Shown: positions 1-64,000 of the stretch, piece by piece
Numbering within the stretch: the stretch's first letter is position 1
Layout of the letters: each line of letters starts with the position of its first letter
Assembly: GCF_013033515.1 (NCBI RefSeq)
Contig: NZ_WQEG01000006.1
Coordinates: 62,001-126,000, forward strand
Length of the DNA: 64,000 bases
Direction: 5' to 3'
DNA from: Ruegeria sp. HKCCA6707
GTDB lineage: Bacteria; Pseudomonadota; Alphaproteobacteria; Rhodobacterales; Rhodobacteraceae
The notes under the pieces: model-generated
The model's database searches: none
What the model saw: the letters and a program-made list of their open reading frames with translations, nothing else
What the model was told of the DNA's origin: nothing
Program-made: the position numbers and the translations under genes

Positions 1-225
1 GATCAGGTATTGTTCCCACAAGGGACGGTCCAGCGCGTACTCCTGACGCAGAAATTCAGCTTTCGCCACACCTGCGGACTGGCCCGAGGCCTGAAGCTCG
101 GTGATCTGGTTGCTGAGGTAATCGCCGGGGGGCAGGTTGATGATGATGAAGATCAGCACCGACACCACCAGAAGTGTCAGCAGCATCGTGAAAAAGCGAT
201 ACACCGCATAGCGCAGCATGACCAT
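1..225 (-). CDS. ABC transporter permease, family 5 peptide type (partial, N-terminal 75 residues)
   Basis: Inner-membrane channel subunit of a peptide/oligopeptide-type importer. Only the N-terminus is inside the window; the gene continues past base 1. The visible 75 residues begin with a positively charged stretch, then one long hydrophobic helix (about residues 11-30, rich in Leu, Val and Ile), then an N-L-P-P-G-D-Y motif and a region ending in Y-A-L-D-R-P-L-W. This is the usual start of OppB/DppB-like permeases. The ATG at 225 has AGGAG upstream and lies 14 bases after the stop of the substrate-binding protein gene, so both are on one leftward operon with the ATPase. The transported substrate cannot be told from this piece. 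Confidence 0.85.
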   Translation of the reverse strand, partial: MVMLRYAVYRFFTMLLTLLVVSVLIFIIINLPPGDYLSNQITELQASGQSAGVAKAEFLRQEYALDRPLWEQYLI

Positions 226-239
226 TTTGTGGCTCCTGC

Positions 240-2153
240 TCAGTCGGCGAAGAAGAATTCGTCCGGCCGGTGGATGCCGAAATGCGCGCCGGGCTCCCAG
301 GCCCACATGGCTTGCTCGGGTACATTGCGCAGGCGGTTCGAAACCACAATCGGCTGCGGTGCGCCGTTCAGAATGCCGATGCCATAAAGCTGGTCGGCAT
401 GAATTTTCAACATCTCGGTCCAGACGGCCTTACGCTCTTCATCCGAGGTCGCGACTTCCCAATCATGCGCAAGCGCCATCAGACGTTCTGCCTCGGGCAT
501 GTCGGGTGCTTCGCCTGCGCTGCCGCCGGTTTGATAGAACTGACCCCATTTCGGCCAGGCGAGAAACACCTGGTCGGTCGGCGCCAGATAGGCCGGTGAT
601 GTGTGCATTTGCGGGATGCCGTCATCCCAGCCGAACCAGACAGAGGCCATTGTGGTGCCCGCAAACACGCGATTGCGAAGGATGTCCCGATCCAGCGGGC
701 GCATGACCAGCTTGACGCCAATGTCGCGCCAATTGTCGGTGACGATCTGCAAAGCGTTTTCAACCTCTTGCCGTTCACCGGCGGTTTCGACGATCAATTC
801 CATCGGGCGGCCATCTGGCAGCAGCCGAATGCCGCTGCCATCACGCTCGGTCAGCCCCGCCTCGTCCAGAAGGGCATTGGCCTGATCCATATCGTACTGT
901 GCCCAGGCCTGCGCATTGGCTTCGTCATAGAAGGGCGAAGCGGGCAAAACAGACATCGCACCCGGTTTTGCCAGCTTGAAATACAGCGCCTGATTGATCG
1001 TCTTGCGATCGATTGCAAGCGACAGGGCTCGGCGCACACGCACGTCACGCAGCACGTCGCGCCAGACCTCATCTTCATAGTTCAGGTTCGGATAGATCGC
1101 GACCTGAGACGCCACACCGGTTTTCCAGAGCAGCGTCTTGTAGTCCCCTTGTGCTTCGCCTTTTTTCAGGATCGAGGCATCCCGGAAAGACAAGCCACGG
1201 CCCTGAAGATCGCTTTCACCAGCGTTGGTCTTGGCGGCCACCAGACCGGGGGCCACAATCTCCATCTCGACCACGTCGATATAGGGCAGTTGAACACCGT
1301 TGGTATCGACTCGGTGGTAGAAGGGATTGCGCACGAAATTATGCCGGATCTTCTTGCCCGAGCTGGCATTCAGCCAAGGCTGCAACGTTGGCAATTCGTG
1401 ATTGTCGAACTTATAGAGGTTATCCAGTTTGTTGTGCAGAGCGGCCCAACTGGTCACACGCGCGTCTTCGACCTCGAACTCTAGATCCTCGGTATTGGCA
1501 TAGTTTTCGTGGTACTTCTTCAGAAACGCCGATGGCCGGTAGATGAAAGGTGGCCGGGCCTGCGCCAGAGATTGCAGGAAGTTCGGGTTTGGATCGTCCC
1601 ACTCGAAAACAACGGTTGTTTCATCGGGGAAGGTGACAGTGGGTGGTTTGCCTTCAACCAGCAGAAAGTCTGGCGGGCCCGAGGGGCTGAGTGCCTCGTG
1701 ATTGGCGACATCTTCCCACCAATAGCGGAAATCTTCAGAGGTAAACGGCGACCCGTCCGACCATTTGTGGCCTTCGCGCAGGTTTAGAGTGAACTTACGA
1801 TTGTTCTCGTTCTCAAACGACTCCAGAATATCTGGTGCCAGTTCATAGTTTTGGTCAAAACCTACAAGCCGCGCATAGCCATAAACGACCATCTGCCGGA
1901 CGTCCTTGTTGCGCGTCACCATCGTGCGCAACGTTCCACCCGGTTTCCCAATCTCGCGCCCTTTTGCCGCCAAGTCTACAATCAGCGGCTCTGCTGGGAT
2001 ACGTTCGGCCACGGGCGGTAGATTGCCAGCGGCGACTTCGCTTTGCCAGAACTGGCTTTCCTGCAGGTCAGGCGGGGTCGCAGCCCAGCCAGGCAATACT
2101 CCGGCCAGGGCCAGGGTCAGGCCCAAAAGTGATGTGCGAGTGGTCTTAAACAT
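240..2153 (-). CDS. ABC transporter substrate-binding protein, family 5
   Basis: Periplasmic solute receptor of the importer encoded on both sides of it. The 637-residue protein starts with a Sec signal peptide (K-T-T-R, then a Leu/Ala-rich core ending near G-W-A-A). The mature part has the family 5 features: a P-G-G-T-L-R entry, D-I-L-E-S-F, and F-T-L-N-L-R-E-G-H-K-W-S-D-G followed by P-F-T-S-E-D-F, the classic SBP_bac_5 signature. It is longer than typical DppA/OppA (about 535-545), closer to the larger variants seen with fused ATPases. Its start overlaps the ATPase stop by 8 bases. Ligands of this family include peptides, opines, glycosides and metal chelates, so the substrate is open. Confidence 0.9.
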   Translation of the reverse strand: MFKTTRTSLLGLTLALAGVLPGWAATPPDLQESQFWQSEVAAGNLPPVAERIPAEPLIVDLAAKGREIGKPGGTLRTMVTRNKDVRQMVVYGYARLVGFDQNYELAPDILESFENENNRKFTLNLREGHKWSDGSPFTSEDFRYWWEDVANHEALSPSGPPDFLLVEGKPPTVTFPDETTVVFEWDDPNPNFLQSLAQARPPFIYRPSAFLKKYHENYANTEDLEFEVEDARVTSWAALHNKLDNLYKFDNHELPTLQPWLNASSGKKIRHNFVRNPFYHRVDTNGVQLPYIDVVEMEIVAPGLVAAKTNAGESDLQGRGLSFRDASILKKGEAQGDYKTLLWKTGVASQVAIYPNLNYEDEVWRDVLRDVRVRRALSLAIDRKTINQALYFKLAKPGAMSVLPASPFYDEANAQAWAQYDMDQANALLDEAGLTERDGSGIRLLPDGRPMELIVETAGERQEVENALQIVTDNWRDIGVKLVMRPLDRDILRNRVFAGTTMASVWFGWDDGIPQMHTSPAYLAPTDQVFLAWPKWGQFYQTGGSAGEAPDMPEAERLMALAHDWEVATSDEERKAVWTEMLKIHADQLYGIGILNGAPQPIVVSNRLRNVPEQAMWAWEPGAHFGIHRPDEFFFAD

Positions 2154-3918
2154 GGCAGCGTACCTTATGACCGGGCTCCAATTCTACCAAAGAAGGTACC
2201 ACGGAGTCCGTGAAACGGAAGGCTTCTTCCCAACTGTCCGGCGAACCCGCCCCCAATGCAACCATTTCCAGGTTGATTGGGCGGTTGATATCGGGTTCTG
2301 GCTGGGCAGCGATCAATGCCTTGGTGTACGGATGACGGGGGTTGTAGAAAAGAGTTTCGGGAGGCGCCTGTTCGACAACCATCCCCCGCCGCATGACCGC
2401 CACTTCGTCAGCGATCCGAGCGACAACCGCAAGATCGTGAGAAATGAACAGGTAGGACAGGTTCAACTCGGTCTGTAGTTTCTCTAGCAGCGTCAGGATC
2501 TGTTCCTGCACCGAGACGTCCAGCGCCGATGTGGGTTCGTCACAAACGATCAGGGTCGGGTCCAGCATCAGCGCGCGGGCGATCGACAAACGCTGTCTTT
2601 GCCCTCCGGAAAACGCATGTGGATAGCGTTTCAACATATCCGGGTTCATACCGACCCAGCGCAACATCTCGGCCGCTTTTTCACGGTGTTCGGCGGCTGA
2701 GCCCAGTCTGTGGATTTCCAGCGGTTCTGTCAGCGCGTCCTGAATACGCATACGAGGGCTGAGCGAGCTGTAGGGGTCTTGAAATACCATTTGCGCTTTG
2801 CGCTGAAACGCGGTGCGCTCGGCTTTGGTCATTTGGTGAACCGTGATCGGCTCGGCTTCGGCGGTTGTTCGGAAAAGAACTTGACCACCGGGATCGGGCA
2901 GCTCTGCCCCAAGTGCGATCCGGGCAGCCGTGGTCTTGCCCGAGCCACTTTCCCCGACGATTGCCAGAGTTTTCCCACGCCCCAACTTAAGATCCACACC
3001 ACGACAGGCATGTATCAACCGGTCTGCTTTCCAGCCCTTCGTTGCACGCATCTGATAGGTTTTGCTGACATCTTTCATTTCGAGGATAAGATCCTCGTGC
3101 GGCATTGGCGTTGCGCCTTCATTGTGTTCCGGAATCTCCGGTGCCGCATCGAAAAGCTGCTTTGTGTAGGGATGCGCGGGATCCGACAGGATCAGCTCGG
3201 CGGGACCGGATTCCATGATCCGGCCCTTGTGCATCACCACGACCTTTTCGGCCATGTTGGCGACAACACCCAGATCGTGGGTCACAAGGATCAACGCCAT
3301 GCCGGTCTCACGCTGCAATTCTTTGATCAGGCCCAGAACCTGAGCTTGCGTCGTGACGTCCAATGCCGTTGTCGGTTCATCCGCAATCAGCAGATCAGGC
3401 TTGGCCACCATCGCCATCGCGATCATAGCACGCTGTCGCATGCCGCCGGATAGCTCAAACGGGTAAGAGTCATAGGCACGCTCGGGATCGGGAAACCCAA
3501 CCCGTTCAAACTGAGTCAGAACCTTTTTGCGGGCTTCGGCTTCGGATATTTTTCCGTGCAGCCAAAGCACTTCGCTTACCTGATTGCCGATCTTGTGCAG
3601 GGGCGAAAGCGAGCGCATGGGCTCCTGAAAGATCATTGATACGCGATTGCCTCGAATATCGCGCATCTCGCGTTCACTGATCTTTGTCAAATCCGCTTGC
3701 CCATAAGAGTCATTCAGCGTAATCGACCCGGACCGGATCTGGGCAGTACGTGGCAGAATACGCAACGCCGCACGGCACGAGATGGTCTTCCCCGAGCCGG
3801 ATTCACCAACCAAAGCAAGCGTTTGGCCGGGGTCCACTTCAAAACTGACATCTTGGACAACATCAGCGCCCGCGCCGAACCCGATGCTCAGGTTCTTTAC
3901 GGACAGCAATGCCGTCAT
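2146..3918 (-). CDS. ABC transporter ATP-binding protein, duplicated (OppD-OppF fusion type)
   Basis: Cytoplasmic ATPase that powers the importer. The single 590-residue chain holds two complete nucleotide-binding domains. The first has Walker A G-E-S-G-S-G-K-T at residues 38-45, signature L-S-G-G-M-R-Q-R and Walker B L-L-I-A-D-E-P. The second has Walker A G-E-S-G-S-G-K-T, signature F-S-G-G-Q-R-Q-R and Walker B L-I-V-C-D-E-P. Each half ends in an oligopeptide-type C-terminal extension (H-P-Y-T-K-Q-L and H-P-Y-T-K-A-L). Such fused OppD-OppF proteins, like YejF and GsiA, usually work with one receptor and two permeases. It is the first gene of the leftward operon; the gap to the rightward gene at 4148 carries a palindrome. 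Confidence 0.93.
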
Positions 3919-4105
3919 GCGGGCGTCCCACCCGTTTGGCCGTGTTTTCCCATCGGCTGATTGTTCTCCCTGACTTTTTTCACCAGTTTCGCGCGGTTAG
4001 GGCAGACTAGTCAAACACCTTCTTTAGCAGAATTGTCGCGGTTTCGTGAAATCAAGGCAGATTGCCTACACAAGTTGTTTATTTTTTGCCATCTAGGCGC
4101 AGTCT

Positions 4106-4122
4106 GACACCAAATTGGTGTC
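4106..4122. promoter_or_regulatory. 17-bp perfect palindrome, likely operator
   Basis: GACACCAAATTGGTGTC is an 8-bp perfect inverted repeat around one central base. It lies 25 bases before the GTG of the rightward methyltransferase and about 190 bases before the leftward ABC importer operon, in their shared 229-base gap. This is the length and symmetry expected for a dimeric repressor site. The regulator is unknown and none is encoded beside it. The rest of the gap shows only AT-rich stretches. Confidence 0.5.
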
Positions 4123-4147
4123 GGTTACTCAAGCAAGAGGGTTATTC

Positions 4148-4645
4148 GTGTCCGATCATCAAAGCCGCCTTGATCTTTTTATCGACCGTATGGTGTCGCA
4201 ACGCGCGTGTCTTGATTTTGCGATTGCTCAGACTGCGAACATGACGGGTCCGGTCTTCGAGCTGGGATTGGGGAACGGGCGCACCTATCATCACATGGTT
4301 CGCCACATTCAAGGACGGCCGATCTATGTGTTCGAGCGTGCTGTAGCTTCACATCCTGATTCGACACCACCCGAGGATCTGGTGATCCTTGGTGACGTAC
4401 GCGACACGCTGCCAGCGTCTGTTGCGCGTTTCGGCGCGTCGGCCAGTTTGATCCACGCGGATTTGGGTGGGCATAACCGGGAAAAGAACGACAAGTTCGC
4501 GCGGTTTGTCTCACCCCTGATCGAGCCGTTGCTGGCGCCTGGTGGGATGATGGTGTCCAGCGACCGGATGTATTTCGATGGCCTGACCGAGCTGCCTCTG
4601 CCGCAAGGTGCAGTCGAAGGACGTTGCTTTGTCTATCAGCGTTGA
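4148..4645 (+). CDS. Small class I SAM-dependent methyltransferase
   Basis: Predicted cytoplasmic methyltransferase of 165 residues, substrate unknown. The nucleotide-binding motif I is V-F-E-L-G-L-G-N-G-R-T near residue 36, followed by the acidic strand end Y-V-F-E-R and a later L-I-H-A-D-L-G-G segment where motif IV sits. It ends in a short G-R-C-F-V-Y strand. I chose GTG at 4148 because AGAGGG sits 6 bases before it; an in-frame GTG at 4115 would add 11 residues without a clear ribosome site and would run into the palindrome at 4106-4122. The gene stands alone between the ABC operon and the GST gene, 75 bases ahead of the latter. Confidence 0.7.
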   Translation: MSDHQSRLDLFIDRMVSQRACLDFAIAQTANMTGPVFELGLGNGRTYHHMVRHIQGRPIYVFERAVASHPDSTPPEDLVILGDVRDTLPASVARFGASASLIHADLGGHNREKNDKFARFVSPLIEPLLAPGGMMVSSDRMYFDGLTELPLPQGAVEGRCFVYQR

Positions 4646-4720
4646 TCGCCAAAAGGGCTCGCCGTAGCACGCTGACGCGGTCTAACCTTTGAGCGATTCA
4701 AAGGACAAGAGATCGCGCAG

Positions 4721-5350
4721 ATGCTGTTTTATGACTGTTCCACCGCCCCCAATCCGCGTCGGGCACGCATGTTTATCGCCGAGAAAGGGCTGCAAATCGA
4801 AACCCATGAGGTCTCGATCGCCAAGGGGGAGCAGTTGCAAGAGAATTTCCGCGCCGTAAACCCGCGCGCAACCCTGCCGGTACTTGTCACGGATGAAGGG
4901 ACGGTTCTCACCGAAAACCTTGGCATCGCAGCCTATCTTGAAGCTCGCTTCCCCAAGCCGCCCTTGATGGGGCGCAGCGCGGATGAGCAGGGTTCGGTTT
5001 TGATGTGGAACGCGATCGCCGAGCAGCAGGGCGGTGCACCGATCGCAGATGTTTTGCGTAACACGCATCCGGCCTTCGAGAACCGTGCCATTCCCGGGCC
5101 CATCGACTATGCGCAGGTCCCCGAAATCGCCGAGCGCGGGCGCGCACGTGTTTCGGCGTTCTTTGATCTGCTGGAAACGCGTTTGCAGGACAGCCCGTAT
5201 CTGGCCGGTGATCGCTTTACGCTGGCCGATATCACGACATTTGTCTTTGTCGACTTTGCGCGGGTCATCAAGATGCGCCCGGAGGCGCGGCATGGGGCAA
5301 CGTTGACGTGGCTCGACAAGATCAAGGCACGTCCAAGCGCCCAGCTCTAG
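4721..5350 (+). CDS. Glutathione S-transferase family protein
   Basis: Soluble protein of 209 residues with the two-domain GST layout. The N-terminal thioredoxin-like domain begins F-Y-D-C-S-T-A-P-N-P-R-R, where the Ser/Cys region supplies the glutathione-activating residue. It continues to N-P-R-A-T-L-P-V-L, containing the conserved cis-Pro, and L-T-E-N-L-G-I-A-A-Y-L. The all-helical C-terminal domain contains the capping motif G-D-R-F-T-L-A-D-I. Reaction and substrate cannot be assigned from sequence; bacterial GSTs of this kind are often detoxification enzymes. It follows the methyltransferase on the same strand, but 75 bases apart, so co-transcription is uncertain. Confidence 0.85.
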   Translation: MLFYDCSTAPNPRRARMFIAEKGLQIETHEVSIAKGEQLQENFRAVNPRATLPVLVTDEGTVLTENLGIAAYLEARFPKPPLMGRSADEQGSVLMWNAIAEQQGGAPIADVLRNTHPAFENRAIPGPIDYAQVPEIAERGRARVSAFFDLLETRLQDSPYLAGDRFTLADITTFVFVDFARVIKMRPEARHGATLTWLDKIKARPSAQL

Positions 5351-5456
5351 GCCGAATTCGCTTGAGTTGGTCTTGCGAAGCCGACTGTACAGAAATGTCT
5401 AGACAGAAGTGATTAGTGCTTTTAGCGTCCCTGCGAGTCATTCAGCGGAGGTCGGA

Positions 5457-7859
5457 ATGAAATCGCAGTATCGCGTTGTTGTCATTGGTGGCGGCGTTGT
5501 GGGCGCCTCGGTTCTGTATCACCTGGCCAAGTTCGGCTGGTCGGATGTGGTTATGCTGGAGCGTCGGCGTCTGGCCTCGGGATCGTCCTGGCACGCGGCG
5601 GGCGGCATCCACGCGCTGAACGCGGACCCCAACATGGCATCGCTTCAGGCCTATACCATCGACCTGCTGAGCGAGATTGAAAAGGAATCGGGCCAGAACA
5701 TCGGCCTGCACATGACCGGTGGTCTGACACTGGCCGGTACGCCCGAACGGTGGGAGTGGTTGCAGGCCAATTACCGTATCTTCCAGTCCATCGGCATTGA
5801 TGATTGCGAGCTACTGACCCCCGAAGAGGCGCAACGGCGTTGCCCGATCATGTCGACCGACGGTGTGTTGGGTGCGATGTGGGCGGATCGCGAAGGCTAT
5901 ATCGACACGACCGGAACGGTTCAGGCCTATGCCACCGCCGCCAAAAAGCGCGGCGCAGAATATTACGAAGAAACCAAGGTCGAAAGCCTGACCCAGACAG
6001 CAGAGGGCTGGCAAGTGGTGACCGACAAGGGCACCATCACTTGCGAGCATGTGGTCAACGCGGCTGGCCTTTGGGCCAAGCAAGTGGGCCGGATGGCGGG
6101 CGTTGAGCTGCCGGTCTCGCCGCTCAAGCACCATTATCTGATCACCGACACCGTGCCCGAGGTTGCGGTGGCGGATTTTGAGATGCCGATGACCGTGGAC
6201 CTCGAAGGGTTCACCTATATGCGGCAGGACCAGAAGGGCGTTCTGGTTGGCATCTATGAGGTCGATCACGAACACTGGGCGATGGACGGCGCGCCTTGGA
6301 ATTATGGCGAAGAGCTGTTTCAAGAGCAGCTGGACCGCATTGAGAATGAACTAACGCTTGGGTTCGAGCGTTATCCTTCGATTCAGAACGTGGGCATCAA
6401 GACATGGGTGAACGGGGCGTTCACCTTCTCGCCCGATGGCAATCCGTTGGTCGGGCCGGTTCCGGGCAAGCGCGGCTATTGGTCGGCCTGTGCCGTGATG
6501 GCCGGATTCCTGCAAGGCGGCGGCGTTGGCAAAACACTGGCCGAATGGATGATCCACGGCGAGCCCGAGGCTGACGCCTGGCCGATGGACGTGGCGCGTT
6601 ACGGCGATTTCGCGCAGAACAAACGTTACATCCGCGAAACCACTGGCCAGTTCTATTCGCGCCGCTTCGTGATGACCTATCCGAACGAACAGCTGCCGGC
6701 GGGTCGCCCGCTGAAAATGGCTCCGGCCCATGACGCAATGACCGAAGCAGGGTGCAAATGGGGCGTGAGTTGGGATTTGGAAGTACCGCTCTATTTCGCA
6801 CCGAAAGGGTTTGAGGAAACACCCACGCTAAAACGGTCGAACGCTCATGATATCGTGGCCGAGGAATGCAAGGTGATCCGTGAAGGCGCGGGCCTGCTGG
6901 ATATCACCGGCTTTTCCCGGTTCGAGGTCAGCGGTCCGAATGCCGAGGCATGGCTGGACAAGGTGATGGCCTCAAAGCTGCCCGCGCCGGGCCGCGCCAA
7001 GCTGGCCCCGATGCTGGGCGAGAACGGGCGGCTCAAGGGTGATCTGACTGTTCTGAACTGGGGCGATGGCACCTGGTGGATCATGGGGAGCTATTACCTG
7101 CGTGCCTGGCATATGCGCTGGTTCGATGACCATATGATCGAAGGCGTCGTTGTCCGCGATCTGGGTGAGGAATATTGCGGCTTTGCCGTGGTTGGCCCGA
7201 AATCGCAGGCTGTGGTTGAAAAGCTAGCGGAACAGGACATTTCAGCCCTGAAGTTCATGGGCTGCGGCGAATTCGATATCGGACTGGTCCGCGCGCGTGT
7301 GGCGCGCATGTCGGTTACCGGTGAGAAAGGCTATGAGATCAATTGTCGTTATGGCGACCATATTACCCTGCGCCGTATGTTGCTGGAGGCCGGTGCGGCC
7401 GAAGGCATCCGGGAGTGCGGGTTCAATGCGATGCTGTCGACCCGGCTAGAGAAAAGCTTTGGCATCTGGTCGGCTGAGTTCACGCAGCTTTACACGCCCG
7501 GTATGACCGGCATGGATCGCTGGATCGACTGGAGCAAAGACTTTGTCGGTAAGGACGCTGCTCTTGCCGAACGGGATGGCAACGGTCCGGCGCAAGTGCA
7601 GGTGACGCTTGAGGTGGATGCTCTGGACGCAGATGCCAGCGGCTATGAGCCCATCTGGGCCGGGGAGGAGCGCGTGGGCTTCGTCACCTCCGGGGGCTAT
7701 GGCCACTATACCGGCAAATCACTTGCCATGGCGTTGGTCAACCGCGACATGGCCGAGCCCGGGACCGAATTGTCGGTGCATGTGGTGGGTATTGAACGCC
7801 CGGCACGGGTTATTGCCCCATCGCCCTATGATCCACAAGGCAAGGCGATGAGGGGCTAA
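5457..7859 (+). CDS. FAD-dependent oxidoreductase with GcvT domain (dimethylglycine/sarcosine dehydrogenase-like)
   Basis: Predicted N-methyl amine dehydrogenase of 800 residues. The N-terminal half is a DAO-type FAD domain: Rossmann motif V-V-I-G-G-G-V-V-G-A-S at residues 8-18, then S-S-W-H-A-A-G-G, the position where mammalian dimethylglycine and sarcosine dehydrogenases attach FAD to His. The C-terminal half is a GcvT-like folate-binding domain with L-L-D-I-T-G-F-S-R-F-E-V-S-G-P and V-T-G-E-K-G-Y-E-I. In this family the methyl group is oxidised to the formaldehyde level and passed to tetrahydrofolate. I chose ATG 5457 (the frame is open 48 bases further up) because G-G-A-G-G-T lies just ahead and the Rossmann motif follows at once. 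Its stop overlaps the mttB-like start (TAATG). Confidence 0.9.
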   Translation: MKSQYRVVVIGGGVVGASVLYHLAKFGWSDVVMLERRRLASGSSWHAAGGIHALNADPNMASLQAYTIDLLSEIEKESGQNIGLHMTGGLTLAGTPERWEWLQANYRIFQSIGIDDCELLTPEEAQRRCPIMSTDGVLGAMWADREGYIDTTGTVQAYATAAKKRGAEYYEETKVESLTQTAEGWQVVTDKGTITCEHVVNAAGLWAKQVGRMAGVELPVSPLKHHYLITDTVPEVAVADFEMPMTVDLEGFTYMRQDQKGVLVGIYEVDHEHWAMDGAPWNYGEELFQEQLDRIENELTLGFERYPSIQNVGIKTWVNGAFTFSPDGNPLVGPVPGKRGYWSACAVMAGFLQGGGVGKTLAEWMIHGEPEADAWPMDVARYGDFAQNKRYIRETTGQFYSRRFVMTYPNEQLPAGRPLKMAPAHDAMTEAGCKWGVSWDLEVPLYFAPKGFEETPTLKRSNAHDIVAEECKVIREGAGLLDITGFSRFEVSGPNAEAWLDKVMASKLPAPGRAKLAPMLGENGRLKGDLTVLNWGDGTWWIMGSYYLRAWHMRWFDDHMIEGVVVRDLGEEYCGFAVVGPKSQAVVEKLAEQDISALKFMGCGEFDIGLVRARVARMSVTGEKGYEINCRYGDHITLRRMLLEAGAAEGIRECGFNAMLSTRLEKSFGIWSAEFTQLYTPGMTGMDRWIDWSKDFVGKDAALAERDGNGPAQVQVTLEVDALDADASGYEPIWAGEERVGFVTSGGYGHYTGKSLAMALVNRDMAEPGTELSVHVVGIERPARVIAPSPYDPQGKAMRG

Positions 7860-9412
7860 TGGCTGAGGCTCAGACCGGGGGGCGCGGGCGACGGCGTCGG
7901 GGCAGGGGAGCAGACAGTGCGCCCGCGCCCAGCCGCGATGTCAATTACCGCCAATTGCGCAACCCCTTCCCGCTGATGGAGGTGTTTCCGGCCGACCAGA
8001 TCGCCGACATGCACGAAACAGCGCTGCGCCTATTGCAGGAGCTCGGCATCAAGGTTTTGCTGCCCGAGGCCCGCAAGATCTATGCCAAAGGCGGGGCCCG
8101 TGTGGATGAAGACAGCGAAATGGTCTTTATCGGGCGCGATATGGTCGAGGCTGCGGTGGCGTCTGCTCCGAAATCCATCGACTGTCGTGCAGGCGCACGG
8201 CGGCGGGATTTCACGCTTGAGCTGGGGTCATTGGTCTTTCAGCCCGGCGCAGGGGCGCCCAACGCCACCGATCTGGAACGCGGTCGACGACCTGCAACAG
8301 GGCAGGATTATCTGGAGTTTCTAAAGCTTACACATCACTTTGATGTCTTCCAGATGATCTCACCCCAGGTCGAGCCGCAGGATGTGCCAACCAATGTCCG
8401 GCACTATTTCACCACGCAGGCTCAGATGGAACTGACGGACAAGTTCCCCTTCTTCTTCTCGCGCGGAACGCCGCAGGTGATGGACTGTTTCGAGATGTTG
8501 TCCATTGCACGCGGACTGGATGACGACGCATTCAATGCAGCGCCCCACTGCTATACGATCATCAACACCAACAGCCCGCGAACCTTGGATATCCCCATGG
8601 CCCAAGGTTTGATCGATTTCGCGCGCCATGGGCAAATGTCGATCATTACGCCCTTTACGCTGATGGGGGCGATGGCGCCGATCACCGTGGCCGGGGCGAT
8701 TACACTGTCCCATGCCGAAGCACTGGCAGCACTGACCCTGACTCAGCTGACCAAGCCGGGTGCGCCTGTCTGCTATGGAACCTTCACCAGCAATGTGGAC
8801 ATGAAATCGGGCGCGCCTGCGTTTGGGACGCCCTCGCACTTTCAGGCCTCACTGGCTGCGGGCCAGCTGGCGCGTCATGTCGGACTGCCCTGGCGCTCGG
8901 CGGCGGGCTCGGCGGCGAATACCAATGATGTTCAGGCGGCCAATGAAAACCAGTTTGGCCTTTGGGGTTGCCTAATGGCCGGGGCGACCGTGATCATTCA
9001 CTCGGCTGGCTGGCTTGAGGGCGGGCTGACCGTGTCTTTCGAAAAGATGATTTGTGACGCCGAGGTGCTGAACATGGTGGCCGAGCTGTGTGCCGGTGCG
9101 CAGGCCGGACCTGCCGAGATCGGATTTGACACCGCGCTGAAGGAAGTTGACCCCAGCGGGCATTTCTTTGCCACCAGCCAGACGATGGAGCGGTATAACA
9201 CTGCATTCTACGAGCCGCATCTGCATGACTATGCCAATTTCGGAACCTGGGCCGAGCGGGGTGCAGTCGATGCCAATGCACGTGCCACCGGTGTCTGGAA
9301 GGATATCCTGACCAATTTCAAAGCCCCGCCATCCGATCTGGACCGTATTGGCGCGCTGAAAGATTTTATCGCGCGTCGCAAAGAACAGGGCGGCGCACCG
9401 CCGGAGAGTTAA
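7859..9412 (+). CDS. Trimethylamine methyltransferase (MttB) family protein, non-pyrrolysine type
   Basis: Member of the MttB superfamily, 517 residues. True MttB carries an in-frame amber codon read as pyrrolysine; this frame is open to the end, so it belongs to the non-Pyl branch whose studied members (MtgB, MtpB, MtcB) demethylate glycine betaine, proline betaine or carnitine and hand the methyl to a corrinoid protein. Supporting motifs are the entry R-N-P-F-P-L-M-E-V-F, the region A-L-R-L-L-Q-E-L-G-I-K-V-L, and a T-S-N-V-D-M-K-S-G-A-P-A-F-G-T-P segment in the C-terminal half. The first 20 residues are Arg/Gly-rich and look like a disordered tail. It is translationally coupled to the FAD gene before it and abuts the TetR gene after it. 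No corrinoid protein gene is in the window. Confidence 0.88.
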   Translation: MAEAQTGGRGRRRRGRGADSAPAPSRDVNYRQLRNPFPLMEVFPADQIADMHETALRLLQELGIKVLLPEARKIYAKGGARVDEDSEMVFIGRDMVEAAVASAPKSIDCRAGARRRDFTLELGSLVFQPGAGAPNATDLERGRRPATGQDYLEFLKLTHHFDVFQMISPQVEPQDVPTNVRHYFTTQAQMELTDKFPFFFSRGTPQVMDCFEMLSIARGLDDDAFNAAPHCYTIINTNSPRTLDIPMAQGLIDFARHGQMSIITPFTLMGAMAPITVAGAITLSHAEALAALTLTQLTKPGAPVCYGTFTSNVDMKSGAPAFGTPSHFQASLAAGQLARHVGLPWRSAAGSAANTNDVQAANENQFGLWGCLMAGATVIIHSAGWLEGGLTVSFEKMICDAEVLNMVAELCAGAQAGPAEIGFDTALKEVDPSGHFFATSQTMERYNTAFYEPHLHDYANFGTWAERGAVDANARATGVWKDILTNFKAPPSDLDRIGALKDFIARRKEQGGAPPES

Positions 9413-10087
9413 ATGAACACCAAACCCATCCTCCACCGCGACGACCCAAAGGCGGAACCCCTGATCGGCAACATCAAGGTCACGCGCGACGATTGGCTGA
9501 ACGTGGCCATGGATGTGCTGATCTCGGACGGGGTTGATCAGATCAAGGTAATGAATCTGGCCGAGCGGATGGCGGTCTCGCGCTCGTCTTTCTATTGGTA
9601 TTTCAAATCCAAGCAGGAGCTTTTTGATGCGCTTTTGGCCAAATGGCAGGCGCTCAATACCGCTGGGCTGATTGCGCAGGCCGAGCTTGCGGCCCCAACG
9701 ATCACGGCGGCGGTGTGCAATGTGCACCGCTGTGTGGTGAACGCCGAGCTTTTTGATACCGCATTGGATTTTGCCGTGCGCGACTGGGCGCGCAAATCGG
9801 GCAAGGTGCGGCGTATGCTGGATCAATCCGACGCGCGTCGCCTTGCGGCCCTACGTGCGATGTTTGCCCGCTATGGCTATGACGAGACCGAGGCCGAGAC
9901 CCGCGCGCGCGTGCTCTACTACATGCAGATCGGATACGATTTGGCACAGCTGAACGAGCCGCTGGCCGCACGGCTGTCGATGGTGCCACATTACCTATTT
10001 GTCTTCACCGGTGTTGAGCCCCGCAAGGAAGAGATTGAGGAATTCAGCGCCTATGCAAAACACTATTGGGAAGGAGCAGGGTCATGA
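9413..10087 (+). CDS. TetR/AcrR family transcriptional regulator
   Basis: DNA-binding repressor of 224 residues. The N-terminal helix-turn-helix is classic: I-K-V-M-N-L-A-E-R-M-A-V-S-R-S-S followed by F-Y-W-Y-F-K-S-K-Q-E-L-F-D-A-L, at about residues 42-72. The rest is a helical ligand/dimer domain. The start codon follows the mttB-like stop directly and its own stop overlaps the next ATG (ATGA), so it is embedded in the operon. It most likely senses a substrate or product of this amine pathway. That role is inferred from position only. Confidence 0.88.
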   Translation: MNTKPILHRDDPKAEPLIGNIKVTRDDWLNVAMDVLISDGVDQIKVMNLAERMAVSRSSFYWYFKSKQELFDALLAKWQALNTAGLIAQAELAAPTITAAVCNVHRCVVNAELFDTALDFAVRDWARKSGKVRRMLDQSDARRLAALRAMFARYGYDETEAETRARVLYYMQIGYDLAQLNEPLAARLSMVPHYLFVFTGVEPRKEEIEEFSAYAKHYWEGAGS

Positions 10088-11388
10088 ACCAGCCTGACGC
10101 AATCATTATCGGCACCGGCGTGATCGGCGCGGCCATCGCGTTCGAGATGTCAAAGGCCGGATGGAAGACCCTGTCGCTGGATCGCAACGCTCAGGTAGGG
10201 CATGGATCGACCGCCGGGTCTTGCGCGATCATTCGGATGCATTATTCAACGCTCGATGGCACGGCCTTCGCCTGGGAGGGCTATCACTATTGGCGCGATT
10301 GGGCCGGGTATCTTGGCTTGCCCGACGGCGCAGATCTGGCCCAGTTCAAAGAGACCGGGTGTCTGGTGATGAAGACCGAGGCGAATGGTCATTTGGACAA
10401 GCACATGACCTATAGCGCCGAACTGGATTGCCCGTTCGAGGAATGGACACCCCAGCAGATCATGGATCGTTTGCCGATCTACAATCTGGACAGTTTCGCG
10501 CCGGCGCGCCGGATGGATGATCCGGAGTTCGGGCAGCCCAACGGTTCGCAGCTGCAGGGCGCTGTGTTCTGGCCCAAGGCAGGATATGTCACGGATCCGG
10601 CCTTGTCGGCTCAAAACCTGATGGCAGCGGCCAAGCAGCGCGGGGCCGAGGTGAGAACCGGTGCCGAGGTGGTCGAGATCCTGCAAAGTGGCGGCCGTGT
10701 CGCGGGGGTCAAACTGGCTTCGGGCGAAGAAATTCATGCCAATGTGGTGGTGAATGTGGCAGGCCCGGGCTCGGCCAATATCAACGGGATGGCCGGTGTG
10801 CTGGAGGACATGACCATCGAAACCCGACCCTTACGGCAAGAGGTTGTGCATGTTCCCGCACCCGAGGGCTTTGATTTCGAGACGCAGGGCACAATCGTGT
10901 CGGACAGTGACATTGCGCTCTATTGTCGGCCCGAACATGGCAACCATATCCTGATTGGGTCAGAAGACCCGGATTGCGATCCGCATCAATGGTGCGCCGA
11001 TGACACTTCGTACAATCACGACTTCACCGATCAATGGACCACGCAAGCCATGCGTTATGCGCAACGGGTGCCCAGCCTTGGCATTCCGTCAAAAACGCGC
11101 GGGGTTGTGGATTTGTACGACGCGTCGACCGATTGGATTCCGATCTATGACAAATCCAGCTTACCGGGGTTCTACATGGCCTGTGGCACCAGCGGGAACC
11201 AATACAAGAACGCGCCCATTGCCGGAAAGATGATGGCCGCCTTGATAGACTATGTCGAAGGCGGGGCCGATCATGACACACAGCCCTTGCATTTCAAGCT
11301 GCCCTATATCGGGCGCAGCATCGATGTGGGCTTCTATTCCCGCAAGCGACCGATCAATACAGACAGCAGTTTTTCCGTTCTGGGCTAG
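10084..11388 (+). CDS. FAD-dependent oxidoreductase (DAO family, amine oxidising)
   Basis: Flavoprotein of 434 residues in the D-amino-acid-oxidase/sarcosine-oxidase-like family. The Rossmann motif I-I-I-G-T-G-V-I-G-A-A-I-A-F-E-M is at residues 8-23, followed by G-H-G-S-T-A-G-S, the FAD phosphate-contact region. Late in the chain G-F-Y-M-A-C-G-T-S-G-N-Q-Y-K matches the second FAD contact of DAO proteins. It has no GcvT domain, unlike the 800-residue relative 2.3 kb upstream. It is translationally coupled to the TetR gene. It probably oxidises a secondary or tertiary amine from the MttB-like step; the exact substrate is not shown. Confidence 0.88.
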   Translation: MNQPDAIIIGTGVIGAAIAFEMSKAGWKTLSLDRNAQVGHGSTAGSCAIIRMHYSTLDGTAFAWEGYHYWRDWAGYLGLPDGADLAQFKETGCLVMKTEANGHLDKHMTYSAELDCPFEEWTPQQIMDRLPIYNLDSFAPARRMDDPEFGQPNGSQLQGAVFWPKAGYVTDPALSAQNLMAAAKQRGAEVRTGAEVVEILQSGGRVAGVKLASGEEIHANVVVNVAGPGSANINGMAGVLEDMTIETRPLRQEVVHVPAPEGFDFETQGTIVSDSDIALYCRPEHGNHILIGSEDPDCDPHQWCADDTSYNHDFTDQWTTQAMRYAQRVPSLGIPSKTRGVVDLYDASTDWIPIYDKSSLPGFYMACGTSGNQYKNAPIAGKMMAALIDYVEGGADHDTQPLHFKLPYIGRSIDVGFYSRKRPINTDSSFSVLG

Positions 11389-11440
11389 ACGCAACGGTGT
11401 TTCGGCCTAACTTGGGGTCTGAGAACCTGAGGGGTGCGCC

Positions 11441-12172
11441 ATGGCTGATAATCGACCAAACGTTCTGATCCTTGGCAGTGCCCCATCCGCGATTGCGGCG
11501 CGCGACTGGTCTCGGCAGGGCTTTAGCCATATCGTTGCGATCAACAACGCTTGGCGTATTCGGTCGGATTGGGACTATCTGATCCATCCCGAGGATTTTC
11601 CGGTTGAGAACCGTCCCACAGATTTGCGACGCGGCCAGCGTATCATCACCGCTGAGGATTATGTGCCGTTACAAAACCAATTTGGCGGCTTTGTCTATGC
11701 GGGCGGCACCATGGCCTTTACGGCAGGTTATTGGGCGCTGGCCGCCTTGCGACCCGCGGTCATCGCCTTCTTCGGATGCGATATGGTCTATGCCAATAAA
11801 GGCCAAACGCATTTCTACGGAAAAGGCACGGCAGACCCTTTGCGCCGCGATGTCACGCTGCGTTCGCTCGAGGCCAAGTCAGCCCGGCTGGCGCTGTTTG
11901 GGGCCGAGCAGAACTGCCGCGTTGTGCGGCTGTCTGCCGGGGAAAGCCGATTGGTTTTGCCCAGCGTTCCAGTGGAAGATCTTTCCAGCGCCGCCATGCC
12001 CTGCACGAACGCGATGCATCTACCTTTGGCGCGTGAGGCTGAGTGCGGGTATTTCGAACCATCAGGTCGGTATTGGGAGGTTGAACACAAATTTGACCCC
12101 GCCCGGATAGATGCCATCGACAGGTTGTGGCTGGACGCTTACGACCGCTCGGGCATGGCCCGCGTGGCCTGA
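11441..12172 (+). CDS. Conserved hypothetical protein with nucleotide-binding-like N-terminus
   Basis: Protein of 243 residues that I cannot name with confidence. It opens with P-N-V-L-I-L-G-S-A-P-S-A and I-V-A-I-N-N-A-W-R-I, then W-D-Y-L-I-H-P-E-D-F, and has V-I-A-F-F-G-C-D-M-V-Y and T-H-F-Y-G-K-G. This layout recalls DUF115/sialyltransferase-like proteins that bind a nucleotide sugar. The start ATG at 11441 has GAGGGG upstream. It lies 52 bases after the amine operon and may be its last member. Its last 34 bases overlap the convergent indolepyruvate oxidoreductase gene, an unusual arrangement. Confidence 0.6.
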   Translation: MADNRPNVLILGSAPSAIAARDWSRQGFSHIVAINNAWRIRSDWDYLIHPEDFPVENRPTDLRRGQRIITAEDYVPLQNQFGGFVYAGGTMAFTAGYWALAALRPAVIAFFGCDMVYANKGQTHFYGKGTADPLRRDVTLRSLEAKSARLALFGAEQNCRVVRLSAGESRLVLPSVPVEDLSSAAMPCTNAMHLPLAREAECGYFEPSGRYWEVEHKFDPARIDAIDRLWLDAYDRSGMARVA

Positions 12173-15100
12173 TCCGGGGTTCGTATCTTTGCAACCGACA
12201 ACTTGGCGGCGTCAAACGCATCCGCGCGTACCGGGCCATAGCCTCGGATCTCGTCCGCGCAAGAGAGTGCCTTGAACCACGTTTCCGCATTTGCATCGCT
12301 GTAGTCTTGGACCAATTGGTCCAGTAGAACGCGGTACCAATCGAGGATGCTATGGTGCAGCCGCGCCTCGCTGTGATAGCCGAACGGGTTCAATTTGCTT
12401 CCACGCAGGTTTTTCATGCGCGATAGCACGCCTAAAACGGGTTGCATCCAGGGTCCAAACGACTGTTTGCGCGGGCGGCCTTTGTCGTCGTCGCTCCAGC
12501 TGAAAACAGGCGGTGCCATATGGTAGGATATGGTTGGGTTCCCTTCGAGTTGATCTTCCAATTCACGCGCGAAATCTGCGTGCGTCATAAGACGGGCCAC
12601 TTCAAATTCGTCCTTGTAGGCCATGAAACGAAACAGATTTCGGGCGACAGACCCGAGCAGAGCATCGCTTGCATCCGGGAGTGTGCGCCGTATTTGCTCC
12701 AACCGATCCGTATAAACCTGCGCATAATCCGCGTTCTGGTAGTCGGTCAGAAACGCTGCGCGGTGATCGATCACCTGTTGAAGGGTTTCTTCTGACGGCT
12801 CGGGCGTGGTGAATTGCGTCACCCGATCTGGCGCTGCGGCCATTGCGCGACCGATCGCAAAGGCCAGACGGTTCTTTTCGATGGCAACACCGTTCAGCTC
12901 AATCGCTTGTGCCAGGGCCACGTCCGAGACTGGAACTAACCCTTTTTGCCAGGCCGTGCCCAGTAGGATGACATTGGCAAAAACCGTATCGCCAAGCACC
13001 TGTTCGGCCACTGCGTTGGCGTCATAGCCCCAAAGGTTTTCTGCGCCCACAACGGAACGGATCGCCTGTTCCCGGTCATCGCAGTGCAGTTGCGCGTCGC
13101 GCCGCAAAACGAGATCCCCAGTCGGCATTTCTGCGCGGTTCAGAACAACTTGTGTCCCCACGCGGTAATGGGCGGACGCTTTTGGGGCCGAGCTGACCAC
13201 GATATCGCACCCGATCACGGCATCTGCGGCGCTTTGATCAATGCGCACTTGATTCAGAGCCTCGGGCGATGCGCCCAGCCGGATATAGCTGAGCACCGTG
13301 CCGAATTTTTGCGCGAAACCGGTGAAATCCAGAACGGACGCGCCTTTGCCTTCCAGATGCGTGGCCATTGTGATCAGCGCGCCAACGGTGACAACACCCG
13401 TACCTCCAACACCTGTGACCAGCAGGTCAAAGGGCGTCTCAAGAGTAGCCAGAACAGGGTGAGGGAGGTCAGCCTCAAGCTGTGCCGCGTCAAGATCAAT
13501 GCCGCGCTTTCTTCGGGTTGCACCTTTTACGGTGACAAAGCTGGGGCAGAAGCCGTTCAGGCAGGAAAAATCCTTGTTGCAAGAACTCAGATTGATCTTG
13601 CGCTTGCGACCCAACGGGGTGTCCTTGGGCTCGACGCTCAGGCAGTTCGACGCGATGGAACAATCACCACAGCCTTCGCACACCAGATCGTTGATCCAGA
13701 CAAAACGATCCGGGTCCTCCATCGTGCCGCGCTTGCGACGACGACGCTTTTCCGTGGCGCAGGTCTGTTCATAGATCAGGACAGTCACTCCGGGGATGTC
13801 CCGAAGCTCGCGTTGCAGACTGTCCAGATCCGCGCGGTCGTGAAAGCTGGTTCGGGCCGGAAAGTCCGCGCTCTGGAATTTAGAGATGTCGTCAGACACC
13901 AACGCGATGCGTTCGACCCCTTCTGCCCGGCAGGTTTGCGCAATCCCGGCGACGCTGACCGGGCCATCGACCGGCTGCCCACCGGTCATGGCGACCGCAT
14001 CGTTGTAGAGAATCTTGTAGGTGATATTTGTCCCCGCAGCGACAGCTTGCCGGATCGCAAGTGACCCGGAATGGTACCATGTGCCTTCGCCCAGATTCTG
14101 GAAAATATGTTTGCCACCGTTGAATTGCGAGGCGACCACATGCGGTACCCCTTCGCCACCCATCTGTGCATACCCCACGGTCTGCCGATCCATCCAGGAC
14201 GCCATAACATGGCAGCCAATTCCACTGGCGGCTGTCGAGCCTTCGGGCACTTTGGTCGAGCTGTTATGCGGGCAACCCGAGCAGAAATAGGGCGTCCGCG
14301 TTGCACCCGGAACGGAAATCAGCTGCGGTGATGTGTCCGTCAGGGCCCTGGCCTTGGCGGGCAGGTTTTCCTCGGGGAAAAACGCGTTCAACCGCGCCGC
14401 CACTATGGGGGCCAGCATCAGAGGGCTCAGTTCACCTGTCCAGGGGATGAGTGGCTCACCATGGCTGTCATATTTGCCGACCATCTTGTGCGGCTTGTCG
14501 CCGGGCCAGTCGTAGAAATACTCCTTGAACTGGCTTTCAATGATCCCGCGTTTTTCTTCGACAACCAACACCTCGGCCTTGCCCTTCACAAAGCGCAGCG
14601 CATTGCGCCGGGCCAGGGGCCAGACCATGCCGACTTTGTAGATATCGATGCCCAGACGACGGCAGGCAGCCTCATCCAACCCCAGCAGACGCAGCGCCTC
14701 CATCAGGTCCAGATGGCCCTTGCCTGTGGTGACAAAGCCGAACTTGGCCTGTTCGATGTTATAGATCCGACGGTCGATCGGGTTGGCTTCGGCAAAGGCG
14801 CGCACCGCGCGCAGCTTGTGCTGAATGCGTGTCTCAATCTCGACCGAAGGCAGATCGGCACTCCGGACATGCAGACCGTTAGGGGGCAATTCAATCTGTG
14901 GTAGGGTAAAACGACGATCCGGCTGCAGCTCGACCGAGCGTGCGCTTTCGACGGTTTCCGAGATCGCCTTGAACCCGACCCAGGTGCCCGAGAAACGGGA
15001 CAGCGCAAACCCGTATTCGCCGAAGGCGAGGTATTCATCGACCGAGGCCGGGTTGAGCGTTGGCATGAACCAGGACATGAACGCCACATCCGACTGATGC

Positions 15101-15591
15101 GGCATCGACGAACTGACGCAGCCATGATCGTCACCCGCAACCACCAGCACGCCGCCTTTCGGGGCCGAGCCGTAAGCGTTGCCATGTTTGAGAGCGTCTC
15201 CAGACCGATCTACGCCCGGGCCTTTGCCATACCACATCGAGAATATCCCCTCGGCCTCACAATGCGGGTCCAGTGTCGCTTGCTGCGCCCCCAGCACGGC
15301 GGTGGCACCCAGGTCTTCGTTGACGGCGGGCATAAAGGTGATGCGATCTGCGCGCAGCCGGTCTTTGGCACGCCACAGTTCCAGATCCAACCCGCCCAAG
15401 GGTGAGCCTCGATAGCCAGATACAAATCCCGCTGTATTCAAGCCTGCCTGCCTGTCACGTCGAGCCTGATCCATCATGATCCGCGCCAGCGCTTGTGTGC
15501 CGGTCAGAAACACGCGCCCTTTGGTCAGATCATAACGGTCCTGCAATTGGTATTTGCGGTGGTTCGGGCCATGAAAGCTCATGCGATTCAC
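12139..15591 (-). CDS. Indolepyruvate ferredoxin oxidoreductase, fused alpha/beta subunits
   Basis: Large 1150-residue enzyme that oxidatively decarboxylates aryl pyruvates (from Trp, Phe, Tyr transamination) to aryl-acetyl-CoA. The archaeal IorA and IorB are joined in one chain, as in many proteobacteria. Seen in order: an N-terminal pyrimidine-binding region (G-Y-R-G-S-P-L-G-G-L), a TPP-binding region with G-I-G-C-H-V-M-A and M-G-G-E-G, an iron-sulfur segment C-E-G-C-G-D-C with further cysteines (S-S-C-N-K-D-F-S-C), then the gamma-type domain with G-V-G-G-T-G-V-V-T-V-G. The Lrp-type gene is divergent from it across 131 bases and is the likely regulator. Confidence 0.92.
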   Translation of the reverse strand: MNRMSFHGPNHRKYQLQDRYDLTKGRVFLTGTQALARIMMDQARRDRQAGLNTAGFVSGYRGSPLGGLDLELWRAKDRLRADRITFMPAVNEDLGATAVLGAQQATLDPHCEAEGIFSMWYGKGPGVDRSGDALKHGNAYGSAPKGGVLVVAGDDHGCVSSSMPHQSDVAFMSWFMPTLNPASVDEYLAFGEYGFALSRFSGTWVGFKAISETVESARSVELQPDRRFTLPQIELPPNGLHVRSADLPSVEIETRIQHKLRAVRAFAEANPIDRRIYNIEQAKFGFVTTGKGHLDLMEALRLLGLDEAACRRLGIDIYKVGMVWPLARRNALRFVKGKAEVLVVEEKRGIIESQFKEYFYDWPGDKPHKMVGKYDSHGEPLIPWTGELSPLMLAPIVAARLNAFFPEENLPAKARALTDTSPQLISVPGATRTPYFCSGCPHNSSTKVPEGSTAASGIGCHVMASWMDRQTVGYAQMGGEGVPHVVASQFNGGKHIFQNLGEGTWYHSGSLAIRQAVAAGTNITYKILYNDAVAMTGGQPVDGPVSVAGIAQTCRAEGVERIALVSDDISKFQSADFPARTSFHDRADLDSLQRELRDIPGVTVLIYEQTCATEKRRRRKRGTMEDPDRFVWINDLVCEGCGDCSIASNCLSVEPKDTPLGRKRKINLSSCNKDFSCLNGFCPSFVTVKGATRRKRGIDLDAAQLEADLPHPVLATLETPFDLLVTGVGGTGVVTVGALITMATHLEGKGASVLDFTGFAQKFGTVLSYIRLGASPEALNQVRIDQSAADAVIGCDIVVSSAPKASAHYRVGTQVVLNRAEMPTGDLVLRRDAQLHCDDREQAIRSVVGAENLWGYDANAVAEQVLGDTVFANVILLGTAWQKGLVPVSDVALAQAIELNGVAIEKNRLAFAIGRAMAAAPDRVTQFTTPEPSEETLQQVIDHRAAFLTDYQNADYAQVYTDRLEQIRRTLPDASDALLGSVARNLFRFMAYKDEFEVARLMTHADFARELEDQLEGNPTISYHMAPPVFSWSDDDKGRPRKQSFGPWMQPVLGVLSRMKNLRGSKLNPFGYHSEARLHHSILDWYRVLLDQLVQDYSDANAETWFKALSCADEIRGYGPVRADAFDAAKLSVAKIRTPDQATRAMPERS

Positions 15592-15722
15592 TCATTGGCT
15601 GCAACTGGGTGCGTAAGTCTAACGCCTGTCGCGCGAAGAGATTTGCCAAAATCACCAAGATTTCCTAAAATACGCGGAAAGATTATTCGAAATATATCCT
15701 TAGAAAGGGTAATTTTGCCCAT

Positions 15723-16184
15723 ATGCTGGATTTAAGTGACAAAGACCGCCGTATCATCGACCTCTTGCAGCGCGACAGTCGCATGTCGAATGCAGACCTT
15801 GCGGAAGCTGTCGGAATGTCCGCCTCGGCGCTGTGGAGGCGTGTGAAGGCGTTGGAAGACGCAGGTATCGTCGAACGCTATGGTGCCGTCGTCGACCCAG
15901 CCGCAATGGGCCTGAGTTTCGAAGCGATTGTGCATGTGCACCTGACACGGCATGACCCGGAACGGATCAAGGATTTCATGCGCTCGATCGACATCAGCCC
16001 AGAGGTGCAGGAATGCTATGCCACAACGGGGCAGGCCGACTATCATCTGCGTGTGCTGTGCAGGGATCTGGCGGCTTATAATGATTTTCTAGAAGACTTT
16101 CTCTTCCGACTACCTGCGGTTGCCAGCGCCCAGACAAATGTTGTCTTGCGCACCATCAAGCGAAATCGCCCAATTGTGCCTTAG
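15723..16184 (+). CDS. Lrp/AsnC family transcriptional regulator
   Basis: Regulator of 153 residues with the two Lrp domains. The N-terminal winged helix-turn-helix spans L-S-D-K-D-R-R-I-I-D-L-L-Q through M-S-N-A-D-L-A-E-A-V-G-M-S-A-S-A-L-W-R-R-V. The C-terminal RAM domain includes V-Q-E-C-Y-A-T-T-G-Q-A-D-Y-H-L-R-V and the oligomer interface. These proteins usually sense amino acids. It is transcribed away from the indolepyruvate oxidoreductase gene across an AT-rich 131-base gap, so control of aromatic amino acid breakdown is the simplest guess. Its stop overlaps the convergent small membrane protein by 4 bases. Confidence 0.9.
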   Translation: MLDLSDKDRRIIDLLQRDSRMSNADLAEAVGMSASALWRRVKALEDAGIVERYGAVVDPAAMGLSFEAIVHVHLTRHDPERIKDFMRSIDISPEVQECYATTGQADYHLRVLCRDLAAYNDFLEDFLFRLPAVASAQTNVVLRTIKRNRPIVP

Positions 16185-16576
16185 GGGTGCACCACAAAGG
16201 TCACCCAGGCCCAGGCCATCGCGATATAGGTCAGGTTGTGCATGCATTGATCCAATCCCGCAGCGCGCCAAAACGCGGCCTGATTGGGTTGAAGCTGTTT
16301 TTTGTCTGAATAGCTGGCTTTGAAAAAATCGATATGGAAATGAACAACCCATTCAAGAGCCGCGATGACAACGATGAACTCGATCGGCGCGCGCATGATG
16401 GCAAAAACAATAACAGAGCCCACAACGTGCACAGCCGCATGTTGCGCTCGCCCGATATGGAAATATACACCGCGCCCTGAAAGCATCTTGGGCGTCTGCA
16501 AATAGTAGTCGGCGAACATGTGTTTTACGTGCAGAAGAGCTAGCAGTAAAAGCACGGTGCCAAATGTGGCAGGCAA
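16181..16576 (-). CDS. DUF3307-type small membrane protein
   Basis: Inner-membrane protein of 131 residues with about four hydrophobic segments. It matches the DUF3307 pattern: an opening helix followed by L-H-V-K-H-M-F-A-D-Y-Y-L-Q-T, then a His-rich helix (Q-H-A-A-V-H), V-V-H-F-H-I-D-F-F-K, and a late D-Q-C-M-H-N-L-T-Y. Function of the family is unknown. The start is TTG at 16576, supported by a strong G-G-G-A-G-G-A ribosome site just upstream. It converges with the Lrp-type gene, their stops overlapping. Confidence 0.75.
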   Translation of the reverse strand: MPATFGTVLLLLALLHVKHMFADYYLQTPKMLSGRGVYFHIGRAQHAAVHVVGSVIVFAIMRAPIEFIVVIAALEWVVHFHIDFFKASYSDKKQLQPNQAAFWRAAGLDQCMHNLTYIAMAWAWVTFVVHP

Positions 16577-16777
16577 ACGGATCCTCCCAATGTCATCCCG
16601 ACTCGAAGACTAGGGCGGAATGAACAGATGCGCAAATGAACTTGTTCACACGGGCAAAAATGGAGTTGTTATGCGTTTTTATTTGCGTCGCGCGATACGA
16701 TTACGATAGATTCGAACTGTTGTATTCGCGTCGAAATCAGTGAGTTATACGACGAAGCAATTGCAGGGGCCGGCGCC

Positions 16778-19700
16778 ATAGAACGCACGATCTTTCGGTT
16801 CATCTGGAAATACTCGAAGCGCGACCAGCTTATTCTTCTGGCCGTCACGTCGACGCTGTTTCCGTTGCTTTACCTGACGCTTGAGCTGCCCAAGCGGATC
16901 ATCAACGACGCCATCGGTGCGTCCAGTTCGATCGTCAACGTTTGGGGCTATAGCCTGCCACAGACCACCTTTCTGGTGATCCTGTGCTTTGCCTTTCTGC
17001 TGGCTGTTCTTGCCCACGGCATCATGAAGATGCGCATCAACACCATGAAAGGGGTGTTGAGCGAACGTATGCTGCGCCGGTTTCGGTATCAGTTGACCAG
17101 CCGCGCCTTGCGATTTCCGCAGCCCTATTTTGAACGGGTCAGCCAGGGCGAAATGGTGTCGATGATCACCGCCGAAAGTGAACCGATGGGCGGGTTGATG
17201 GGCGACGCGATCAGCCAGCCGGTGCTGCAAGCTGGGCAGATGATCACGATCCTGTCCTTTCTGTTCTTGCAAAGCTTCTGGTTCGGATTGGCTGCGGTTG
17301 CGCTGATCCCGCTGCAAGCCTGGCTGATCCCCAAGCTGCAACGACAGATCAACCTGCTCAACAAGAAGCGCATTCAGGAAGTGCGTGTTCTGGCTGCGCA
17401 GATCGGTGAGAACGCCGCAGGCGCCGCGACCTTGCGGGCCAATGGCGGCTGGCGTTATCGCCGCGCCATGATCTCGGATCAGCTGGGGCGTCTGTTCGCC
17501 ATCCGGTTCGAGATCTACCAGAAAAAGTTCTTTATGAAGTTCATCAACAACTTCATCTCGCAACTGACACCTTTCATGTTTTATCTGGTTGGCGGTCTGC
17601 TGGTGCTGCAGGGCTCGGTTTCGCTGGGTGCGCTTGTGGCTGCGCTGGCGGCCTACAAGGATCTCAGCTCACCGTGGAAAGAGCTGTTGGCCTATTACAA
17701 CCAGACACAGGATATGGCGCTGCGCTGGGACGTGGTGATCGAGCGGTTTGCGCCCCCTGGTATGCAGGACGAAGCGTTGTTCGAAGGTGAGCCCGAAAGC
17801 CGACCGCATTTGCGGGGGGACATTCATCTCAACAATGTCTCGGTGCGGGACATGGATGGCAATCAGGTCCTCGACGATCTGAACCTGACCTTCCCCGGTG
17901 GCAAGACAATAGGTATCGCTGCGCCCAGCGAGGAAGATCGCCGCGCGGTTGCCGAGCTGCTGACCCGCGAGATTCTGCCGGGGTCTGGCAGTGTAACGAT
18001 CGGTGATGTGAACCTGTCCGGCTTGCATCAGGCTGTGGTCGCAGCCCGCATCGGCTATGCGACATCTCGACCGGTGATGTTTCAGGGTTCATTGGGCGAC
18101 AATGTCATGATGCCTATGCGGTTTCGACCGCAAGACAACACGTCGAACAATCCGGACTTTGCCGAAACTCTGCGTGCAGGCAATAGCAGTGATCCGTTTG
18201 AAGCCGAATGGCTGGATCCGTCGCTGGCCCATGTCGAAACAGAAAAAGAGCTGCGGGATTGGTGGTTGCAGCTGATTGATGGCATGGGGTCGGGGGCGGC
18301 GCTGTTTCAACGCGGTGCCGAACAGATGTTCGACGCCGAAGCGCGCCCCGCATTGGCCCAAAAACTGGTCGAGTTGCGGCCAAAGGTGCAGAGCGCGGTG
18401 CGTGAAGCAGGTTTGGAACAGCAGGCGTTGGTCTTTGACCAGAACACCTATAACTCTGCTTTGCCCGTGGCAGAGAACCTTCTGTTTGCCACACCTCGCG
18501 TTCCGGTCACGCAAGAGATGTTGGCCAAACAAACTGTCTTTTTAGGCCAATTGCGCGAGTTGGGTCTGGATGAAACCCTGATTGATCTGACCCGCGACGT
18601 GATCGAGATGCTTCGTCAGATCTTCGGGTTGGACGGTACAGATCACCCCTTGTTCCGCAAGTTGGGGCTTGAGGCGCAGACATATGAAACTGCCGTGGAC
18701 CTGATTGACCGTACGCGCAACGAAGGTGCTGCGGGTCTCGACAATGAGCAACTGGCGAACCTGTTGGCCGTACCATTTGCGATTTCGGCGGAACAGATTG
18801 GCCCCGCCTTTACGGATGAGTTGAAGACGCGAATTCTTGAATTGCGCGCAAGCCACTCGGAAGAGCTGTTGCAACCGTTGCTGGATGTCTTTGTACCGCT
18901 CGACCCGGAAAAGGCCGCGCCCGGCTTGACCGTGATGGAAAACGCGCTGTTCGGTAAAATCAGTCAGATCGGCGGCTCACGCTCGGACGAGGTGCGCAAA
19001 TTGATTGTGGATGTGTTGTCCGAAAATGGCGCGCGCCCGCTTGTGATCGAGTTGATCTTTGATGTGCCGGTTGCTTTGGGTGGTCAGAACCTGCCAGCCT
19101 TGTTCGCCGAGCCGCTGGCCTTTACCCGTGCGACGATCAAGAAACCCGATATTCTGATCCTCGACAACGCACTGGCCAGCTATGACATGCAGACACAGGT
19201 CGCTGTCTACAAGAACTTGCGCGCTTTGTTGCCCGAAACAACTGTCATATACTTGAACGATCAATTCCAGAATCCTCAGGCATTCGACATGTTTGTCGAA
19301 ATCCGACAGGGTCGTGTTGTGACTGATGAGGGGCCGGGCGACGTGGAGGAAGACAGCGCATCAGCAGCCGATCTGGCGCGTAAGCTACGCGCGTTGGAGC
19401 AAACGCCTCTGTTTTCGAGCCTTGATCGCAGGCAGCTGCGGCTGCTTGCCTTTGGCGCGCAATGGTTCAACGCCAAGGCCGGAGAGGTGGTGTTTCTTAA
19501 GGATGATCAACCCACCGACGGTGCCTATGTCGTTCTGGAAGGCGAAGCAGGGCTATACCTGCCGCAACCGGACGGGCCGGATCAGTTGATCATGACTGCG
19601 GATGTCGGGTCTTTGGTCGGTGAACTGGGCCTTATCCGCAAAGAGCCGCGCGCGCTGAGCATGATCGCCGAAACCGATTTGTCCTGCCTGCGGATCGGGG

Positions 19701-19786
19701 AAGAGGAATTCATGGCCGTGGTCGAAAACGACTCAGCGACAGCCTTCAAACTGCTGCAGGTCATTGCGGGCTATGTTTCGAATTGA
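16778..19786 (+). CDS. ABC-exporter-like fusion with degenerate nucleotide-binding domain and C-terminal cyclic-nucleotide-binding domain
   Basis: Predicted membrane protein of about 1000 residues. The N-terminal third is a type I ABC transmembrane domain. An ABC-like domain follows (about 17800-19330) but is degenerate. The Walker A site (17900-17945) reads G-G-K-T-I-G-I-A-A-P-S-E-E-D with no G-x-G-K-S/T. No LSGGQ is present; the residues before the Walker B-like I-L-I-L-D-N-A (about 19150) are L-A-F-T-R-A. The H-loop position reads Y-L-N-D-Q. About 300 residues are inserted and hold E-N-L-L-F and E-N-A-L-F elements. Bases 19390-19783 encode a CRP-like cyclic-nucleotide domain with G-E-L-G-L-I and P-R-A-L-S. 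No ATG, GTG or TTG is in frame between the stop at 16637 and TTG 16865, yet the E-R-T-I-F-R-F-I-W-K-Y-S-K-R start I expect begins at the ATA at 16778. Conservative start: 16865, 973 residues. Confidence 0.75.
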   Translation: MERTIFRFIWKYSKRDQLILLAVTSTLFPLLYLTLELPKRIINDAIGASSSIVNVWGYSLPQTTFLVILCFAFLLAVLAHGIMKMRINTMKGVLSERMLRRFRYQLTSRALRFPQPYFERVSQGEMVSMITAESEPMGGLMGDAISQPVLQAGQMITILSFLFLQSFWFGLAAVALIPLQAWLIPKLQRQINLLNKKRIQEVRVLAAQIGENAAGAATLRANGGWRYRRAMISDQLGRLFAIRFEIYQKKFFMKFINNFISQLTPFMFYLVGGLLVLQGSVSLGALVAALAAYKDLSSPWKELLAYYNQTQDMALRWDVVIERFAPPGMQDEALFEGEPESRPHLRGDIHLNNVSVRDMDGNQVLDDLNLTFPGGKTIGIAAPSEEDRRAVAELLTREILPGSGSVTIGDVNLSGLHQAVVAARIGYATSRPVMFQGSLGDNVMMPMRFRPQDNTSNNPDFAETLRAGNSSDPFEAEWLDPSLAHVETEKELRDWWLQLIDGMGSGAALFQRGAEQMFDAEARPALAQKLVELRPKVQSAVREAGLEQQALVFDQNTYNSALPVAENLLFATPRVPVTQEMLAKQTVFLGQLRELGLDETLIDLTRDVIEMLRQIFGLDGTDHPLFRKLGLEAQTYETAVDLIDRTRNEGAAGLDNEQLANLLAVPFAISAEQIGPAFTDELKTRILELRASHSEELLQPLLDVFVPLDPEKAAPGLTVMENALFGKISQIGGSRSDEVRKLIVDVLSENGARPLVIELIFDVPVALGGQNLPALFAEPLAFTRATIKKPDILILDNALASYDMQTQVAVYKNLRALLPETTVIYLNDQFQNPQAFDMFVEIRQGRVVTDEGPGDVEEDSASAADLARKLRALEQTPLFSSLDRRQLRLLAFGAQWFNAKAGEVVFLKDDQPTDGAYVVLEGEAGLYLPQPDGPDQLIMTADVGSLVGELGLIRKEPRALSMIAETDLSCLRIGEEEFMAVVENDSATAFKLLQVIAGYVSN

Positions 19787-19792
19787 ACTAGC

Positions 19793-20128
19793 TCAGGCGT
19801 CTGACGCACAAAACAGATCATAAAGAACTCCGATGACCTTTTTGGTCTTTTCGTCGCTCAGAGTGTAGTAGATCGTCTTGCCTTCACGCCGGGTCGATAC
19901 AAGTTGTTCTTCGCGCAGACGCGCAAGCATTTGGCTTACAGCTGCCTGCCGCATTTGCAACAAGTCTTCAAGCTGGCCAACCGAACGTTCGCCGGTGATC
20001 AGATGGCACAAGATCATCAGCCGCCCTTCATGGGCCAAAGCCTTTAAATAGGTAGAGGCCTTCTGAGCGTTTTCCTTCATGTCCACGGCAGTGGCTGACG
20101 CTTGAGGGTTCAGGTCCAATGAGGGCAC
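19793..20128 (-). CDS. ArsR-family repressor, SqrR/BigR-type persulfide sensor
   Basis: Dimeric winged-helix repressor of 111 residues. The fold is shown by Y-L-K-A-L-A-H-E-G-R-L-M-I-L, the recognition helix M-R-Q-A-A-V-S-Q-M-L-A-R-L-R, and the wing T-R-R-E-G-K-T-I-Y-Y-T-L. Counting from the GTG at 20128, cysteines fall at 41 (M-I-L-C-H-L) and 107 (Y-D-L-F-C). These are the two residues that form the polysulfide bridge in SqrR of Rhodobacter capsulatus and match the BigR pair. There are no other cysteines and no arsenic-type C-x-C. I infer a sulfide-stress regulator. It converges with the ABC-like fusion gene, stops 6 bases apart. Confidence 0.85.
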   Translation of the reverse strand: MPSLDLNPQASATAVDMKENAQKASTYLKALAHEGRLMILCHLITGERSVGQLEDLLQMRQAAVSQMLARLREEQLVSTRREGKTIYYTLSDEKTKKVIGVLYDLFCASDA

Positions 20129-20148
20129 GTGTTTTCCGGCTGGTTGTT

Positions 20149-20166
20149 CATATTTGGGGCAATATG
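20149..20166. promoter_or_regulatory. Imperfect operator candidate upstream of the SqrR-type gene
   Basis: CATAT and ATATG face each other across 8 bases, 21-38 bases before the repressor's GTG. The position suits autoregulation. It does not match the ATTC-N8-GAAT site I recall for SqrR, so the assignment is weak. Confidence 0.25.
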
Positions 20167-20186
20167 CCTCAACTCAAAGGGCAATG

Positions 20187-21419
20187 TCACCCCTCTGTCG
20201 CAGGAGCACCGCCTTGGAACGCGTTTCCGTCGACGTAATTGCAAGGCTCTTCCTGCATCTCAAGATGCAGCCCATCGCCGGAATAGGGGTGGGCGCGCGC
20301 AAGCTCTTCGTCCAAGTCGATCCCGAGACCAGGCGCCGTTGGCGGGGTAACAAAGCCGTTTTCCACTCGGATTGACCCCTTGATCAACCGGTCGTGGAAC
20401 GGTGTTTCGATTGTCTCAAGCAGCAGCAGATTGGGGATCGAGGCCGCCAGATGGATATTGGCCGCCCATTCGACCGGGCCCGCATAAAGATGCGGCGCCA
20501 TTTGCGCGTTGAACACCTCGGCCATCGCCGCGACCTTCTTCATCTCCCAGATCCCGCCCGCGCGGCCCAGGGCCGGTTGCAGGATCTCTGCCGCACCAGC
20601 CCGCAGAACAGCGCCAAATTCGGCTTTGGTGGTCATCCGCTCACCAGTGGCAACTGGGATGCGAACATTGCGCGCCACGCGGGCCATGTCTTCGATCATG
20701 TCGGGTGGGGTCGGCTCTTCGAACCAAAGAGGCGAAAAGGGTTCCAGTGCCTGCCCCAAACGGATGGCGCCCGCAGTGTTGAACTGCCCATGGGTGCCAA
20801 AGAGCAGATCAGCCTTGTCGCCTACGGCTGCGCGAATGGATTTGCAGAAGGCCACCGACATCGAAATATCGCTCATCGCAGGCATGTGCCCGCCACGGAT
20901 GGTATAGGGGCCAGCCGGGTCGAACTTGACGGCGGTATAGCCGCGCTGAACCGCGTCGGCGGCGGCCTCACCAGCTTGATCCGGTGACGTCCAGAAATCG
21001 GTCAGGTTATGCTGTGGCAGGGGGTAGAGATAAGTGTAGGCGCGGATACGGTCGTTCACGCGCCCGCCCAACAGTGCATAAACCGGTCTGTCGCGATCCT
21101 TGCCCAGAATGTCCCAACAGGCGATCTCGAGCCCTGAAAACGCGCCCATTACGGTCAGATCAGGACGCTGGGTAAACCCGCTGGAATAGGCGCGGCGGAA
21201 CATCAGTTCGATGTTTTCGGGGTTCTCTCCGGCCATGTGACGTTGAAACACGTCATGGATCACATGGGTCATCGCCTCGGGCCCGACCGATGAGGCGTAG
21301 CACTCGCCCCAGCCCGTGATCCCAGTGTCGGTGGTCACCTTGACCAATATCCAATAGCGCCCGCCCCAGCCAGGGGCCGGAGGAGCGGTGACGATAACGT
21401 CGAGATCCTGCAATTTCAT
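20187..21419 (-). CDS. Mandelate racemase/muconate lactonizing enzyme family protein
   Basis: Enolase-superfamily member of 410 residues, probably a sugar-acid dehydratase or epimerase. The capping domain holds W-G-E-C-Y-A-S and L-E-I-A-C-W-D-I-L-G-K. The barrel has V-K-F-D-P, the metal-site strands W-F-E-E-P-T-P-P and T-G-E-R-M-T-T, and the catalytic His region A-P-H-L-Y-A-G-P. At the third metal strand, where DgoD-like enzymes have D-F-H-G-R, this protein has G-T-H-G-Q, so the usual first Asp ligand is missing. Last gene of the leftward run; it starts 18 bases after the alcohol dehydrogenase stop, suggesting one pathway. Substrate unknown. Confidence 0.85.
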   Translation of the reverse strand: MKLQDLDVIVTAPPAPGWGGRYWILVKVTTDTGITGWGECYASSVGPEAMTHVIHDVFQRHMAGENPENIELMFRRAYSSGFTQRPDLTVMGAFSGLEIACWDILGKDRDRPVYALLGGRVNDRIRAYTYLYPLPQHNLTDFWTSPDQAGEAAADAVQRGYTAVKFDPAGPYTIRGGHMPAMSDISMSVAFCKSIRAAVGDKADLLFGTHGQFNTAGAIRLGQALEPFSPLWFEEPTPPDMIEDMARVARNVRIPVATGERMTTKAEFGAVLRAGAAEILQPALGRAGGIWEMKKVAAMAEVFNAQMAPHLYAGPVEWAANIHLAASIPNLLLLETIETPFHDRLIKGSIRVENGFVTPPTAPGLGIDLDEELARAHPYSGDGLHLEMQEEPCNYVDGNAFQGGAPATEG

Positions 21420-21437
21420 CGCTGCTCCTTTCGGGCG

Positions 21438-22532
21438 TCAGCTATTGTTGAAGATAATGACGTTCCGCTTGGCTGAGCCGGATTTGGTATCTTCGATCGC
21501 ATCGTTGATCTGATCCAGCTGCCACCGACCCGAGATCAACTCATCCAGCTTCAATCGCCCCTGTTCATACAGATCGATCATCCATGGGATATCGCGCTGA
21601 ATGACCACGTCACCCATTTTCGAACCGATCAGGCCCTGGCCAACGGCCGCAAGGATGACCGGCTCGTAAGAGGCTTCGGCCCCGGTATGTGGCATCCCGA
21701 TCATGATCGCCCGGCCTCCGCGCCCAAGATATCGGGGGGCCTGTTCATATGCGGGGATGGCACCGACGGTGATCAGCACCGCATCGGCTCCGCGCCCGCC
21801 AAGCGCCTTGTAGGCCGCTTTCCAAGGGGCCTCCAAGGTTGCTAAAACACCATGTGTTGCACCGAACTCTTTGGCGATCTCCAGCTTGTCTTCGGTCATG
21901 TCCACAGCCACGATCCGGCGGGCCCCGGCAAGATGCGCGCCCTGAATGGCGTTGAGCCCAACGCCGCCTGCACCGATTACAACCACATCCTGCCCGGGAC
22001 GCACCTGTGCTGCGTTCACCGCAGCACCGACACCGGTGATGACCCCGCAAGACAAGAGACTGGCGACATCCTTGGGCATGGAAGCTGGGATCTTGACGAT
22101 CTGGCGGTGGCTGACCACGACCTTTTCAGCAAAGGCTCCGCAGGCCATCGCCTGTTCCAGCGGATCGCCCTTTGCCGTGCGCAAAGGCCCTTTGACGGTG
22201 TTGTAAGGCGTTTCGCAGATCGTCGGTTTGCCACCCGCACAAGAGGGGCATGATCCACAGGCGCGGATCAGTGTGACAACCACGCTGTCAGCCAGTGCAA
22301 ATTCCGAGACACCATCGCCAACGGCAGTCACCACACCAGCGGCCTCGTGGCCATAGACGGCAGGCAAGAATCCTCCCCAGGCCCCGCTCGCATACGAGAT
22401 GTCAGAGTGGCAAATCGCCACTGCGTCCAACGTCACCTCGACCTCGCCCATGCCCGGCGGGGCCAGTTGGACGTCTTCGATCACCAATGGCGCGTCAAAC
22501 GCATGGCATACTGCGGCTTTGATTGTTTGCAT
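21438..22532 (-). CDS. Zinc-dependent alcohol dehydrogenase (MDR family)
   Basis: NAD(P)-dependent dehydrogenase of 364 residues. The catalytic zinc ligands are in A-I-C-H-S-D-I and Y-G-H-E-A-A-G-V-V. The structural zinc set is complete: C-G-S-C-P-S-C, then A-G-G-K-P-T-I-C. The Rossmann motif is V-I-G-A-G-G-V-G-L-N. Organisation matches the class III/aryl-alcohol group, which oxidise alcohols, S-(hydroxymethyl) thiols or aryl alcohols. I start it at ATG 22532 rather than 54 bases earlier because G-G-G-G-A-G-G sits just before it. It lies between the MFS exporter gene and the enolase-superfamily gene, all leftward. Confidence 0.87.
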   Translation of the reverse strand: MQTIKAAVCHAFDAPLVIEDVQLAPPGMGEVEVTLDAVAICHSDISYASGAWGGFLPAVYGHEAAGVVTAVGDGVSEFALADSVVVTLIRACGSCPSCAGGKPTICETPYNTVKGPLRTAKGDPLEQAMACGAFAEKVVVSHRQIVKIPASMPKDVASLLSCGVITGVGAAVNAAQVRPGQDVVVIGAGGVGLNAIQGAHLAGARRIVAVDMTEDKLEIAKEFGATHGVLATLEAPWKAAYKALGGRGADAVLITVGAIPAYEQAPRYLGRGGRAIMIGMPHTGAEASYEPVILAAVGQGLIGSKMGDVVIQRDIPWMIDLYEQGRLKLDELISGRWQLDQINDAIEDTKSGSAKRNVIIFNNS

Positions 22533-22613
22533 GAGCCTCCCCGCTTTGCTTTCAGCCACGGTGGACTGGCCTGTGTCGGCCTGCAAGTCCGTTTCCGTCA
22601 GGAAAAGGTCGCT

Positions 22614-23813
22614 TTACGTGCGGGCATGCGCCGGTCGCATGAACAGCGCCAGACCCAGACCCATCAACACCAGCGCCAACAAGAAGGGCGCGCCGGGCAG
22701 ATAGAAAGGCGTATCAGGACCAATGAAGTAAGCAAATACACCGGTCATGACCAATGGCGAAACGATCATGGACAAGGCATGAAGCGCAGCCAAAACGCCC
22801 TGCAGTTCGCCTTGTTGAGAATCAGGTGTTGCGCGCGACATCATGGCTTGCAGCGCCGGGGTCACCACCGCTCCAAGCGCCGTTATGGGGATCAAAAGCA
22901 GGACGATCAGACCGTTGGTCAGAAAGGCCAATAGCACATAGCTGAAGATCTCGAACGCCATGCCGACGATGATCGTAACCCGTTCGCCCAGAATACGTGT
23001 CGCGGGCCGGATCAAACCGCCTTGCACCGCCGCCATGGCAAGCCCGTACACACCAAGTGACAGGCCGATCATCTGTGGCGACCAACCGAACCGCTCAAGC
23101 GTGAAATAGGCCCAGATGGCAGGGTAGACATAGATTGACACGGAATAGAGGAAATAGACCCACAGCGAGGGGCGAATACCGGGTAGTTCCGCTATGGCCT
23201 GCAAAGCACGGGCCGGGTGTGCGCGGCGCCACCGAAAGGGCCTGCGGTTTTCGTCTTTGACGGTTTCGGGCATGACCAGAAAACCCAACAGACAGCCCAA
23301 GGCCGAAAGCCCCGCTGCCGCCCAAAACGGTGCGCGGGTTCCGAATTCGGCAAGCACACCACCCAGAATGGGGCCCAGCACAAACCCCAAGCCAAACGCC
23401 GCACCAAGCAGGCCGAAATTTGCGGCCTTTTCATGGGGCTTCGACACATCGGCCATGAAGGCCGCAGCGGTTGAATGGGTGGCTGCAGTGATGCCGCCTA
23501 CAAGCCGCCCGATCAGCAACAGCCAGATACTGCCTGCGACGGCCATGACTATATAGTCCAGCGCCATCACAAACAGCGACACCAGCATCACCCGCCTGCG
23601 CCCATACGCGTCCGAGAGGTTGCCCAGAACCGGGCCAAACAGGAATTGCATCGCAGCAAAAGCGGTGCTGAGAACGCCGCCCCAGATCGCGGCATTTGCC
23701 AAAGATCCGCCCTGAACCTCGACGATCAGTTGCGGCATGATCGGCAGAACCAGACCGATGCCCATCGCGTCGATCATCACGGTTCCGAGGATGAACACAA
23801 AAGGCAGGCGCAT
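22614..23813 (-). CDS. MFS transporter, TetA/TCR-like drug:H+ antiporter family
   Basis: Inner-membrane protein of 399 residues with about 12 hydrophobic helices. The motif G-V-L-S-T-A-F-A-A-M-Q-F-L-F-G-P followed by L-S-D-A-Y-G-R-R-R-V-M is the MFS loop 2-3 signature. The motif C region F-G-L-G-F-V-L-G-P-I-L-G-G is typical of antiporters such as TetA. Substrate may be a drug or a metabolite of the surrounding catabolic genes; sequence alone cannot tell. It is separated by 81 bases from the dehydrogenase gene and 75 bases from the hydrolase gene, so promoter sites could lie on either side. Confidence 0.87.
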   Translation of the reverse strand: MRLPFVFILGTVMIDAMGIGLVLPIMPQLIVEVQGGSLANAAIWGGVLSTAFAAMQFLFGPVLGNLSDAYGRRRVMLVSLFVMALDYIVMAVAGSIWLLLIGRLVGGITAATHSTAAAFMADVSKPHEKAANFGLLGAAFGLGFVLGPILGGVLAEFGTRAPFWAAAGLSALGCLLGFLVMPETVKDENRRPFRWRRAHPARALQAIAELPGIRPSLWVYFLYSVSIYVYPAIWAYFTLERFGWSPQMIGLSLGVYGLAMAAVQGGLIRPATRILGERVTIIVGMAFEIFSYVLLAFLTNGLIVLLLIPITALGAVVTPALQAMMSRATPDSQQGELQGVLAALHALSMIVSPLVMTGVFAYFIGPDTPFYLPGAPFLLALVLMGLGLALFMRPAHART

Positions 23814-23888
23814 TCGTTTCCAGCGTTTAAGGGTTGGCGAACCCTAACTGATCAGACGCATAGCGCAATCCGGCATCTGCCTGAGCCA

Positions 23889-24602
23889 TCACAATTCCTT
23901 GGCGATATCGTCGATGAGACCGGCAAGCTGCGCGGGGTGGGAAAAGAAGGGGGAATGCCCGCTGTCGATTGTCTTGCGCAGTTCGGGCGGAGCGCAATGG
24001 CTCATGGTTTCCTGATATTCGGTCGGAACCGTGCGATCATCCGTGGTGCGGATATAGGCCTTGGGCACGCGATCAAAACTTTCGTCCAAGGTCAGTGGAG
24101 TATCCTGAGGTAGGATCGCCTGGGGGCAGAGGCGCCCGAGCGCATAGGCGAGGATTTCGTCCGGGCAATCATGGTAAAACAAGCCTTTTACCCGATCCGG
24201 TTTCACGTAATAGGACAGCCCGTCAGCGGATTTCATGACCGCATCGCCGATCAATTGGCGTGGTGCGCGTTTGCGCATTTCGATCATCGAAAGACCCGAT
24301 TGCGGGACATAGGCGCAGAGATAAACCAACCCGCGCATCGCATTTGGTGCGGCCTGGGCGGCGGCGCTGGTCGGGTAGCCACCCCAGGAATGGCCAATCA
24401 CGATCGTATCGGGGCGGCAGGCCGCCAGTACCGCGTCACGGCAGCCCTCCAATGTAACGTCGGACACGGGGGTCGGGTCAGAGCCGTGGCTGGGCATGTC
24501 GATTGCGCTTGCCCTATGTCCCTGCCCGGTCAGTTCGGGAATAAGATCGCGCCAGCACCATGCCCCGTGGCACGAACCGTGGACCAACAAGAAGTTTGCC
24601 AT
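23889..24602 (-). CDS. Alpha/beta hydrolase (esterase/hydroxynitrile-lyase-like)
   Basis: Soluble hydrolase of 237 residues. It opens with N-F-L-L-V-H-G-S-C-H-G-A-W-C-W, the oxyanion strand of the plant esterase/HNL-like subgroup. The nucleophile elbow is I-G-H-S-W-G-G, the acid lies in R-T-T-D-D-R-T-V-P, and the His in D-S-G-H-S-P-F-F-S. All three catalytic residues are therefore present. Substrate unknown; related enzymes cleave small esters. It starts 12 bases after the stop of the lactonase-like gene, so the two are probably co-transcribed. Confidence 0.85.
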   Translation of the reverse strand: MANFLLVHGSCHGAWCWRDLIPELTGQGHRASAIDMPSHGSDPTPVSDVTLEGCRDAVLAACRPDTIVIGHSWGGYPTSAAAQAAPNAMRGLVYLCAYVPQSGLSMIEMRKRAPRQLIGDAVMKSADGLSYYVKPDRVKGLFYHDCPDEILAYALGRLCPQAILPQDTPLTLDESFDRVPKAYIRTTDDRTVPTEYQETMSHCAPPELRKTIDSGHSPFFSHPAQLAGLIDDIAKEL

Positions 24603-24614
24603 CGCTTTACTCCC

Positions 24615-25403
24615 TTAGATGTGGCGGATTTCCTTGAGAAATCCGGTCAGTAGGGTTGCGTATTCTTCAGGGCGTTCGACGCAGGGCAGATGACCAGCGC
24701 GGCGCATCAGTTCGAAACGCGATCCGGGGATCAGATCAATGGTTTCGCGCACCAGATCCGGTGGGGTCGATCCATCCTCTGAACCGGCGATTCCCAATGT
24801 CGGCAGCCGCAAGCCACTGGTTGGGGTGTAAAAATCTGTGCCCGAAATCGCAGCGCAGCATCCCAGATACCCCTCGAGCGGCTGTCGGATCATCATGTTT
24901 CGCCAAAGTTCCAACTGTTGTGTGCTGCGAAACTCTTTGGTGAACCAACGCTCCATTGTGCCATCCGCCAAGGCTTCGATCCCGCCTTCTCGGGCATCGT
25001 CAATGCGGGTTTGCCAAATCGCCGGAGTGGCGATCTTCGCCGCTGTATTCGAAAGCACCATTGCGCGTATCAGGTCCAACCGCTTGACGGCCAGGCCCTG
25101 TGCAATCATCCCGCCAATGGACAGCCCGACAAAGACGCAATCCTTGACGTCGAGCAAATCCAAAAGCCGTTCGGTATCTCGCACCAACGCACCCATTGCA
25201 TAGGGGCCTTTGGGCAGGCTGGACAACCCGTGCCCGCGCTTGTCGAACCGAATGAGGCGCAGGTAGCCGGGAAGGTAAGGTAGGATCGGGTCCCATAGCC
25301 GCAGATCCGTGCCCAAAGAGTTGGCAAAGACGACGGTTGGGCCGTCCGAAGGGCCGTCCACCCGATAATGGAGACTGACGTCTCCGAGAGCAGCGAGTTG
25401 CAT
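24615..25403 (-). CDS. pcaD: 3-oxoadipate enol-lactonase-like alpha/beta hydrolase
   Basis: Hydrolase of 262 residues closest in pattern to PcaD, which opens 3-oxoadipate enol-lactone in the beta-ketoadipate pathway. Seen: F-A-N-S-L-G-T-D-L-R-L-W, Y-D/F-D-K-R-G-H-G-L-S, nucleophile elbow F-V-G-L-S-I-G-G-M-I-A-Q-G-L, acid region I-A-G-S-E-D-G-S-T-P, and His in A-G-H-L-P-C-V-E. The S-I-G-G-M elbow and overall length fit PcaD. No pcaB, pcaC or pcaGH is present in the window, so it may act in a different pathway. A small palindrome (25417-25428) lies just before the ribosome site. Confidence 0.72.
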   Translation of the reverse strand: MQLAALGDVSLHYRVDGPSDGPTVVFANSLGTDLRLWDPILPYLPGYLRLIRFDKRGHGLSSLPKGPYAMGALVRDTERLLDLLDVKDCVFVGLSIGGMIAQGLAVKRLDLIRAMVLSNTAAKIATPAIWQTRIDDAREGGIEALADGTMERWFTKEFRSTQQLELWRNMMIRQPLEGYLGCCAAISGTDFYTPTSGLRLPTLGIAGSEDGSTPPDLVRETIDLIPGSRFELMRRAGHLPCVERPEEYATLLTGFLKEIRHI

Positions 25404-25416
25404 TGGAAAATCTCCT

Positions 25417-25428
25417 ACTCAAATGAGT
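25417..25428. promoter_or_regulatory. Short palindrome before the lactonase-like gene
   Basis: ACTCAAATGAGT is a 5-bp inverted repeat with two central bases, 14 bases upstream of the ATG at 25403 and overlapping the edge of the ribosome site. It lies in the 70-base gap behind the dehydratase gene. A repressor site is possible; short palindromes also occur by chance. Confidence 0.25.
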
Positions 25429-25473
25429 CATTGTAGCCTGCACAGGTCTTTCCCGCCATAGGCTCGGCGGGGA

Positions 25474-26448
25474 TCAGGAAAGGTGCGTCAACGCCTTGGC
25501 GAAAACGGCCGGGTCTACATTTCCACCCGATGCAACCACGATCACTGCATCGCCTTCGATCTCATCCTTGCGAAACAGCGCCGACGCCAACGAGACCGCT
25601 CCCCCGGGTTCAAGCACGATCTTGAGGCGCAGAAAGGCCAAGGCCATGGCGCGCAGGGCCTCGTCTTCGCTGACCGAAAGCCCGGTGCCGCAGAGGCGGT
25701 TGATGATTGGAAAGGTGATCTCGCCGGGTTGCGGCGTCAGGATCGCGTCGCAGATATTGCCGGATGTGGCGGCGTTGCGTTGAACCTGCCCCGAGGCCAG
25801 CGAGCGTTTCATGTCGTCAAACCCCTCAGGCTCGCAAGTGCGTGGTCGCAATCCGGGCGCATGACCCTCCAATGCCAAAGCTATACCCGCGCTGAGGCCA
25901 CCTCCGCCGCAGCAGATCAGAACATCTGCCTGTGTCACACCCAGGGTTTGTGCCTGCCGGGCAATCTCAAGCCCCGTTGTGCCTTGCCCGGCAATCACGA
26001 ATGGTTCGTCATAGGGGCGGATCAGCGTCAACCCGCGCTTTTGTGCCAGCGCCTCGCCGATATCCTCTCGGCTTTCCGAGGCCCGATCATAGAGCACTAC
26101 TTCGGCCCCCAGAGACCGGGTATTGTCGATCTTGAGCTGTGGTGCGTCCGAGGGCATCACAATCACCGACGCTATTCCGTGTCGAGAGGCAGCATAGGCC
26201 ACACCTTGCGCGTGGTTGCCCGATGAATACGCAATCACCCCGTTCTTGCGCACCTGAGGATCCAGCGCGGAAATCGCCGACCACGCGCCCCGAAACTTGA
26301 AGCTGCCGGTATGTTGCAGGCATTCCGGCTTGACCAGCACACGACGACCGGCGATTTCATCGAGAAACGGAGAGGTCAGGATCGGGGTTTCGCGCACATG
26401 GCCTTCAAGCCGTTCTGCGGCGGCTTCGATCATTTCAAGCGTGCTCAT
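25474..26448 (-). CDS. PLP-dependent serine/threonine dehydratase-like enzyme
   Basis: Fold type II PLP enzyme of 324 residues. The PLP lysine lies in H-T-G-S-F-K-F-R-G-A. Asn of the substrate loop is in S-S-G-N-H-A-Q-G, and the phosphate-binding loop is C-C-G-G-G-G-L-S-A-G. This matches biodegradative threonine/serine dehydratases and related racemases or hydroxy-amino-acid ammonia-lyases; there is no C-terminal ACT domain, unlike IlvA. I use ATG 26448, where M-S-T-L-E-M-I begins the family fold. Upstream in-frame codons run inside the neighbouring hydrolase gene. Its ATG overlaps that gene's stop (ATGA), indicating coupled translation. Confidence 0.87.
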   Translation of the reverse strand: MSTLEMIEAAAERLEGHVRETPILTSPFLDEIAGRRVLVKPECLQHTGSFKFRGAWSAISALDPQVRKNGVIAYSSGNHAQGVAYAASRHGIASVIVMPSDAPQLKIDNTRSLGAEVVLYDRASESREDIGEALAQKRGLTLIRPYDEPFVIAGQGTTGLEIARQAQTLGVTQADVLICCGGGGLSAGIALALEGHAPGLRPRTCEPEGFDDMKRSLASGQVQRNAATSGNICDAILTPQPGEITFPIINRLCGTGLSVSEDEALRAMALAFLRLKIVLEPGGAVSLASALFRKDEIEGDAVIVVASGGNVDPAVFAKALTHLS

Positions 26449-27272
26449 GACGTCTCCAAGATGGTGTGAATCAGGTCGACTGCCTGCGGTTCGTCCAGAA
26501 ACGGCACATGGCCGCGATCTGGTATCTCGACCGACCGCAGGCCGGGATGTCTTTGGTGCATTTCGACCAGAGTGTCTGGGCTCAGCAGGTCGGAGTTCTG
26601 CCCCCGTATCAGCCCGGTGGGGATGTCGCGCAGCGCCGCGAACAGCGGCCACAGATCCGGGGCCGGGCCAGCGGCAGATTGATCAAGCAGCGCATCACGC
26701 AGTTTGGGATCATATCGCAATTGCAGCCCGTCTGGTGTTTCCAGATACTGGTTTTCGGCCTGCGTGCGCCAGCGCTCAAGCGACACGCCGGGAAACCGCG
26801 CCTCCATCACCGATTGCAGGCCCGTAGCCGCCTCGTCATAGGTTTTTGCGGCAGGGCGTTTGCCCACATAGGTCATGATCAGGGCAAGACCATTCGGATC
26901 AATCACCGGGCCGACATCGTTCAGGATGACGCACGACAGGCGGGCGGGGTGGCTGGCCGCCAGCGCCATCGCGATCAATCCACCGCGCGAGGTGCCGAGG
27001 ATATTCACCTTTTCCAGTCCCAGATGATCCAGCAACTCGACCACGTCCTGAGATTCACGCAGAATGTTGTAGTTTGAATAGTCAGAGTCGAAATCCGATT
27101 GACCCCGCCCACGATAATCCATCGCGATCATCCGGTATTGGGCCAGATGCGGCGCGACAAAATCGAAATCGCGTACCGTGCGGGTCAGCCCGGCAAGACA
27201 CAGAACCGGCAGGCCTGTGCCCGCGTCCTCAAAATAAATCCGCATATTGTCGGATGTGGTGAAGTGCGGCAT
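26445..27272 (-). CDS. Alpha/beta hydrolase
   Basis: Hydrolase of 275 residues. The nucleophile elbow is I-L-G-T-S-R-G-G-L-I-A-M, with G-R-G-Q-S-D-F-D before it, an acid in the segment G-L-I-R-G-Q-N-S-D-L-L, and His in P-D-R-G-H-V-P-F-L-D. The S-R-G-G elbow is shared with haloalkane/fluoroacetate-dehalogenase-like and meta-cleavage hydrolases, but the substrate is unknown. I use ATG 27272, which overlaps the stop of the HAD gene by 4 bases. A longer reading upstream would only overlap that gene. It sits in a coupled trio with the HAD enzyme and the PLP dehydratase. Confidence 0.83.
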   Translation of the reverse strand: MPHFTTSDNMRIYFEDAGTGLPVLCLAGLTRTVRDFDFVAPHLAQYRMIAMDYRGRGQSDFDSDYSNYNILRESQDVVELLDHLGLEKVNILGTSRGGLIAMALAASHPARLSCVILNDVGPVIDPNGLALIMTYVGKRPAAKTYDEAATGLQSVMEARFPGVSLERWRTQAENQYLETPDGLQLRYDPKLRDALLDQSAAGPAPDLWPLFAALRDIPTGLIRGQNSDLLSPDTLVEMHQRHPGLRSVEIPDRGHVPFLDEPQAVDLIHTILETS

Positions 27273-27958
27273 CAGAGGCCTGCAAGTTGGGGGATCGTCG
27301 TGAGATCCGACAAAACATGTGCAGGCTTCCAGGGCAAGCGGTCCATCGGCTCGCCGGCGCGATTGACCCAGGCAGTTACAAACCCATACCCACTGGCACC
27401 GGCGGCGTCCCAGCCGTTTGAACTGACAAACAATACCTCGTCCCGGTTGCATTCGAACCGTTCCTGAACAAGGTCATAGACCCGCACATGCGGTTTGAAG
27501 ACACCAACAGTTTCCACCGACAGCACATCGTCAAGCACTTCGCCGATCCCCGCTGATTGCACAGCGCCCTCCAACATCGGAGGCGAGCCATTGGACAGGA
27601 TCGCTGTGTTCAGGCCACCGGCTTTCAGCGCCGATAACATGGCGGGCACTTCGGGATATGCCTGAAGCTCCCAATAGAGATCAAGAAGGCGTTGGCGTAG
27701 GGCATCGTCGCCCTCCAACCCGGTCGCCTCAAGCGCCCAGTCCAGACCATCCTGCGTGACGTCCCAGAAGTCGGCATGGGCGTCGGCGACCGCCCGCAAC
27801 CATGTGTATTGCAACTGTTTCAGACGCCAATGGTTGGCCAGCGTGGGCCAGGTGTCGCTCAGCGCCTCGTTCCCCGGCTCGGCTGCGGCTTGCCGAGCTG
27901 CAGCGGCCACATCGAAGAGCGTGCCGTAGGCGTCGAATACACATGTGGTGATTGCCAT
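27272..27958 (-). CDS. Haloacid dehalogenase, type II (HAD superfamily)
   Basis: Enzyme of 228 residues resembling (S)-2-haloacid dehalogenases, which hydrolyse 2-haloalkanoates to 2-hydroxy acids. The nucleophile loop is V-F-D-A-Y-G-T-L-F-D at residues 6-15. Motif II is L-S-N-G-S-P, motif III has the conserved Lys in G-V-F-K-P-H-V-R-V-Y, and motif IV is V-S-S-N-G-W-D-A-A-G-A. The S-S-N-x-W-D-A signature is specific to type II dehalogenases. I use ATG 27958 with A-G-G-A-G-G-A ahead of it. It is the first gene of the leftward run, divergent from the FKBP gene. Confidence 0.85.
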   Translation of the reverse strand: MAITTCVFDAYGTLFDVAAAARQAAAEPGNEALSDTWPTLANHWRLKQLQYTWLRAVADAHADFWDVTQDGLDWALEATGLEGDDALRQRLLDLYWELQAYPEVPAMLSALKAGGLNTAILSNGSPPMLEGAVQSAGIGEVLDDVLSVETVGVFKPHVRVYDLVQERFECNRDEVLFVSSNGWDAAGASGYGFVTAWVNRAGEPMDRLPWKPAHVLSDLTTIPQLAGL

Positions 27959-27987
27959 CTGATCCTCCTGTGGTCGCCGGAAAGTAA

Positions 27988-28032
27988 GCACAATGGTTCC
28001 GGGGGTTAAAGCCCAAAGGGTTTACATTGTGC
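27988..28032. promoter_or_regulatory. Widely spaced 8-bp inverted repeat in a divergent promoter gap
   Basis: GCACAATG (27988-27995) and CATTGTGC (28025-28032) are exact reverse complements separated by 29 bases. They lie between the leftward HAD-led catabolic genes and the rightward FKBP gene. The arrangement could hold a divergent promoter pair with one regulator half on each side. No regulator gene is adjacent. Confidence 0.35.
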
Positions 28033-28081
28033 ACGGGGCCACTAGGGTGCAGCGTTCCATTTTCTTCAGCCCGAGGCTTTC

Positions 28082-28510
28082 ATGACCACAATCAAAAAAG
28101 GCGATACTGTTCGCATCCACTACACCGGCACATTGCTGGACGGAAAAGTGTTCGACAGTTCGGAAGGCCGCGATCCGCTGGAATTTGCAGTCGGTTCAAG
28201 GCAGATCATTCCCGGTCTGGACACAGCGCTGCCCGGGATGGAAATTGGAGAGAAAAAGCGCGTCGAAGTACCCTGTGCCGAAGCCTATGGCCCAATCAAC
28301 CCGGCCATGCGCCAGCAAATCCCGCGCGAAGGCATTCCTGATGATATTCCGCTGGAACCAGGTACGCAGCTGCAGATTCAAACGCCGGACGGACAGGCCT
28401 TGCCTGTAACGGTGATGGAAGCGGATGAAGCCACGGTCACGCTCGATGCCAATCACGCGCTGGCCGGACAAGACCTGATCTTTGATATCGAGATCGTGTC
28501 CATCAACTGA
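28082..28510 (+). CDS. FKBP-type peptidyl-prolyl cis-trans isomerase (SlyD-like)
   Basis: Proline isomerase and folding helper of 142 residues. It opens with K-K-G-D-T-V-R-I-H-Y-T-G-T-L-L-D-G-K-V-F-D-S-S, the FKBP start, then P-L-E-F-A-V-G-S-R-Q-I-I-P-G-L-D-T-A-L-P-G-M, after which an insert-in-flap domain follows (from about residue 70), as in SlyD. The C-terminal strand A-L-A-G-Q-D-L-I-F-D-I-E closes the fold. The long His-rich metal tail of E. coli SlyD is missing. No signal peptide, so cytoplasmic. Confidence 0.9.
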   Translation: MTTIKKGDTVRIHYTGTLLDGKVFDSSEGRDPLEFAVGSRQIIPGLDTALPGMEIGEKKRVEVPCAEAYGPINPAMRQQIPREGIPDDIPLEPGTQLQIQTPDGQALPVTVMEADEATVTLDANHALAGQDLIFDIEIVSIN

Positions 28511-28517
28511 TAGGTCC

Positions 28518-28542
28518 GGGTCAGAGCCCTGGTATCTGACCC
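28518..28542. terminator. Hairpin between convergent genes, possible terminator
   Basis: GGGTCAGA and TCTGACCC form an 8-bp perfect stem with a 9-base loop. It lies between the FKBP stop (28510) and, overlapping, the stop of the leftward small gene. No clear T-run follows on either side, so intrinsic termination is uncertain. Confidence 0.35.
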
Positions 28543-28712
28543 AACACCGGCTCGGCTAATGACCGCATATGCGGATCAGTCATCAGAATGAACACGGCCA
28601 GCAATAGGACCAGCGAAAGCAACACGATACGCGCCCGACCCCCGCGAATTCCGGGCTTGGACTTCGCTGATACGCGCGTATTGTTTGCAAGGATTTGTTC
28701 AACTTTGCTCAT
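28521..28712 (-). CDS. Small single-pass membrane protein, unknown function
   Basis: Protein of 63 residues starting M-S-K-V-E-Q-I-L. A basic stretch (R-V-S-A-K-S-K-P-G-I-R-G-G-R-A-R) leads into one membrane helix (I-V-L-L-S-L-V-L-L-L-A-V-F-I-L) and a short tail. That topology suggests a cytoplasmic N-terminus. It lies 59 bases behind fabI on the other side of it, same strand (fabI stop 28772). I recognise no family. The longer frame from 28733 has a poorer start context. Confidence 0.55.
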   Translation of the reverse strand: MSKVEQILANNTRVSAKSKPGIRGGRARIVLLSLVLLLAVFILMTDPHMRSLAEPVLGQIPGL

Positions 28713-28771
28713 ATCCCATTCTCTGCCCGTCAATGATGGTCAAATCTGGGCAGAGGCGGGGAAAGTTGAGG

Positions 28772-29563
28772 TCACATGAAGTCGGGCTGTGGCATTCCAA
28801 GGACATGGAACCCGCCATCCACGCGGATGATTTCGCCCGAGGTGCAGGCGCCCGCATCTGAGGCAAGGTAGACGGCTGTACCACCCACGGCTTCCAGTGT
28901 GGCATTCGAACGCATCGGAGCGTTTTGGTCGCAGAACTTGTAGGTTTTGCGCGCGCCCCCAATCGCTGCTCCGGCCAGTGTTTTCATCGGGCCGGGCGAG
29001 ATCGCGTTCACGCGAATGCCGTCGGGGCCCAGATCATTGGCCAGATAACGGGTTGCCGATTCCAGAGCTGCCTTGGCCACGCCCATCACATTGTAATTCG
29101 GCACAACCTTGTTCGAACCCTGATAGGTCAGGGTCAGTAGCGTACCGCCGTTTTCCTGCATCATCGGATAGGCGCGACGCGCAACTTCGATGAAGGAATA
29201 GGCCGAGACATCCAGTGAATGTTTGAAATTCGCCCGCGTCGTGTTCAGAAACCGACCGGTCAGCTCGGATTTGTCCGAGAACGCGATGGCGTGAACCACA
29301 AAATCAATGGTTGGCCAGCGTGCTGAAAGTTCGCCAAACGCGCGATCCAGTGACGCATCATCTGTGACATCTGCATCCACCATGAAATCGCTGCCCAGGC
29401 TTTGAGCCAGAGGTTCCAGCCGCTTGCCAAAAGCTTCGCCCTGATAGGTGAAGGCCAGCTCTGCTCCTGCCTCGTGCATGGCTTTGGCGATGCCCCAGGC
29501 GATCGAGCGGTCATTGGCCACGCCCATGATGAGGCCGCGTTTACCCTTTAGAAGATCCGACAT
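28772..29563 (-). CDS. fabI: Enoyl-[acyl-carrier-protein] reductase (NADH)
   Basis: Catalyses the last reduction of each fatty acid elongation cycle. The 263-residue SDR-like protein has G-L-I-M-G-V-A-N-D-R-S-I-A-W-G-I-A for NAD binding, the catalytic Tyr/Lys in Y-N-V-M-G-V-A-K-A-A-L-E, and I-S-P-G-P-M-K-T-L-A in the substrate loop. I use ATG 29563; a GTG at 29572 would add three residues and overlap the fabB stop. It is the third gene of fabA-fabB-fabI, a common roseobacter order in which fabA and fabB supply unsaturated chains. Confidence 0.95.
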   Translation of the reverse strand: MSDLLKGKRGLIMGVANDRSIAWGIAKAMHEAGAELAFTYQGEAFGKRLEPLAQSLGSDFMVDADVTDDASLDRAFGELSARWPTIDFVVHAIAFSDKSELTGRFLNTTRANFKHSLDVSAYSFIEVARRAYPMMQENGGTLLTLTYQGSNKVVPNYNVMGVAKAALESATRYLANDLGPDGIRVNAISPGPMKTLAGAAIGGARKTYKFCDQNAPMRSNATLEAVGGTAVYLASDAGACTSGEIIRVDGGFHVLGMPQPDFM

Positions 29564-29568
29564 CACAT

Positions 29569-30798
29569 TCACCCGTTATATTTCGAAAGGATCATGGATC
29601 CGTTGGTTCCGCCAAAGCCAAAGCTGTTGGTCATTACACTGTCCAGTCCCGCGTTTTCTTTTAGTTCCGTCGCCACTTCGCCCGGCAGGATACCTTCTGC
29701 GAGCGTTTCGACATTGATCGACGGCGTAATAAAGTCATTGTCCAGCATCAGCAGGCAGAAGATGGCTTCAAGCGCCCCTGCCGCGCCCTGCGCATGGCCC
29801 GTCATCGACTTGGTTGATGAGATCGGGGGTACGTTGCCTTCACCGAAGATGCGGCGCACAGCTTCCACCTCGCCAACATCGCCCACAGGGGTCGAGGTGC
29901 CATGGGCGTTGATATACCCAACCTTGCGCCCTTCCGGCAGGGTGGACATGGCCAGCCGCATCGCGCGTTCGCCGCCTTCGCCCGATGGGGCCACCATGTC
30001 GTGCCCGTCCGAAGTTGCAGCATAGCCGGTTACTTCTGCATAAATCTTGGCCCCACGGGCCAGCGCGTGTTCAAGGTCTTCCAGAACAACAATGCCACCA
30101 CCGCCCGAGATGACGAATCCGTCGCGGTTCTGGTCGAACGCGCGCGAGGCTTTTTCGGGTGTATCATTGTATTTCGATGACATCGCACCCATCGCGTCAA
30201 ACAGGCAGGACAGGGTCCAGTCCAGCTCTTCGCCGCCGCCCGCGAACATAACGTCTTGCTTGCCCAACATGATCTGTTCTGCCGCGTTGCCGATGCAATG
30301 CAGCGAAGTCGAGCAGGCTGATGTGATAGAGTAGTTGATACCCTTGATCTTGAACGCCGTCGCAAGGTTGGCGGAAATGGTCGAGCACATGCATTTCGGA
30401 ACCGCAAAAGGCCCTATCCGCTTTGTCGCCCCGTTCTTGAGCACGGTCTGATGTGCAGTGAGCATAGCACTTGTCGACGGCCCGCCGGATCCGGCCACAA
30501 GACCGGTACGCGGGTTCACGACCTGATCCTCGGTCAGGCCAGCATCTGCAATCGCCTGAGACATCGCGATATAGGCATAAGCTGCACCTGGGCCCATGAA
30601 GCGCAAAGTGCGCTTGTCTATGTGTTCGGTGACGTCGATCTTCAGCGATCCGGCAATCCGGCTGCGAAAGCCATGCTCGATCATCTGTTCATTGGCCTCA
30701 ATGCCAGATTTCCCGGCTTTGAGGGAGGCCAGCACCTCATCGGCATTGTTCCCGATAGCGGACACAACACCCAAACCGGTGACAACTACTCGACGCAT
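29569..30798 (-). CDS. fabB: Beta-ketoacyl-ACP synthase I
   Basis: Condensing enzyme of 409 residues needed for elongating unsaturated acyl chains. The catalytic Cys is in [11 protein letters not shown], and the two His in [11 protein letters not shown] and [11 protein letters not shown]. The start [12 protein letters not shown] is standard. It lies 31 bases after fabA and its stop abuts fabI. Being coupled to fabA argues for FabB rather than FabF. Confidence 0.95.
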
Positions 30799-30829
30799 AG
30801 GCGTGCTCCTTATTTCAGGCCGGTCCGCC

Positions 30830-31339
30830 TCAGGCGTCGGACAGAACGACTCTCATGTCTTTGACGTCATAAATCATTTCACCGTCGGCTTCGACAATAC
30901 CATCCGCCACGCCCATCGTCAGGCGGCGAGTCTGGATCGCTTTTTTGAAATCAATTTTATACGTCAGCATCTTGCGATCCGGGCGAACCATACCGGTCAG
31001 CTTGACCTCACCCACGCCAACCGCCATGCCGCGCCCCTGCCAGCCGCGCCAGCCCAGGTTGAAACCGGTCAGCTGCCACAAACCGTCCAGGCCAAGGCAG
31101 CCGGGCATGATCGGGTTGCCGGGGAAATGGCAGTCAAAGAACCAAAGATCCGGAGTGATGTCGAATTCGGCCAGAACATGGCCTTTGCCATGCGCGCCAC
31201 CATCATCGGAAATCTCGGTGATACGGTCCATCATCAGCATGGGCGGGGCGGGCAACTGCGCATTGCCAGGGCCAAAAAGCTCGCCGCGGGCGCATTTCAG
31301 CAGATCATCCTTGTCAAAGCTGCTCGGGAATTGAGCCAT
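30830..31339 (-). CDS. fabA: 3-hydroxydecanoyl-ACP dehydratase/isomerase
   Basis: Dual dehydratase and trans-2/cis-3 isomerase that commits chains to unsaturation. The 169-residue hot-dog protein has the catalytic His in [15 protein letters not shown] and the Asp/Gln helix [18 protein letters not shown] near the start is also typical. First gene of the fab operon, divergent from irr across 191 bases. Confidence 0.96.
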
Positions 31340-31455
31340 TCTTGCCGCCTCTCCTGCCAGGGGTCCGTTTGTTTTATCTCGCCTCGTCTAGCACCCGTAT
31401 GCAAGGTCCTGCAAGAGCAGCAACGCCATTACATGCGACGCTAAGTGCATTCCCT

Positions 31456-31474
31456 GAGAATGATTTTCATTTGA
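31456..31474. promoter_or_regulatory. Fur-box-like sequence upstream of irr
   Basis: GAGAATGATTTTCATTTGA agrees with the classical 19-base Fur box at 13 positions and has the inner ATGATnnTCAT symmetry. It lies 57 bases before the irr ATG, in the divergent fabA/irr gap. In Rhodobacterales the Fur orthologue is mostly Mur (manganese), so Mur or Irr itself could bind. Not a match to the Irr ICE motif. Confidence 0.4.
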
Positions 31475-31491
31475 AATCACCAAGGGAAGGT

Positions 31492-31505
31492 CTCTATATA
31501 TAGAG
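31492..31505. promoter_or_regulatory. 14-bp perfect palindrome in the irr promoter
   Basis: CTCTATATATAGAG is fully self-complementary and ends 25 bases before the irr start codon. Its TATATA core could also be the -10 element, so a protein bound here would block the promoter. Confidence 0.4.
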
Positions 31506-31530
31506 TTAGCAAGAAACGGGTATCGGAACT

Positions 31531-31950
31531 ATGACACCTCAAAGCCGTGAGATAGCGACAAATTGGCTGACAGGCGCCGGTCTGCGTCCGACGCGACAGC
31601 GTGTGGCCTTGGCCGAGCTTTTGGTCGGTGACGGTTTGCACCGGCATGTCACCGCAGAAAGCCTGTTTGAATCGGCCAAGGAAAATGGCGATGCGGTGTC
31701 ACTGGCTACGGTCTATAACACTTTGCGTGCGTTCTGTGATGCGGGCGTTTTGCAAGAGATCACGGTGGACGGGTCGAAAAGCTATTTCGACACCAACACA
31801 CACGATCACCCGCATTTCTTCTGGGAAGATGATGGACGGCTCAGCGATGCGCCATCGGATGAGTTGGTGATCCAAAGCCTGCCCGAAGCCCCACATGGGC
31901 TTGAGATCGCGTCCGTCGATGTCGTGATCCGTCTGCGCAAAAAGAAGTAA
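31531..31950 (+). CDS. irr: Iron response regulator Irr, Fur family
   Basis: Transcription factor of 139 residues that in alphaproteobacteria controls iron and heme genes according to heme status. The DNA-binding part has G-L-R-P-T-R-Q-R-V-A-L-A-E-L-L and S-L-A-T-V-Y-N-T-L-R-A-F, the Fur recognition helix. The sensor part includes Y-F-D-T-N-T-H-D-H-P-H-F-F, the His-rich heme/metal region of Irr. The N-terminal Cys-Pro heme motif known from Bradyrhizobium is absent, as usual for Rhodobacterales. Located divergently from fabA, a conserved neighbourhood. Confidence 0.9.
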   Translation: MTPQSREIATNWLTGAGLRPTRQRVALAELLVGDGLHRHVTAESLFESAKENGDAVSLATVYNTLRAFCDAGVLQEITVDGSKSYFDTNTHDHPHFFWEDDGRLSDAPSDELVIQSLPEAPHGLEIASVDVVIRLRKKK

Positions 31951-32128
31951 TCCAGCTTTTTCATGATGCGCCCACGTGTTTGCGGTGGTTAGCCGTGGCG
32001 AAATAAGCTGCATTTCAAAACGCGTGTGCTGAACGCAGTTCCGGCAATGTGCGCCAGATCAAAAATAAGATTTGATCAGTTGGTATTTTCCCGTGCAGAA
32101 GAGGGCAAACTGCTTCGGAGACTCTGCC

Positions 32129-32926
32129 ATGCCTCACCCCTTGGTCACGCAAGACATGATCGAAAGCTACCAGTCTGACGGTGTGGTGCTGGTCAAGGGC
32201 CTTTTTGCGGATCATGTCGATACATTGCGCAAAGGGGTCGCGGCCAACATGGCCGCGCCGGGCCCTTATGCATCGGACAACAAGAAGCAGGGTGAGACAG
32301 GCCTATTTTTCGACGACTATTGCAACTGGTCGCGTATTCCTGAATTCCGTCAGGTGGTTGAAAACTCTGCCGCTGCCGAGGTTGCTGCCGAGTTAATGCA
32401 ATCGCGCAGTGTTCAGATGTTCCATGATCACGTGCTGGTCAAAGAGCCCGGCACCTCGATGGCCACACCATGGCATCAGGACGGGCCCTACTACTTCGTC
32501 GAAGGTCGACAGACGATCAGTTTCTGGTCTCCACTGGATCCGGTCAAGCAGGCCACGTTGCGCTGCGTTGCGGGGTCTCACCTTTGGGACAAAGAAGTGC
32601 TTCCGACCCGCTGGGTTTCCGAGGAAGGGTTCTTTGCTGACGAAGGTCAGTACATTCCGGTTCCCGACCCGGATGCCGAGGGAATGCGCGTGGTCGAGTT
32701 CGAGATGGAGCCGGGTGATGCTGTTGCTTTCAACTATCGCACGCTGCACGGGGCACGCGGCAACCAATCTGAAAGCCGCCGCCGCGCCTTTTCCCTGCGC
32801 TTGGTCGGGGATGATGCACGCTATGTCGAGCGCCCGGGCCGCACCTCACCGCCATTTCCAGGGCATGACATGATCCCCGGCCAACGCCTGCGCGAAGACT
32901 GGTTTCCGATTCTTTTGCAGCGCTAA
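32129..32926 (+). CDS. Phytanoyl-CoA dioxygenase (PhyH) family protein
   Basis: Fe(II)/2-oxoglutarate oxygenase of 265 residues. Iron ligands are visible: T-P-W-H-Q-D-G-P-Y-Y gives H-x-D, and the distal His is in T-L-H-G-A-R-G-N. The Arg for 2-oxoglutarate follows in R-R-R-A-F-S-L-R. Substrate unknown; bacterial relatives hydroxylate osmolytes, phosphonates or lipids. I use ATG 32129 with G-G-A-G upstream; the open frame begins 57 bases earlier without support. It stands alone, converging on the gene at 32943. Confidence 0.85.
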   Translation: MPHPLVTQDMIESYQSDGVVLVKGLFADHVDTLRKGVAANMAAPGPYASDNKKQGETGLFFDDYCNWSRIPEFRQVVENSAAAEVAAELMQSRSVQMFHDHVLVKEPGTSMATPWHQDGPYYFVEGRQTISFWSPLDPVKQATLRCVAGSHLWDKEVLPTRWVSEEGFFADEGQYIPVPDPDAEGMRVVEFEMEPGDAVAFNYRTLHGARGNQSESRRRAFSLRLVGDDARYVERPGRTSPPFPGHDMIPGQRLREDWFPILLQR

Positions 32927-32942
32927 AGGGTACGATTCCTGT

Positions 32943-33803
32943 TCAAAACCACTGACCGGGCTCCATCAGTCCCAGATCCAGCAACTGATCCGACCGCCAT
33001 TCAAACGGGATCGAGTTGCTCCAGAGAAAGCTTGGGATGTCGAAGGTCGACCCGGCATTCGACTTGAGCGCTTTGGCCGCTCGGAATGAGCAGATTGCAG
33101 CTGTCATATTGTGATGCCACGGGCAGGCGTAGGTGTTGTATTCCGGCTCATTAAACGTGTGGTCGGGCAGGATCTTGAGGCCTTTTCGGGCTTTGAAGAG
33201 ACCGATCCGGTCGATTCGCCGCCGCTCATACGGGATGTGGTCTTCAAACCGCCACCGTAGGCCGCCTGACATGTCCAATTGACGCTCGAGCGGTTGACCA
33301 GTGCCGTCGTGGCGGGTGTGGGCATAATAGCCGGTCTTGTCCATCATCGCCTGATCCGTGGCGACACCGTTGGGATGGGCCTGCAAGTCGCCAGCGTATA
33401 GGTCGACCACATGGGTCATCATCGCGTTGCGGCGCTCTTCGGTATGAAAGGCCAGCATTTCCCCGATGCTGCGAGACTCGCAATACGGGTAGAACAGGTA
33501 TTCGGCGTTGTAGGCGTAATGTATCCACTGCCCCAAGGCCGCAGAGATGATCTGATTTATCGTGTCGAAAACGACCGATCGCGGCGTGCAGGTCAGGGTG
33601 ACCCGATGAACCTGAGCGTTCAGATCTTCGGCCAGATCGAAGGCATCAGGCATAAAGACGGTAATGGATTTGAACCCCAGCTTGAGATAGTGGCGCAGGG
33701 TGCTGTCGAGTTCGACAGTGTCTTCGGCAAAAATCAGGGCCAAGGGGCCTTTTGCCAGCGCCTGACCTGACCTGAGATAATCCGCGAGCGTTGGGTAATG
33801 CAT
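32943..33803 (-). CDS. Hypothetical protein, possibly family 2-like glycosyltransferase
   Basis: Protein of 286 residues without a confident family. The start (L-A-L-I-F-A-E-D-T, then [15 protein letters not shown]) and the [20 protein letters not shown] segment recall GT-A type glycosyltransferases in which a W-x-x-x-x-D-x-D-E-F stretch binds the metal. Here the acidic D-x-D is replaced by N-A-E-Y. A second half rich in His, Tyr and Trp (Y-A-C-P-W-H-H-N) follows. I chose ATG 33803, where M-H-Y-P-T-L begins. Divergent from miaB across 122 bases. Confidence 0.5.
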
Positions 33804-33925
33804 TGCCTGTTTTTGATTTCGTCTTGCTGGAACTTTCCGCCAAATTCGGGTATCCGCGCCAGCATTGCAAGCGGCGTTCGTTACGTATAGACGACGCCGG
33901 TCGCGCGAACGCAAAGGCTGGTCCC

Positions 33926-35245
33926 ATGTCCGAACCCAAAAAGCTGTTTATCAAGACCTATGGCTGTCAGATGAATGTCTATGACAGCGAACGCATGGCC
34001 GAAGCGCTGGGCGGGCAGGGATATGTTGAGACCAAATCACCTGACGATGCGGATATGATCCTGCTCAACACCTGTCATATCCGCGAAAAAGCTGCGGAAA
34101 AGGTGTATTCCGAACTGGGCCGCTTCAAAGGTCTGAAGGCCGAGAAACCGGATCTGAAGATCGGGGTTGCGGGCTGTGTGGCTCAGGCCGAGGGGCAAGA
34201 GATCATGCGTCGCCAGCCACTGGTTGATCTGGTGGTGGGGCCGCAAAGCTATCACCGTCTACCCGAGATGGAGGCCAAGACGCGCACTGGCGAAAAGGCT
34301 CTGGACACGGATTTCCCCGAAGAAGACAAGTTCGAAAAGCTCAAGAACCGTCCCAAGGCCAAGCGCGGCCCGACGGCGTTTCTGACCGTGCAGGAAGGTT
34401 GCGACAAGTTTTGCGCCTTCTGCGTTGTGCCTTATACTCGCGGGGCCGAGGTCAGCCGCCCGGCCGATCGCATCATTCGCGAAGCGCAGGATCTGGTGGA
34501 ACGCGGAGTGCGCGAGATCACTCTGCTCGGGCAGAACGTGAACGCATATCACGGGGCCGGACCGAATGGGGACATGACGCTGGCTGGCTTGATTTGGGAG
34601 CTCAACAAGGTCGACGGGCTTGAACGGATCCGGTTCACCACGTCGCATCCCAATGACATGACCGATGACCTGATCGAGGCGCACGGAACCTGTGACAAGC
34701 TGATGCCCTATCTGCATCTGCCGGTGCAATCTGGTTCGGACCATATTCTCAAGCGTATGAACCGCAGCCATACCGCAGAAAGCTATCTGCGTCTGATTGA
34801 ACGCATTCGCGCAGCGCGGCCCGATATCTTGATGTCCGGGGACTTCATCGTTGGTTTCCCAGAAGAAAGCGACGCGGATTTTCAGGCAACCTTGGATCTG
34901 GTCGATGAGGTGCAGTACGGCTATGCATACTCGTTCAAATACTCGACCCGCCCAGGCACACCTGCGGCAGAACGGCCACAGGTCGATCCGCAAGTGGCGG
35001 ATGAACGCCTGCAACGCTTGCAAGCCCTGATCACCCGCGATCAGCGCAAGATCCAGGACAGTATGGTGGGTCGAAACGTGCATGTTCTGTTTGAAAAACC
35101 CGGGCGCCAACAGGGGCAAATGGTTGGAAAATCGGAATATCTGCACGCAGTTCATGTGGCGGATGCCGATGTGGCCGTTGGCGCTTTGCGTGAGGTACGG
35201 ATCACGTCATCGGGTGCAAACTCGCTTGCGGGCGAGTTGGTTTGA
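33926..35245 (+). CDS. miaB: tRNA-2-methylthio-N6-dimethylallyladenosine synthase
   Basis: Radical SAM methylthiotransferase that modifies A37 of tRNAs. The 439-residue protein starts with the N-terminal cluster domain ([24 protein letters not shown]). The radical SAM motif is C-D-K-F-C-A-F-C followed by V-V-P-Y-T-R-G. A C-terminal TRAM domain ends the chain. Start ATG 33926 gives M-S-E-P-K-K, the usual beginning; the frame is open further up without a ribosome site. Monocistronic by position. Confidence 0.96.
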
Positions 35246-35417
35246 CACCCTATGATCCGTTGGGTCAGGCAAACTACATAATAAATTAATCCTTGATTTA
35301 GGACTTGGATTTATGGTCCGAGGTGGGCCAGCTTTTGAAAAGGCCGGTCTGTTATGAGCCTTTAATGAATAAAGCGGCGATCATCTGGTGGTGTCGACGC
35401 GGTGGAGGGTACGAGTA

Positions 35418-36170
35418 GTGGCACAGGTGGGGTCAACTGTTTCGAGATATCTATTCGGTGGCGCAATCACGCTTTGCTCCATGCCCGCAGCCGCCAGCGA
35501 CCTGACCGGCAACATCGCTGAACCCGAAGTCGTCGAGCCGCCGCGTATCGTTCGCGATACGAGCGCGTTCTATGTGGGCGCCAGTGGCGGATATGCTTTC
35601 GGCGAGTCTGATCGTTTCGGCCTGCGCACTCCGACGGCATTGTTTCCAGCCGGTGACAACGAGCCCAGCGGTGGATTTGGAGGCGTACGGGCCGGTTGGC
35701 GCGGCGTTTTGCCGACCTCTTGGGGCAGTGACTATATCTACGGGCTAGAACTGGGTTATGACTTCGGCACTTTCGATGATTCCTCGGAAACGGCTGTGGG
35801 CCTGACAGGTGTGCAATCTGGCAGTGAGATTTCTGATGTCTTCTCGGTTCGTCTTCGCGGGGGCCTCACAAACCGTTCGGGTCGCGTGCTGTATTTTGCA
35901 TCGATCGGATATGTCGAGGCGGACATCACCACTACAGCCGTCCTGACGCCCTTTTTCGGCCCAGAGCAGGATTTCGGCGTCACCGATTCTCGTTCGGGAT
36001 ACTCGGCAAGTGTTGGCGCAGAATACCAAATCAGCCGCCACCTTTCGCTGACCGGTGAGTTTGAGTTCGTGCAATTCGACTCGAAAACGGTGAACTTTGA
36101 TCCCAACTTCTCAACACGTTCAACCCCCGAATTTACCGCCATCCGTATCGGGTTGAACTACGCGTTCTAA
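35418..36170 (+). CDS. Outer membrane beta-barrel protein (porin-like/opacity family)
   Basis: Predicted outer membrane protein of 250 residues. From GTG 35418, 8 bases after GGAGGG, the chain opens with a signal peptide (hydrophobic core G-A-I-T-L-C-S, cleavage after A-A-A-S). The rest alternates hydrophobic and polar residues with Gly-rich turns (F-G-G-V-R-A-G-W-R-G, Y-G-L-E-L-G-Y-D-F-G). It ends in aromatic strands F-T-A-I-R-I-G-L-N-Y-A-F, the C-terminal Phe being the barrel-assembly signal. This is the pattern of small 8-strand barrels. Role unknown. Confidence 0.78.
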   Translation: MAQVGSTVSRYLFGGAITLCSMPAAASDLTGNIAEPEVVEPPRIVRDTSAFYVGASGGYAFGESDRFGLRTPTALFPAGDNEPSGGFGGVRAGWRGVLPTSWGSDYIYGLELGYDFGTFDDSSETAVGLTGVQSGSEISDVFSVRLRGGLTNRSGRVLYFASIGYVEADITTTAVLTPFFGPEQDFGVTDSRSGYSASVGAEYQISRHLSLTGEFEFVQFDSKTVNFDPNFSTRSTPEFTAIRIGLNYAF

Positions 36171-36292
36171 GGTCGGCTGCGCATCAGATTTCGGCGGAAA
36201 TGTGAAACTTCGAAAAAATCGACATTGGCCGCTTGCGTCCACCAACTCTTGTTGTCTACGCTCACCCTGTAACGCCAAGACAGGAGAACGGA

Positions 36293-37315
36293 TTGGCCAT
36301 CGGTGCCCTGACCCCACCGCAAGATGACGCACCCCAGCATGAGGTGCTTGTTGAATTTCCCGACAACCGGCTATTGATCGACCTTTGCGGCGAATACGAC
36401 CGCAATCTGGCCGAGATCGAGCGGCAGCTTTCGGTTCAAATCGTCCGCCGTGGCAACCAATTGGTGGTCATGGGCGAGGAGGATGCGCAAAAACAGGCAG
36501 TCGAAGTGCTGCAAGCGCTCTATACCCGCTTGGAAGGCGGGCGCGACGTTGCTGCAGCCGATGTGGATCGCGAATTGCGCATGGGCAATTCCGAGGCCGA
36601 GACTGGCAGCCGCGATGGTGATCAGCTTGAGATGTTCAAGGGCGGAACCGTCGAAATCAAAACACGTAAGAAACTGGTCGAGCCGCGCACTGATGCTCAA
36701 AAGGCCTATGTGCAATCCTTGTTCAACAATGAACTTGCCTTCGGCATCGGACCGGCGGGCACCGGCAAGACTTATCTTGCTGTGGCCGTGGGGGTTTCGA
36801 TGTTCATCGGTGGGCATGTGGATCGGATCATCCTCAGCCGACCTGCGGTTGAGGCGGGCGAGAAGCTGGGCTATTTGCCGGGTGACATGAAGGACAAGGT
36901 CGATCCCTACATGCAGCCGCTCTATGACGCGCTGAACGATTTTCTGCCTGGCAAACAACTGGCCAAGCTGATCGAAGAAAAGCGTATCGAGATCGCCCCA
37001 TTGGCCTTTATGCGTGGGCGCACGCTGGCCAATGCCTTTGTGGTATTGGACGAGGCTCAGAATGCCACGACCATGCAAATGAAGATGTTTCTGACCCGTC
37101 TGGGCGAAGGCAGCCGCATGGTGATCACCGGCGACCGGTCGCAGGTGGACTTGCCACGTGGGGTGCAGTCGGGGCTGGCAGATGCTGAGCGGCTGTTGAA
37201 GACGATCCCGAATATCAGCTTCAATTACTTCACATCGAAAGACGTGGTACGACATCCGCTTGTGGCCGCCATCATCGAAGCGTATGAGGCGGATTCAGGC
37301 CGGGAAACAGGGTAG
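36293..37315 (+). CDS. phoH: PhoH family ATPase (PhoH-like protein)
   Basis: Cytoplasmic P-loop protein of 340 residues, a conserved neighbour of ybeY and linked to RNA metabolism. The N-terminal part has a KH-like segment (G-N-Q-L-V-V-M-G). Walker A is G-P-A-G-T-G-K-T and Walker B F-V-V-L-D-E-A-Q-N-A, with S-R-P-A-V-E-A-G-E-K-L-G-Y-L-P-G between them. Start is TTG 36293, preceded by A-G-G-A-G at 7 bases; the longer TTG at 36233 lacks a ribosome site. First of the phoH-ybeY-corC-lnt operon. Confidence 0.93.
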   Translation: MAIGALTPPQDDAPQHEVLVEFPDNRLLIDLCGEYDRNLAEIERQLSVQIVRRGNQLVVMGEEDAQKQAVEVLQALYTRLEGGRDVAAADVDRELRMGNSEAETGSRDGDQLEMFKGGTVEIKTRKKLVEPRTDAQKAYVQSLFNNELAFGIGPAGTGKTYLAVAVGVSMFIGGHVDRIILSRPAVEAGEKLGYLPGDMKDKVDPYMQPLYDALNDFLPGKQLAKLIEEKRIEIAPLAFMRGRTLANAFVVLDEAQNATTMQMKMFLTRLGEGSRMVITGDRSQVDLPRGVQSGLADAERLLKTIPNISFNYFTSKDVVRHPLVAAIIEAYEADSGRETG

Positions 37316-37348
37316 TCACCGGCGCAACGCGTGTTTGGAAGCCGGTCT

Positions 37349-37843
37349 ATGAACCTTGAAATCACTGTGGACGACCCACGATGGGATGGGTTGGACAGTC
37401 TTGCACAAAAGGCTGTTGCGGCCGCTCTGGATCACATTGGGTTGGATTCCGGTTTGTGCGAGGTCAGCCTTTTGGGCTGTGATGACGCGCGGATTGCGGC
37501 GCTGAACGCTGAGTTTCGCGAAAAACCGACGCCGACCAACGTACTCAGCTGGCCCGCCCAAAATTTGGCATCGCAACAAGCCGGTGGTATCCCATCTTTG
37601 CCCCAACCCGATTTCACCGGTGAAATCGCGCTGGGGGATATCGCGATATCCTACGACACCTGCGCACGCGAAGCGGCGGATAGTGGCAAACCTTTCGATC
37701 ATCATGTCGCGCATTTGCTTGTTCACGGCGTTCTGCATTTGCTGGGCTATGATCACATCCGTGACCTTGACGCTACTTTGATGGAGCGTGTTGAGGCCGA
37801 GATACTTGGCAAGATGGGTATTGATGACCCATATAATGGGTGA
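37349..37843 (+). CDS. ybeY: Endoribonuclease YbeY (16S rRNA maturation)
   Basis: Zinc metalloendonuclease of 164 residues acting in 16S rRNA 3' processing and ribosome quality control. The zinc triad is in [15 protein letters not shown], the hallmark of the family. The N-terminal strand N-V-L-S-W-P is a common family variant. ATG 37349 gives M-N-L-E-I-T-V. It follows phoH by 33 bases and its frame ends just before corC. Confidence 0.95.
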
Positions 37844-37878
37844 CAAGGGTTTCTGACCCGATCATTTGGAATAGGACA

Positions 37879-38754
37879 ATGGGCGATACAGACGGCAGTT
37901 CTAGGGCGGCGCAAGGCGCGCACCCTTCGGACAGCAAAGACAGTCAAAGCAACTTTTTCTCTCGACTTTTTGGGGGGCTTGCGACGCAGGCCGAAGTTGC
38001 TGAACCGACAAACGGAAAAGAGACAGCGGTGGCGCAGCCACGCGGCATGATCAACCTGCGACGCATGCGTGTTGAAGATGTGGCAATCCCGACCGCCGAA
38101 ATCGTCTCTGTCCCCGTGACAATTTCCAAAGAGGAACTGGCAGACCTTTTTCGTGACAGTGGCTTGTCGCGTATTCCCGTCTATGACGGCACGCTTGATA
38201 CTCCGCTTGGGTTTGTACACCTGAAGGATTTCGCTCTGACCCACGGGTTCAATGGCGGTTCTGCCGAGTTTGAGCTGCAATCCATGTTGCGAACATTGTT
38301 GTTCGTACCGCCTTCGATGCCGATCGGCGTGTTGCTGACCAAAATGCAGACCGAGCGGCGACACATGGCTTTGGTGATTGACGAATATGGCGGCGTTGAT
38401 GGGCTTCTGACCATCGAAGATCTTATCGAACAGGTCGTGGGAGAAATCGCCGACGAACATGATACTGACGAAGGTCAGCTGTGGTTCGAGGAAAAACCGG
38501 GCTGCTACGTGGTTCAGGCGCGGGTTCCTCTGGAAGAGTTCGAGGCCGAGATTGGCAGGTCGCTGACAAGCCATGAGGATGTGGACGAGGAAGAGATCGA
38601 CACATTGGGCGGGCTTGTGTTCATGCTGTCTGGCCGCGTTCCTGCACGGGGCGAGGTTGTGCAGCACCCCGAAGGGCCCGAATTCGAAGTTCTGGACGCC
38701 GACCCCCGGCGGATCAAACGGTTGCGGGTCATGTTGCCGAAAGCTGATGGATGA
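37879..38754 (+). CDS. corC: CBS-domain protein, CorC/HlyC family
   Basis: Soluble protein of 291 residues with two CBS repeats (from about R-V-E-D-V-A-I-P to H-L-K-D-F, and L-L-F-V-P-P-S-M-P to D-G-L-L-T-I-E-D) and the CorC C-terminal domain (G-G-L-V-F-M-L-S-G-R-V-P). Linked by family to magnesium/cobalt homeostasis, though the biochemical job is unsettled. The membrane DUF21 part of larger relatives is absent. I use ATG 37879 rather than the GTG at 37840, which would overlap the ybeY stop and has no clear ribosome site. Its TGA overlaps the lnt ATG. Confidence 0.9.
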   Translation: MGDTDGSSRAAQGAHPSDSKDSQSNFFSRLFGGLATQAEVAEPTNGKETAVAQPRGMINLRRMRVEDVAIPTAEIVSVPVTISKEELADLFRDSGLSRIPVYDGTLDTPLGFVHLKDFALTHGFNGGSAEFELQSMLRTLLFVPPSMPIGVLLTKMQTERRHMALVIDEYGGVDGLLTIEDLIEQVVGEIADEHDTDEGQLWFEEKPGCYVVQARVPLEEFEAEIGRSLTSHEDVDEEEIDTLGGLVFMLSGRVPARGEVVQHPEGPEFEVLDADPRRIKRLRVMLPKADG

Positions 38755-40256
38755 CCAAGCTGGAGGGCTGGCCGATCTGGCTTAGGCTCGTGCTTGCGGC
38801 TGGTTTGGGGGTCATTGCTGCCCTGGGCTTGGCGCCGCTTGGGTATTGGTGGGCCTCGTTCATTGCCATGATCGGGATTGCACCGCTCTTTTTGGCCTGT
38901 GAATCCCCTCGGAGCGCTGCCTGGTTGGGTTGGTTTTTTGCTACAGGCTATTTTGCCCATGCGCTCAGCTGGATCGTCGAACCATTTCTGGTTGATATAG
39001 CCCGCCATGGATGGATGGCCCCGTTTGCGGTGGTGCTGTTATCGGGTGGTTTGGCACTATTCTGGGCCTTGGCTTTCTGGATTGCCCACCGTGCTGGTGG
39101 CAAGCCGATTCAAGCAGCTCTTGTCTTGGCATTGGTGCTGTCTCTGGTCGAGATGGCGCGCGGCTATGTGTTGACCGGGTTTCCATGGGCGGGTCTGGCG
39201 CAGGTCTGGCTGGACACACCGGTGGCGCAGCTTCTGTCGTTGTTTGGCCCTTATGGGGTGGGGGCGATAACCTTGCTTGCAACCTTGCCTTTGGGGGCTG
39301 CCCTTTTCGCAACGCCGTCATTGCGCAATGCGGCGACTCCCGCGGCGCTAACCCTGGCACTGGTTGGCTTGGTCGTCGTCTACAGCAGCACCAGACCCGA
39401 GCCGAAATCGACCGGACACACTGTCCGCCTGATCCAACCCAACGCGCCGCAGCACCAGAAATGGGACCCTGAATTTGCACCACTGTTTTTCGCACGGCAG
39501 GTCGAGTTCACGGCTGCCGCACCGCGCCCAGATCTGATTGTATGGCCGGAAACCTCGGTCCCTGTCTGGTTGCAAAACGCGGACCGTCATTTCCAAGCCA
39601 TCGCGGACGCCGCGCAGGGTACACCTGTTCTGCTTGGTATTCAGCGGGCAGAGGGTTTGCGGTATTACAATTCGATGGTCTTGCTGGATGAAAACGGGCA
39701 GCAGGCAGGGCTTTATGACAAGCATCATCTGGCCCCTTTTGGGGAATACGTTCCGTTTGGCGGGCTGCTGGCGCGCTTTGGGATTTCAGGACTGGCGGCT
39801 CAGACTGGCAACGGGTTTTCCGCGGGCCCGGGCGCCCAGGTGTTGGACATCGGCGCGCTGGGCAAAGCGCTGCCGCTGATCTGTTATGAGGCGGTCTTTA
39901 CTCAGGACGTTTTGTCTGCTCCTGAACGCCCGGATTTTCTGGTTCAGATCACCAATGACGCCTGGTTTGGCACGCGCTCTGGTCCCTACCAACATCTTGC
40001 GCAGGCGCGGATGCGTGCTATCGAACAAGGCCTGCCGATGATGCGCGCGGCAAATACCGGCGTTTCAGCAATGATCGATCCGTTGGGTGGGATCACAGGC
40101 TCGCTGGATTTGGGGCAGGCGGGCTTTGTCGACGCGGTCTTACCCGCCCCGCTCTCGCCGACCCCTTATTCAAGAATTGGCGACGGTCCGGTTTTTTTTG
40201 CACTATTGTTGCTGTTTTTGTGGGCTCGCCGCACCGCTGGCCGGGCAGACGGGTAA
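38751..40256 (+). CDS. lnt: Apolipoprotein N-acyltransferase
   Basis: Inner membrane enzyme that adds the third acyl chain to lipoproteins. The 501-residue chain starts with about six hydrophobic helices, then a nitrilase-like periplasmic domain with all three catalytic residues: Glu in W-P-E-T-S-V-P, Lys in Y-D-K-H-H-L-A-P-F-G-E, and Cys in L-I-C-Y-E-A-V-F. A last helix (F-F-A-L-L-L-L-F-L-W-A) precedes the basic tail. It overlaps corC by ATGA and is the end of that operon. Confidence 0.95.
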   Translation: MTKLEGWPIWLRLVLAAGLGVIAALGLAPLGYWWASFIAMIGIAPLFLACESPRSAAWLGWFFATGYFAHALSWIVEPFLVDIARHGWMAPFAVVLLSGGLALFWALAFWIAHRAGGKPIQAALVLALVLSLVEMARGYVLTGFPWAGLAQVWLDTPVAQLLSLFGPYGVGAITLLATLPLGAALFATPSLRNAATPAALTLALVGLVVVYSSTRPEPKSTGHTVRLIQPNAPQHQKWDPEFAPLFFARQVEFTAAAPRPDLIVWPETSVPVWLQNADRHFQAIADAAQGTPVLLGIQRAEGLRYYNSMVLLDENGQQAGLYDKHHLAPFGEYVPFGGLLARFGISGLAAQTGNGFSAGPGAQVLDIGALGKALPLICYEAVFTQDVLSAPERPDFLVQITNDAWFGTRSGPYQHLAQARMRAIEQGLPMMRAANTGVSAMIDPLGGITGSLDLGQAGFVDAVLPAPLSPTPYSRIGDGPVFFALLLLFLWARRTAGRADG

Positions 40257-40302
40257 ATTCAGATTGACCCGGTCGGGCAGGGCGCGTATCCCGGCTATCG
40301 CC

Positions 40303-40347
40303 CGTCACAACGGCTTCCTGGCGTGATGGGGAAATCTTAATGGAGCA
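40303..40347 (+). ncRNA. SAM/SAH riboswitch before metK
   Basis: Translational riboswitch of the SAM/SAH class, found upstream of metK in Rhodobacterales. The stem CGTCAC (40303-40308) pairs with GTGATG (40323-40328), one G-U pair. Between them sits the highly conserved loop AACGGCTTCCTGGC. Downstream TGGAGCA (40341-40347) is the ribosome binding site and can pair with the loop's GCTTCC to make the pseudoknot. Ligand binding would hide the ribosome site and stop MetK synthesis. The sequence is essentially identical to the consensus I remember, including the GGAGCA end. metK begins at 40353. Confidence 0.93.
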
Positions 40348-40352
40348 CTTTC

Positions 40353-41534
40353 ATGTCCCGACAGAACTATATTTTTACCTCGGAGTCCGTGTCCGAAGGG
40401 CACCCCGACAAAGTCTGCGATCGCATTTCCGATGCGGTTCTTGATGCCTTTCTGGCAGAAGAGCCCGAAGCGCGAGTTGCCTGTGAAACCTTTGCCACAA
40501 CCAATCGGGTCGTGATTGGCGGCGAGGTTGGCCTGTCGGATCAGGACAAACTGCACGACTACATGGGGCGCATTGATCAGATCGCCCGCGCGTGCATCAA
40601 AGATATTGGCTACGAGCAAGACAAATTCCACCACGAAACCGTTGAAGTGACAAACCTTCTGCATGAGCAATCCGCTCATATTGCACAGGGTGTGGATGCG
40701 GCGGATAACAAGGATGAAGGCGCCGGTGACCAGGGCATCATGTTTGGCTATGCCACAACCGAAACGCCTGCGCTTATGCCCGCACCGATCCAGTATTCGC
40801 ACGCGATCCTGCGCCGCCTGGCTGAGGTGCGCAAGAATGGCACCGAACCAGCGCTGGGCCCCGACGCCAAGTCGCAGCTGTCGGTTGTCTACCAGAACGG
40901 CAAACCGGTTGGCGTGAGCTCGGTTGTTCTGTCGACACAGCATTTGGATGAAGCGCTGACATCAGACGATATCCGCGCCATTGTCGAGCCCTATATTCGC
41001 GAAACGCTGCCCGACGGGTGGCTGAGCGCAGACACCGAATGGCACGTGAACCCGACCGGCAAGTTCGTGATCGGCGGGCCTGATGGCGATGCCGGTCTGA
41101 CCGGGCGTAAGATTATCGTCGACACCTATGGCGGTGCTGCACCCCATGGTGGCGGTGCATTCTCGGGGAAAGATCCGACCAAGGTCGATCGCTCTGCAGC
41201 CTATGCCGCGCGCTACCTGGCCAAAAACGTGGTGGCTGCGGGCATGGCCGAACGCTGCACCATTCAGCTGAGCTATGCCATCGGGGTGTCCAAACCGCTG
41301 TCGATCTATGCCGAAACCTATGGCACCGGTCAAGTCTCGGACGCTGAGATCGAAAAGGCCGTGGGCGAGGTGATGGACCTGACGCCGCGCGGTATCCGGC
41401 AGCAATTGCAAATGAACAAGCCGATCTATCAGCGAACCGCTGCTTACGGCCATTTCGGGCGCGCGCCCGATGCCGATGGCGGGTTCAGCTGGGAACGCAC
41501 TGATCTGGTCGATGCGCTGAAATCAGCCGTTTGA
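40353..41534 (+). CDS. metK: S-adenosylmethionine synthetase
   Basis: Makes SAM from methionine and ATP. The 393-residue protein has the entry [19 protein letters not shown], the A-C-E-T-F-A-T-T-N segment, [11 protein letters not shown] and [16 protein letters not shown], all diagnostic. ATG 40353 lies 5 bases after the riboswitch ribosome site. A strong terminator follows at 41552, so it is a single-gene unit. Confidence 0.98.
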
Positions 41535-41551
41535 TCATGTGATCCAACGGG

Positions 41552-41582
41552 GCGCCCTCACGGGCGCGCTCTTCTTCTGTTT
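41552..41582 (+). terminator. Rho-independent terminator of metK
   Basis: GCGCCC, loop TCAC, GGGCGC is a perfect 6-bp stem (41552-41567) followed by a pyrimidine-rich tail with T clusters, 18 bases after the metK stop. Confidence 0.8.
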
Positions 41583-41618
41583 AAAAATACCTCGAGGGTT
41601 TCGGGGGCTGGCCCCCGA
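41583..41618. repeat. Intergenic hairpin element, degraded roseobacter-type repeat
   Basis: After AAAAATACC the sequence holds TCGGGGGC, TG, GCCCCCGA (41601-41618), a near-perfect GC hairpin. The same GGGGGC core and an AAATA-type flank recur at 55486-55531. Related hairpins are frequent between genes of roseobacters; this is from memory, not counted here. Confidence 0.4.
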
Positions 41619-41675
41619 CCTCTGCCGCAAGACAGCCTCTTGCAACGCTTTGGGTGGCGCAGTATGGGCTCGGCC

Positions 41676-42386
41676 ATGAGCACCCAGTCACCAGAACGCC
41701 CGCGCAGAAACTTCTATGGCCGGTTCAAGGGCAAAACCCTGAAACCCAGCCAGAAAACCTATCTGAACGAAGATCTGGCGGCCTTGTCGCCTGGTGCGGT
41801 CGATTGGGACAGCAATCCGAACCGAGATTCGCTCGATTTGCAAACCCTGTTCAACGGCAAGCCGGTGTGGCTTGAAATCGGTTTTGGCGGCGGTGAGCAT
41901 CTGGTGCATCAGGCGCAAAGCAACCCCGATATCGGGATTATTGGAGCGGAACCTTACATCAATGGCGTTGCTATGTTGCTGGGCAAGATCCGCAAAGCCG
42001 GTGTCACCAACCTTGCGGTCCATCCCGGGGACGCGCGAGACCTTTTTGACGTTCTGCCCAAGGCGAGCATTTCGCGCGCCTTTCTGCTCTACCCCGACCC
42101 GTGGCCCAAGAAGCGCCATCATCGGCGTCGTTTTGTGACACCCGAACATCTTGAGCCCTTGGCCAAGGTGCTCAAGCCGGGCGCGATCTTTCGCGTAGCC
42201 ACGGACATTCCCGATTACGTCCGCCAAACCCTCGAAGAGGTGCCCGGTGCAGGTTTCGAATGGCTTGCCGAACGCCCCAAAGATTGGCGCACGCCTTGGG
42301 ACGATTGGATCTCGACCCGTTACGAGCAAAAAGCGCTGCGCGAAGGCCGTACACCGCATTATCTGACCTTCCGGCGTTTGGGATAA
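41676..42386 (+). CDS. trmB: tRNA (guanine-N7-)-methyltransferase
   Basis: Methylates G46 of tRNAs. The 236-residue protein starts with R-R-N-F-Y-G-R-F-K-G, and has the SAM motif L-E-I-G-F-G-G-G-E-H and the catalytic stretch L-L-Y-P-D-P-W-P-K-K-R-H-H-R-R-R, which is diagnostic. G-A-I-F-R-V-A-T-D-I-P-D-Y and T-R-Y-E-Q-K-A-L-R-E-G complete the pattern. ATG 41676 is the start that best fits the family; ATG 41664 is also possible. Confidence 0.96.
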   Translation: MSTQSPERPRRNFYGRFKGKTLKPSQKTYLNEDLAALSPGAVDWDSNPNRDSLDLQTLFNGKPVWLEIGFGGGEHLVHQAQSNPDIGIIGAEPYINGVAMLLGKIRKAGVTNLAVHPGDARDLFDVLPKASISRAFLLYPDPWPKKRHHRRRFVTPEHLEPLAKVLKPGAIFRVATDIPDYVRQTLEEVPGAGFEWLAERPKDWRTPWDDWISTRYEQKALREGRTPHYLTFRRLG

Positions 42387-42470
42387 TTTTCCTGCAAGGG
42401 CGGACCAAACCCTGAAGGCTGTGCTATGATGGGCTACAGTTTAGACTCTTGTATTTCTTCAGGTCCCCTC

Positions 42471-43544
42471 ATGTCAGACATTCGCATAACAAATTGTCAC
42501 GCCCACCTTTTTACCGGACGGCACGTGCCCGAGGATTACCCGTATCCTGTGCTCAAACCGTTTCGGAAAATGCCCGGCCTGACCAAGCTGGTGGCTGCGG
42601 GTGCGCGGCTGATCGGTCAGCATCCGGTGGCGGAAAAGCTGGAGCGGCTCTATCGGTTTCAAAAAGAAACGTCCGAGGAAAGCCAGCGCGATATTCTGGA
42701 TAACCTGCGGCGTCACTATCCGGGCAACACGCGCTTTGTGGTGTTGCCGATGGAGCTGTCTGCTTTTGGTTATGGCGCACCGGAAATGCCGCTGAGCGCG
42801 CAGCATGATGAACTGGCGGCACTGGCGCGTGACCCGGAAGTCGGCAAAAGCGTGATCCCCTTTGCCACCATCGACCCGCGCGCGGACCTGCAAGCGACCG
42901 AGCTTTGGCGCGCCATTGACAAGCTGGGCTTTCGCGGCGTGAAACTCTATCCGCGTCTGGGCTTTGCCCCGGATGATCCGGTGTTGATGGCCCATGTTTA
43001 TCCACGGCTGGAAAAAATGGGACTTCCTGTAATGTCCCATTGCTCGCGCGGCGGGGTGCAAGGGCGGTACCTGTCGGATCATTGGGCCGACCGCTATACT
43101 GAACCCGAGGCGTTCATCCCCGTCTTGCGCGCCTTCCCCAAGCTGCGGATCTGCCTGGCCCATTTCGGCGGGCAACGGGATTGGGAGGCCTATGCGAACC
43201 CCGATCAGTATGATCCGCTGGATGATGCCTATGACCGGAACTGGCAGGTCTCGATCCGTCGCATGATCGGCAGCGGAGATTTTCCGGGCCTGTGGACTGA
43301 TATTTCGTACACGCTGTTTCAGTTCGAAGACTACGCGCCATTCCTGCGGATGTTTTTGAATGGTGATGATCTTGAAAGCAAACGGTTGCGGTCACGCGTG
43401 CTGTTCGGATCTGATTATTATATGACCCGGCAAGAGAAGCTGTCGGAAAAGGCGGTATGCATCCGGTTGCGCAACGCGTTGGGCGAACCGCTGTTTAGAC
43501 AAATCGCCGATGAAAACCCGACAATCTGGTTGGGCGAGGCCTGA
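42471..43544 (+). CDS. Amidohydrolase 2 family metal-dependent hydrolase
   Basis: TIM-barrel hydrolase of 357 residues. The first metal motif is N-C-H-A-H-L-F near residue 8, then V-K-L-Y-P-R-L-G, a His in V-M-S-H-C-S-R-G-G, and a late G-S-D-Y-Y, where the catalytic Asp lies. This is the amidohydrolase-related (ACMSD-like) group, in which substrates range from aromatic acids to lactones. ATG 42471 has no strong ribosome site, but the HxH motif follows at once. An in-frame ATG at 42426 is less likely. Alone between trmB and aroA. Confidence 0.8.
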   Translation: MSDIRITNCHAHLFTGRHVPEDYPYPVLKPFRKMPGLTKLVAAGARLIGQHPVAEKLERLYRFQKETSEESQRDILDNLRRHYPGNTRFVVLPMELSAFGYGAPEMPLSAQHDELAALARDPEVGKSVIPFATIDPRADLQATELWRAIDKLGFRGVKLYPRLGFAPDDPVLMAHVYPRLEKMGLPVMSHCSRGGVQGRYLSDHWADRYTEPEAFIPVLRAFPKLRICLAHFGGQRDWEAYANPDQYDPLDDAYDRNWQVSIRRMIGSGDFPGLWTDISYTLFQFEDYAPFLRMFLNGDDLESKRLRSRVLFGSDYYMTRQEKLSEKAVCIRLRNALGEPLFRQIADENPTIWLGEA

Positions 43545-43641
43545 CAGGCGCGAATACGGAGCATTCCTTTGGCTTTGCGGCTGGACCCTGCGGCTGCAAT
43601 TCGCTAATCGGCCTTGAACTGATAGCGCAAAAGGAGCCCTC

Positions 43642-45000
43642 ATGTCCGGACACGGCACGCCCATCCCGATGACTTCGCATCCCTGCGGCCCGTTGACCGG
43701 AACGGCAGAGGTGCCGGGCGACAAGTCGATCTCGCATCGGTCTTTGATTCTGGGCGCGATGGCTGTGGGCGAAACCCGGATCAGCGGTCTGCTGGAAGGC
43801 GAGGATGTGCTGGACACTGCCAAAGCGATGCGCGCTTTTGGGGCCGAGGTGACTGATCATGGCGGTGGCGAATGGTCGGTGCATGGTGTCGGTGTGGGCG
43901 GCTTTGCCGAACCCGATCAGGTGATTGATTGCGGCAACTCAGGCACCGGTGTGCGCCTGATCATGGGCGCGATGGCAACGTCTCCGATCACAGCAACCTT
44001 TACAGGCGACGCCAGCCTGAACAAACGTCCCATGGCGCGTGTAACAGATCCGTTGGCGTTGTTTGGCACGCAAGCGGTGGGCCGTGACGGCGGGCGCCTG
44101 CCTATGACCATCGTGGGCGCGGCTGATCCGACGCCTGTGCGCTACGAAGTGCCGGTGCCTTCGGCTCAGGTGAAATCGGCTGTGTTGCTGGCGGGCCTGA
44201 ACGCACCGGGTAAGACCGTCGTGATCGAGAAAGAGGCGACGCGCGATCATTCCGAACGGATGCTGGCAGGCTTTGGGGCTGAAATCACTGTTGAGGATAC
44301 CGATGAGGGGCGGGTGATCACCCTGACCGGTCGCCCCGAACTGAAACCACAAGTCATCGCAGTGCCGCGTGATCCGTCCAGTGCGGCTTTCCCGGTATGC
44401 GCCGCGCTGATCACGCCCGGCTCGGACGTTCTGGTGCCGGGCATCGGCCTGAACCCGACCCGCGCCGGCCTGTTCACCACGCTGCGCGAGATGGGGGCCG
44501 ACCTGACCTATGAAAACGAACGCGAAGAGGGCGGTGAGCCGGTTGCCGATCTGCGGGCGAAATACTCGCCGGATATGAAAGGCATTTCGGTCCCACCTGA
44601 ACGTGCGGCCTCGATGATCGATGAGTATCCCGTTTTGTCTGTGGTTGCTGCCAACGCGACGGGCACGACCGTGATGGGCGGTGTCAAAGAGCTGCGGGTC
44701 AAGGAAAGCGACCGGATCGACGCAATGGCCAAAGGCCTGCGCTCGAATGGGGTGACCGTGGATGAGGGTGAAGACTGGTGGTCAGTCGAAGGTTTGGGCA
44801 TTGGCAACGTGCCTGGTGGCGGCACCTGCGAAAGCTTTCTGGATCACCGCATCGCAATGTCGTTCATGGTGATGGGCATGGGCGCGCAAAAGCCCGTGAC
44901 TGTGGATGATGGTGGCCCGATCGCGACCTCGTTCCCGATCTTCGAGCCGCTGATGACCAGGCTCGGCGCAAAGCTGATGCGCAACAATCGGTCGGTTTGA
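43642..45000 (+). CDS. aroA: 3-phosphoshikimate 1-carboxyvinyltransferase (EPSP synthase), class II
   Basis: Sixth step of the shikimate pathway. The 452-residue protein has [33 protein letters not shown], and L-N-P-T-R. The sets G-D-K-S, S-A-Q-V-K, R-x-H-x-E and N-x-T-R are those defining class II (CP4-like) enzymes. At the site where CP4 has Ala (N-A-A-T-G), this one has Gly (N-S-G-T-G). Start ATG has A-G-G-A-G upstream. It overlaps the cmk ATG by one base. Confidence 0.96.
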
Positions 45001-45626
45001 TGGACACTCACAGCTTTACCGTTGCGATTGATGGGCCTGCCGCTTCGGGCAAGGGCACGATCTCCATGGCTGTGGCGGCCCATTTCGGGTTTGCACATCT
45101 TGATACGGGGCTGTTGTATCGCGCCGTCGGGCGGCGGGTGCTAGAGGGCGTTGATCCCTTGGCAGCAGCCCAGGCCCTGACTGCGGAAGAACTTGCGCAA
45201 GGCGATCTGCGGACAGGCGAGATCGCGCAGGCGGCCTCGAAAGTAGCGGTGATCCCCGAGGTTCGCGCCGCGTTGGTCGACTTCCAGCGCGCCTTTGCCC
45301 GCCGGGCAGGTGGGGCCGTTCTGGACGGGCGTGATATTGGCACCGTGATTTGCCCGCGCGCCGAGGTTAAGCTGTTTGTGACGGCCAGTGCCGAAGTGCG
45401 CGCCGAACGCCGGTATCTGGAACTGAGCAGCAAGGGCGCGGATGTCACGCGTGATCAAGTGTTGGCCGATGTGCGCGAACGTGATGCGCGAGACGCGGGG
45501 CGCAGTGCCGCTCCGATGAAACCTGCCGAAGATGCCGTCATGGTTGATACAACAGACCTTTCGATTGATGCGGCGTTGGACCTGGCCAAGTCGATCATCA
45601 ACAGAAAGCTTGCAGCACAAGACTAA
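45000..45626 (+). CDS. cmk: Cytidylate kinase
   Basis: Phosphorylates CMP and dCMP. The 208-residue protein has P-loop [11 protein letters not shown], the [11 protein letters not shown] substrate segment, [12 protein letters not shown], and R-D-A-R-D-A-G-R-S. Coupled to aroA (TGATG); cmk and rpsA are frequent neighbours, and here two small genes lie between them. Confidence 0.96.
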
Positions 45627-45753
45627 CCTTGGCTTTCGCGGCGTCGCATCGCTCTGCCGTATTGGGTCAGATTGTTATCCTGTTCACTAAGCTTTGTTTG
45701 GTCAGGTGTAATGCCACCTCGTATGGTCAGACTGTTCCTGCAGGAGTGACGCC

Positions 45754-46290
45754 ATGATCCGACTAGCCTTTTTCCTATTTTTTGTTGCCACTAGCCTGAG
45801 CGCTCAGGACGCGCAGCCTGACGCGCCAGTGGCCGAGCCTCCGATGACCTATGAGCGTTTGGGCAATATCCTGTTCGCGCTCGACCCGGATGCACAGCCT
45901 CAGGGGCCGGGCTTTGCGCTGACGGTTGCCGAGGTGCCGATCTTTGTGGTGACCGATGTCAATGCTGATCGGATGCGCGCCATGGTAGCGATCCGCAGTG
46001 CTGATGATCTGTCGCCTGAGGATATGCGCCGCATGATGCAGGCCAATTTCGACAGCACTCTGGACGCGCGCTATGCGATTGCCAATGGAACGCTTTGGGC
46101 CGCCTATATTCACCCTCTGTCGACCCTGGAGAAAGATCAATTGATCTCGGGGCTGGGGCAAACGATCAATATCGCCAAGACCTATGGTTCGCTCTATTCG
46201 GGCGGCGGGCACGAGTTTGGTGGTGGCGACAGTCAGAACCTGCAACGTCAGTTGATCGATGAACTGCTCAAGCAGGGCGAAGAAATCTGA
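45754..46290 (+). CDS. Hypothetical secreted or periplasmic protein
   Basis: Protein of 178 residues with a clear signal peptide (M-I-R-L-A-F-F-L-F-F-V-A, cleavage after S-L-S-A). The mature part has a chaperone-like alternation of strands and helices (F-A-L-T-V-A-E-V-P-I-F-V-V-T-D-V) and a Gly-rich tail (S-G-G-G-H-E-F-G-G-G-D). I recognise no family. A-G-G-A-G lies 10 bases before the ATG. It sits between cmk and rpsA. Confidence 0.6.
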   Translation: MIRLAFFLFFVATSLSAQDAQPDAPVAEPPMTYERLGNILFALDPDAQPQGPGFALTVAEVPIFVVTDVNADRMRAMVAIRSADDLSPEDMRRMMQANFDSTLDARYAIANGTLWAAYIHPLSTLEKDQLISGLGQTINIAKTYGSLYSGGGHEFGGGDSQNLQRQLIDELLKQGEEI

Positions 46291-46502
46291 ACTCAAAAAC
46301 AGCTGGAAACGTTGATTTTCGGGTTGTGATCCGGGGTTGTGTGACATAGTGAACGGGTCGTTATAAGATAACATCACATGTTGACCGCGCACTCTTGTCC
46401 TTTCACTCTGTTTCATCTCTTAAAGACGCAAGCCAAGTTCGCCTGAATCGCCCGCGCAACCTGCGGTCAGGATTGCGCCCGCGCAAGCGGCAAGGTTGTC
46501 CG

Positions 46503-46679
46503 ATGCAAGCCTATGACGCATTGCCCTCGGCGTTGCGGCAATGGTTGGCCAACGCCTGCCTGCCGTGGAGCCCAAGTTCGGCGATGAAAATCTGGAAGAA
46601 TGCGGGCGGCGCGCAGAACCCCCAGGCCGCGATGGAAAAGCTGAGCGCGGTTGAACAGGCGATGTTGGCGCGTGACTAG
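46503..46679 (+). CDS. Small conserved protein, DUF6525-like
   Basis: Protein of 58 residues: Q-A-Y-D-A-L-P-S-A-L-R-Q-W-L, then A-C-L-P-W-S-P-S-S-A, and a Leu/Ala-rich end with E-Q-A-M-L-A-R-D. It resembles a small Rhodobacteraceae family annotated DUF6525, function unknown. An AAGG lies before the ATG at 46503; the frame is open further up to 46395. Next gene is rpsA. Confidence 0.5.
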   Translation: MQAYDALPSALRQWLANACLPWSPSSAMKIWKNAGGAQNPQAAMEKLSAVEQAMLARD

Positions 46680-46736
46680 AGCGTCTGGCAAAGAGGCCAT
46701 ACGCGAGGAAGCGCCAATTGAATAAGGGCTTTGCTC

Positions 46737-46765
46737 TTGCGTCTGTCGGGATTTCCGCTTATACG
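46737..46765 (+). promoter_or_regulatory. Candidate promoter of rpsA
   Basis: TTGCGT and TATACG stand 17 bases apart, about 185 bases before the rpsA start, in the 271-base gap after the small gene. The match is moderate. The rest of the gap holds the hairpin at 46814-46835 and the ribosome site. Confidence 0.35.
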
Positions 46766-46813
46766 CGCGCTGTCTGAACACGGGCGGTCAACGTCCGGGC
46801 GACGTATCTGAGC

Positions 46814-46845
46814 AGGGCCGGGTCACCTCGGCCCTTTATGTTTGT
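46814..46845 (+). terminator. Terminator-like hairpin in the rpsA leader
   Basis: AGGGCCG, loop GGTCACCT, CGGCCCT form a perfect 7-bp stem (46814-46835) followed by a T-rich stretch with G breaks. It lies downstream of the candidate promoter and 116 bases before the rpsA ATG. It could end upstream transcripts or attenuate rpsA. Confidence 0.4.
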
Positions 46846-46950
46846 TTGCTCAGGGGCGTTCCGGGTCACGTCATCAGACATCATGAAACAAGACCGGCGG
46901 AGACAACCGTTCGGCCAGCTAAAACGTTATGCAAAGGAAATAAACGCCAC

Positions 46951-48627
46951 ATGGCTAACGCATCCATGGAGGAATTCGAAGCCCTCCTGAACGAAAGCTT
47001 CGAAATGGACACACCCGAAGAGGGTTCTGTTGTCAAAGGCAAGGTTCTGGCTGTTGAAGCCGGCCAAGCCATCATCGACGTCGGCTATAAAATGGAAGGC
47101 CGCGTTGATCTGAAAGAATTCGCAAATCCCGGCGAAGCCCCTGAAATCGCTGTTGGTGACGAGGTCGAAGTCTACCTGCGCGCCGCAGAAAACGCCAAAG
47201 GCGAGGCCGTCATCTCGCGCGAGATGGCCCGCCGCGAAGAGGCATGGGATCGTCTGGAAAAAGCCTATGCCGACGACCAACGCGTCGAAGGTGCAATCTT
47301 TGGTCGCGTCAAAGGTGGCTTCACCGTCGATCTGGGTGGCGCTGTTGCGTTCCTGCCCGGTTCGCAGGTTGACGTCCGCCCCGTGCGTGACGCTGGCCCG
47401 CTGATGGGTCTGAAGCAGCCGTTCCAGATTCTGAAAATGGACCGCCGCCGTGGCAACATCGTTGTCTCGCGTCGTGCAATCCTGGAAGAATCGCGTGCCG
47501 AACAGCGCGCCGAAGTGATCGGCAACCTGTCCGAAGGTCAGACCGTCGAAGGTGTTGTCAAGAACATCACCGAATACGGTGCGTTTGTTGACCTGGGCGG
47601 TGTTGACGGCCTGCTGCACGTTACCGACATGGCATGGCGTCGCGTGAACCACCCGTCCGAGATCCTGACGATCGGCGAAACCATCAAGGTTCAGGTCATC
47701 AAGATCAACAAAGAGACCCACCGCATCAGCCTGGGCATGAAGCAGCTGCAGGAAGATCCGTGGGATCTGGTTGCTGCCAAGTACCCGCTGGGCTCGGTCC
47801 ATCAGGGTCGCGTCACCAACATCACCGACTACGGCGCGTTCGTCGAACTGGAAGCCGGTGTCGAAGGTCTGGTGCACGTATCCGAGATGTCCTGGACCAA
47901 GAAAAACGTCCATCCCGGCAAGATCGTTTCGACCAGCCAGGAAGTCGACGTCATGGTTCTGGAAATCGACGGCGCCAAGCGTCGCGTTTCTCTGGGCCTG
48001 AAGCAGACTCAGCGCAACCCATGGGAAGTGTTTGCAGAAACACACCCCGAGGGCACCGAGGTCGAAGGCGAAGTCAAGAACATCACCGAATTCGGTCTGT
48101 TCATTGGCCTCGAAGGCGACATCGACGGCATGGTCCACCTGTCGGACCTGAGCTGGGACGAGCGTGGCGAGGATGCGATCCAGAACTACCGCAAAGGCGA
48201 CATGGTTTCGGCCGTTGTCTCGGAAGTGGACGTGGAAAAAGAGCGTATCTCGCTGTCGATCAAAGCTCTGGGCGGTGACAAGTTCGCCGAAGCCGTGGGC
48301 GGCGTGAAGCGTGGCTCTGTCATCACCGTCGAAGTTACCGCAATCGAAGATGGCGGTATCGAGGTCGAGTACGAAGGCATGAAGTCGTTCATCCGTCGTT
48401 CGGACCTGAGCCGTGACCGTGCCGAACAGCGCCCCGAGCGTTTCTCGGTCGGTGACAAGGTCGACGTGCGCGTCACCAACGTCGACAGCAAGACCCGCCG
48501 TCTGGGCCTGTCGATCAAGGCACGCGAGATCGCCGAAGAGAAAGAGGCCGTGGAACAGTACGGTTCTTCCGACTCGGGCGCATCGCTGGGCGATATCCTG
48601 GGTGCAGCGCTGAAATCGGGCGACTAA
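46951..48627 (+). CDS. rpsA: 30S ribosomal protein S1
   Basis: RNA-binding ribosomal protein that captures mRNA. The 558-residue chain holds six S1 domains. Typical pieces are V-V-K-G-K-V-L-A-V-E in the first, V-K-N-I-T-E-Y-G-A-F-V-D-L-G-G-V-D-G-L in the third, and H-Q-G-R-V-T-N-I-T-D-Y-G-A-F-V-E-L in the fourth. ATG 46951 gives M-A-N-A-S-M-E-E-F with A-A-A-G-G-A-A-A before it. A strong terminator follows. Confidence 0.98.
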   Translation: MANASMEEFEALLNESFEMDTPEEGSVVKGKVLAVEAGQAIIDVGYKMEGRVDLKEFANPGEAPEIAVGDEVEVYLRAAENAKGEAVISREMARREEAWDRLEKAYADDQRVEGAIFGRVKGGFTVDLGGAVAFLPGSQVDVRPVRDAGPLMGLKQPFQILKMDRRRGNIVVSRRAILEESRAEQRAEVIGNLSEGQTVEGVVKNITEYGAFVDLGGVDGLLHVTDMAWRRVNHPSEILTIGETIKVQVIKINKETHRISLGMKQLQEDPWDLVAAKYPLGSVHQGRVTNITDYGAFVELEAGVEGLVHVSEMSWTKKNVHPGKIVSTSQEVDVMVLEIDGAKRRVSLGLKQTQRNPWEVFAETHPEGTEVEGEVKNITEFGLFIGLEGDIDGMVHLSDLSWDERGEDAIQNYRKGDMVSAVVSEVDVEKERISLSIKALGGDKFAEAVGGVKRGSVITVEVTAIEDGGIEVEYEGMKSFIRRSDLSRDRAEQRPERFSVGDKVDVRVTNVDSKTRRLGLSIKAREIAEEKEAVEQYGSSDSGASLGDILGAALKSGD

Positions 48628-48654
48628 GCCTGGGCGCACCTCAAACAAGAATTA

Positions 48655-48686
48655 CGGCCTCGCACGATCGTGCGGGGCCGTTTTTG
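48655..48686 (+). terminator. Rho-independent terminator of rpsA
   Basis: CGGCC, a CGCACGA/TCGTGCG palindrome, and GGCCG build a long nearly perfect hairpin (48655-48680; one mismatch) followed by TTTTT. It lies 28 bases after the rpsA stop. Confidence 0.9.
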
Positions 48687-48818
48687 TTGCGAATCAATGT
48701 CTTCGGGATTCACCCTAACGATCACGGCACGGCCATGATTCCGGCGTGAATTTCAGCAGGCCGGACCAAATTCGCCTGAGTCCGCCATTATTTAGCCGTT
48801 CAACGCACAGAGTAATCG

Positions 48819-48847
48819 TTCCCAGCCACCGGGTTTTTTCCTATACT
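48819..48847 (+). promoter_or_regulatory. Candidate promoter of ihfB
   Basis: TTCCCA and TATACT are 17 bases apart, ending 49 bases before the ihfB ATG. The -10 element is good, the -35 weak. The remainder of the 200-base gap after rpsA shows no other structure. Confidence 0.35.
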
Positions 48848-48896
48848 GGTGCGAATACGATTCAAAAGAAAACGGCCGCCTGGGAGGGTAATGCGC

Positions 48897-49181
48897 ATGA
48901 TCCGTTCAGAATTGATTCAGAAAATCGCCGATGAAAATCCTCATCTGTATCAACGCGACGTCGAGCGGATCGTAAACACCGTTTTTGAAGAAGTCACCGA
49001 CGCCATGGCTCGTGGTGACCGCGTTGAGCTGCGCGGGTTTGGTGCGTTTTCGGTCAAGAAACGTGACGCGCGCGTCGGCCGCAACCCCCGCACCGGCGAG
49101 ACGGTGCAGGTTGAAGAAAAATGTGTTCCGTTTTTCAAGACTGGCAAGTTGCTAAGGGATCGTTTGAACGGTAAAGCCTGA
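48897..49181 (+). CDS. ihfB: Integration host factor subunit beta
   Basis: DNA-bending protein, works with IhfA in recombination, replication and transcription. The 94-residue chain has [22 protein letters not shown], the [15 protein letters not shown] segment and the DNA-minor-groove tip R-N-P-R-T-G. I use ATG 48897, eight bases after GGGAGGG; the ATG at 48891 is too close. First of ihfB-lapA-trpF-trpB. Confidence 0.96.
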
Positions 49182-49185
49182 CGCC

Positions 49186-49539
49186 ATGATGCGCTATCTT
49201 CGATATGGTTTTCTTGCGGTCCTGGGGATCGTTTTGGTTTCGATCTCGCTGGCGAACCGCGAGATGGTCGAATTGAAACTGATGCCGGACGCCCTGGCAG
49301 AACTGCTGGGCTTTAACATGTCGACATCACTGCCGCTATTTATCGTGGTGCTGGGCGGGGTTGTCGCCGGTCTTGTCATCGGGTTCCTGTGGGAATGGCT
49401 GCGCGAGCATAAGCATCGCCGGGATGCGACGGCCAAGACCAGCGAAGTGCGCAAGCTTGAGCGTGAGGTCAAGAAGCTCAAGAAGAAGCAGAATGAAGGC
49501 AAGGACGAGGTTCTGGCCCTTCTGGATGAGGCCAGCTGA
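49186..49539 (+). CDS. lapA: LapA family membrane protein
   Basis: Small inner-membrane protein of 117 residues matching LapA (lipopolysaccharide assembly protein A, YciS-like). Helix one is [18 protein letters not shown], helix two [18 protein letters not shown], then a lysine-rich coiled-coil cytoplasmic tail ([12 protein letters not shown]). E. coli LapA works with LapB to control LpxC; no lapB is here. Four bases after ihfB. Confidence 0.85.
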
Positions 49540-49547
49540 GGCCGCCC

Positions 49548-50192
49548 ATGCCCGGTGACATCAATGTCAAGATTTGTGGTCTGACCACACCCGATCACGT
49601 GCGCGTCGCGGCGGACGCAGGTGCGCGCTATCTCGGGTTCAACTTCTTTCCCAAGTCACCGCGATATGTCTCACCGCAGCAGGCGGCGGTTCTTACGGCA
49701 CAGGTGCCGGTGGGCGTGGCCAAAGTGGCTTTGGTGGTCAACGCTTCGGACGAGGAACTCGATGCGATCACCGGCGCGGCTCCGTTTGACATGTTGCAAT
49801 TGCACGGGTCCGAGAGCGTCGCGCGGGTGCAAGCGATCAAAGAGCGTTATGGTTTGCCCGTCATAAAGGTCATTGGCGTGGCGGATGCAGATGATTTGCC
49901 CGCCATCGATACCTATAGCGACGTCGCCGATCAGCTGTTGATTGATGCCAAACCGCCGAAGAACGCGGTTCTGCCGGGCGGCAATGGTCTGGCCTTTGAC
50001 TGGCGCTTGCTGGCGGGGCGAAAATATTGGCGCAAACCCTGGATGCTGGCCGGTGGGCTGACCCCGGAAAACGTGGCCGAGGCGATCCGAATGACCGGGG
50101 CGCGTCAGGTCGATGTCGCCTCCGGTGTCGAAAGCGCGCCAGGGGTCAAGGACCCAGAGCTGATCCGCGCTTTTATCACAGCAGCGGGTTAG
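49548..50192 (+). CDS. trpF: Phosphoribosylanthranilate isomerase
   Basis: Third dedicated step of tryptophan synthesis. The 214-residue barrel has V-K-I-C-G-L-T with the catalytic Cys, [19 protein letters not shown], and the late Asp in [12 protein letters not shown]. Eight bases after lapA. It pairs with trpB downstream, whereas trpA lies 5 kb away on the other strand. Confidence 0.95.
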
Positions 50193-50280
50193 ATTCAGGC
50201 CCGGGCCCAGGGCGACGTTTTGCCATGGCAAATCCCGCCGCTACCTCTTATGAACAACGGGTATGACGAGGAAGATACCC

Positions 50281-51528
50281 ATGGCCAACGATCTTTTCAA
50301 TTCCTTCATGTCGGGCCCCGATGAGCAGGGGCGTTTCGGCATTTTCGGTGGGCGTTTTGTCAGCGAAACGCTGATGCCGCTGATCCTGTCGCTGGAAGAG
50401 GAATATGACAAAGCCAAGGATGATCCGACCTTCTGGGCCGAGATGGATGATCTGTGGGCCAACTATGTCGGCCGCCCGTCGCCGCTCTATTTTGCAGAAC
50501 GCCTGACCGAGCATCTGGGGGGCGCTAAGATCTATCTTAAGCGCGATGAGCTGAACCACACCGGCGCGCATAAGATCAACAATGTGCTGGGCCAGATCAT
50601 TCTGGCGCGGCGCATGGGCAAGACACGGATCATCGCCGAGACAGGGGCAGGGCAGCACGGTGTCGCCACCGCAACCGTCTGCGCCAAGTTCGGCCTGAAA
50701 TGTATCGTCTATATGGGCGCGCATGATGTGCAGCGTCAGGCGCCCAACGTGTTCCGCATGCGCCTGCTGGGGGCCGAGGTGATTCCGGTGACCTCAGGTC
50801 GCGGCACGCTGAAAGACGCCATGAACGACGCGCTGCGCGATTGGGTCACCAATGTGCGCGACACGTTCTACTGCATCGGCACCGTCGCCGGGCCGCATCC
50901 CTATCCGGCCATGGTGCGCGATTTCCAGTCGATCATCGGTAAGGAAGCCAAAGAGCAGATGATGAAGGCCGAAGGCCGTCTGCCCGATACGATCATTGCT
51001 GCCATCGGTGGCGGGTCAAACGCGATGGGCCTGTTCTATCCGTTCCTGGACGACAAGGATGTCAACATCATCGGTGTTGAGGCGGGCGGTAAAGGTGTAA
51101 ACGAAAAGATGGAGCATTGCGCGTCGCTGACCGGCGGGCGCCCCGGCGTACTGCATGGCAACCGCACCTACCTGCTGCAGGATGATGATGGGCAGATCCT
51201 CGAAGGGTATTCGATCTCGGCCGGTCTGGATTACCCAGGCATTGGCCCCGAGCATTCCTGGCTGCACGATATCGGCCGCGCCAACTATGTCTCGATCACC
51301 GACAAGGAAGCACTGGACGCGTTCCAACTTTGCTGCGCCACCGAAGGCATTATCCCGGCGTTGGAACCTTGCCACGCGCTGGCCCATGTCATGAAGATCG
51401 CGCCCGATCTGCCCTCAGATCACCTGATCTGCATGAACATGTGCGGACGCGGTGACAAGGACGTGCAGACCGTTGCTAAATATCTGAACTTCGACATGTC
51501 AGATACCGAAGGACGCACCGCAGACTGA
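50281..51528 (+). CDS. trpB: Tryptophan synthase beta chain
   Basis: PLP enzyme that joins indole and serine. The 415-residue protein has the PLP lysine in [11 protein letters not shown], the substrate loop [10 protein letters not shown], and the phosphate loop [21 protein letters not shown] at the start fits. ATG 50281 is preceded by G-A-G-G-A-A-G. Confidence 0.97.
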
Positions 51529-51566
51529 GCTTTGCTATTGTTTTGAAACGTGGCAGGTTGCGCGAC

Positions 51567-52199
51567 ATGCGCAGCCCGTCATCATCCCAATCTCCGGCAC
51601 AGCTTGACCGCAAATACGACGCGGCTGCGGCAGGCTGGAGCGACAAGATGCGGTTGTTGGGGTATTTCGATGCCTATCTTGGGTTTCTCTCTTCTGACCC
51701 TTCGGCGCCTTTAGGCCAAAACGCGCTCGACATCGGATGCGGAACCGGGGCTTTTGCCGAGGCCCGTGCCGTCATTCACTCTTCGGGTAGAATCTCGTTG
51801 CTTGAACCTTCGGCGGCGATGTTGACACAGGCTCAAAAGTCGCTGTCGGCGCGCGGCGCAAGTGCAGAAGCCATCCCCGAACGCCTTGAAGATTATCGGC
51901 CTACGTCCCTGCATGACTGTCTGTTGGCGGCTCATGTTCTGGAACATTGCGCCGATCCTGTTTCGGCTTTGCAGCATATGCGTGCTCTGGTCGTTCCGGG
52001 CGCGCCGCTGTGGTTGGTTGTCAGCAAACCGCATTGGTGCAACGCAATCATCTGGTTGCAGTGGCGTCACAAATCCTATCGCCCAGAAGCGGTTGAGCAA
52101 ATGCTGAACGCTGCAGGCTGGGACCTAAAAGCGCAGCACAGCTTTCCCACCGGTCCACCTTCAAGGACATCTCGCGGATATCGTGCAATAGCTGTTTGA
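51567..52199 (+). CDS. Class I SAM-dependent methyltransferase
   Basis: Methyltransferase of 210 residues. Motif I is A-L-D-I-G-C-G-T-G-A-F-A-E-A, motif II ends in L-L-E-P-S, and A-A-H-V-L-E-H-C-A-D-P lies where motif IV is expected. This is the Methyltransf_11/UbiE-like group; the acceptor is unknown. I use ATG 51567; a TTG at 51543 adds eight residues. It follows trpB by 38 bases and could share its transcript. It converges on the DUF2237 gene. Confidence 0.78.
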   Translation: MRSPSSSQSPAQLDRKYDAAAAGWSDKMRLLGYFDAYLGFLSSDPSAPLGQNALDIGCGTGAFAEARAVIHSSGRISLLEPSAAMLTQAQKSLSARGASAEAIPERLEDYRPTSLHDCLLAAHVLEHCADPVSALQHMRALVVPGAPLWLVVSKPHWCNAIIWLQWRHKSYRPEAVEQMLNAAGWDLKAQHSFPTGPPSRTSRGYRAIAV

Positions 52200-52205
52200 C
52201 CCGGA

Positions 52206-52580
52206 TTACTCACCTAGGCTGTTGGCTTTGAGTATTTTCAGCGGAACAATATCCAGAGCGCGTTGATGTGTGGCCTCCAGATGCACTTTGGGTGCGCAGC
52301 CCTCATCATGGGCCTGCAGAAAACGACCCGCACACAGGCACCAGCTGTCGCCGGGCTTGAGACCGGGAAAGTCAAACTCTGGCCGCGGCGTGCTCAGGTC
52401 ATTGCCGACATATTTCGAATAGGCCAGAAATTCGGCTGTCATCACGGCGCAGACCGTATGGCTGCCCTGATCCTCGGCACAGGTATTGCACGCGCCATCC
52501 CGAAAGAACCCGGTCAGCGGTTTCCGAGAGCATGGGGCAAGAACACCCCCCAAAACGTTTATGCTGTCTTGTTTCTGCAT
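52206..52580 (-). CDS. DUF2237 family protein
   Basis: Cys-rich protein of 124 residues fitting DUF2237: N-V-L-G-G-x-L-x-P-C, T-G-F-F-R-D-G-A-C-N-T, D-Q-G-S-H-T-V-C-A-V-M-T, then F-L-x-Y-S-K-Y-V-G-N-D-L-S-T-P-x-P-E-F, G-L-K-P-G-D-S-W-C-L-C, and A-P-K-V-H-L. The spread of conserved Cys and His suggests metal binding or a redox role. Function unknown. Nine bases after the hydrolase gene on the same strand, so possibly co-transcribed with it. Confidence 0.85.
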   Translation of the reverse strand: MQKQDSINVLGGVLAPCSRKPLTGFFRDGACNTCAEDQGSHTVCAVMTAEFLAYSKYVGNDLSTPRPEFDFPGLKPGDSWCLCAGRFLQAHDEGCAPKVHLEATHQRALDIVPLKILKANSLGE

Positions 52581-52589
52581 GATGCCAGC

Positions 52590-53753
52590 TTACAGGTTTT
52601 CTGCGATCTTGCGGAACATTTCGATATTCTCTTCATTGACCCCGTTTTCGCGAAACCGGCGATCCGCTCCAGTTGACACGATCACAACGCCCCGAGCCTG
52701 ATCAAAGTAGATGTATTGGCCATAAACGCCACGCGCCAAGAATTCGCCTTCATGCGCGCCAATAGGGATCCACCACTGGTATCCGTACCCGATCTTGCCA
52801 GCCGCTGTTGGCGCACTTGGCCACGTGGCCTCGGCAATCCAGTCTGCGGGTATCATCTGCTGGCCGTCGCGTACTCCGTTCTGCAGGATTACCTGAGCGA
52901 AACGCGCATAGTCCCGCGTGGTGAAGTTCAAACCACCCAGAACAAAAGCGACTCCGGCACCGTCGGTGATGTAGTACCCGTCACGCTCCAACCCAAGCGG
53001 CGCGATGATGCGTTGAGCCAATAGATCAGCGATGCTGCGGCCTGTGGCACCACGGATAACCATCCCGATCACGTGGGTATCGATGGATACATATTGCCAT
53101 GTTTCCCCGGGATTTGTGAATCGGTCCTGAAGTGCTGCGGTAAAGTCGTCCAGCTCTCCGCCCAGGGCCACCACACGGCCCATCCTGTTGATGTCCGAAT
53201 TGTAATCCAGATAGTCCTCGTCAAAGGTGACGCCGCTGGCCATATTCAACACGTTGCGGATCGTAGCCCCGTCATAGGCACCACCACTCAGTTCTGGTGC
53301 GTATTTGACCACTGGATCGTCCAGCGACCCGATGGCCCCTTCGGCCAGCAAGATACCCAGCAAAGACGACAGATAGCTTTTCGCAACGGACCAAGAGATG
53401 CGGTGATCGTCGGGGCCAGTGCCCAGATAGTATTCCTCGAACCGGATTTCGCCGTCATGCAGCACCAAAAGCGAGGTCACGGAACGATCCTCAATCCATT
53501 TGGCCGCACCGTCTGGCAGATCAAAGTCCGGACCGTAGGGCAGTTCCCACGTGGGGCCATCGCCGCGGGGCACCGTTACGGTCAGGAAAGCGTCATCCAT
53601 ATTCGAGAAGTTTTGGACGATCTTCTCCTCTGAAAACAGCGAGTTGACGGCCATCAGGCGCATCAATTCTTCGCGCTTCCAGAGCCCAATCACGACCGCA
53701 GCCAGAGCCAGAGCCAACACGATACGCAGCAGCCATTTTAGCAATGATCTCAT
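52590..53753 (-). CDS. Serine hydrolase, beta-lactamase/class C family, membrane anchored
   Basis: Protein of 387 residues with an N-terminal helix (L-L-R-I-V-L-A-L-A-L-A-A-V-V-I-G-L) that should export and anchor it. The S-x-x-K motif is S-V-A-K in R-I-S-W-S-V-A-K-S-Y, the second motif Tyr is near W-Q-Y-V-S-I-D-T-H-V, and the last part has F-L-A-R-G-V-Y-G-Q-Y. This matches AmpC-like esterases and peptidases (6-aminohexanoate-dimer-hydrolase type); lactamase activity is not implied. ATG 53753 follows a GGGAGG ribosome site. An open stretch of 18 codons lies upstream. Confidence 0.87.
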   Translation of the reverse strand: MRSLLKWLLRIVLALALAAVVIGLWKREELMRLMAVNSLFSEEKIVQNFSNMDDAFLTVTVPRGDGPTWELPYGPDFDLPDGAAKWIEDRSVTSLLVLHDGEIRFEEYYLGTGPDDHRISWSVAKSYLSSLLGILLAEGAIGSLDDPVVKYAPELSGGAYDGATIRNVLNMASGVTFDEDYLDYNSDINRMGRVVALGGELDDFTAALQDRFTNPGETWQYVSIDTHVIGMVIRGATGRSIADLLAQRIIAPLGLERDGYYITDGAGVAFVLGGLNFTTRDYARFAQVILQNGVRDGQQMIPADWIAEATWPSAPTAAGKIGYGYQWWIPIGAHEGEFLARGVYGQYIYFDQARGVVIVSTGADRRFRENGVNEENIEMFRKIAENL

Positions 53754-53835
53754 CGCCCCCCTCCCTTGTTTGCCCAACATAGGAGCGCGGCTTTCGACGT
53801 TAAGCAATCAGAACGTCGCGGCAGGACATCTCAGG

Positions 53836-54519
53836 TTATTTGAACTTGTCCAGAAGTTTCTGCATGGCTGAACGCGTGTCGGCTTCTGGCAGAGCTTCGG
53901 GCTTGGGGTTAGCCTCCTCTCGTGGCTTTTCTGCCGATTTCGATGAACGCGGTGGTGCAGTTCTTTGCGCAACAGCGTTCATGAACTTCCCACTATCTCC
54001 ATCGGCGAGGTAGGCCGCACCATCGGCTACGCCGCGTAGAACATCCTCAAGCCATTCCCCATCGGCCTTGGCAAAATCCCCCAGCACATACGGGGACACC
54101 ATCTCTTTCCGTCCGGGGTGGCCGATGCCCAGGCGCACGCGGTCATAGGCCGGGCTGATATGCTCGTGTATTGATCGCAGCCCGTTATGCCCTGCATGGC
54201 CACCGCCTGCTTTGACGCGAACTTTTCCCGGGGCCAGGTCCAATTCGTCGTGAAAGACTGTTACATCGGTGGAGTCGAGCTTGTAGAACCGCATGGCTTC
54301 GCCAACCGACTGACCAGAGCGGTTCATGAACGTCTGTGGCTTGACCAACAGAACTTTTTCGCGGCCCAAACGGCCCTCGGATATCTCTGCCTGAAACTTC
54401 GACTTCCAAGGCCCAAAGCCGTGATCCTCGGCGATCCGGTCCAGCGCCATGAAGCCGATATTGTGCCGGTTGCGCGCATATTTTGACCCTGGATTGCCCA
54501 GACCCACAAACAATTTCAT
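53836..54519 (-). CDS. pth: Peptidyl-tRNA hydrolase
   Basis: Recycles tRNA from stalled peptidyl-tRNA. The 227-residue protein has [18 protein letters not shown] with the catalytic His, [17 protein letters not shown], and [10 protein letters not shown]. The last 40 residues (Pro/Lys/Glu-rich) extend past the E. coli length of about 194, as in other alphaproteobacteria. It follows rplY on the same strand, but a terminator lies between. Confidence 0.95.
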
Positions 54520-54553
54520 AACACGTGCCCCTGTGTTTCTTGCCGAGATGTGA

Positions 54554-54570
54554 TGGCATGGAACATGCCA
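54554..54570. promoter_or_regulatory. 17-bp perfect palindrome upstream of pth
   Basis: TGGCATG and CATGCCA flank GAA, a 7-bp perfect inverted repeat 35-51 bases before the pth ATG and just after the rplY terminator. It suits an operator or a leader hairpin; no regulator is known to me. Confidence 0.35.
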
Positions 54571-54594
54571 CGATTTCCAGTCTTAGGCTCAAAC

Positions 54595-54621
54595 AAAAAA
54601 CGGGGCTCTGTGCGAGCCCCG
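54595..54621 (-). terminator. Rho-independent terminator of rplY
   Basis: CGGGGCTC, loop GCACA on the minus strand, GAGCCCCG is a perfect 8-bp stem (54601-54621), followed on the minus strand by six T (54595-54600). It is 30 bases after the rplY stop and separates it from pth. Confidence 0.9.
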
Positions 54622-54650
54622 TTCTTGCGTTCTATAGCCTGAGTTCAGAC

Positions 54651-55298
54651 TTATTCTTCGGCTGCCTCAGCGACTTCTTCTGTAACGGCTTCGTCTTCGC
54701 CACCTTCGTCTTCGTCGTCAGTCGACAAGCCTGTCGGGGCCGAGATGTTTGCAATCACAAAGTCACGGTCGATGGTCGGCTTGGTGCCCGCAGGCAGTTC
54801 AACAGACGAGATCGTGACAACGTCGTTGATGTTCAGACCGGTCAGATCGATGGTGATCTTTTCGGGGATTTCTCCGGCGGTGCAGACCAGTTCGATTTCC
54901 GGGCGAATAACGGTCAGAACGCCGCCTTTCTTTATCCCGGGGGCTTCTTCCTCGTTGATGAACTCAACCGGGATGAACAGCGCGATCTTGGTGGTCCGGC
55001 GCAGGCGCATCAGGTCCAGGTGGGTCGGCAGATCTTTGACCACGTCCCGCTGAACGTCACGGCAGATGACGCGCACGTCTTCGTGGCCGTCTACCTTCAG
55101 ATTCCACAGGGTCGACTTGAACCGGCCCGCTTTCAGGCGCTTGAACAACTCGTTGAACGGGATCTGAATCGGCAGCGGATCTTTGTCGCCACCAAATACA
55201 ATGCCCGGAACCATGCCGTCGCGGCGTGCCTGACGAGCGGCGCCCTTGCCTGTCCCCGTCCGTTCCAGAGCTACGAGATCAGGAATCTCTCCAGCCAT
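54651..55298 (-). CDS. rplY: 50S ribosomal protein L25/general stress protein Ctc
   Basis: 5S rRNA-binding ribosomal protein of the long Ctc type, 215 residues. The L25 domain ([25 protein letters not shown] in separate pieces) is followed by the C-terminal TL5 domain with V-F-I-P-V-E-F-like strands and an acidic Asp/Glu tail. ATG 55298 gives M-A-G-E-I-P; the frame is open 78 bases further up without a good ribosome site. rplY-pth order is a common bacterial pairing. Confidence 0.94.
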
Positions 55299-55431
55299 GA
55301 TAAATTCTCCAAAGTTAGGGCGGGCATCCTCCAAGGCTGTATGCCCGCGTGAAGCCGCGTCCTTAGCTTGATTCACCGCGTTTGGAAAGGGCTTTTTGGC
55401 AGGTTTTCATTTTGCCAGGCTCTGCCTCGCG

Positions 55432-55531
55432 CTCCGGGATATTTATCGCCAGATGAAGAACGGAGCCCCTGCTTCATCTGACCGCAAATATCCGGGAGAG
55501 TCGCAGCTTGCCGCGTCGGGGGCAGCGCCCG
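55432..55531. repeat. Extended inverted-repeat element between rplY and lldD-like gene
   Basis: CTCCGGGATATTT (55432-55444) faces AAATATCCGGGAG (55486-55498) with one swapped base pair; inside it CAGATGAAG (55450-55458) faces CTTCATCTG (55472-55480) exactly. A GGGC/GCCC hairpin follows (55520-55530). The structure fills most of the 242-base gap. It resembles recurring intergenic elements of roseobacter genomes and may act as terminator for the gene to its right. Confidence 0.55.
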
Positions 55532-55540
55532 CTTTTGCTG

Positions 55541-56710
55541 TTATTTCTCTTGCCATCGTCCACCGAAATCTTCGGGGATCAGCAGGTTGTGTCGGCCAAG
55601 TGCGCTTACATTACGCTCACCGCAGAGTGCCATGGTCGTATCCAGCTCCTTACGTATGACCTCTAGCGCCGTGGTGACACCTTTCTGCCCCATCGCGCCC
55701 AGCCCATAGATGAAGGCGCGGCCGATAAAGGTGCCTTTGGCGCCGAGGGCCAACGCCTTCAGCACGTCCTGACCAGACCGGATGCCGCTGTCGAGATGAA
55801 CCTCGATATCGGATCCCACCGCATCCATGATTTCAGGCAACACACGGATCGAGCTGAGCGCCCCGTCCAACTGCCGCCCACCATGGTTTGACACAACAAT
55901 GGCATCAGCGCCCAACTTGGCGGCCATCTTGGCGTCGTCGGCGTCCAGAATGCCTTTGAGGATTACTTTGCCGCCCCACTTTTCCATAAGCTTCTCGACC
56001 TTGCCCCAATCCAGGCTCGGGTCAAACTGCTCTGCGGTCCAGGTGCCCAAAGAGGTGGTGTCCGTGATGGTGTCCACATGCCCCACGATATTGCCGAACT
56101 CGCGTCGTTTAGCGCCCAGCATTTCAATGCCCCAGGCCCATTTCGTCATCAGGTTTGCAATGGTTCTGGGTGTCAATTTGGGCGGCGCAGACAGGCCGTT
56201 TTTCAGATCCTTGTGGCGCTGCCCCAGGATCTGCAGGTCAAGCGTAATTACAAGTGCTGAACAGTTCGCGTCTTTGGCGCGCTGAATCAGGCGATTGACA
56301 TAATCCTCGTCTTTCATGGTGTAGAGTTGGAACCAGAAAGGTTTGCTTGTCGCTTCCGCCACATCCTCGATCGAGTTGATGGACATCGTCGACAATGTGA
56401 AGGGCACGCCGAAATCTTCTGCCGCCTTGGCTGCCTTGATCTCACCATCCGCGTGCTGCATGCCGGTCAGGCCAACAGGAGCCAAAGCGACGGGCATGGC
56501 CACGTCTTCGCCGATCATTTGCGTTGCTGTTGTGCGGCCAGTCATGTCAACGGCCACGCGCTGGCGCAGACGGATGTCTTCAAAGTCGGAACTGTTCTCG
56601 CGGAAGGTTTGCTCGGTCCAACTGCCGCTTTCTGCATAGTCGAAAAACATGCGTGGGACGCGGCGCTCGTAGATCCGTTTGAGGTCGTCGATATTTGTAA
56701 TGACTGGCAT
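55541..56710 (-). CDS. lldD: FMN-dependent alpha-hydroxy-acid dehydrogenase (L-lactate dehydrogenase type)
   Basis: Membrane-associated or soluble FMN enzyme of 389 residues that oxidises L-lactate or another 2-hydroxy acid. The catalytic His/Arg are in V-V-S-N-H-G-G-R-Q-L-D-G, the FMN phosphate loop in D-S-G-I-R-S-G-Q-D-V-L-K-A-L-A-L-G-A, and the start has R-R-V-P-R-M-F-F-D-Y-A-E-S-G. A substrate-binding region with K-D-L-K-N is also present. Among relatives (lactate oxidase, glycolate oxidase, mandelate dehydrogenase) length and motifs are nearest LldD; the exact substrate is not proven. Alone on its strand. Confidence 0.85.
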   Translation of the reverse strand: MPVITNIDDLKRIYERRVPRMFFDYAESGSWTEQTFRENSSDFEDIRLRQRVAVDMTGRTTATQMIGEDVAMPVALAPVGLTGMQHADGEIKAAKAAEDFGVPFTLSTMSINSIEDVAEATSKPFWFQLYTMKDEDYVNRLIQRAKDANCSALVITLDLQILGQRHKDLKNGLSAPPKLTPRTIANLMTKWAWGIEMLGAKRREFGNIVGHVDTITDTTSLGTWTAEQFDPSLDWGKVEKLMEKWGGKVILKGILDADDAKMAAKLGADAIVVSNHGGRQLDGALSSIRVLPEIMDAVGSDIEVHLDSGIRSGQDVLKALALGAKGTFIGRAFIYGLGAMGQKGVTTALEVIRKELDTTMALCGERNVSALGRHNLLIPEDFGGRWQEK

Positions 56711-56800
56711 GAAGAGGGCTCTTTTGATTGGTTAAATAACTTTACCAATTTACCAGGGCTGCTGCAACTGCCAAGCGGTGGTCTATTGGGGCCTGAAACG

Positions 56801-56832
56801 AAAAGCCGCAGCTGACCTGTGTCAGCTGCGGC
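56801..56832 (-). terminator. Rho-independent terminator of trpA
   Basis: GCCGCAGCTGAC and GTCAGCTGCGGC form a perfect 12-bp stem with a 4-base loop (56805-56832); on the minus strand TTTT follows (56801-56804). It is 50 bases after the trpA stop. Confidence 0.88.
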
Positions 56833-56882
56833 GCAATGGTGCTGAATTCCAGTGTCGAACGGCCAGTTTCAGGCGGCAGACG

Positions 56883-57674
56883 TTAGGCGGAATGTGCCCC
56901 ATCGGATAGGGTTTTGACAAAGCTCAAGACATCCTGAACAGGTTTACCTGCTGCGATTTGGCTGACAATCGCCGAACCAACAACCGCGCCGTCAGACACG
57001 CTGGCGATATTGCGCGATCGTTCCGGAGTGTTGATGCCGAACCCGACGATCACGGGAAGCTCGGTTGCTGCCTTGATCCGGGCAACTTCGGGCCCAACAT
57101 CGGTGGCCTGCGCCTCGGCGGAACCTGTAATCCCGGTGATCGACACATAATAGACGAAGCCTGATGTGTTTTGCAAAACGCGCGGCAGGCGAGCGTCATC
57201 GGTGGTAGGAGTAGCCAATCGTATAAAGTTCAACCCGGCGGCTTGCGCCGGCAAACACAGCTCGGCGTCTTCCTCTGGCGGCAGGTCCACGACAATGAGG
57301 CCATCGATGCCCGCGGCTTTTGCCTCGGCCAGAAAGGTATCGACCCCGCGGCTGTAGATCGGGTTGTAATATCCCATCAGGACGATGGGTGTGGTGTCAT
57401 CTGTCTCGCGGAACTGTCGGGCCAGATCAAGCGTGCGTTGCAAGGTCATCCCCTGATCCAGGGCACGCTGACCTGCCGCTTGAATGGTAGGGCCGTCCGC
57501 CATCGGGTCCGTGAAGGGCAAGCCCAACTCGATCACGTCGACACCGGCACCGGGCAACCCTTTAACGATTTCCAATGAAGTGTCAAAGTCAGGGTCCCCG
57601 GCCATCACATAGGCAACAAACGCCTTTTTTCCATCGGCCTTCAAAGCGGCGAATTTTGCGTCGATACGGGTCAT
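56883..57674 (-). CDS. trpA: Tryptophan synthase alpha chain
   Basis: Splits indole-3-glycerol phosphate to indole for TrpB. The 263-residue barrel has the catalytic Glu/Asp segment [23 protein letters not shown], and the phosphate loop V-G-F-G-I-N-T-P-E. Not linked to trpB, which lies 5 kb away; only a terminator separates it from the next gene. Confidence 0.97.
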
Positions 57675-57752
57675 CTGCTGTCCTTGTCTTCAGGTTCAAG
57701 CATGATGTGCAGAAACTTTGGCCGGAAATCAATCCCACCGGTACGGTTCAGC

Positions 57753-58238
57753 CTAAAACCCGATATGATACCTCAGGAACACGGCGTTCACACCCGGGTT
57801 GAAGCTATCTGTGCTGGCATTTGAAAAATGTGTCACAGCCAGTGAGATGGCGTTGCCATTGTCCAGAGAGTAGCCGACACCCAACAGACTTCGGATCTGG
57901 AAGTTACCGCCCAGATCATTGTCGTTGTCCGAGGCGTTGAAATAGCCCGGCATTACACTCAGCTCCGCGAACCAGCGGTCCGAGAACGAATAGATACCGA
58001 CCAAGCCAGCCGCGATATGCGTATCACCCGCTGTATCGAACGTCAGGGATGCTCCCAAGCCGGCGCTAAATCGCGTAGCTTCGTGGAAAGGTCGGTGCTG
58101 GTATTCTAGGGAAAAAGTCGCCTGATCGTCGCCATTGCTGTTAGAGAAATCTTTGTAGCCCGCACCCAAAATAATGGATTCTGCTTGTACCGCAGTCGCT
58201 GCCAAAGTCAGCGCAATAAGTGTGAGTGTCGTTTTCAT
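57753..58238 (-). CDS. PagL-like lipid A 3-O-deacylase (acyloxyacyl hydrolase) family protein
   Basis: Predicted outer membrane barrel enzyme of 161 residues with a signal peptide (M-K-T-T-L-T-L-I-A-L-T-L-A-A-T, cleavage after V-Q-A). The strand A-V-T-H-F-S-N-A-S carries the His-x-Ser pair used as catalytic residues by PagL, and it ends Y-H-I-G-F with the C-terminal Phe typical of outer membrane proteins. Size matches PagL (about 150-170). I infer lipid A deacylation; a different barrel remains possible because the acidic triad member is not obvious. Divergent from ychF across 193 bases. Confidence 0.7.
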   Translation of the reverse strand: MKTTLTLIALTLAATAVQAESIILGAGYKDFSNSNGDDQATFSLEYQHRPFHEATRFSAGLGASLTFDTAGDTHIAAGLVGIYSFSDRWFAELSVMPGYFNASDNDNDLGGNFQIRSLLGVGYSLDNGNAISLAVTHFSNASTDSFNPGVNAVFLRYHIGF

Positions 58239-58431
58239 GGGGATGTCTTTGTAAAAATTGAACAGTGATTGGAAACTTGGGGAAGGTTCACCGGTAAGTT
58301 CAACTCACGCTAAAACAAAAGGCGTAACACGTCCGTGAAGGTGCTTCCCGCTTCTTTCAATCCCATCCCTTGGGTTGCGCATTTTCACAGAGCTGCCTAG
58401 AAGACGCCGTCGTATGCTTCAGGAGGCCGCA

Positions 58432-59529
58432 ATGGGCTTTAAAATGGGAATCGTGGGTCTGCCCAATGTGGGCAAGTCGACCTTGTTTAATGCGTTGACC
58501 AAGACCGCCGCTGCGCAGGCAGCGAATTTCCCGTTTTGCACCATTGAACCAAATGTCGGCGATGTGGCGGTGCCTGATGATCGATTGGACAAACTGGCCG
58601 AGATTGCCTCTTCGAAACAGATCATTCCAACGCGGATGACCTTTGTGGACATTGCCGGTCTGGTCAAAGGCGCCTCAAAGGGTGAAGGGCTGGGCAACCA
58701 GTTCCTGGCCAATATCCGTGAGACCGATGCCATCGCCCATGTGCTCCGCTGTTTCGAAGATGGCGACGTGACCCATGTGGATGGCCGCGTCGATCCGGTG
58801 GCCGATGCCGACACGATTGAGACCGAGCTGATGCTGGCCGATCTGGAAAGTATCGAAAAGCGTCGCGCCAATCTGGTGCGCAAGCTCAAGGGCAATGACA
58901 AAGAGGCCCAGCAGCAGGACCGCCTGCTGGCCGAGGCGCAAGCCATGCTGGAAAGCGGCAAGCCCGCGCGTCTGGTCGAGGTTGCGGACGAGGACGCCAA
59001 AGCCTGGAAGATGTTGCAACTGCTGACCACCAAACCGGTGCTTTATGTCTGCAACGTGTCCGAAGAAGAAGCCGCCGAGGGCAACGCTTATTCCGCCAAA
59101 GTGGCCGAGATGGCCGCGGCTCAGGGCAACTCACACGTCATCATCAGCGCCAAGATTGAAGAAGAGATCAGCCTGCTGGAAGATGATGAAGCCCAGATGT
59201 TCCTTGAAGAAATGGGTCTGGAAGAACCCGGTCTCGATCGGCTGATCCGCGCAGGCTATGACCTGCTGAAACTAGAGACCTATTTCACCGTCGGCCCGAA
59301 AGAGGCCCGCGCCTGGACCATCCGCACCGGCACCGCAGCGCCGCAAGCCGCTGGTGTGATCCATGGCGACTTTGAAAAAGGTTTCATTCGTGCCGAGACC
59401 ATCGCTTATGACGATTATGTCGCCGCCAATGGTGAGCAGGGTGCCAAAGAGGCAGGCAAGATGCGAGCCGAAGGCAAGAGCTATATCGTCAAGGACGGCG
59501 ACGTGATGCATTTTCTGTTCAATACCTGA
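58432..59529 (+). CDS. ychF: Redox-regulated ATPase/GTPase YchF (OLA1 family)
   Basis: Translation-associated P-loop protein of 365 residues. G1 is G-L-P-N-V-G-K-S-T, G3 D-I-A-G-L-V, and the specificity motif is the YchF form (Y-V-C-N-V instead of NKxD). The TGS-like end has Y-F-T-V-G-P-K-E-A-R-A-W and A-Y-D-D-Y-V. ATG 58432 sits after AGGAGG. Single gene. Confidence 0.96.
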   Translation: MGFKMGIVGLPNVGKSTLFNALTKTAAAQAANFPFCTIEPNVGDVAVPDDRLDKLAEIASSKQIIPTRMTFVDIAGLVKGASKGEGLGNQFLANIRETDAIAHVLRCFEDGDVTHVDGRVDPVADADTIETELMLADLESIEKRRANLVRKLKGNDKEAQQQDRLLAEAQAMLESGKPARLVEVADEDAKAWKMLQLLTTKPVLYVCNVSEEEAAEGNAYSAKVAEMAAAQGNSHVIISAKIEEEISLLEDDEAQMFLEEMGLEEPGLDRLIRAGYDLLKLETYFTVGPKEARAWTIRTGTAAPQAAGVIHGDFEKGFIRAETIAYDDYVAANGEQGAKEAGKMRAEGKSYIVKDGDVMHFLFNT

Positions 59530-59804
59530 GAATGGTCCGCGCGATCTGAATGCGCTGATCATCAAGATGGGTATGTGGGATTAGAGGCGGTTTTTCCGGT
59601 CGTGCGCGCGCGCTTCGCAGAAGCATTTGCCGGTCAAAGAAATGCGTTGCGCTGGAACCTTTAGCGGGTGTATCGGCCTACGGCGCCGAGAGCAAAGTTA
59701 GACTTTAATCTGTATCCAGCTTTTCGTATTCCGATTATGGGTGCGGAAGCATCTGAAAAACGCGTCACACCAGACATAGCTTTGCATCATATCGAGGGAA
59801 CAAC

Positions 59805-60602
59805 GTGGTTTCAGAAAACAGAACACCGCTGAGCACGGTTGAATGTAGCCTTGAAAGCGCGAGGGCGGTCGAGAAAATCTTTGGCCTGGCTCGGGACATG
59901 GGCGATGAGCTTCCAGCATTCCAGGATTTTCTATGTTTTGCGTTGCCTTTGGTGGGACTTTCTAAGTCTCAACACATTCAGGATTTATGGGCCGCTTGGG
60001 TAAATCGCGGCGTCCAAAACCCCTATTTTGTCGAGTTCGGGGCGGCCAACGGTATTTCGCTCAGCAATACTTATATGCTTGAAAAAGAATTCGGCTGGTC
60101 TGGCGTGGTCGCCGAACCCAACCCAAGATTTGCTGCCGAGTTGGTCGAAAACCGAAATTGTGCGACATCCACGAAATGCGTTTACTCGGTGACAGGTGAA
60201 ACGATTGAGTTTCTGGCGCCCAAACGTGCTTTGCTTGGCCGTATCGCTCATATCGAACCAGATGACCGACAAGAGAGGGAAGGGAAGCGCTTGGTCGCGC
60301 CCATTGAGGTCGAGACGATTTCCTTGAATGACTTGCTGCTTGAGTCAAATGCGCCTGAGACAATTCACTTTATGTCGGTCGATACCGAAGGGTCTGAGTT
60401 GCATATCCTCGAAGCCTTCGATTTCGAAAGATGGGATGTGCAAACACTGTGTGTCGAACACAGCCGTACAGAGATGCGTCAAGGATTGGCCAGTTTGCTG
60501 GAATCAAAAGGGTTCTTCCGCGTTTGGCCAAATCTTAGCAGGGTCGACGATTGGTATGTAAAAGCGGACTGTGATCAGGCGAGTTTGTTTCTGGAAGACT
60601 AG
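59805..60602 (+). CDS. FkbM family methyltransferase
   Basis: SAM-dependent methyltransferase of 265 residues. Motif I appears as F-V-E-F-G-A-A-N-G-I-S-L-S-N-T, followed by V-V-A-E-P-N-P. The FkbM signature M-S-V-D-T-E-G-S-E-L-H-I-L-E follows. The first 65 residues form an extra helical region. Acceptor unknown; many FkbM proteins methylate sugars of surface glycans. GTG 59805 has G-A-G-G-G-A upstream. It stands alone with a 275-base gap before it in which I see no gene, and its codon choice looks less GC-biased than its neighbours. Confidence 0.8.
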   Translation: MVSENRTPLSTVECSLESARAVEKIFGLARDMGDELPAFQDFLCFALPLVGLSKSQHIQDLWAAWVNRGVQNPYFVEFGAANGISLSNTYMLEKEFGWSGVVAEPNPRFAAELVENRNCATSTKCVYSVTGETIEFLAPKRALLGRIAHIEPDDRQEREGKRLVAPIEVETISLNDLLLESNAPETIHFMSVDTEGSELHILEAFDFERWDVQTLCVEHSRTEMRQGLASLLESKGFFRVWPNLSRVDDWYVKADCDQASLFLED

Positions 60603-60751
60603 GTGGTCAGTGTGTGACACCGCGTTCTGGGCGATTGGTGCCTCTAAATTTCATTTTTGCTCATCCTTTTGGCCCTTGGTCAGCAATCGTTTTCGATTCT
60701 GGGCCAGAGCTGGTTATTGTGCGACTCAACTGTGAGTAAGTTTTGTTATTG

Positions 60752-61630
60752 ATGATCGAAATCCGCGACCTCCAGCTCCTGAACGCCCTTGCGCGGCATC
60801 GGCATTTTGCCAAGGCCGCCGAGGAGTGCGGGATTTCGCAGCCTGCTTTCTCGATGCGTATCCGAAATCTTGAAGACCGGCTGGGCGTCTCGATCGTGCG
60901 TCGGGCCAATCGGTTCCAGGGTTTGACCGAAGAGGGCGAGATGATCGTGCAGCGGGCGCGGCGTATTCTGGATGAGGCGAAGGCGCTGGAGCAGCAGGTT
61001 CTCGCCTCAAAAGGCGAGATAACCGGGACGCTTATCCTGGGTGTGATCCCGACGGCCATCGCTTTTACCGGGCAGTTGATTACACATCTGCGGCAGGCGC
61101 ATCCTCGGATCGTCACGCGGATTGAGACGATGTCCTCAACCGCCATTCAGCACCGGCTGGACGAGGGTAGTCTGGATGCGGGGATCACCTATGGCGACAG
61201 TATCGGCACTGATCTGCGGCAGGTGCAGCCTTTGTACGAAGAAACCTATGTGGTGCTGGTGCCGTCTCATATGGCCGATGAAACCGGGCCGATTCCCTGG
61301 GCGCGGGTGGCTGAGTTTCCGCTTAGCCTGCTGGAGCCACAGATGCAGAACCGACGTATTCTGGATCGAATTTTTTCCGACCAGGGCCTGCACCCGGACA
61401 TTGTCGCCGAAACCAGCGGCTTTACCGCATCCATGGTTATGGCACGCGAAGGGTTGGCGGCCACTGTGGTGCCCAGCGTTCTGGTACACGCATTGGGTGA
61501 TCTGGAGGGCACAAAGGTCTTGCCTCTGATCGAACCGGTGGTCAGCAAACCGATCTGCATGGCGACCCTGGCACGCCAGCCGGAGCTGCCCACAGTTGCC
61601 GCTTTGCGCGCGGTGGTGACGTCTTTATAG
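60752..61630 (+). CDS. LysR-type transcriptional regulator
   Basis: Regulator of 292 residues. The N-terminal HTH is R-D-L-Q-L-L-N-A-L-A-R-H-R-H-F-A-K-A-A-E with S-Q-P-A-F-S-M-R-I as recognition helix. The C-terminal part is a substrate-binding-protein-like effector domain (G-T-L-I-L-G-V-I-P-T-A-I onward). It is read in the same direction as the formate dehydrogenase genes and ends 87 bases before them. Inferred FdsR-type role in formate oxidation; the effector is not visible. Confidence 0.9.
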   Translation: MIEIRDLQLLNALARHRHFAKAAEECGISQPAFSMRIRNLEDRLGVSIVRRANRFQGLTEEGEMIVQRARRILDEAKALEQQVLASKGEITGTLILGVIPTAIAFTGQLITHLRQAHPRIVTRIETMSSTAIQHRLDEGSLDAGITYGDSIGTDLRQVQPLYEETYVVLVPSHMADETGPIPWARVAEFPLSLLEPQMQNRRILDRIFSDQGLHPDIVAETSGFTASMVMAREGLAATVVPSVLVHALGDLEGTKVLPLIEPVVSKPICMATLARQPELPTVAALRAVVTSL

Positions 61631-61631
61631 T

Positions 61632-61648
61632 GATAAGATGTCGTTATC
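61632..61648. promoter_or_regulatory. LysR-type binding site in front of the formate dehydrogenase genes
   Basis: GATAAGATGTCGTTATC has GATAA/TTATC arms 7 bases apart and contains the T-N11-A core of LysR sites. A further GATAA half-site occurs at 61659-61663. Both lie between the LysR gene and the fused fdsGB gene, as expected if the regulator acts here. Confidence 0.55.
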
Positions 61649-61717
61649 GTGTGATTTCGATAAGCGATTTGACGATATGATACTCTGATGAGACACGAGG
61701 CTCAATCGGAGGGCATC

Positions 61718-63421
61718 ATGGCACCATTAGATACCAAGCCATCGGGCGCACCCAAGGGCGTCTGGAAGTCAGGTAAAGGCAAGGGGCGGCACACGCCCAA
61801 GGGCCGCCAGTTCACGGATGAGGCGCAGGCCGAGATTATGCGCCTGCTGGGCGACCGGCCGCGCCGCCGCGATCTGCTGATCGAATTTCTGCATTTGATC
61901 CAGGATGCCCACGGCCATATCAGCGCCGACCATATTGCCGCTCTGGCAGTTGAAATGCGAGTCGGGCAGGCCGAGATTTATGAGACCGCCACCTTCTATG
62001 CCCATTTTTATGTGGTGAAAGAAGATGAGGCACCTCCCCCCGCGCTGACCATTCGGGTCTGTGATTCCCTGTCTTGCGAAATGGCCGGGGCGCAGCAGCT
62101 GAAACAGGCGCTAGAGGATGGGCTGGACCCGTCGCAGGTGCGTGTGCTGCGCGCGCCCTGCATGGGGCGCTGCGACACCGCTCCGGTGCTTGAGATCGGG
62201 CACAATCATATCGACCACGCGACCCCTGAAAAAGTGCAGGCGGCCATCGCTGCGGGTGATACTCACGCGCATCTGCCGGATTATGAGACCTTCGCGGCCT
62301 ATGCGGCCAATGGTGGATACGCCAAGCTGAAGAACCTGCGCGCCAGCGGCGATTGGGAGAAGGTGCAGGAAGACATCTTGTCCTCTGGGCTGCGTGGCTT
62401 GGGCGGCGCCGGTTTCCCGTCGGGCAAGAAATGGGGTTTTGTTCGGATGAACGAGGGTCCGCGCTATCTGGCCGTGAATGGGGATGAGGGTGAGCCGGGC
62501 ACGTTCAAAGACCGTTACTATCTGGAGCGTACGCCGCATCTGTTCCTCGAAGGAATGCTAATCGCTGCCTGGGCGGTCGAGGCCGAGACCTGCTTTATCT
62601 ATATGCGTGACGAATACCCCGCCGTGCTGGAGATTCTGCGCCGCGAGATTGCCGCGCTGGAACAGGCCGGGATCGTCGCGCCTAGGTATATCGACCTGCG
62701 ACGCGGGGCCGGTGCCTATATCTGCGGTGAAGAATCCGCGATGATCGAATCCATCGAAGGCAAAAAGGGCCTGCCGCGTCACCGTCCGCCCTTTGTGGCG
62801 CAAGTTGGGGTCTTCAACCGCCCCACATTGGTGCACAATGTCGAAACGCTCTATTGGGTGGCCAAGGTATGCCGTGAGGGGCCGGAATGCCTGAGCAGCA
62901 CGGAAAAGAATGGCCGTGTGGGTCTTCGCAGCTATTCTGTTTCCGGCCGCGTTGCGAAGCCCGGTGTCTACCTGTTACCCGCCGGATCGACCATTCTTGA
63001 CGTGATCGAAGCAGCCGGGGGCATGATCGAAGGGCAAACCTTCAAGGCCTATCAACCGGGTGGCCCGTCCTCGGGCCTGTTGCCTGCGTCGATGGACGAT
63101 ATCCCGCTGGATTTCGACACACTGCAACCGCATGGCACCTTCATCGGCTCAGCGGCGGTGGTGGTTCTATCCGATCAGGACACAGCCCGCGACGCAGCGC
63201 TGAACATGCTGCGGTTTTTCGAAGATGAAAGCTGCGGCCAGTGTACGCCCTGCCGCGCAGGCTGCGAAAAAGCGGTCAAGCTGATGCAGGCGGACAAGTG
63301 GGATCAAGACCTGCTGGAGGATCTGTGCCAGGTCATGGGCGATGCCTCGATCTGCGGTCTGGGGCAGGCGGCCCCGAACCCGATCCGCCTGGTCATGAAG
63401 CATTTCGCCGACGAAATCTGA
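61718..63421 (+). CDS. NAD-dependent formate dehydrogenase, fused gamma and beta subunits (FdsG-FdsB)
   Basis: Diaphorase part of the cytoplasmic formate dehydrogenase, 567 residues, passing electrons from FdsA to NAD+. The first part is NuoE/FdsG-like: helical region, then the thioredoxin-like [2Fe-2S] site C-D-S-L-S-C and C-M-G-R-C. The rest is NuoF/FdsB-like: NAD site R-G-L-G-G-A-G-F-P-S-G, FMN site N-G-D-E-G-E-P-G-T, and [4Fe-4S] site E-S-C-G-Q-C-T-P-C-R plus D-A-S-I-C-G-L-G. In the well-studied Rhodobacter and Cupriavidus enzymes these are two genes. The fused length is smaller than FdsG plus FdsB, so an N-terminal domain of FdsB seems to be missing. ATG 61718 follows G-G-A-G-G-G; ATG 61688 adds ten residues. 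Confidence 0.88.
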   Translation: MAPLDTKPSGAPKGVWKSGKGKGRHTPKGRQFTDEAQAEIMRLLGDRPRRRDLLIEFLHLIQDAHGHISADHIAALAVEMRVGQAEIYETATFYAHFYVVKEDEAPPPALTIRVCDSLSCEMAGAQQLKQALEDGLDPSQVRVLRAPCMGRCDTAPVLEIGHNHIDHATPEKVQAAIAAGDTHAHLPDYETFAAYAANGGYAKLKNLRASGDWEKVQEDILSSGLRGLGGAGFPSGKKWGFVRMNEGPRYLAVNGDEGEPGTFKDRYYLERTPHLFLEGMLIAAWAVEAETCFIYMRDEYPAVLEILRREIAALEQAGIVAPRYIDLRRGAGAYICGEESAMIESIEGKKGLPRHRPPFVAQVGVFNRPTLVHNVETLYWVAKVCREGPECLSSTEKNGRVGLRSYSVSGRVAKPGVYLLPAGSTILDVIEAAGGMIEGQTFKAYQPGGPSSGLLPASMDDIPLDFDTLQPHGTFIGSAAVVVLSDQDTARDAALNMLRFFEDESCGQCTPCRAGCEKAVKLMQADKWDQDLLEDLCQVMGDASICGLGQAAPNPIRLVMKHFADEI

Positions 63422-63433
63422 GGGAAGACAGCC

Positions 63434-64000
63434 ATGCTTGATGCAAGCCCGACCAAGACCGTCACCTTCAACCTGAACGGCGATGACGTCACCGTGCCCG
63501 AGGGCACCACGATCTGGGAAGCGGCCAATGGTCGTGGACTGGTCATCCCGCATCTGTGCCACAAACCGGCACCCGGCTACAAACCCGACGGCAATTGCCG
63601 CGCCTGTATGGTTGAGGTCGAGGGCGAGCGCACTTTGGTTGCCTCATGTATCCGGCCCGCTGTTGAGGGTATGGTGGTCAAGACCGACACCGACCGGGCC
63701 GAGAAATCGCGCGCGATGGTGATGGAGTTGCTGGTCGCCGATCAGCCGGATCAACCTCACGACGCCTCCAGCCATTTCTGGGATATGGCCAAGCTGAACG
63801 GTGTCTCGGACAGCCGTTTCCCGGCGAAAGAGCCCGAGAAAATCCCGCTGCTGGATGACAGCCATGTGGCGATGCGGGTCAATCTGGATGCCTGCATCAA
63901 CTGCAACCTCTGCGTCCGTGCCTGCCGCGACGTGCAGGTCAATGACGTGATTGGCATGGCCGGGCGCGGTCATATGGCACAGGTGGTGTTCGATCAGAAC
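63434..64000 (+). CDS. fdsA: NAD-dependent formate dehydrogenase alpha subunit (partial)
   Basis: Catalytic molybdenum subunit; only the first 189 residues are in the window. They show the N-terminal electron-transfer module shared with NuoG: [2Fe-2S] cysteines in H-L-C-H-K-P, G-N-C-R-A-C and A-S-C-I-R, the His-ligated cluster region (Q-P-H-D-A-S-S-H), and the start of the two [4Fe-4S] clusters, C-I-N-C-N-L-C-V-R-A-C-R-D. The molybdenum domain would follow past base 64000. The ATG is 12 bases after the fused fdsGB stop. Confidence 0.93.
   Translation, partial: MLDASPTKTVTFNLNGDDVTVPEGTTIWEAANGRGLVIPHLCHKPAPGYKPDGNCRACMVEVEGERTLVASCIRPAVEGMVVKTDTDRAEKSRAMVMELLVADQPDQPHDASSHFWDMAKLNGVSDSRFPAKEPEKIPLLDDSHVAMRVNLDACINCNLCVRACRDVQVNDVIGMAGRGHMAQVVFDQN

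Follow-up and report, generated by a model that had tools for sequence, protein, structure and literature searches.

What can an ABC exporter still do once its ATPase site has been lost? The question is raised by a gene of Ruegeria sp. HKCCA6707, found in a 64,000-nucleotide stretch of DNA (contig NZ_WQEG01000006.1, positions 62,001 to 126,000; "the window"). Its product and the relatives of that product are called the pseudo-ABC family here. The gene and its main domains are as follows.

16778..19786, + strand: whole gene, pseudo-ABC exporter with a C-terminal cNMP-binding domain (1002 aa plus stop)
16790..17746, + strand: type IV ABC exporter membrane domain (PF00664; model helices 5-323)
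17813..18118, + strand: N-terminal part of a degenerate nucleotide-binding domain (NBD), by fold comparison with the ComA NBD
19472..19732, + strand: cNMP-binding (CRP-like) domain (PF00027), with the GELGLIRKEPRAL motif at 19619-19657

Translation of the window DNA found the frame 16778..19786 open throughout, as a preliminary description made from the sequence had placed it. A Pfam search of the whole protein returned the exporter membrane domain and the closing CRP-like domain named in that description (ABC_membrane PF00664, E 2.5e-16; cNMP_binding PF00027, E 4.7e-15, 55.8 bits, cut-off 27.5) and no model for the NBD; NCBIfam exporter models matched in two stretches flanking an insert. Structure prediction, which the description had proposed, gave an AlphaFold2 model (mean pLDDT 82.8) with a PCAT1-, ComA- and TmrAB-like exporter fold (PCAT1 9azl_A, Z 25.3, rmsd 4.2 over 449 residues; model NBD against ComA NBD 3vx4_A, Z 24.5, rmsd 2.1 over 239/239 residues). 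In a first model the cNMP part had block pLDDT values of 37-66 (18 misaligned cNMP input rows), and that part was left unused. With the membrane domain and the NBD fold in one chain, the protein is a type IV ABC exporter by descent and predicted fold, and the predicted fold is intact. An anti-phage defence role was rejected, as no PADLOC model matched.

The catalytic residues are another matter. Alignment with eight ordinary ABC exporters as controls located the following remnants.

17921..17944, + strand: ruined Walker A, A-P-S-E-E-D-R-R replacing G-x-x-G-x-G-K-S/T
19088..19114, + strand: signature remnant, NLPALFAEP replacing xLSGGQRQR
19145..19186, + strand: Walker B/D-loop remnant PDILILDNALASYD, Asn at the catalytic Glu
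19238..19267, + strand: H-loop remnant TTVIYLNDQF, Asp at the His

Compared with the controls, the window protein has Arg for both the Walker A Lys and the adjoining Ser/Thr, LPALF for LSGGQ (its Gln is present in 7/8 controls, with Glu in the remaining one), and Asp for the H-loop His. The preliminary description was thus right that the Walker A Lys, the signature and the H-loop His are gone. The catalytic Glu is lost too (to Asn), and the Walker B Asp is retained. Arg stands at the Walker A Lys position in all 47 orthologs aligned, and the clade of the window protein also lacks the Walker A glycines and the Q-loop Gln.

The loss extends across the family. A motif table was made of 172 different proteins of at least 780 residues plus the query (173 members). 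Lys, Ser/Thr, Walker B Asp, catalytic Glu and H-loop His occurred together in none of the 173, against 8/8 controls; Walker A Lys and Ser/Thr were jointly kept in 5, and the H-loop His in 44 (again 8/8 in controls). The full canonical set is therefore never present in the aligned members examined, and the refuting condition set at the outset, homologues of the same architecture with intact Walker A and signature, did not overturn the proposal. Many distant members keep single motifs (Walker A Lys, 65/104; signature Gln, 100/104; catalytic Glu, 60/104; His, 44/104), so nucleotide binding may persist in them. Their Walker A Ser/Thr is Asp or Glu in 81/104 and their Walker B Asp is Asn in 63/104, with the pair in 49, a pattern that would fit a swapped metal site (GK[DE] plus Walker B Asn) still hydrolysing nucleotide. 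We consider such a non-standard ATPase very unlikely; it cannot explain the window protein, whose clade has lost Lys, Walker A glycines, Q-loop Gln, signature, Glu and His.

An ATP-driven pump could also survive if this degenerate half had an active partner, a half-transporter from another locus. Asymmetric heterodimers with a single degenerate site are known, TmrAB and TM287/288 among them, and both appear, with SUR2, among the structural matches of the predicted model. Against this, no active exporter half was seen in the 16 commonest clusters of neighbouring genes (around the best 80 of 572 confirmed loci), where the recurrent ATPase neighbour is an Opp/Yej-type importer subunit, and the window protein lacks the signature needed to complete a partner's site. 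We regard this pairing as unlikely. That the protein is not an ordinary ATP-driven pump, as first proposed, is supported by the missing catalytic set and by the conservation of its loss.

The gene is not decaying. Ortholog and paralog, both with open frames, were present in 25/25 genomes of the genus searched, and pN/pS was well below 1 in every domain (membrane domain, 0.07; NBD N-terminal part, 0.19; insert, 0.17; NBD C-terminal part, 0.12; cNMP domain, 0.09), which indicates strong purifying selection. These two observations reject a decayed single copy and already contradict a pseudogene, for which the vanished catalytic motifs might speak and which we judge extremely improbable; the loss of the ATPase site is itself a conserved trait. 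Pseudo-ABC matches were found in 129/385 sampled genomes of the class. No paper describing the family was found in the openly accessible literature covered.

Conservation is concentrated in the membrane domain. Its mean identity was 50% to 104 distant homologs and 16.5% to the eight ordinary exporters, compared with NBD identities of 26-27% to distant members and 24.5-26% to ordinary exporters. Most invariant columns of the family alignment also fall in the membrane domain, which by these comparisons, and not the NBD, is the conserved part of the family.

The NBD is interrupted in its helical subdomain by the following elements.

18140..18892, + strand: conserved helical insert, between the Q-loop and signature regions (present in 25 members aligned and in 63 rows)
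18425..18487, + strand: second ENxLF copy, ALVFDQNTYNSALPVAENLLF
18887..18952, + strand: third ENxLF copy, VFVPLDPEKAAPGLTVMENALF, where the canonical NBD restarts (alignment and profile comparison)

The preliminary description had given about 300 residues; the conserved insert is real and nearer 250 (roughly residues 455-705). It had also placed ENxLF elements at about 18100, 18470 and 18935 and suggested duplicated pieces of the ABC core. The latter two elements stand, and hhalign finds them homologous (probability 98.2, E 3e-13), so the duplication is supported for copies 2 and 3. The first (about 18090) is an ordinary post-Q-loop stretch, whose likeness to copy 3 is only suggestive (probability 10.5). 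Modelled alone, the insert reached pLDDT 87.8 and had no Foldseek match among solved structures at E <= 0.001 (best E 1.8; VIA best Z 3.2), which is not proof of a new fold. A HAD-like domain was rejected (Pfam E 0.11, insignificant).

The C-terminal domain carries, as GELGLIRKEPRAL, the G-E ... R-x-A motif that we take to be the phosphate-binding cassette of CRP-like domains. The pattern was found in 43/47 orthologs, 1/22 paralogs and 32/34 separate neighbouring cNMP genes; ligand binding is thus not general, since the paralog in the same genomes mostly lacks the motif. In many relatives the domain is a separate small adjoining gene, and in the clade of the window protein it is fused. A separate cNMP gene lies downstream in at least 31/76 loci, a lower bound because neighbour gene calls were crude and sometimes on the wrong strand. 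This adjoining or fused arrangement supports a functional tie, and establishes neither a gate nor a ligand. The sensor or cyclic-nucleotide-gated channel suggested in the preliminary description goes further than this tie.

Where translation of this gene begins is a second question, since the codon at 16778 is not a standard start.

16765..16770, + strand: AGGGGC box, putative ribosome-binding site, 8-13 nt before the ATA codon, conserved in the genus
16778..16780, + strand: ATA, putative initiation codon

In frame, the 46 open codons that precede 16778 contain no ATG, GTG or TTG, nor do the 28 codons that follow it, so ORF finders begin at TTG 16865. In alignments the ATA falls on the Met1 codon (ATG/GTG) of the paralogs and of distant homologs. 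Orthologs were defined as loci with at least 55% identity among those fetched (47 including the window gene, plus 9 later, one at 54%; two Tritonibacter plasmid copies were left out, and the start of L234 was read by eye). All 56 have a conserved non-canonical codon at the position (ATA in 38, ATC in 18). Outside this position, ATA made up 3.8% of the Ile codons in 47 of the genes. Across codons 2-17 pN/pS was 0.056, against about 0.95 upstream of the ATA (pN/pS, Ile background and tree were based on the 47 orthologs or subsets). The start codon changed once on a tree of 76 chosen rows (35/47 orthologs, all 22 paralogs, 19 distant), obtained by a quick search without a mixture model (ortholog clade support 87; long-branch warnings). 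Positions of the AGGGGC box were 0.96-1.00 conserved in 25 same-genus orthologs, against 0.36-0.84 at -45 to -17. A strict Shine-Dalgarno criterion (at least 4 bases complementary to the 16S tail) was scored in 29/47 orthologs, 16/22 paralogs and 35/111 distant rows; the window copy went unscored. The 111 rows retain duplicates (some loci arrived via two routes) and include the copper paralogs L159 and L160; L161 was unaligned and dropped. CTC or CTG stands at the aligned position in 12 distant rows, 12/12 of which have ATG, GTG or TTG upstream in frame.

Initiation of the window gene at AUA is well supported by these comparisons. That translation truly begins elsewhere, whether at a TTG/GTG further down or at a canonical codon upstream, with the ATA as plain Ile, is highly unlikely in our estimate. 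In 22/56 orthologs an ATG, GTG or TTG does precede the ATA/ATC without an intervening stop, a few only 2-5 codons off, and for the ortholog of Ruegeria TM1040 RefSeq places the start 17 codons downstream, at a TTG. However, 34/56 have no such upstream codon, downstream candidates fall at scattered positions, selection at the protein level is strong in codons 2-17 and not upstream, and the frequency of ATA here far exceeds that among other Ile codons.

The infC start is AUA in 25/25 genomes of the genus, called from the absence of ATG, GTG or TTG before the ATA in the open frame of one copy and from the usual infC N-terminus. The gene would be a second one beside infC for studying IF3-dependent initiation in alphaproteobacteria, and it illustrates that automatic annotation can clip the first helix from such genes. 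According to PMC13009471, infC and ccpN have AUA starts with Shine-Dalgarno support, that of ccpN conserved between S. aureus and B. subtilis. The AUA start is shared with the window gene; their products are a translation factor and a repressor, respectively, whereas ours is a Rhodobacteraceae membrane protein with a less canonical ribosome-binding box.

What the protein might serve is suggested by its surroundings. Part of a glycosyltransferase/methyltransferase/YejF-like importer cluster lies within the window, and the gene set is present on the same contig.

240..2153, - strand: peptide-type solute-binding protein (family 5; PF00496, E 2e-56), a family conserved in the neighbourhood of distant pseudo-ABC genes
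2146..3918, - strand: double ATPase of a YejF/Opp-type importer, a conserved neighbour (best NCBIfam E-value with YejF, whose 526.8 bits fall short of the 834 cut-off)
4115..4645, + strand: SAM methyltransferase (PF12692, E 1.9e-68)

In distant loci a PF12692 gene comes after the pseudo-ABC and cNMP genes. Of the 69 loci with enough flank, 60 have a glycosyltransferase no more than 4 kb upstream. Among 385 genomes, pseudo-ABC and GT28-like genes co-occurred in 123, occurred singly in 6 and 4, and were both absent from 252 (thresholds E 1e-60, partial pseudo-ABC matches included, and E 1e-30 for the glycosyltransferase; shared ancestry uncorrected). By gene order and co-occurrence, pseudo-ABC relatives belong with this gene set. 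The link is weaker for the window gene, since 12 kb separate it from the cluster and no glycosyltransferase is seen at the paralog locus of Ruegeria (one locus read). Papers on Sinorhizobium name SMb20813 an msbA homolog and report that SMb20804/05 affect capsular KPS; equating the family gene there with published SMb numbers was set aside, the mapping being unproven.

Some paralogs lack the NBD, and 6/6 cases examined sit in copper-resistance operons (2/6 translated; NBD absence in the other 4 judged by gene length). The preliminary description mentioned neither these paralogs nor the glycosyltransferase cluster nor the non-AUG start.

Our best reading, held with roughly even confidence on comparative sequence grounds, is that the protein may serve a glycan pathway as a translocator or scaffold that needs no ATP, with a nucleotide-type ligand as its gate and a weak start codon to keep its amount low. 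With no ATP hydrolysed, the membrane domain would handle a glycan-type product of the cluster, either by substrate-proton exchange or as a facilitated flippase. The dead NBD and its insert would act as a platform for docking or regulation. Activity would be set by the CRP-like domain, part of the same chain here and a neighbouring protein of its own elsewhere, through binding of a nucleotide-type ligand. The AUA start would keep expression low and IF3-sensitive, as the start held in common with infC suggests.

Alternatively, the protein moves nothing and anchors glycosyltransferases at the membrane, reporting a nucleotide ligand via its cNMP domain. The missing ATP site, the sizeable conserved helical insert, for which the PDB gave no match, the cNMP partner and the adjoining glycosyltransferases all suit such a pure scaffold. 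It is disfavoured by a membrane domain that is the most constrained part, holds most invariant family columns and occurs on its own in copper operons, features that suggest activity within the membrane; we think it possible, with perhaps one chance in a few. Extending the translocator reading to the whole family is a tentative step: a natural exporter family would have dropped ATP, its membrane domain being a secondary-active or facilitated translocator (NBD-free in copper operons). The dead NBD would have turned into a platform for regulation that carries a new helical fold and has a partner binding nucleotides, and Rhodobacteraceae would have brought synthesis under IF3 control via the AUA/AUC start, a start of the infC kind.

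Several known systems bear on these readings. MsbA, PCAT1, ComA and TmrAB share the membrane domain and NBD fold with the window protein, which differs in lacking ATPase motifs, in its insert of about 250 residues in the helical subdomain, and in conserving the membrane domain rather than the NBD. CFTR and SUR are repurposed ABC proteins, still nucleotide-binding, and likewise use the exporter fold for something besides pumping. PglK, whose NCBIfam model (NF050066) matched the window protein weakly, is reportedly a flippase for lipid-linked oligosaccharide and resembles it as an exporter fold working with glycosyltransferases; that flippase uses ATP, whereas the window protein has a dead ATPase site. 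The membrane domain of LmrA without its NBD is said to be a precedent for proton-coupled transport.

According to PMC10986499, HetC is a peptidase-type ABC exporter with an N-terminal cNMP domain that is required in vivo and binds ppGpp in vitro; it is similar in bearing a CRP-like regulatory domain, and differs in having a peptidase domain, in requiring its ATPase residue, and in that the cNMP domain of the window family is C-terminal or a separate gene. Proton-coupled efflux persists in MsbA lacking its NBD, according to PMC4979069, a precedent for ATP-independent work by the membrane domain. Such truncations, like those of LmrA, resemble the pseudo-ABC case in an exporter membrane domain potentially active alone; they are engineered, whereas the loss of NBD function here is natural and conserved. 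In the literature covered, evidence for ATP-free work by this domain comes from truncated MsbA and LmrA. Nature apparently ran the experiment twice, in the dead-NBD family and in the NBD-less copper-operon branch, which makes the question of ATP-free transport directly testable.

The open frame at 16778-19786 (forward strand) codes for 1,002 residues, in which Pfam recognized the membrane domain of ABC exporters and, at the C terminus, a cNMP-binding domain. The nucleotide-binding domain (NBD) was too eroded for any Pfam model to find, and was visible to NCBIfam exporter models as separated stretches. The AlphaFold2 model has a mean pLDDT of 82.8; most of the NBD and insert score 80-98 and most of the membrane domain 80-95, apart from two weak stretches in the latter. 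By fold it predicts an ABC exporter, matching PCAT1 (Z, 25.3; 449 residues) and, for the NBD, ComA (Z, 24.5; 239/239 residues, over a model range that spans the insert). The cNMP part was modelled poorly because its alignment rows were misplaced.

Motifs were compared with those of eight ordinary exporters (one with an LSGGE signature) from this same class. The preliminary description had reported the Walker A Lys, LSGGQ, and H-loop His as lost, and the alignment bore this out: the window protein has R and R where Walker A K and S/T are expected and LPALF for the signature, its catalytic E is replaced by N and its H-loop H by D, and the Walker B Asp is the sole canonical residue left. Across 173 different members (47 orthologs at ≥55% identity, window gene included; 22 from the paralog set, a second gene copy in the same genomes; 104 distant relatives), Walker A K was found in 65, S/T in 19, and both in 5; Walker B D was found in 45, catalytic E in 60, and H-loop H in 44. 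No member had K, S/T, D, E, and H together, versus 8/8 controls. Distant members typically read GPxGSGK[D/E] ... LSxAQRQK ... [N/S]E, with an acidic residue at the Walker A S/T position in 81/104 and Asn at the Walker B Asp position in 63/104. Judged by these motifs, decay is graded across the family and the ATPase site appears dead, the window protein not being the only case; it very probably does not hydrolyze ATP. The Walker A D/E and Walker B N pair, which occurs in 49/104 distant members (e.g., loci L055, L058, and L063), resembles a swapped metal site.

Ortholog (80 to 100% identity) and paralog (51 to 53%) were both present in 25/25 same-genus genomes searched, window genome included, and neither had internal stops in these. 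Matches at an E value of 1e-60, partial ones included, occurred in 42/149 genomes of the order and 129/385 of the class; 252 plasmid records matched ≥80% of the query length, and some loci carry Gammaproteobacteria MAG titles. In ABC exporters the membrane domain is usually not the part that selection holds. Here the opposite applies: pN/pS among same-genus orthologs was 0.07 for the membrane domain and 0.09 for the cNMP domain, versus 0.19 (NBD N-part), 0.17 (insert), and 0.12 (NBD C-part). Membrane domain identity was 50% to distant members versus 16.5% to ordinary exporters; for the NBD it was 26 to 27% versus 24.5 to 26%.

A further branch (~40% identity with the membrane domain) lacks an NBD and carries one extra N-terminal hydrophobic stretch, as seen in two translated copies. 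All six plasmid loci examined lay among copper genes, with copper or multicopper oxidase at 6/6 and TolC at 5/6:

L159, 11686-12990: NBD-less paralog, copper-resistance operon, roseobacter plasmid
L160, 9665-10903: NBD-less paralog, copper-resistance operon, roseobacter plasmid
L222-L225: NBD-less paralogs, copper-resistance operons, roseobacter plasmids

These paralogs are natural evidence that the membrane domain is useful without its own ATPase. Proton-coupled efflux is known for MsbA stripped of its NBD, the membrane domain working alone (PMC4979069). Some of the plasmids are conjugative, and the L225 paralog, only 400 codons long, is annotated as an ATP-binding protein.

The insert, found in 25/25 members aligned, sits between the Q-loop and signature regions, with recurring motifs GLRGxIDP, VEPFDxxRYNxNATLAENLLFGTP, and LPFKLIPARHRLGLID. 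Modelled on its own (pLDDT, 87.8), it matched nothing in the PDB (best E in Foldseek, 1.8; best Z in VIA, 3.2). Duplicated pieces of the ABC core had been proposed from a repeated ENxLF element; copies 2 and 3 are indeed homologous (probability, 98.2; E, 3e-13), and for copy 1 the relation to copy 3 is only suggestive. The cNMP unit is fused to the pseudo-ABC protein in the window clade and is a separate gene (~150 codons) just downstream in many distant members; a G-E...P-R pattern was seen in 32/34 separate genes, 43/47 orthologs, and 1/22 paralogs. That a cyclic nucleotide gates a channel, the earlier proposal, is no more than a possibility. Most likely, the membrane domain would translocate or flip something without ATP, the dead NBD and insert would dock or gate, and the cNMP domain would sense a nucleotide-type ligand; to this picture as a whole we give an even chance.

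The first conserved codon of the orthologs (56 with later additions) was ATA in 38 and ATC in 18, never ATG, GTG, or TTG, and in 34/56 none of these three lay between the upstream in-frame stop and that codon. The aligned codon was ATG (Met1) in 22/22 paralogs and, among 111 distant rows, ATG in 91, GTG in 7, TTG in 1, and CTC/CTG in 12 (all 12 with an upstream start); start type changed once on the tree. Codons 2 to 17 had pN/pS of 0.056 (25 same-genus copies) and 0.14 (47 copies), and the 20 codons upstream 0.93. Elsewhere in 47 of these genes, ATA accounts for 3.8% of Ile codons. A conserved AGGGGC box lies 8 to 13 nt 5' of the ATA (window 16765-16780 covers both); it is not a textbook Shine-Dalgarno sequence, and a strict scan scored 29/47 orthologs and not the window itself. 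RefSeq starts the Ruegeria TM1040 ortholog at TTG, 17 codons downstream. Same-genus infC has an apparent ATA start in 25/25 genomes; the two genes seem to have this kind of conserved non-canonical start (AUA/AUC in the orthologs) in common. Such starts are rare in roseobacters: a study of 486 Ruegeria pomeroyi protein N-termini gives ATG 94%, GTG 5%, and TTG 1% (PMC3305630). In Staphylococcus aureus, infC and ccpN start at AUA, and output with non-canonical starts is ~10 to 30% of that with AUG (PMC13009471). AUA is almost certainly the start codon of the window gene; control of the gene by IF3 is evenly balanced.

Among the best 80 of 572 loci, 69 had ≥3 kb of upstream sequence, and 60 of these had a glycosyltransferase within 4 kb upstream. 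Recurrent partners in the 80 were a GT28/MurG-like transferase, GT4 transferases, a histidine phosphatase, a PF12692 methyltransferase, an Opp/Yej-type importer, and a protein, here called deacetylase-like, whose similarity to DUF2334 is weak and falls below the cut-off. One Rhizobium and one Sinorhizobium record hold importer genes, three glycosyltransferases, pseudo-ABC, and cNMP gene in a single row. In 385 genomes, GT28-like gene and pseudo-ABC were both present in 123, one only in 6 and 4, and neither in 252 (Fisher, 2e-87, not corrected for ancestry). Against the link, the one Ruegeria paralog locus read had no glycosyltransferase within 12 kb. In the window genome the cluster lies on the same contig, from ~13 kb before the window into it, 12 kb away from the pseudo-ABC gene; its members include:

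Window 240-2153: solute-binding protein
Window 2146-3918: double ATPase
Window 4115-4645: methyltransferase

Window 240-4645 and the preceding contig stretch (G000:C27, ~49-62 kb; L182) together hold two GT28-like and two GT4 glycosyltransferases, a histidine phosphatase, the deacetylase-like protein (no Pfam match in this genome), PF12692 methyltransferases, and a Yej-like importer. In the Sinorhizobium meliloti 1021 pSymB copy (L161, 11022-13307), the open frame is missing roughly the first 84 aligned residues present in that of strain R28 (L157), which looks like a broken 5' end.
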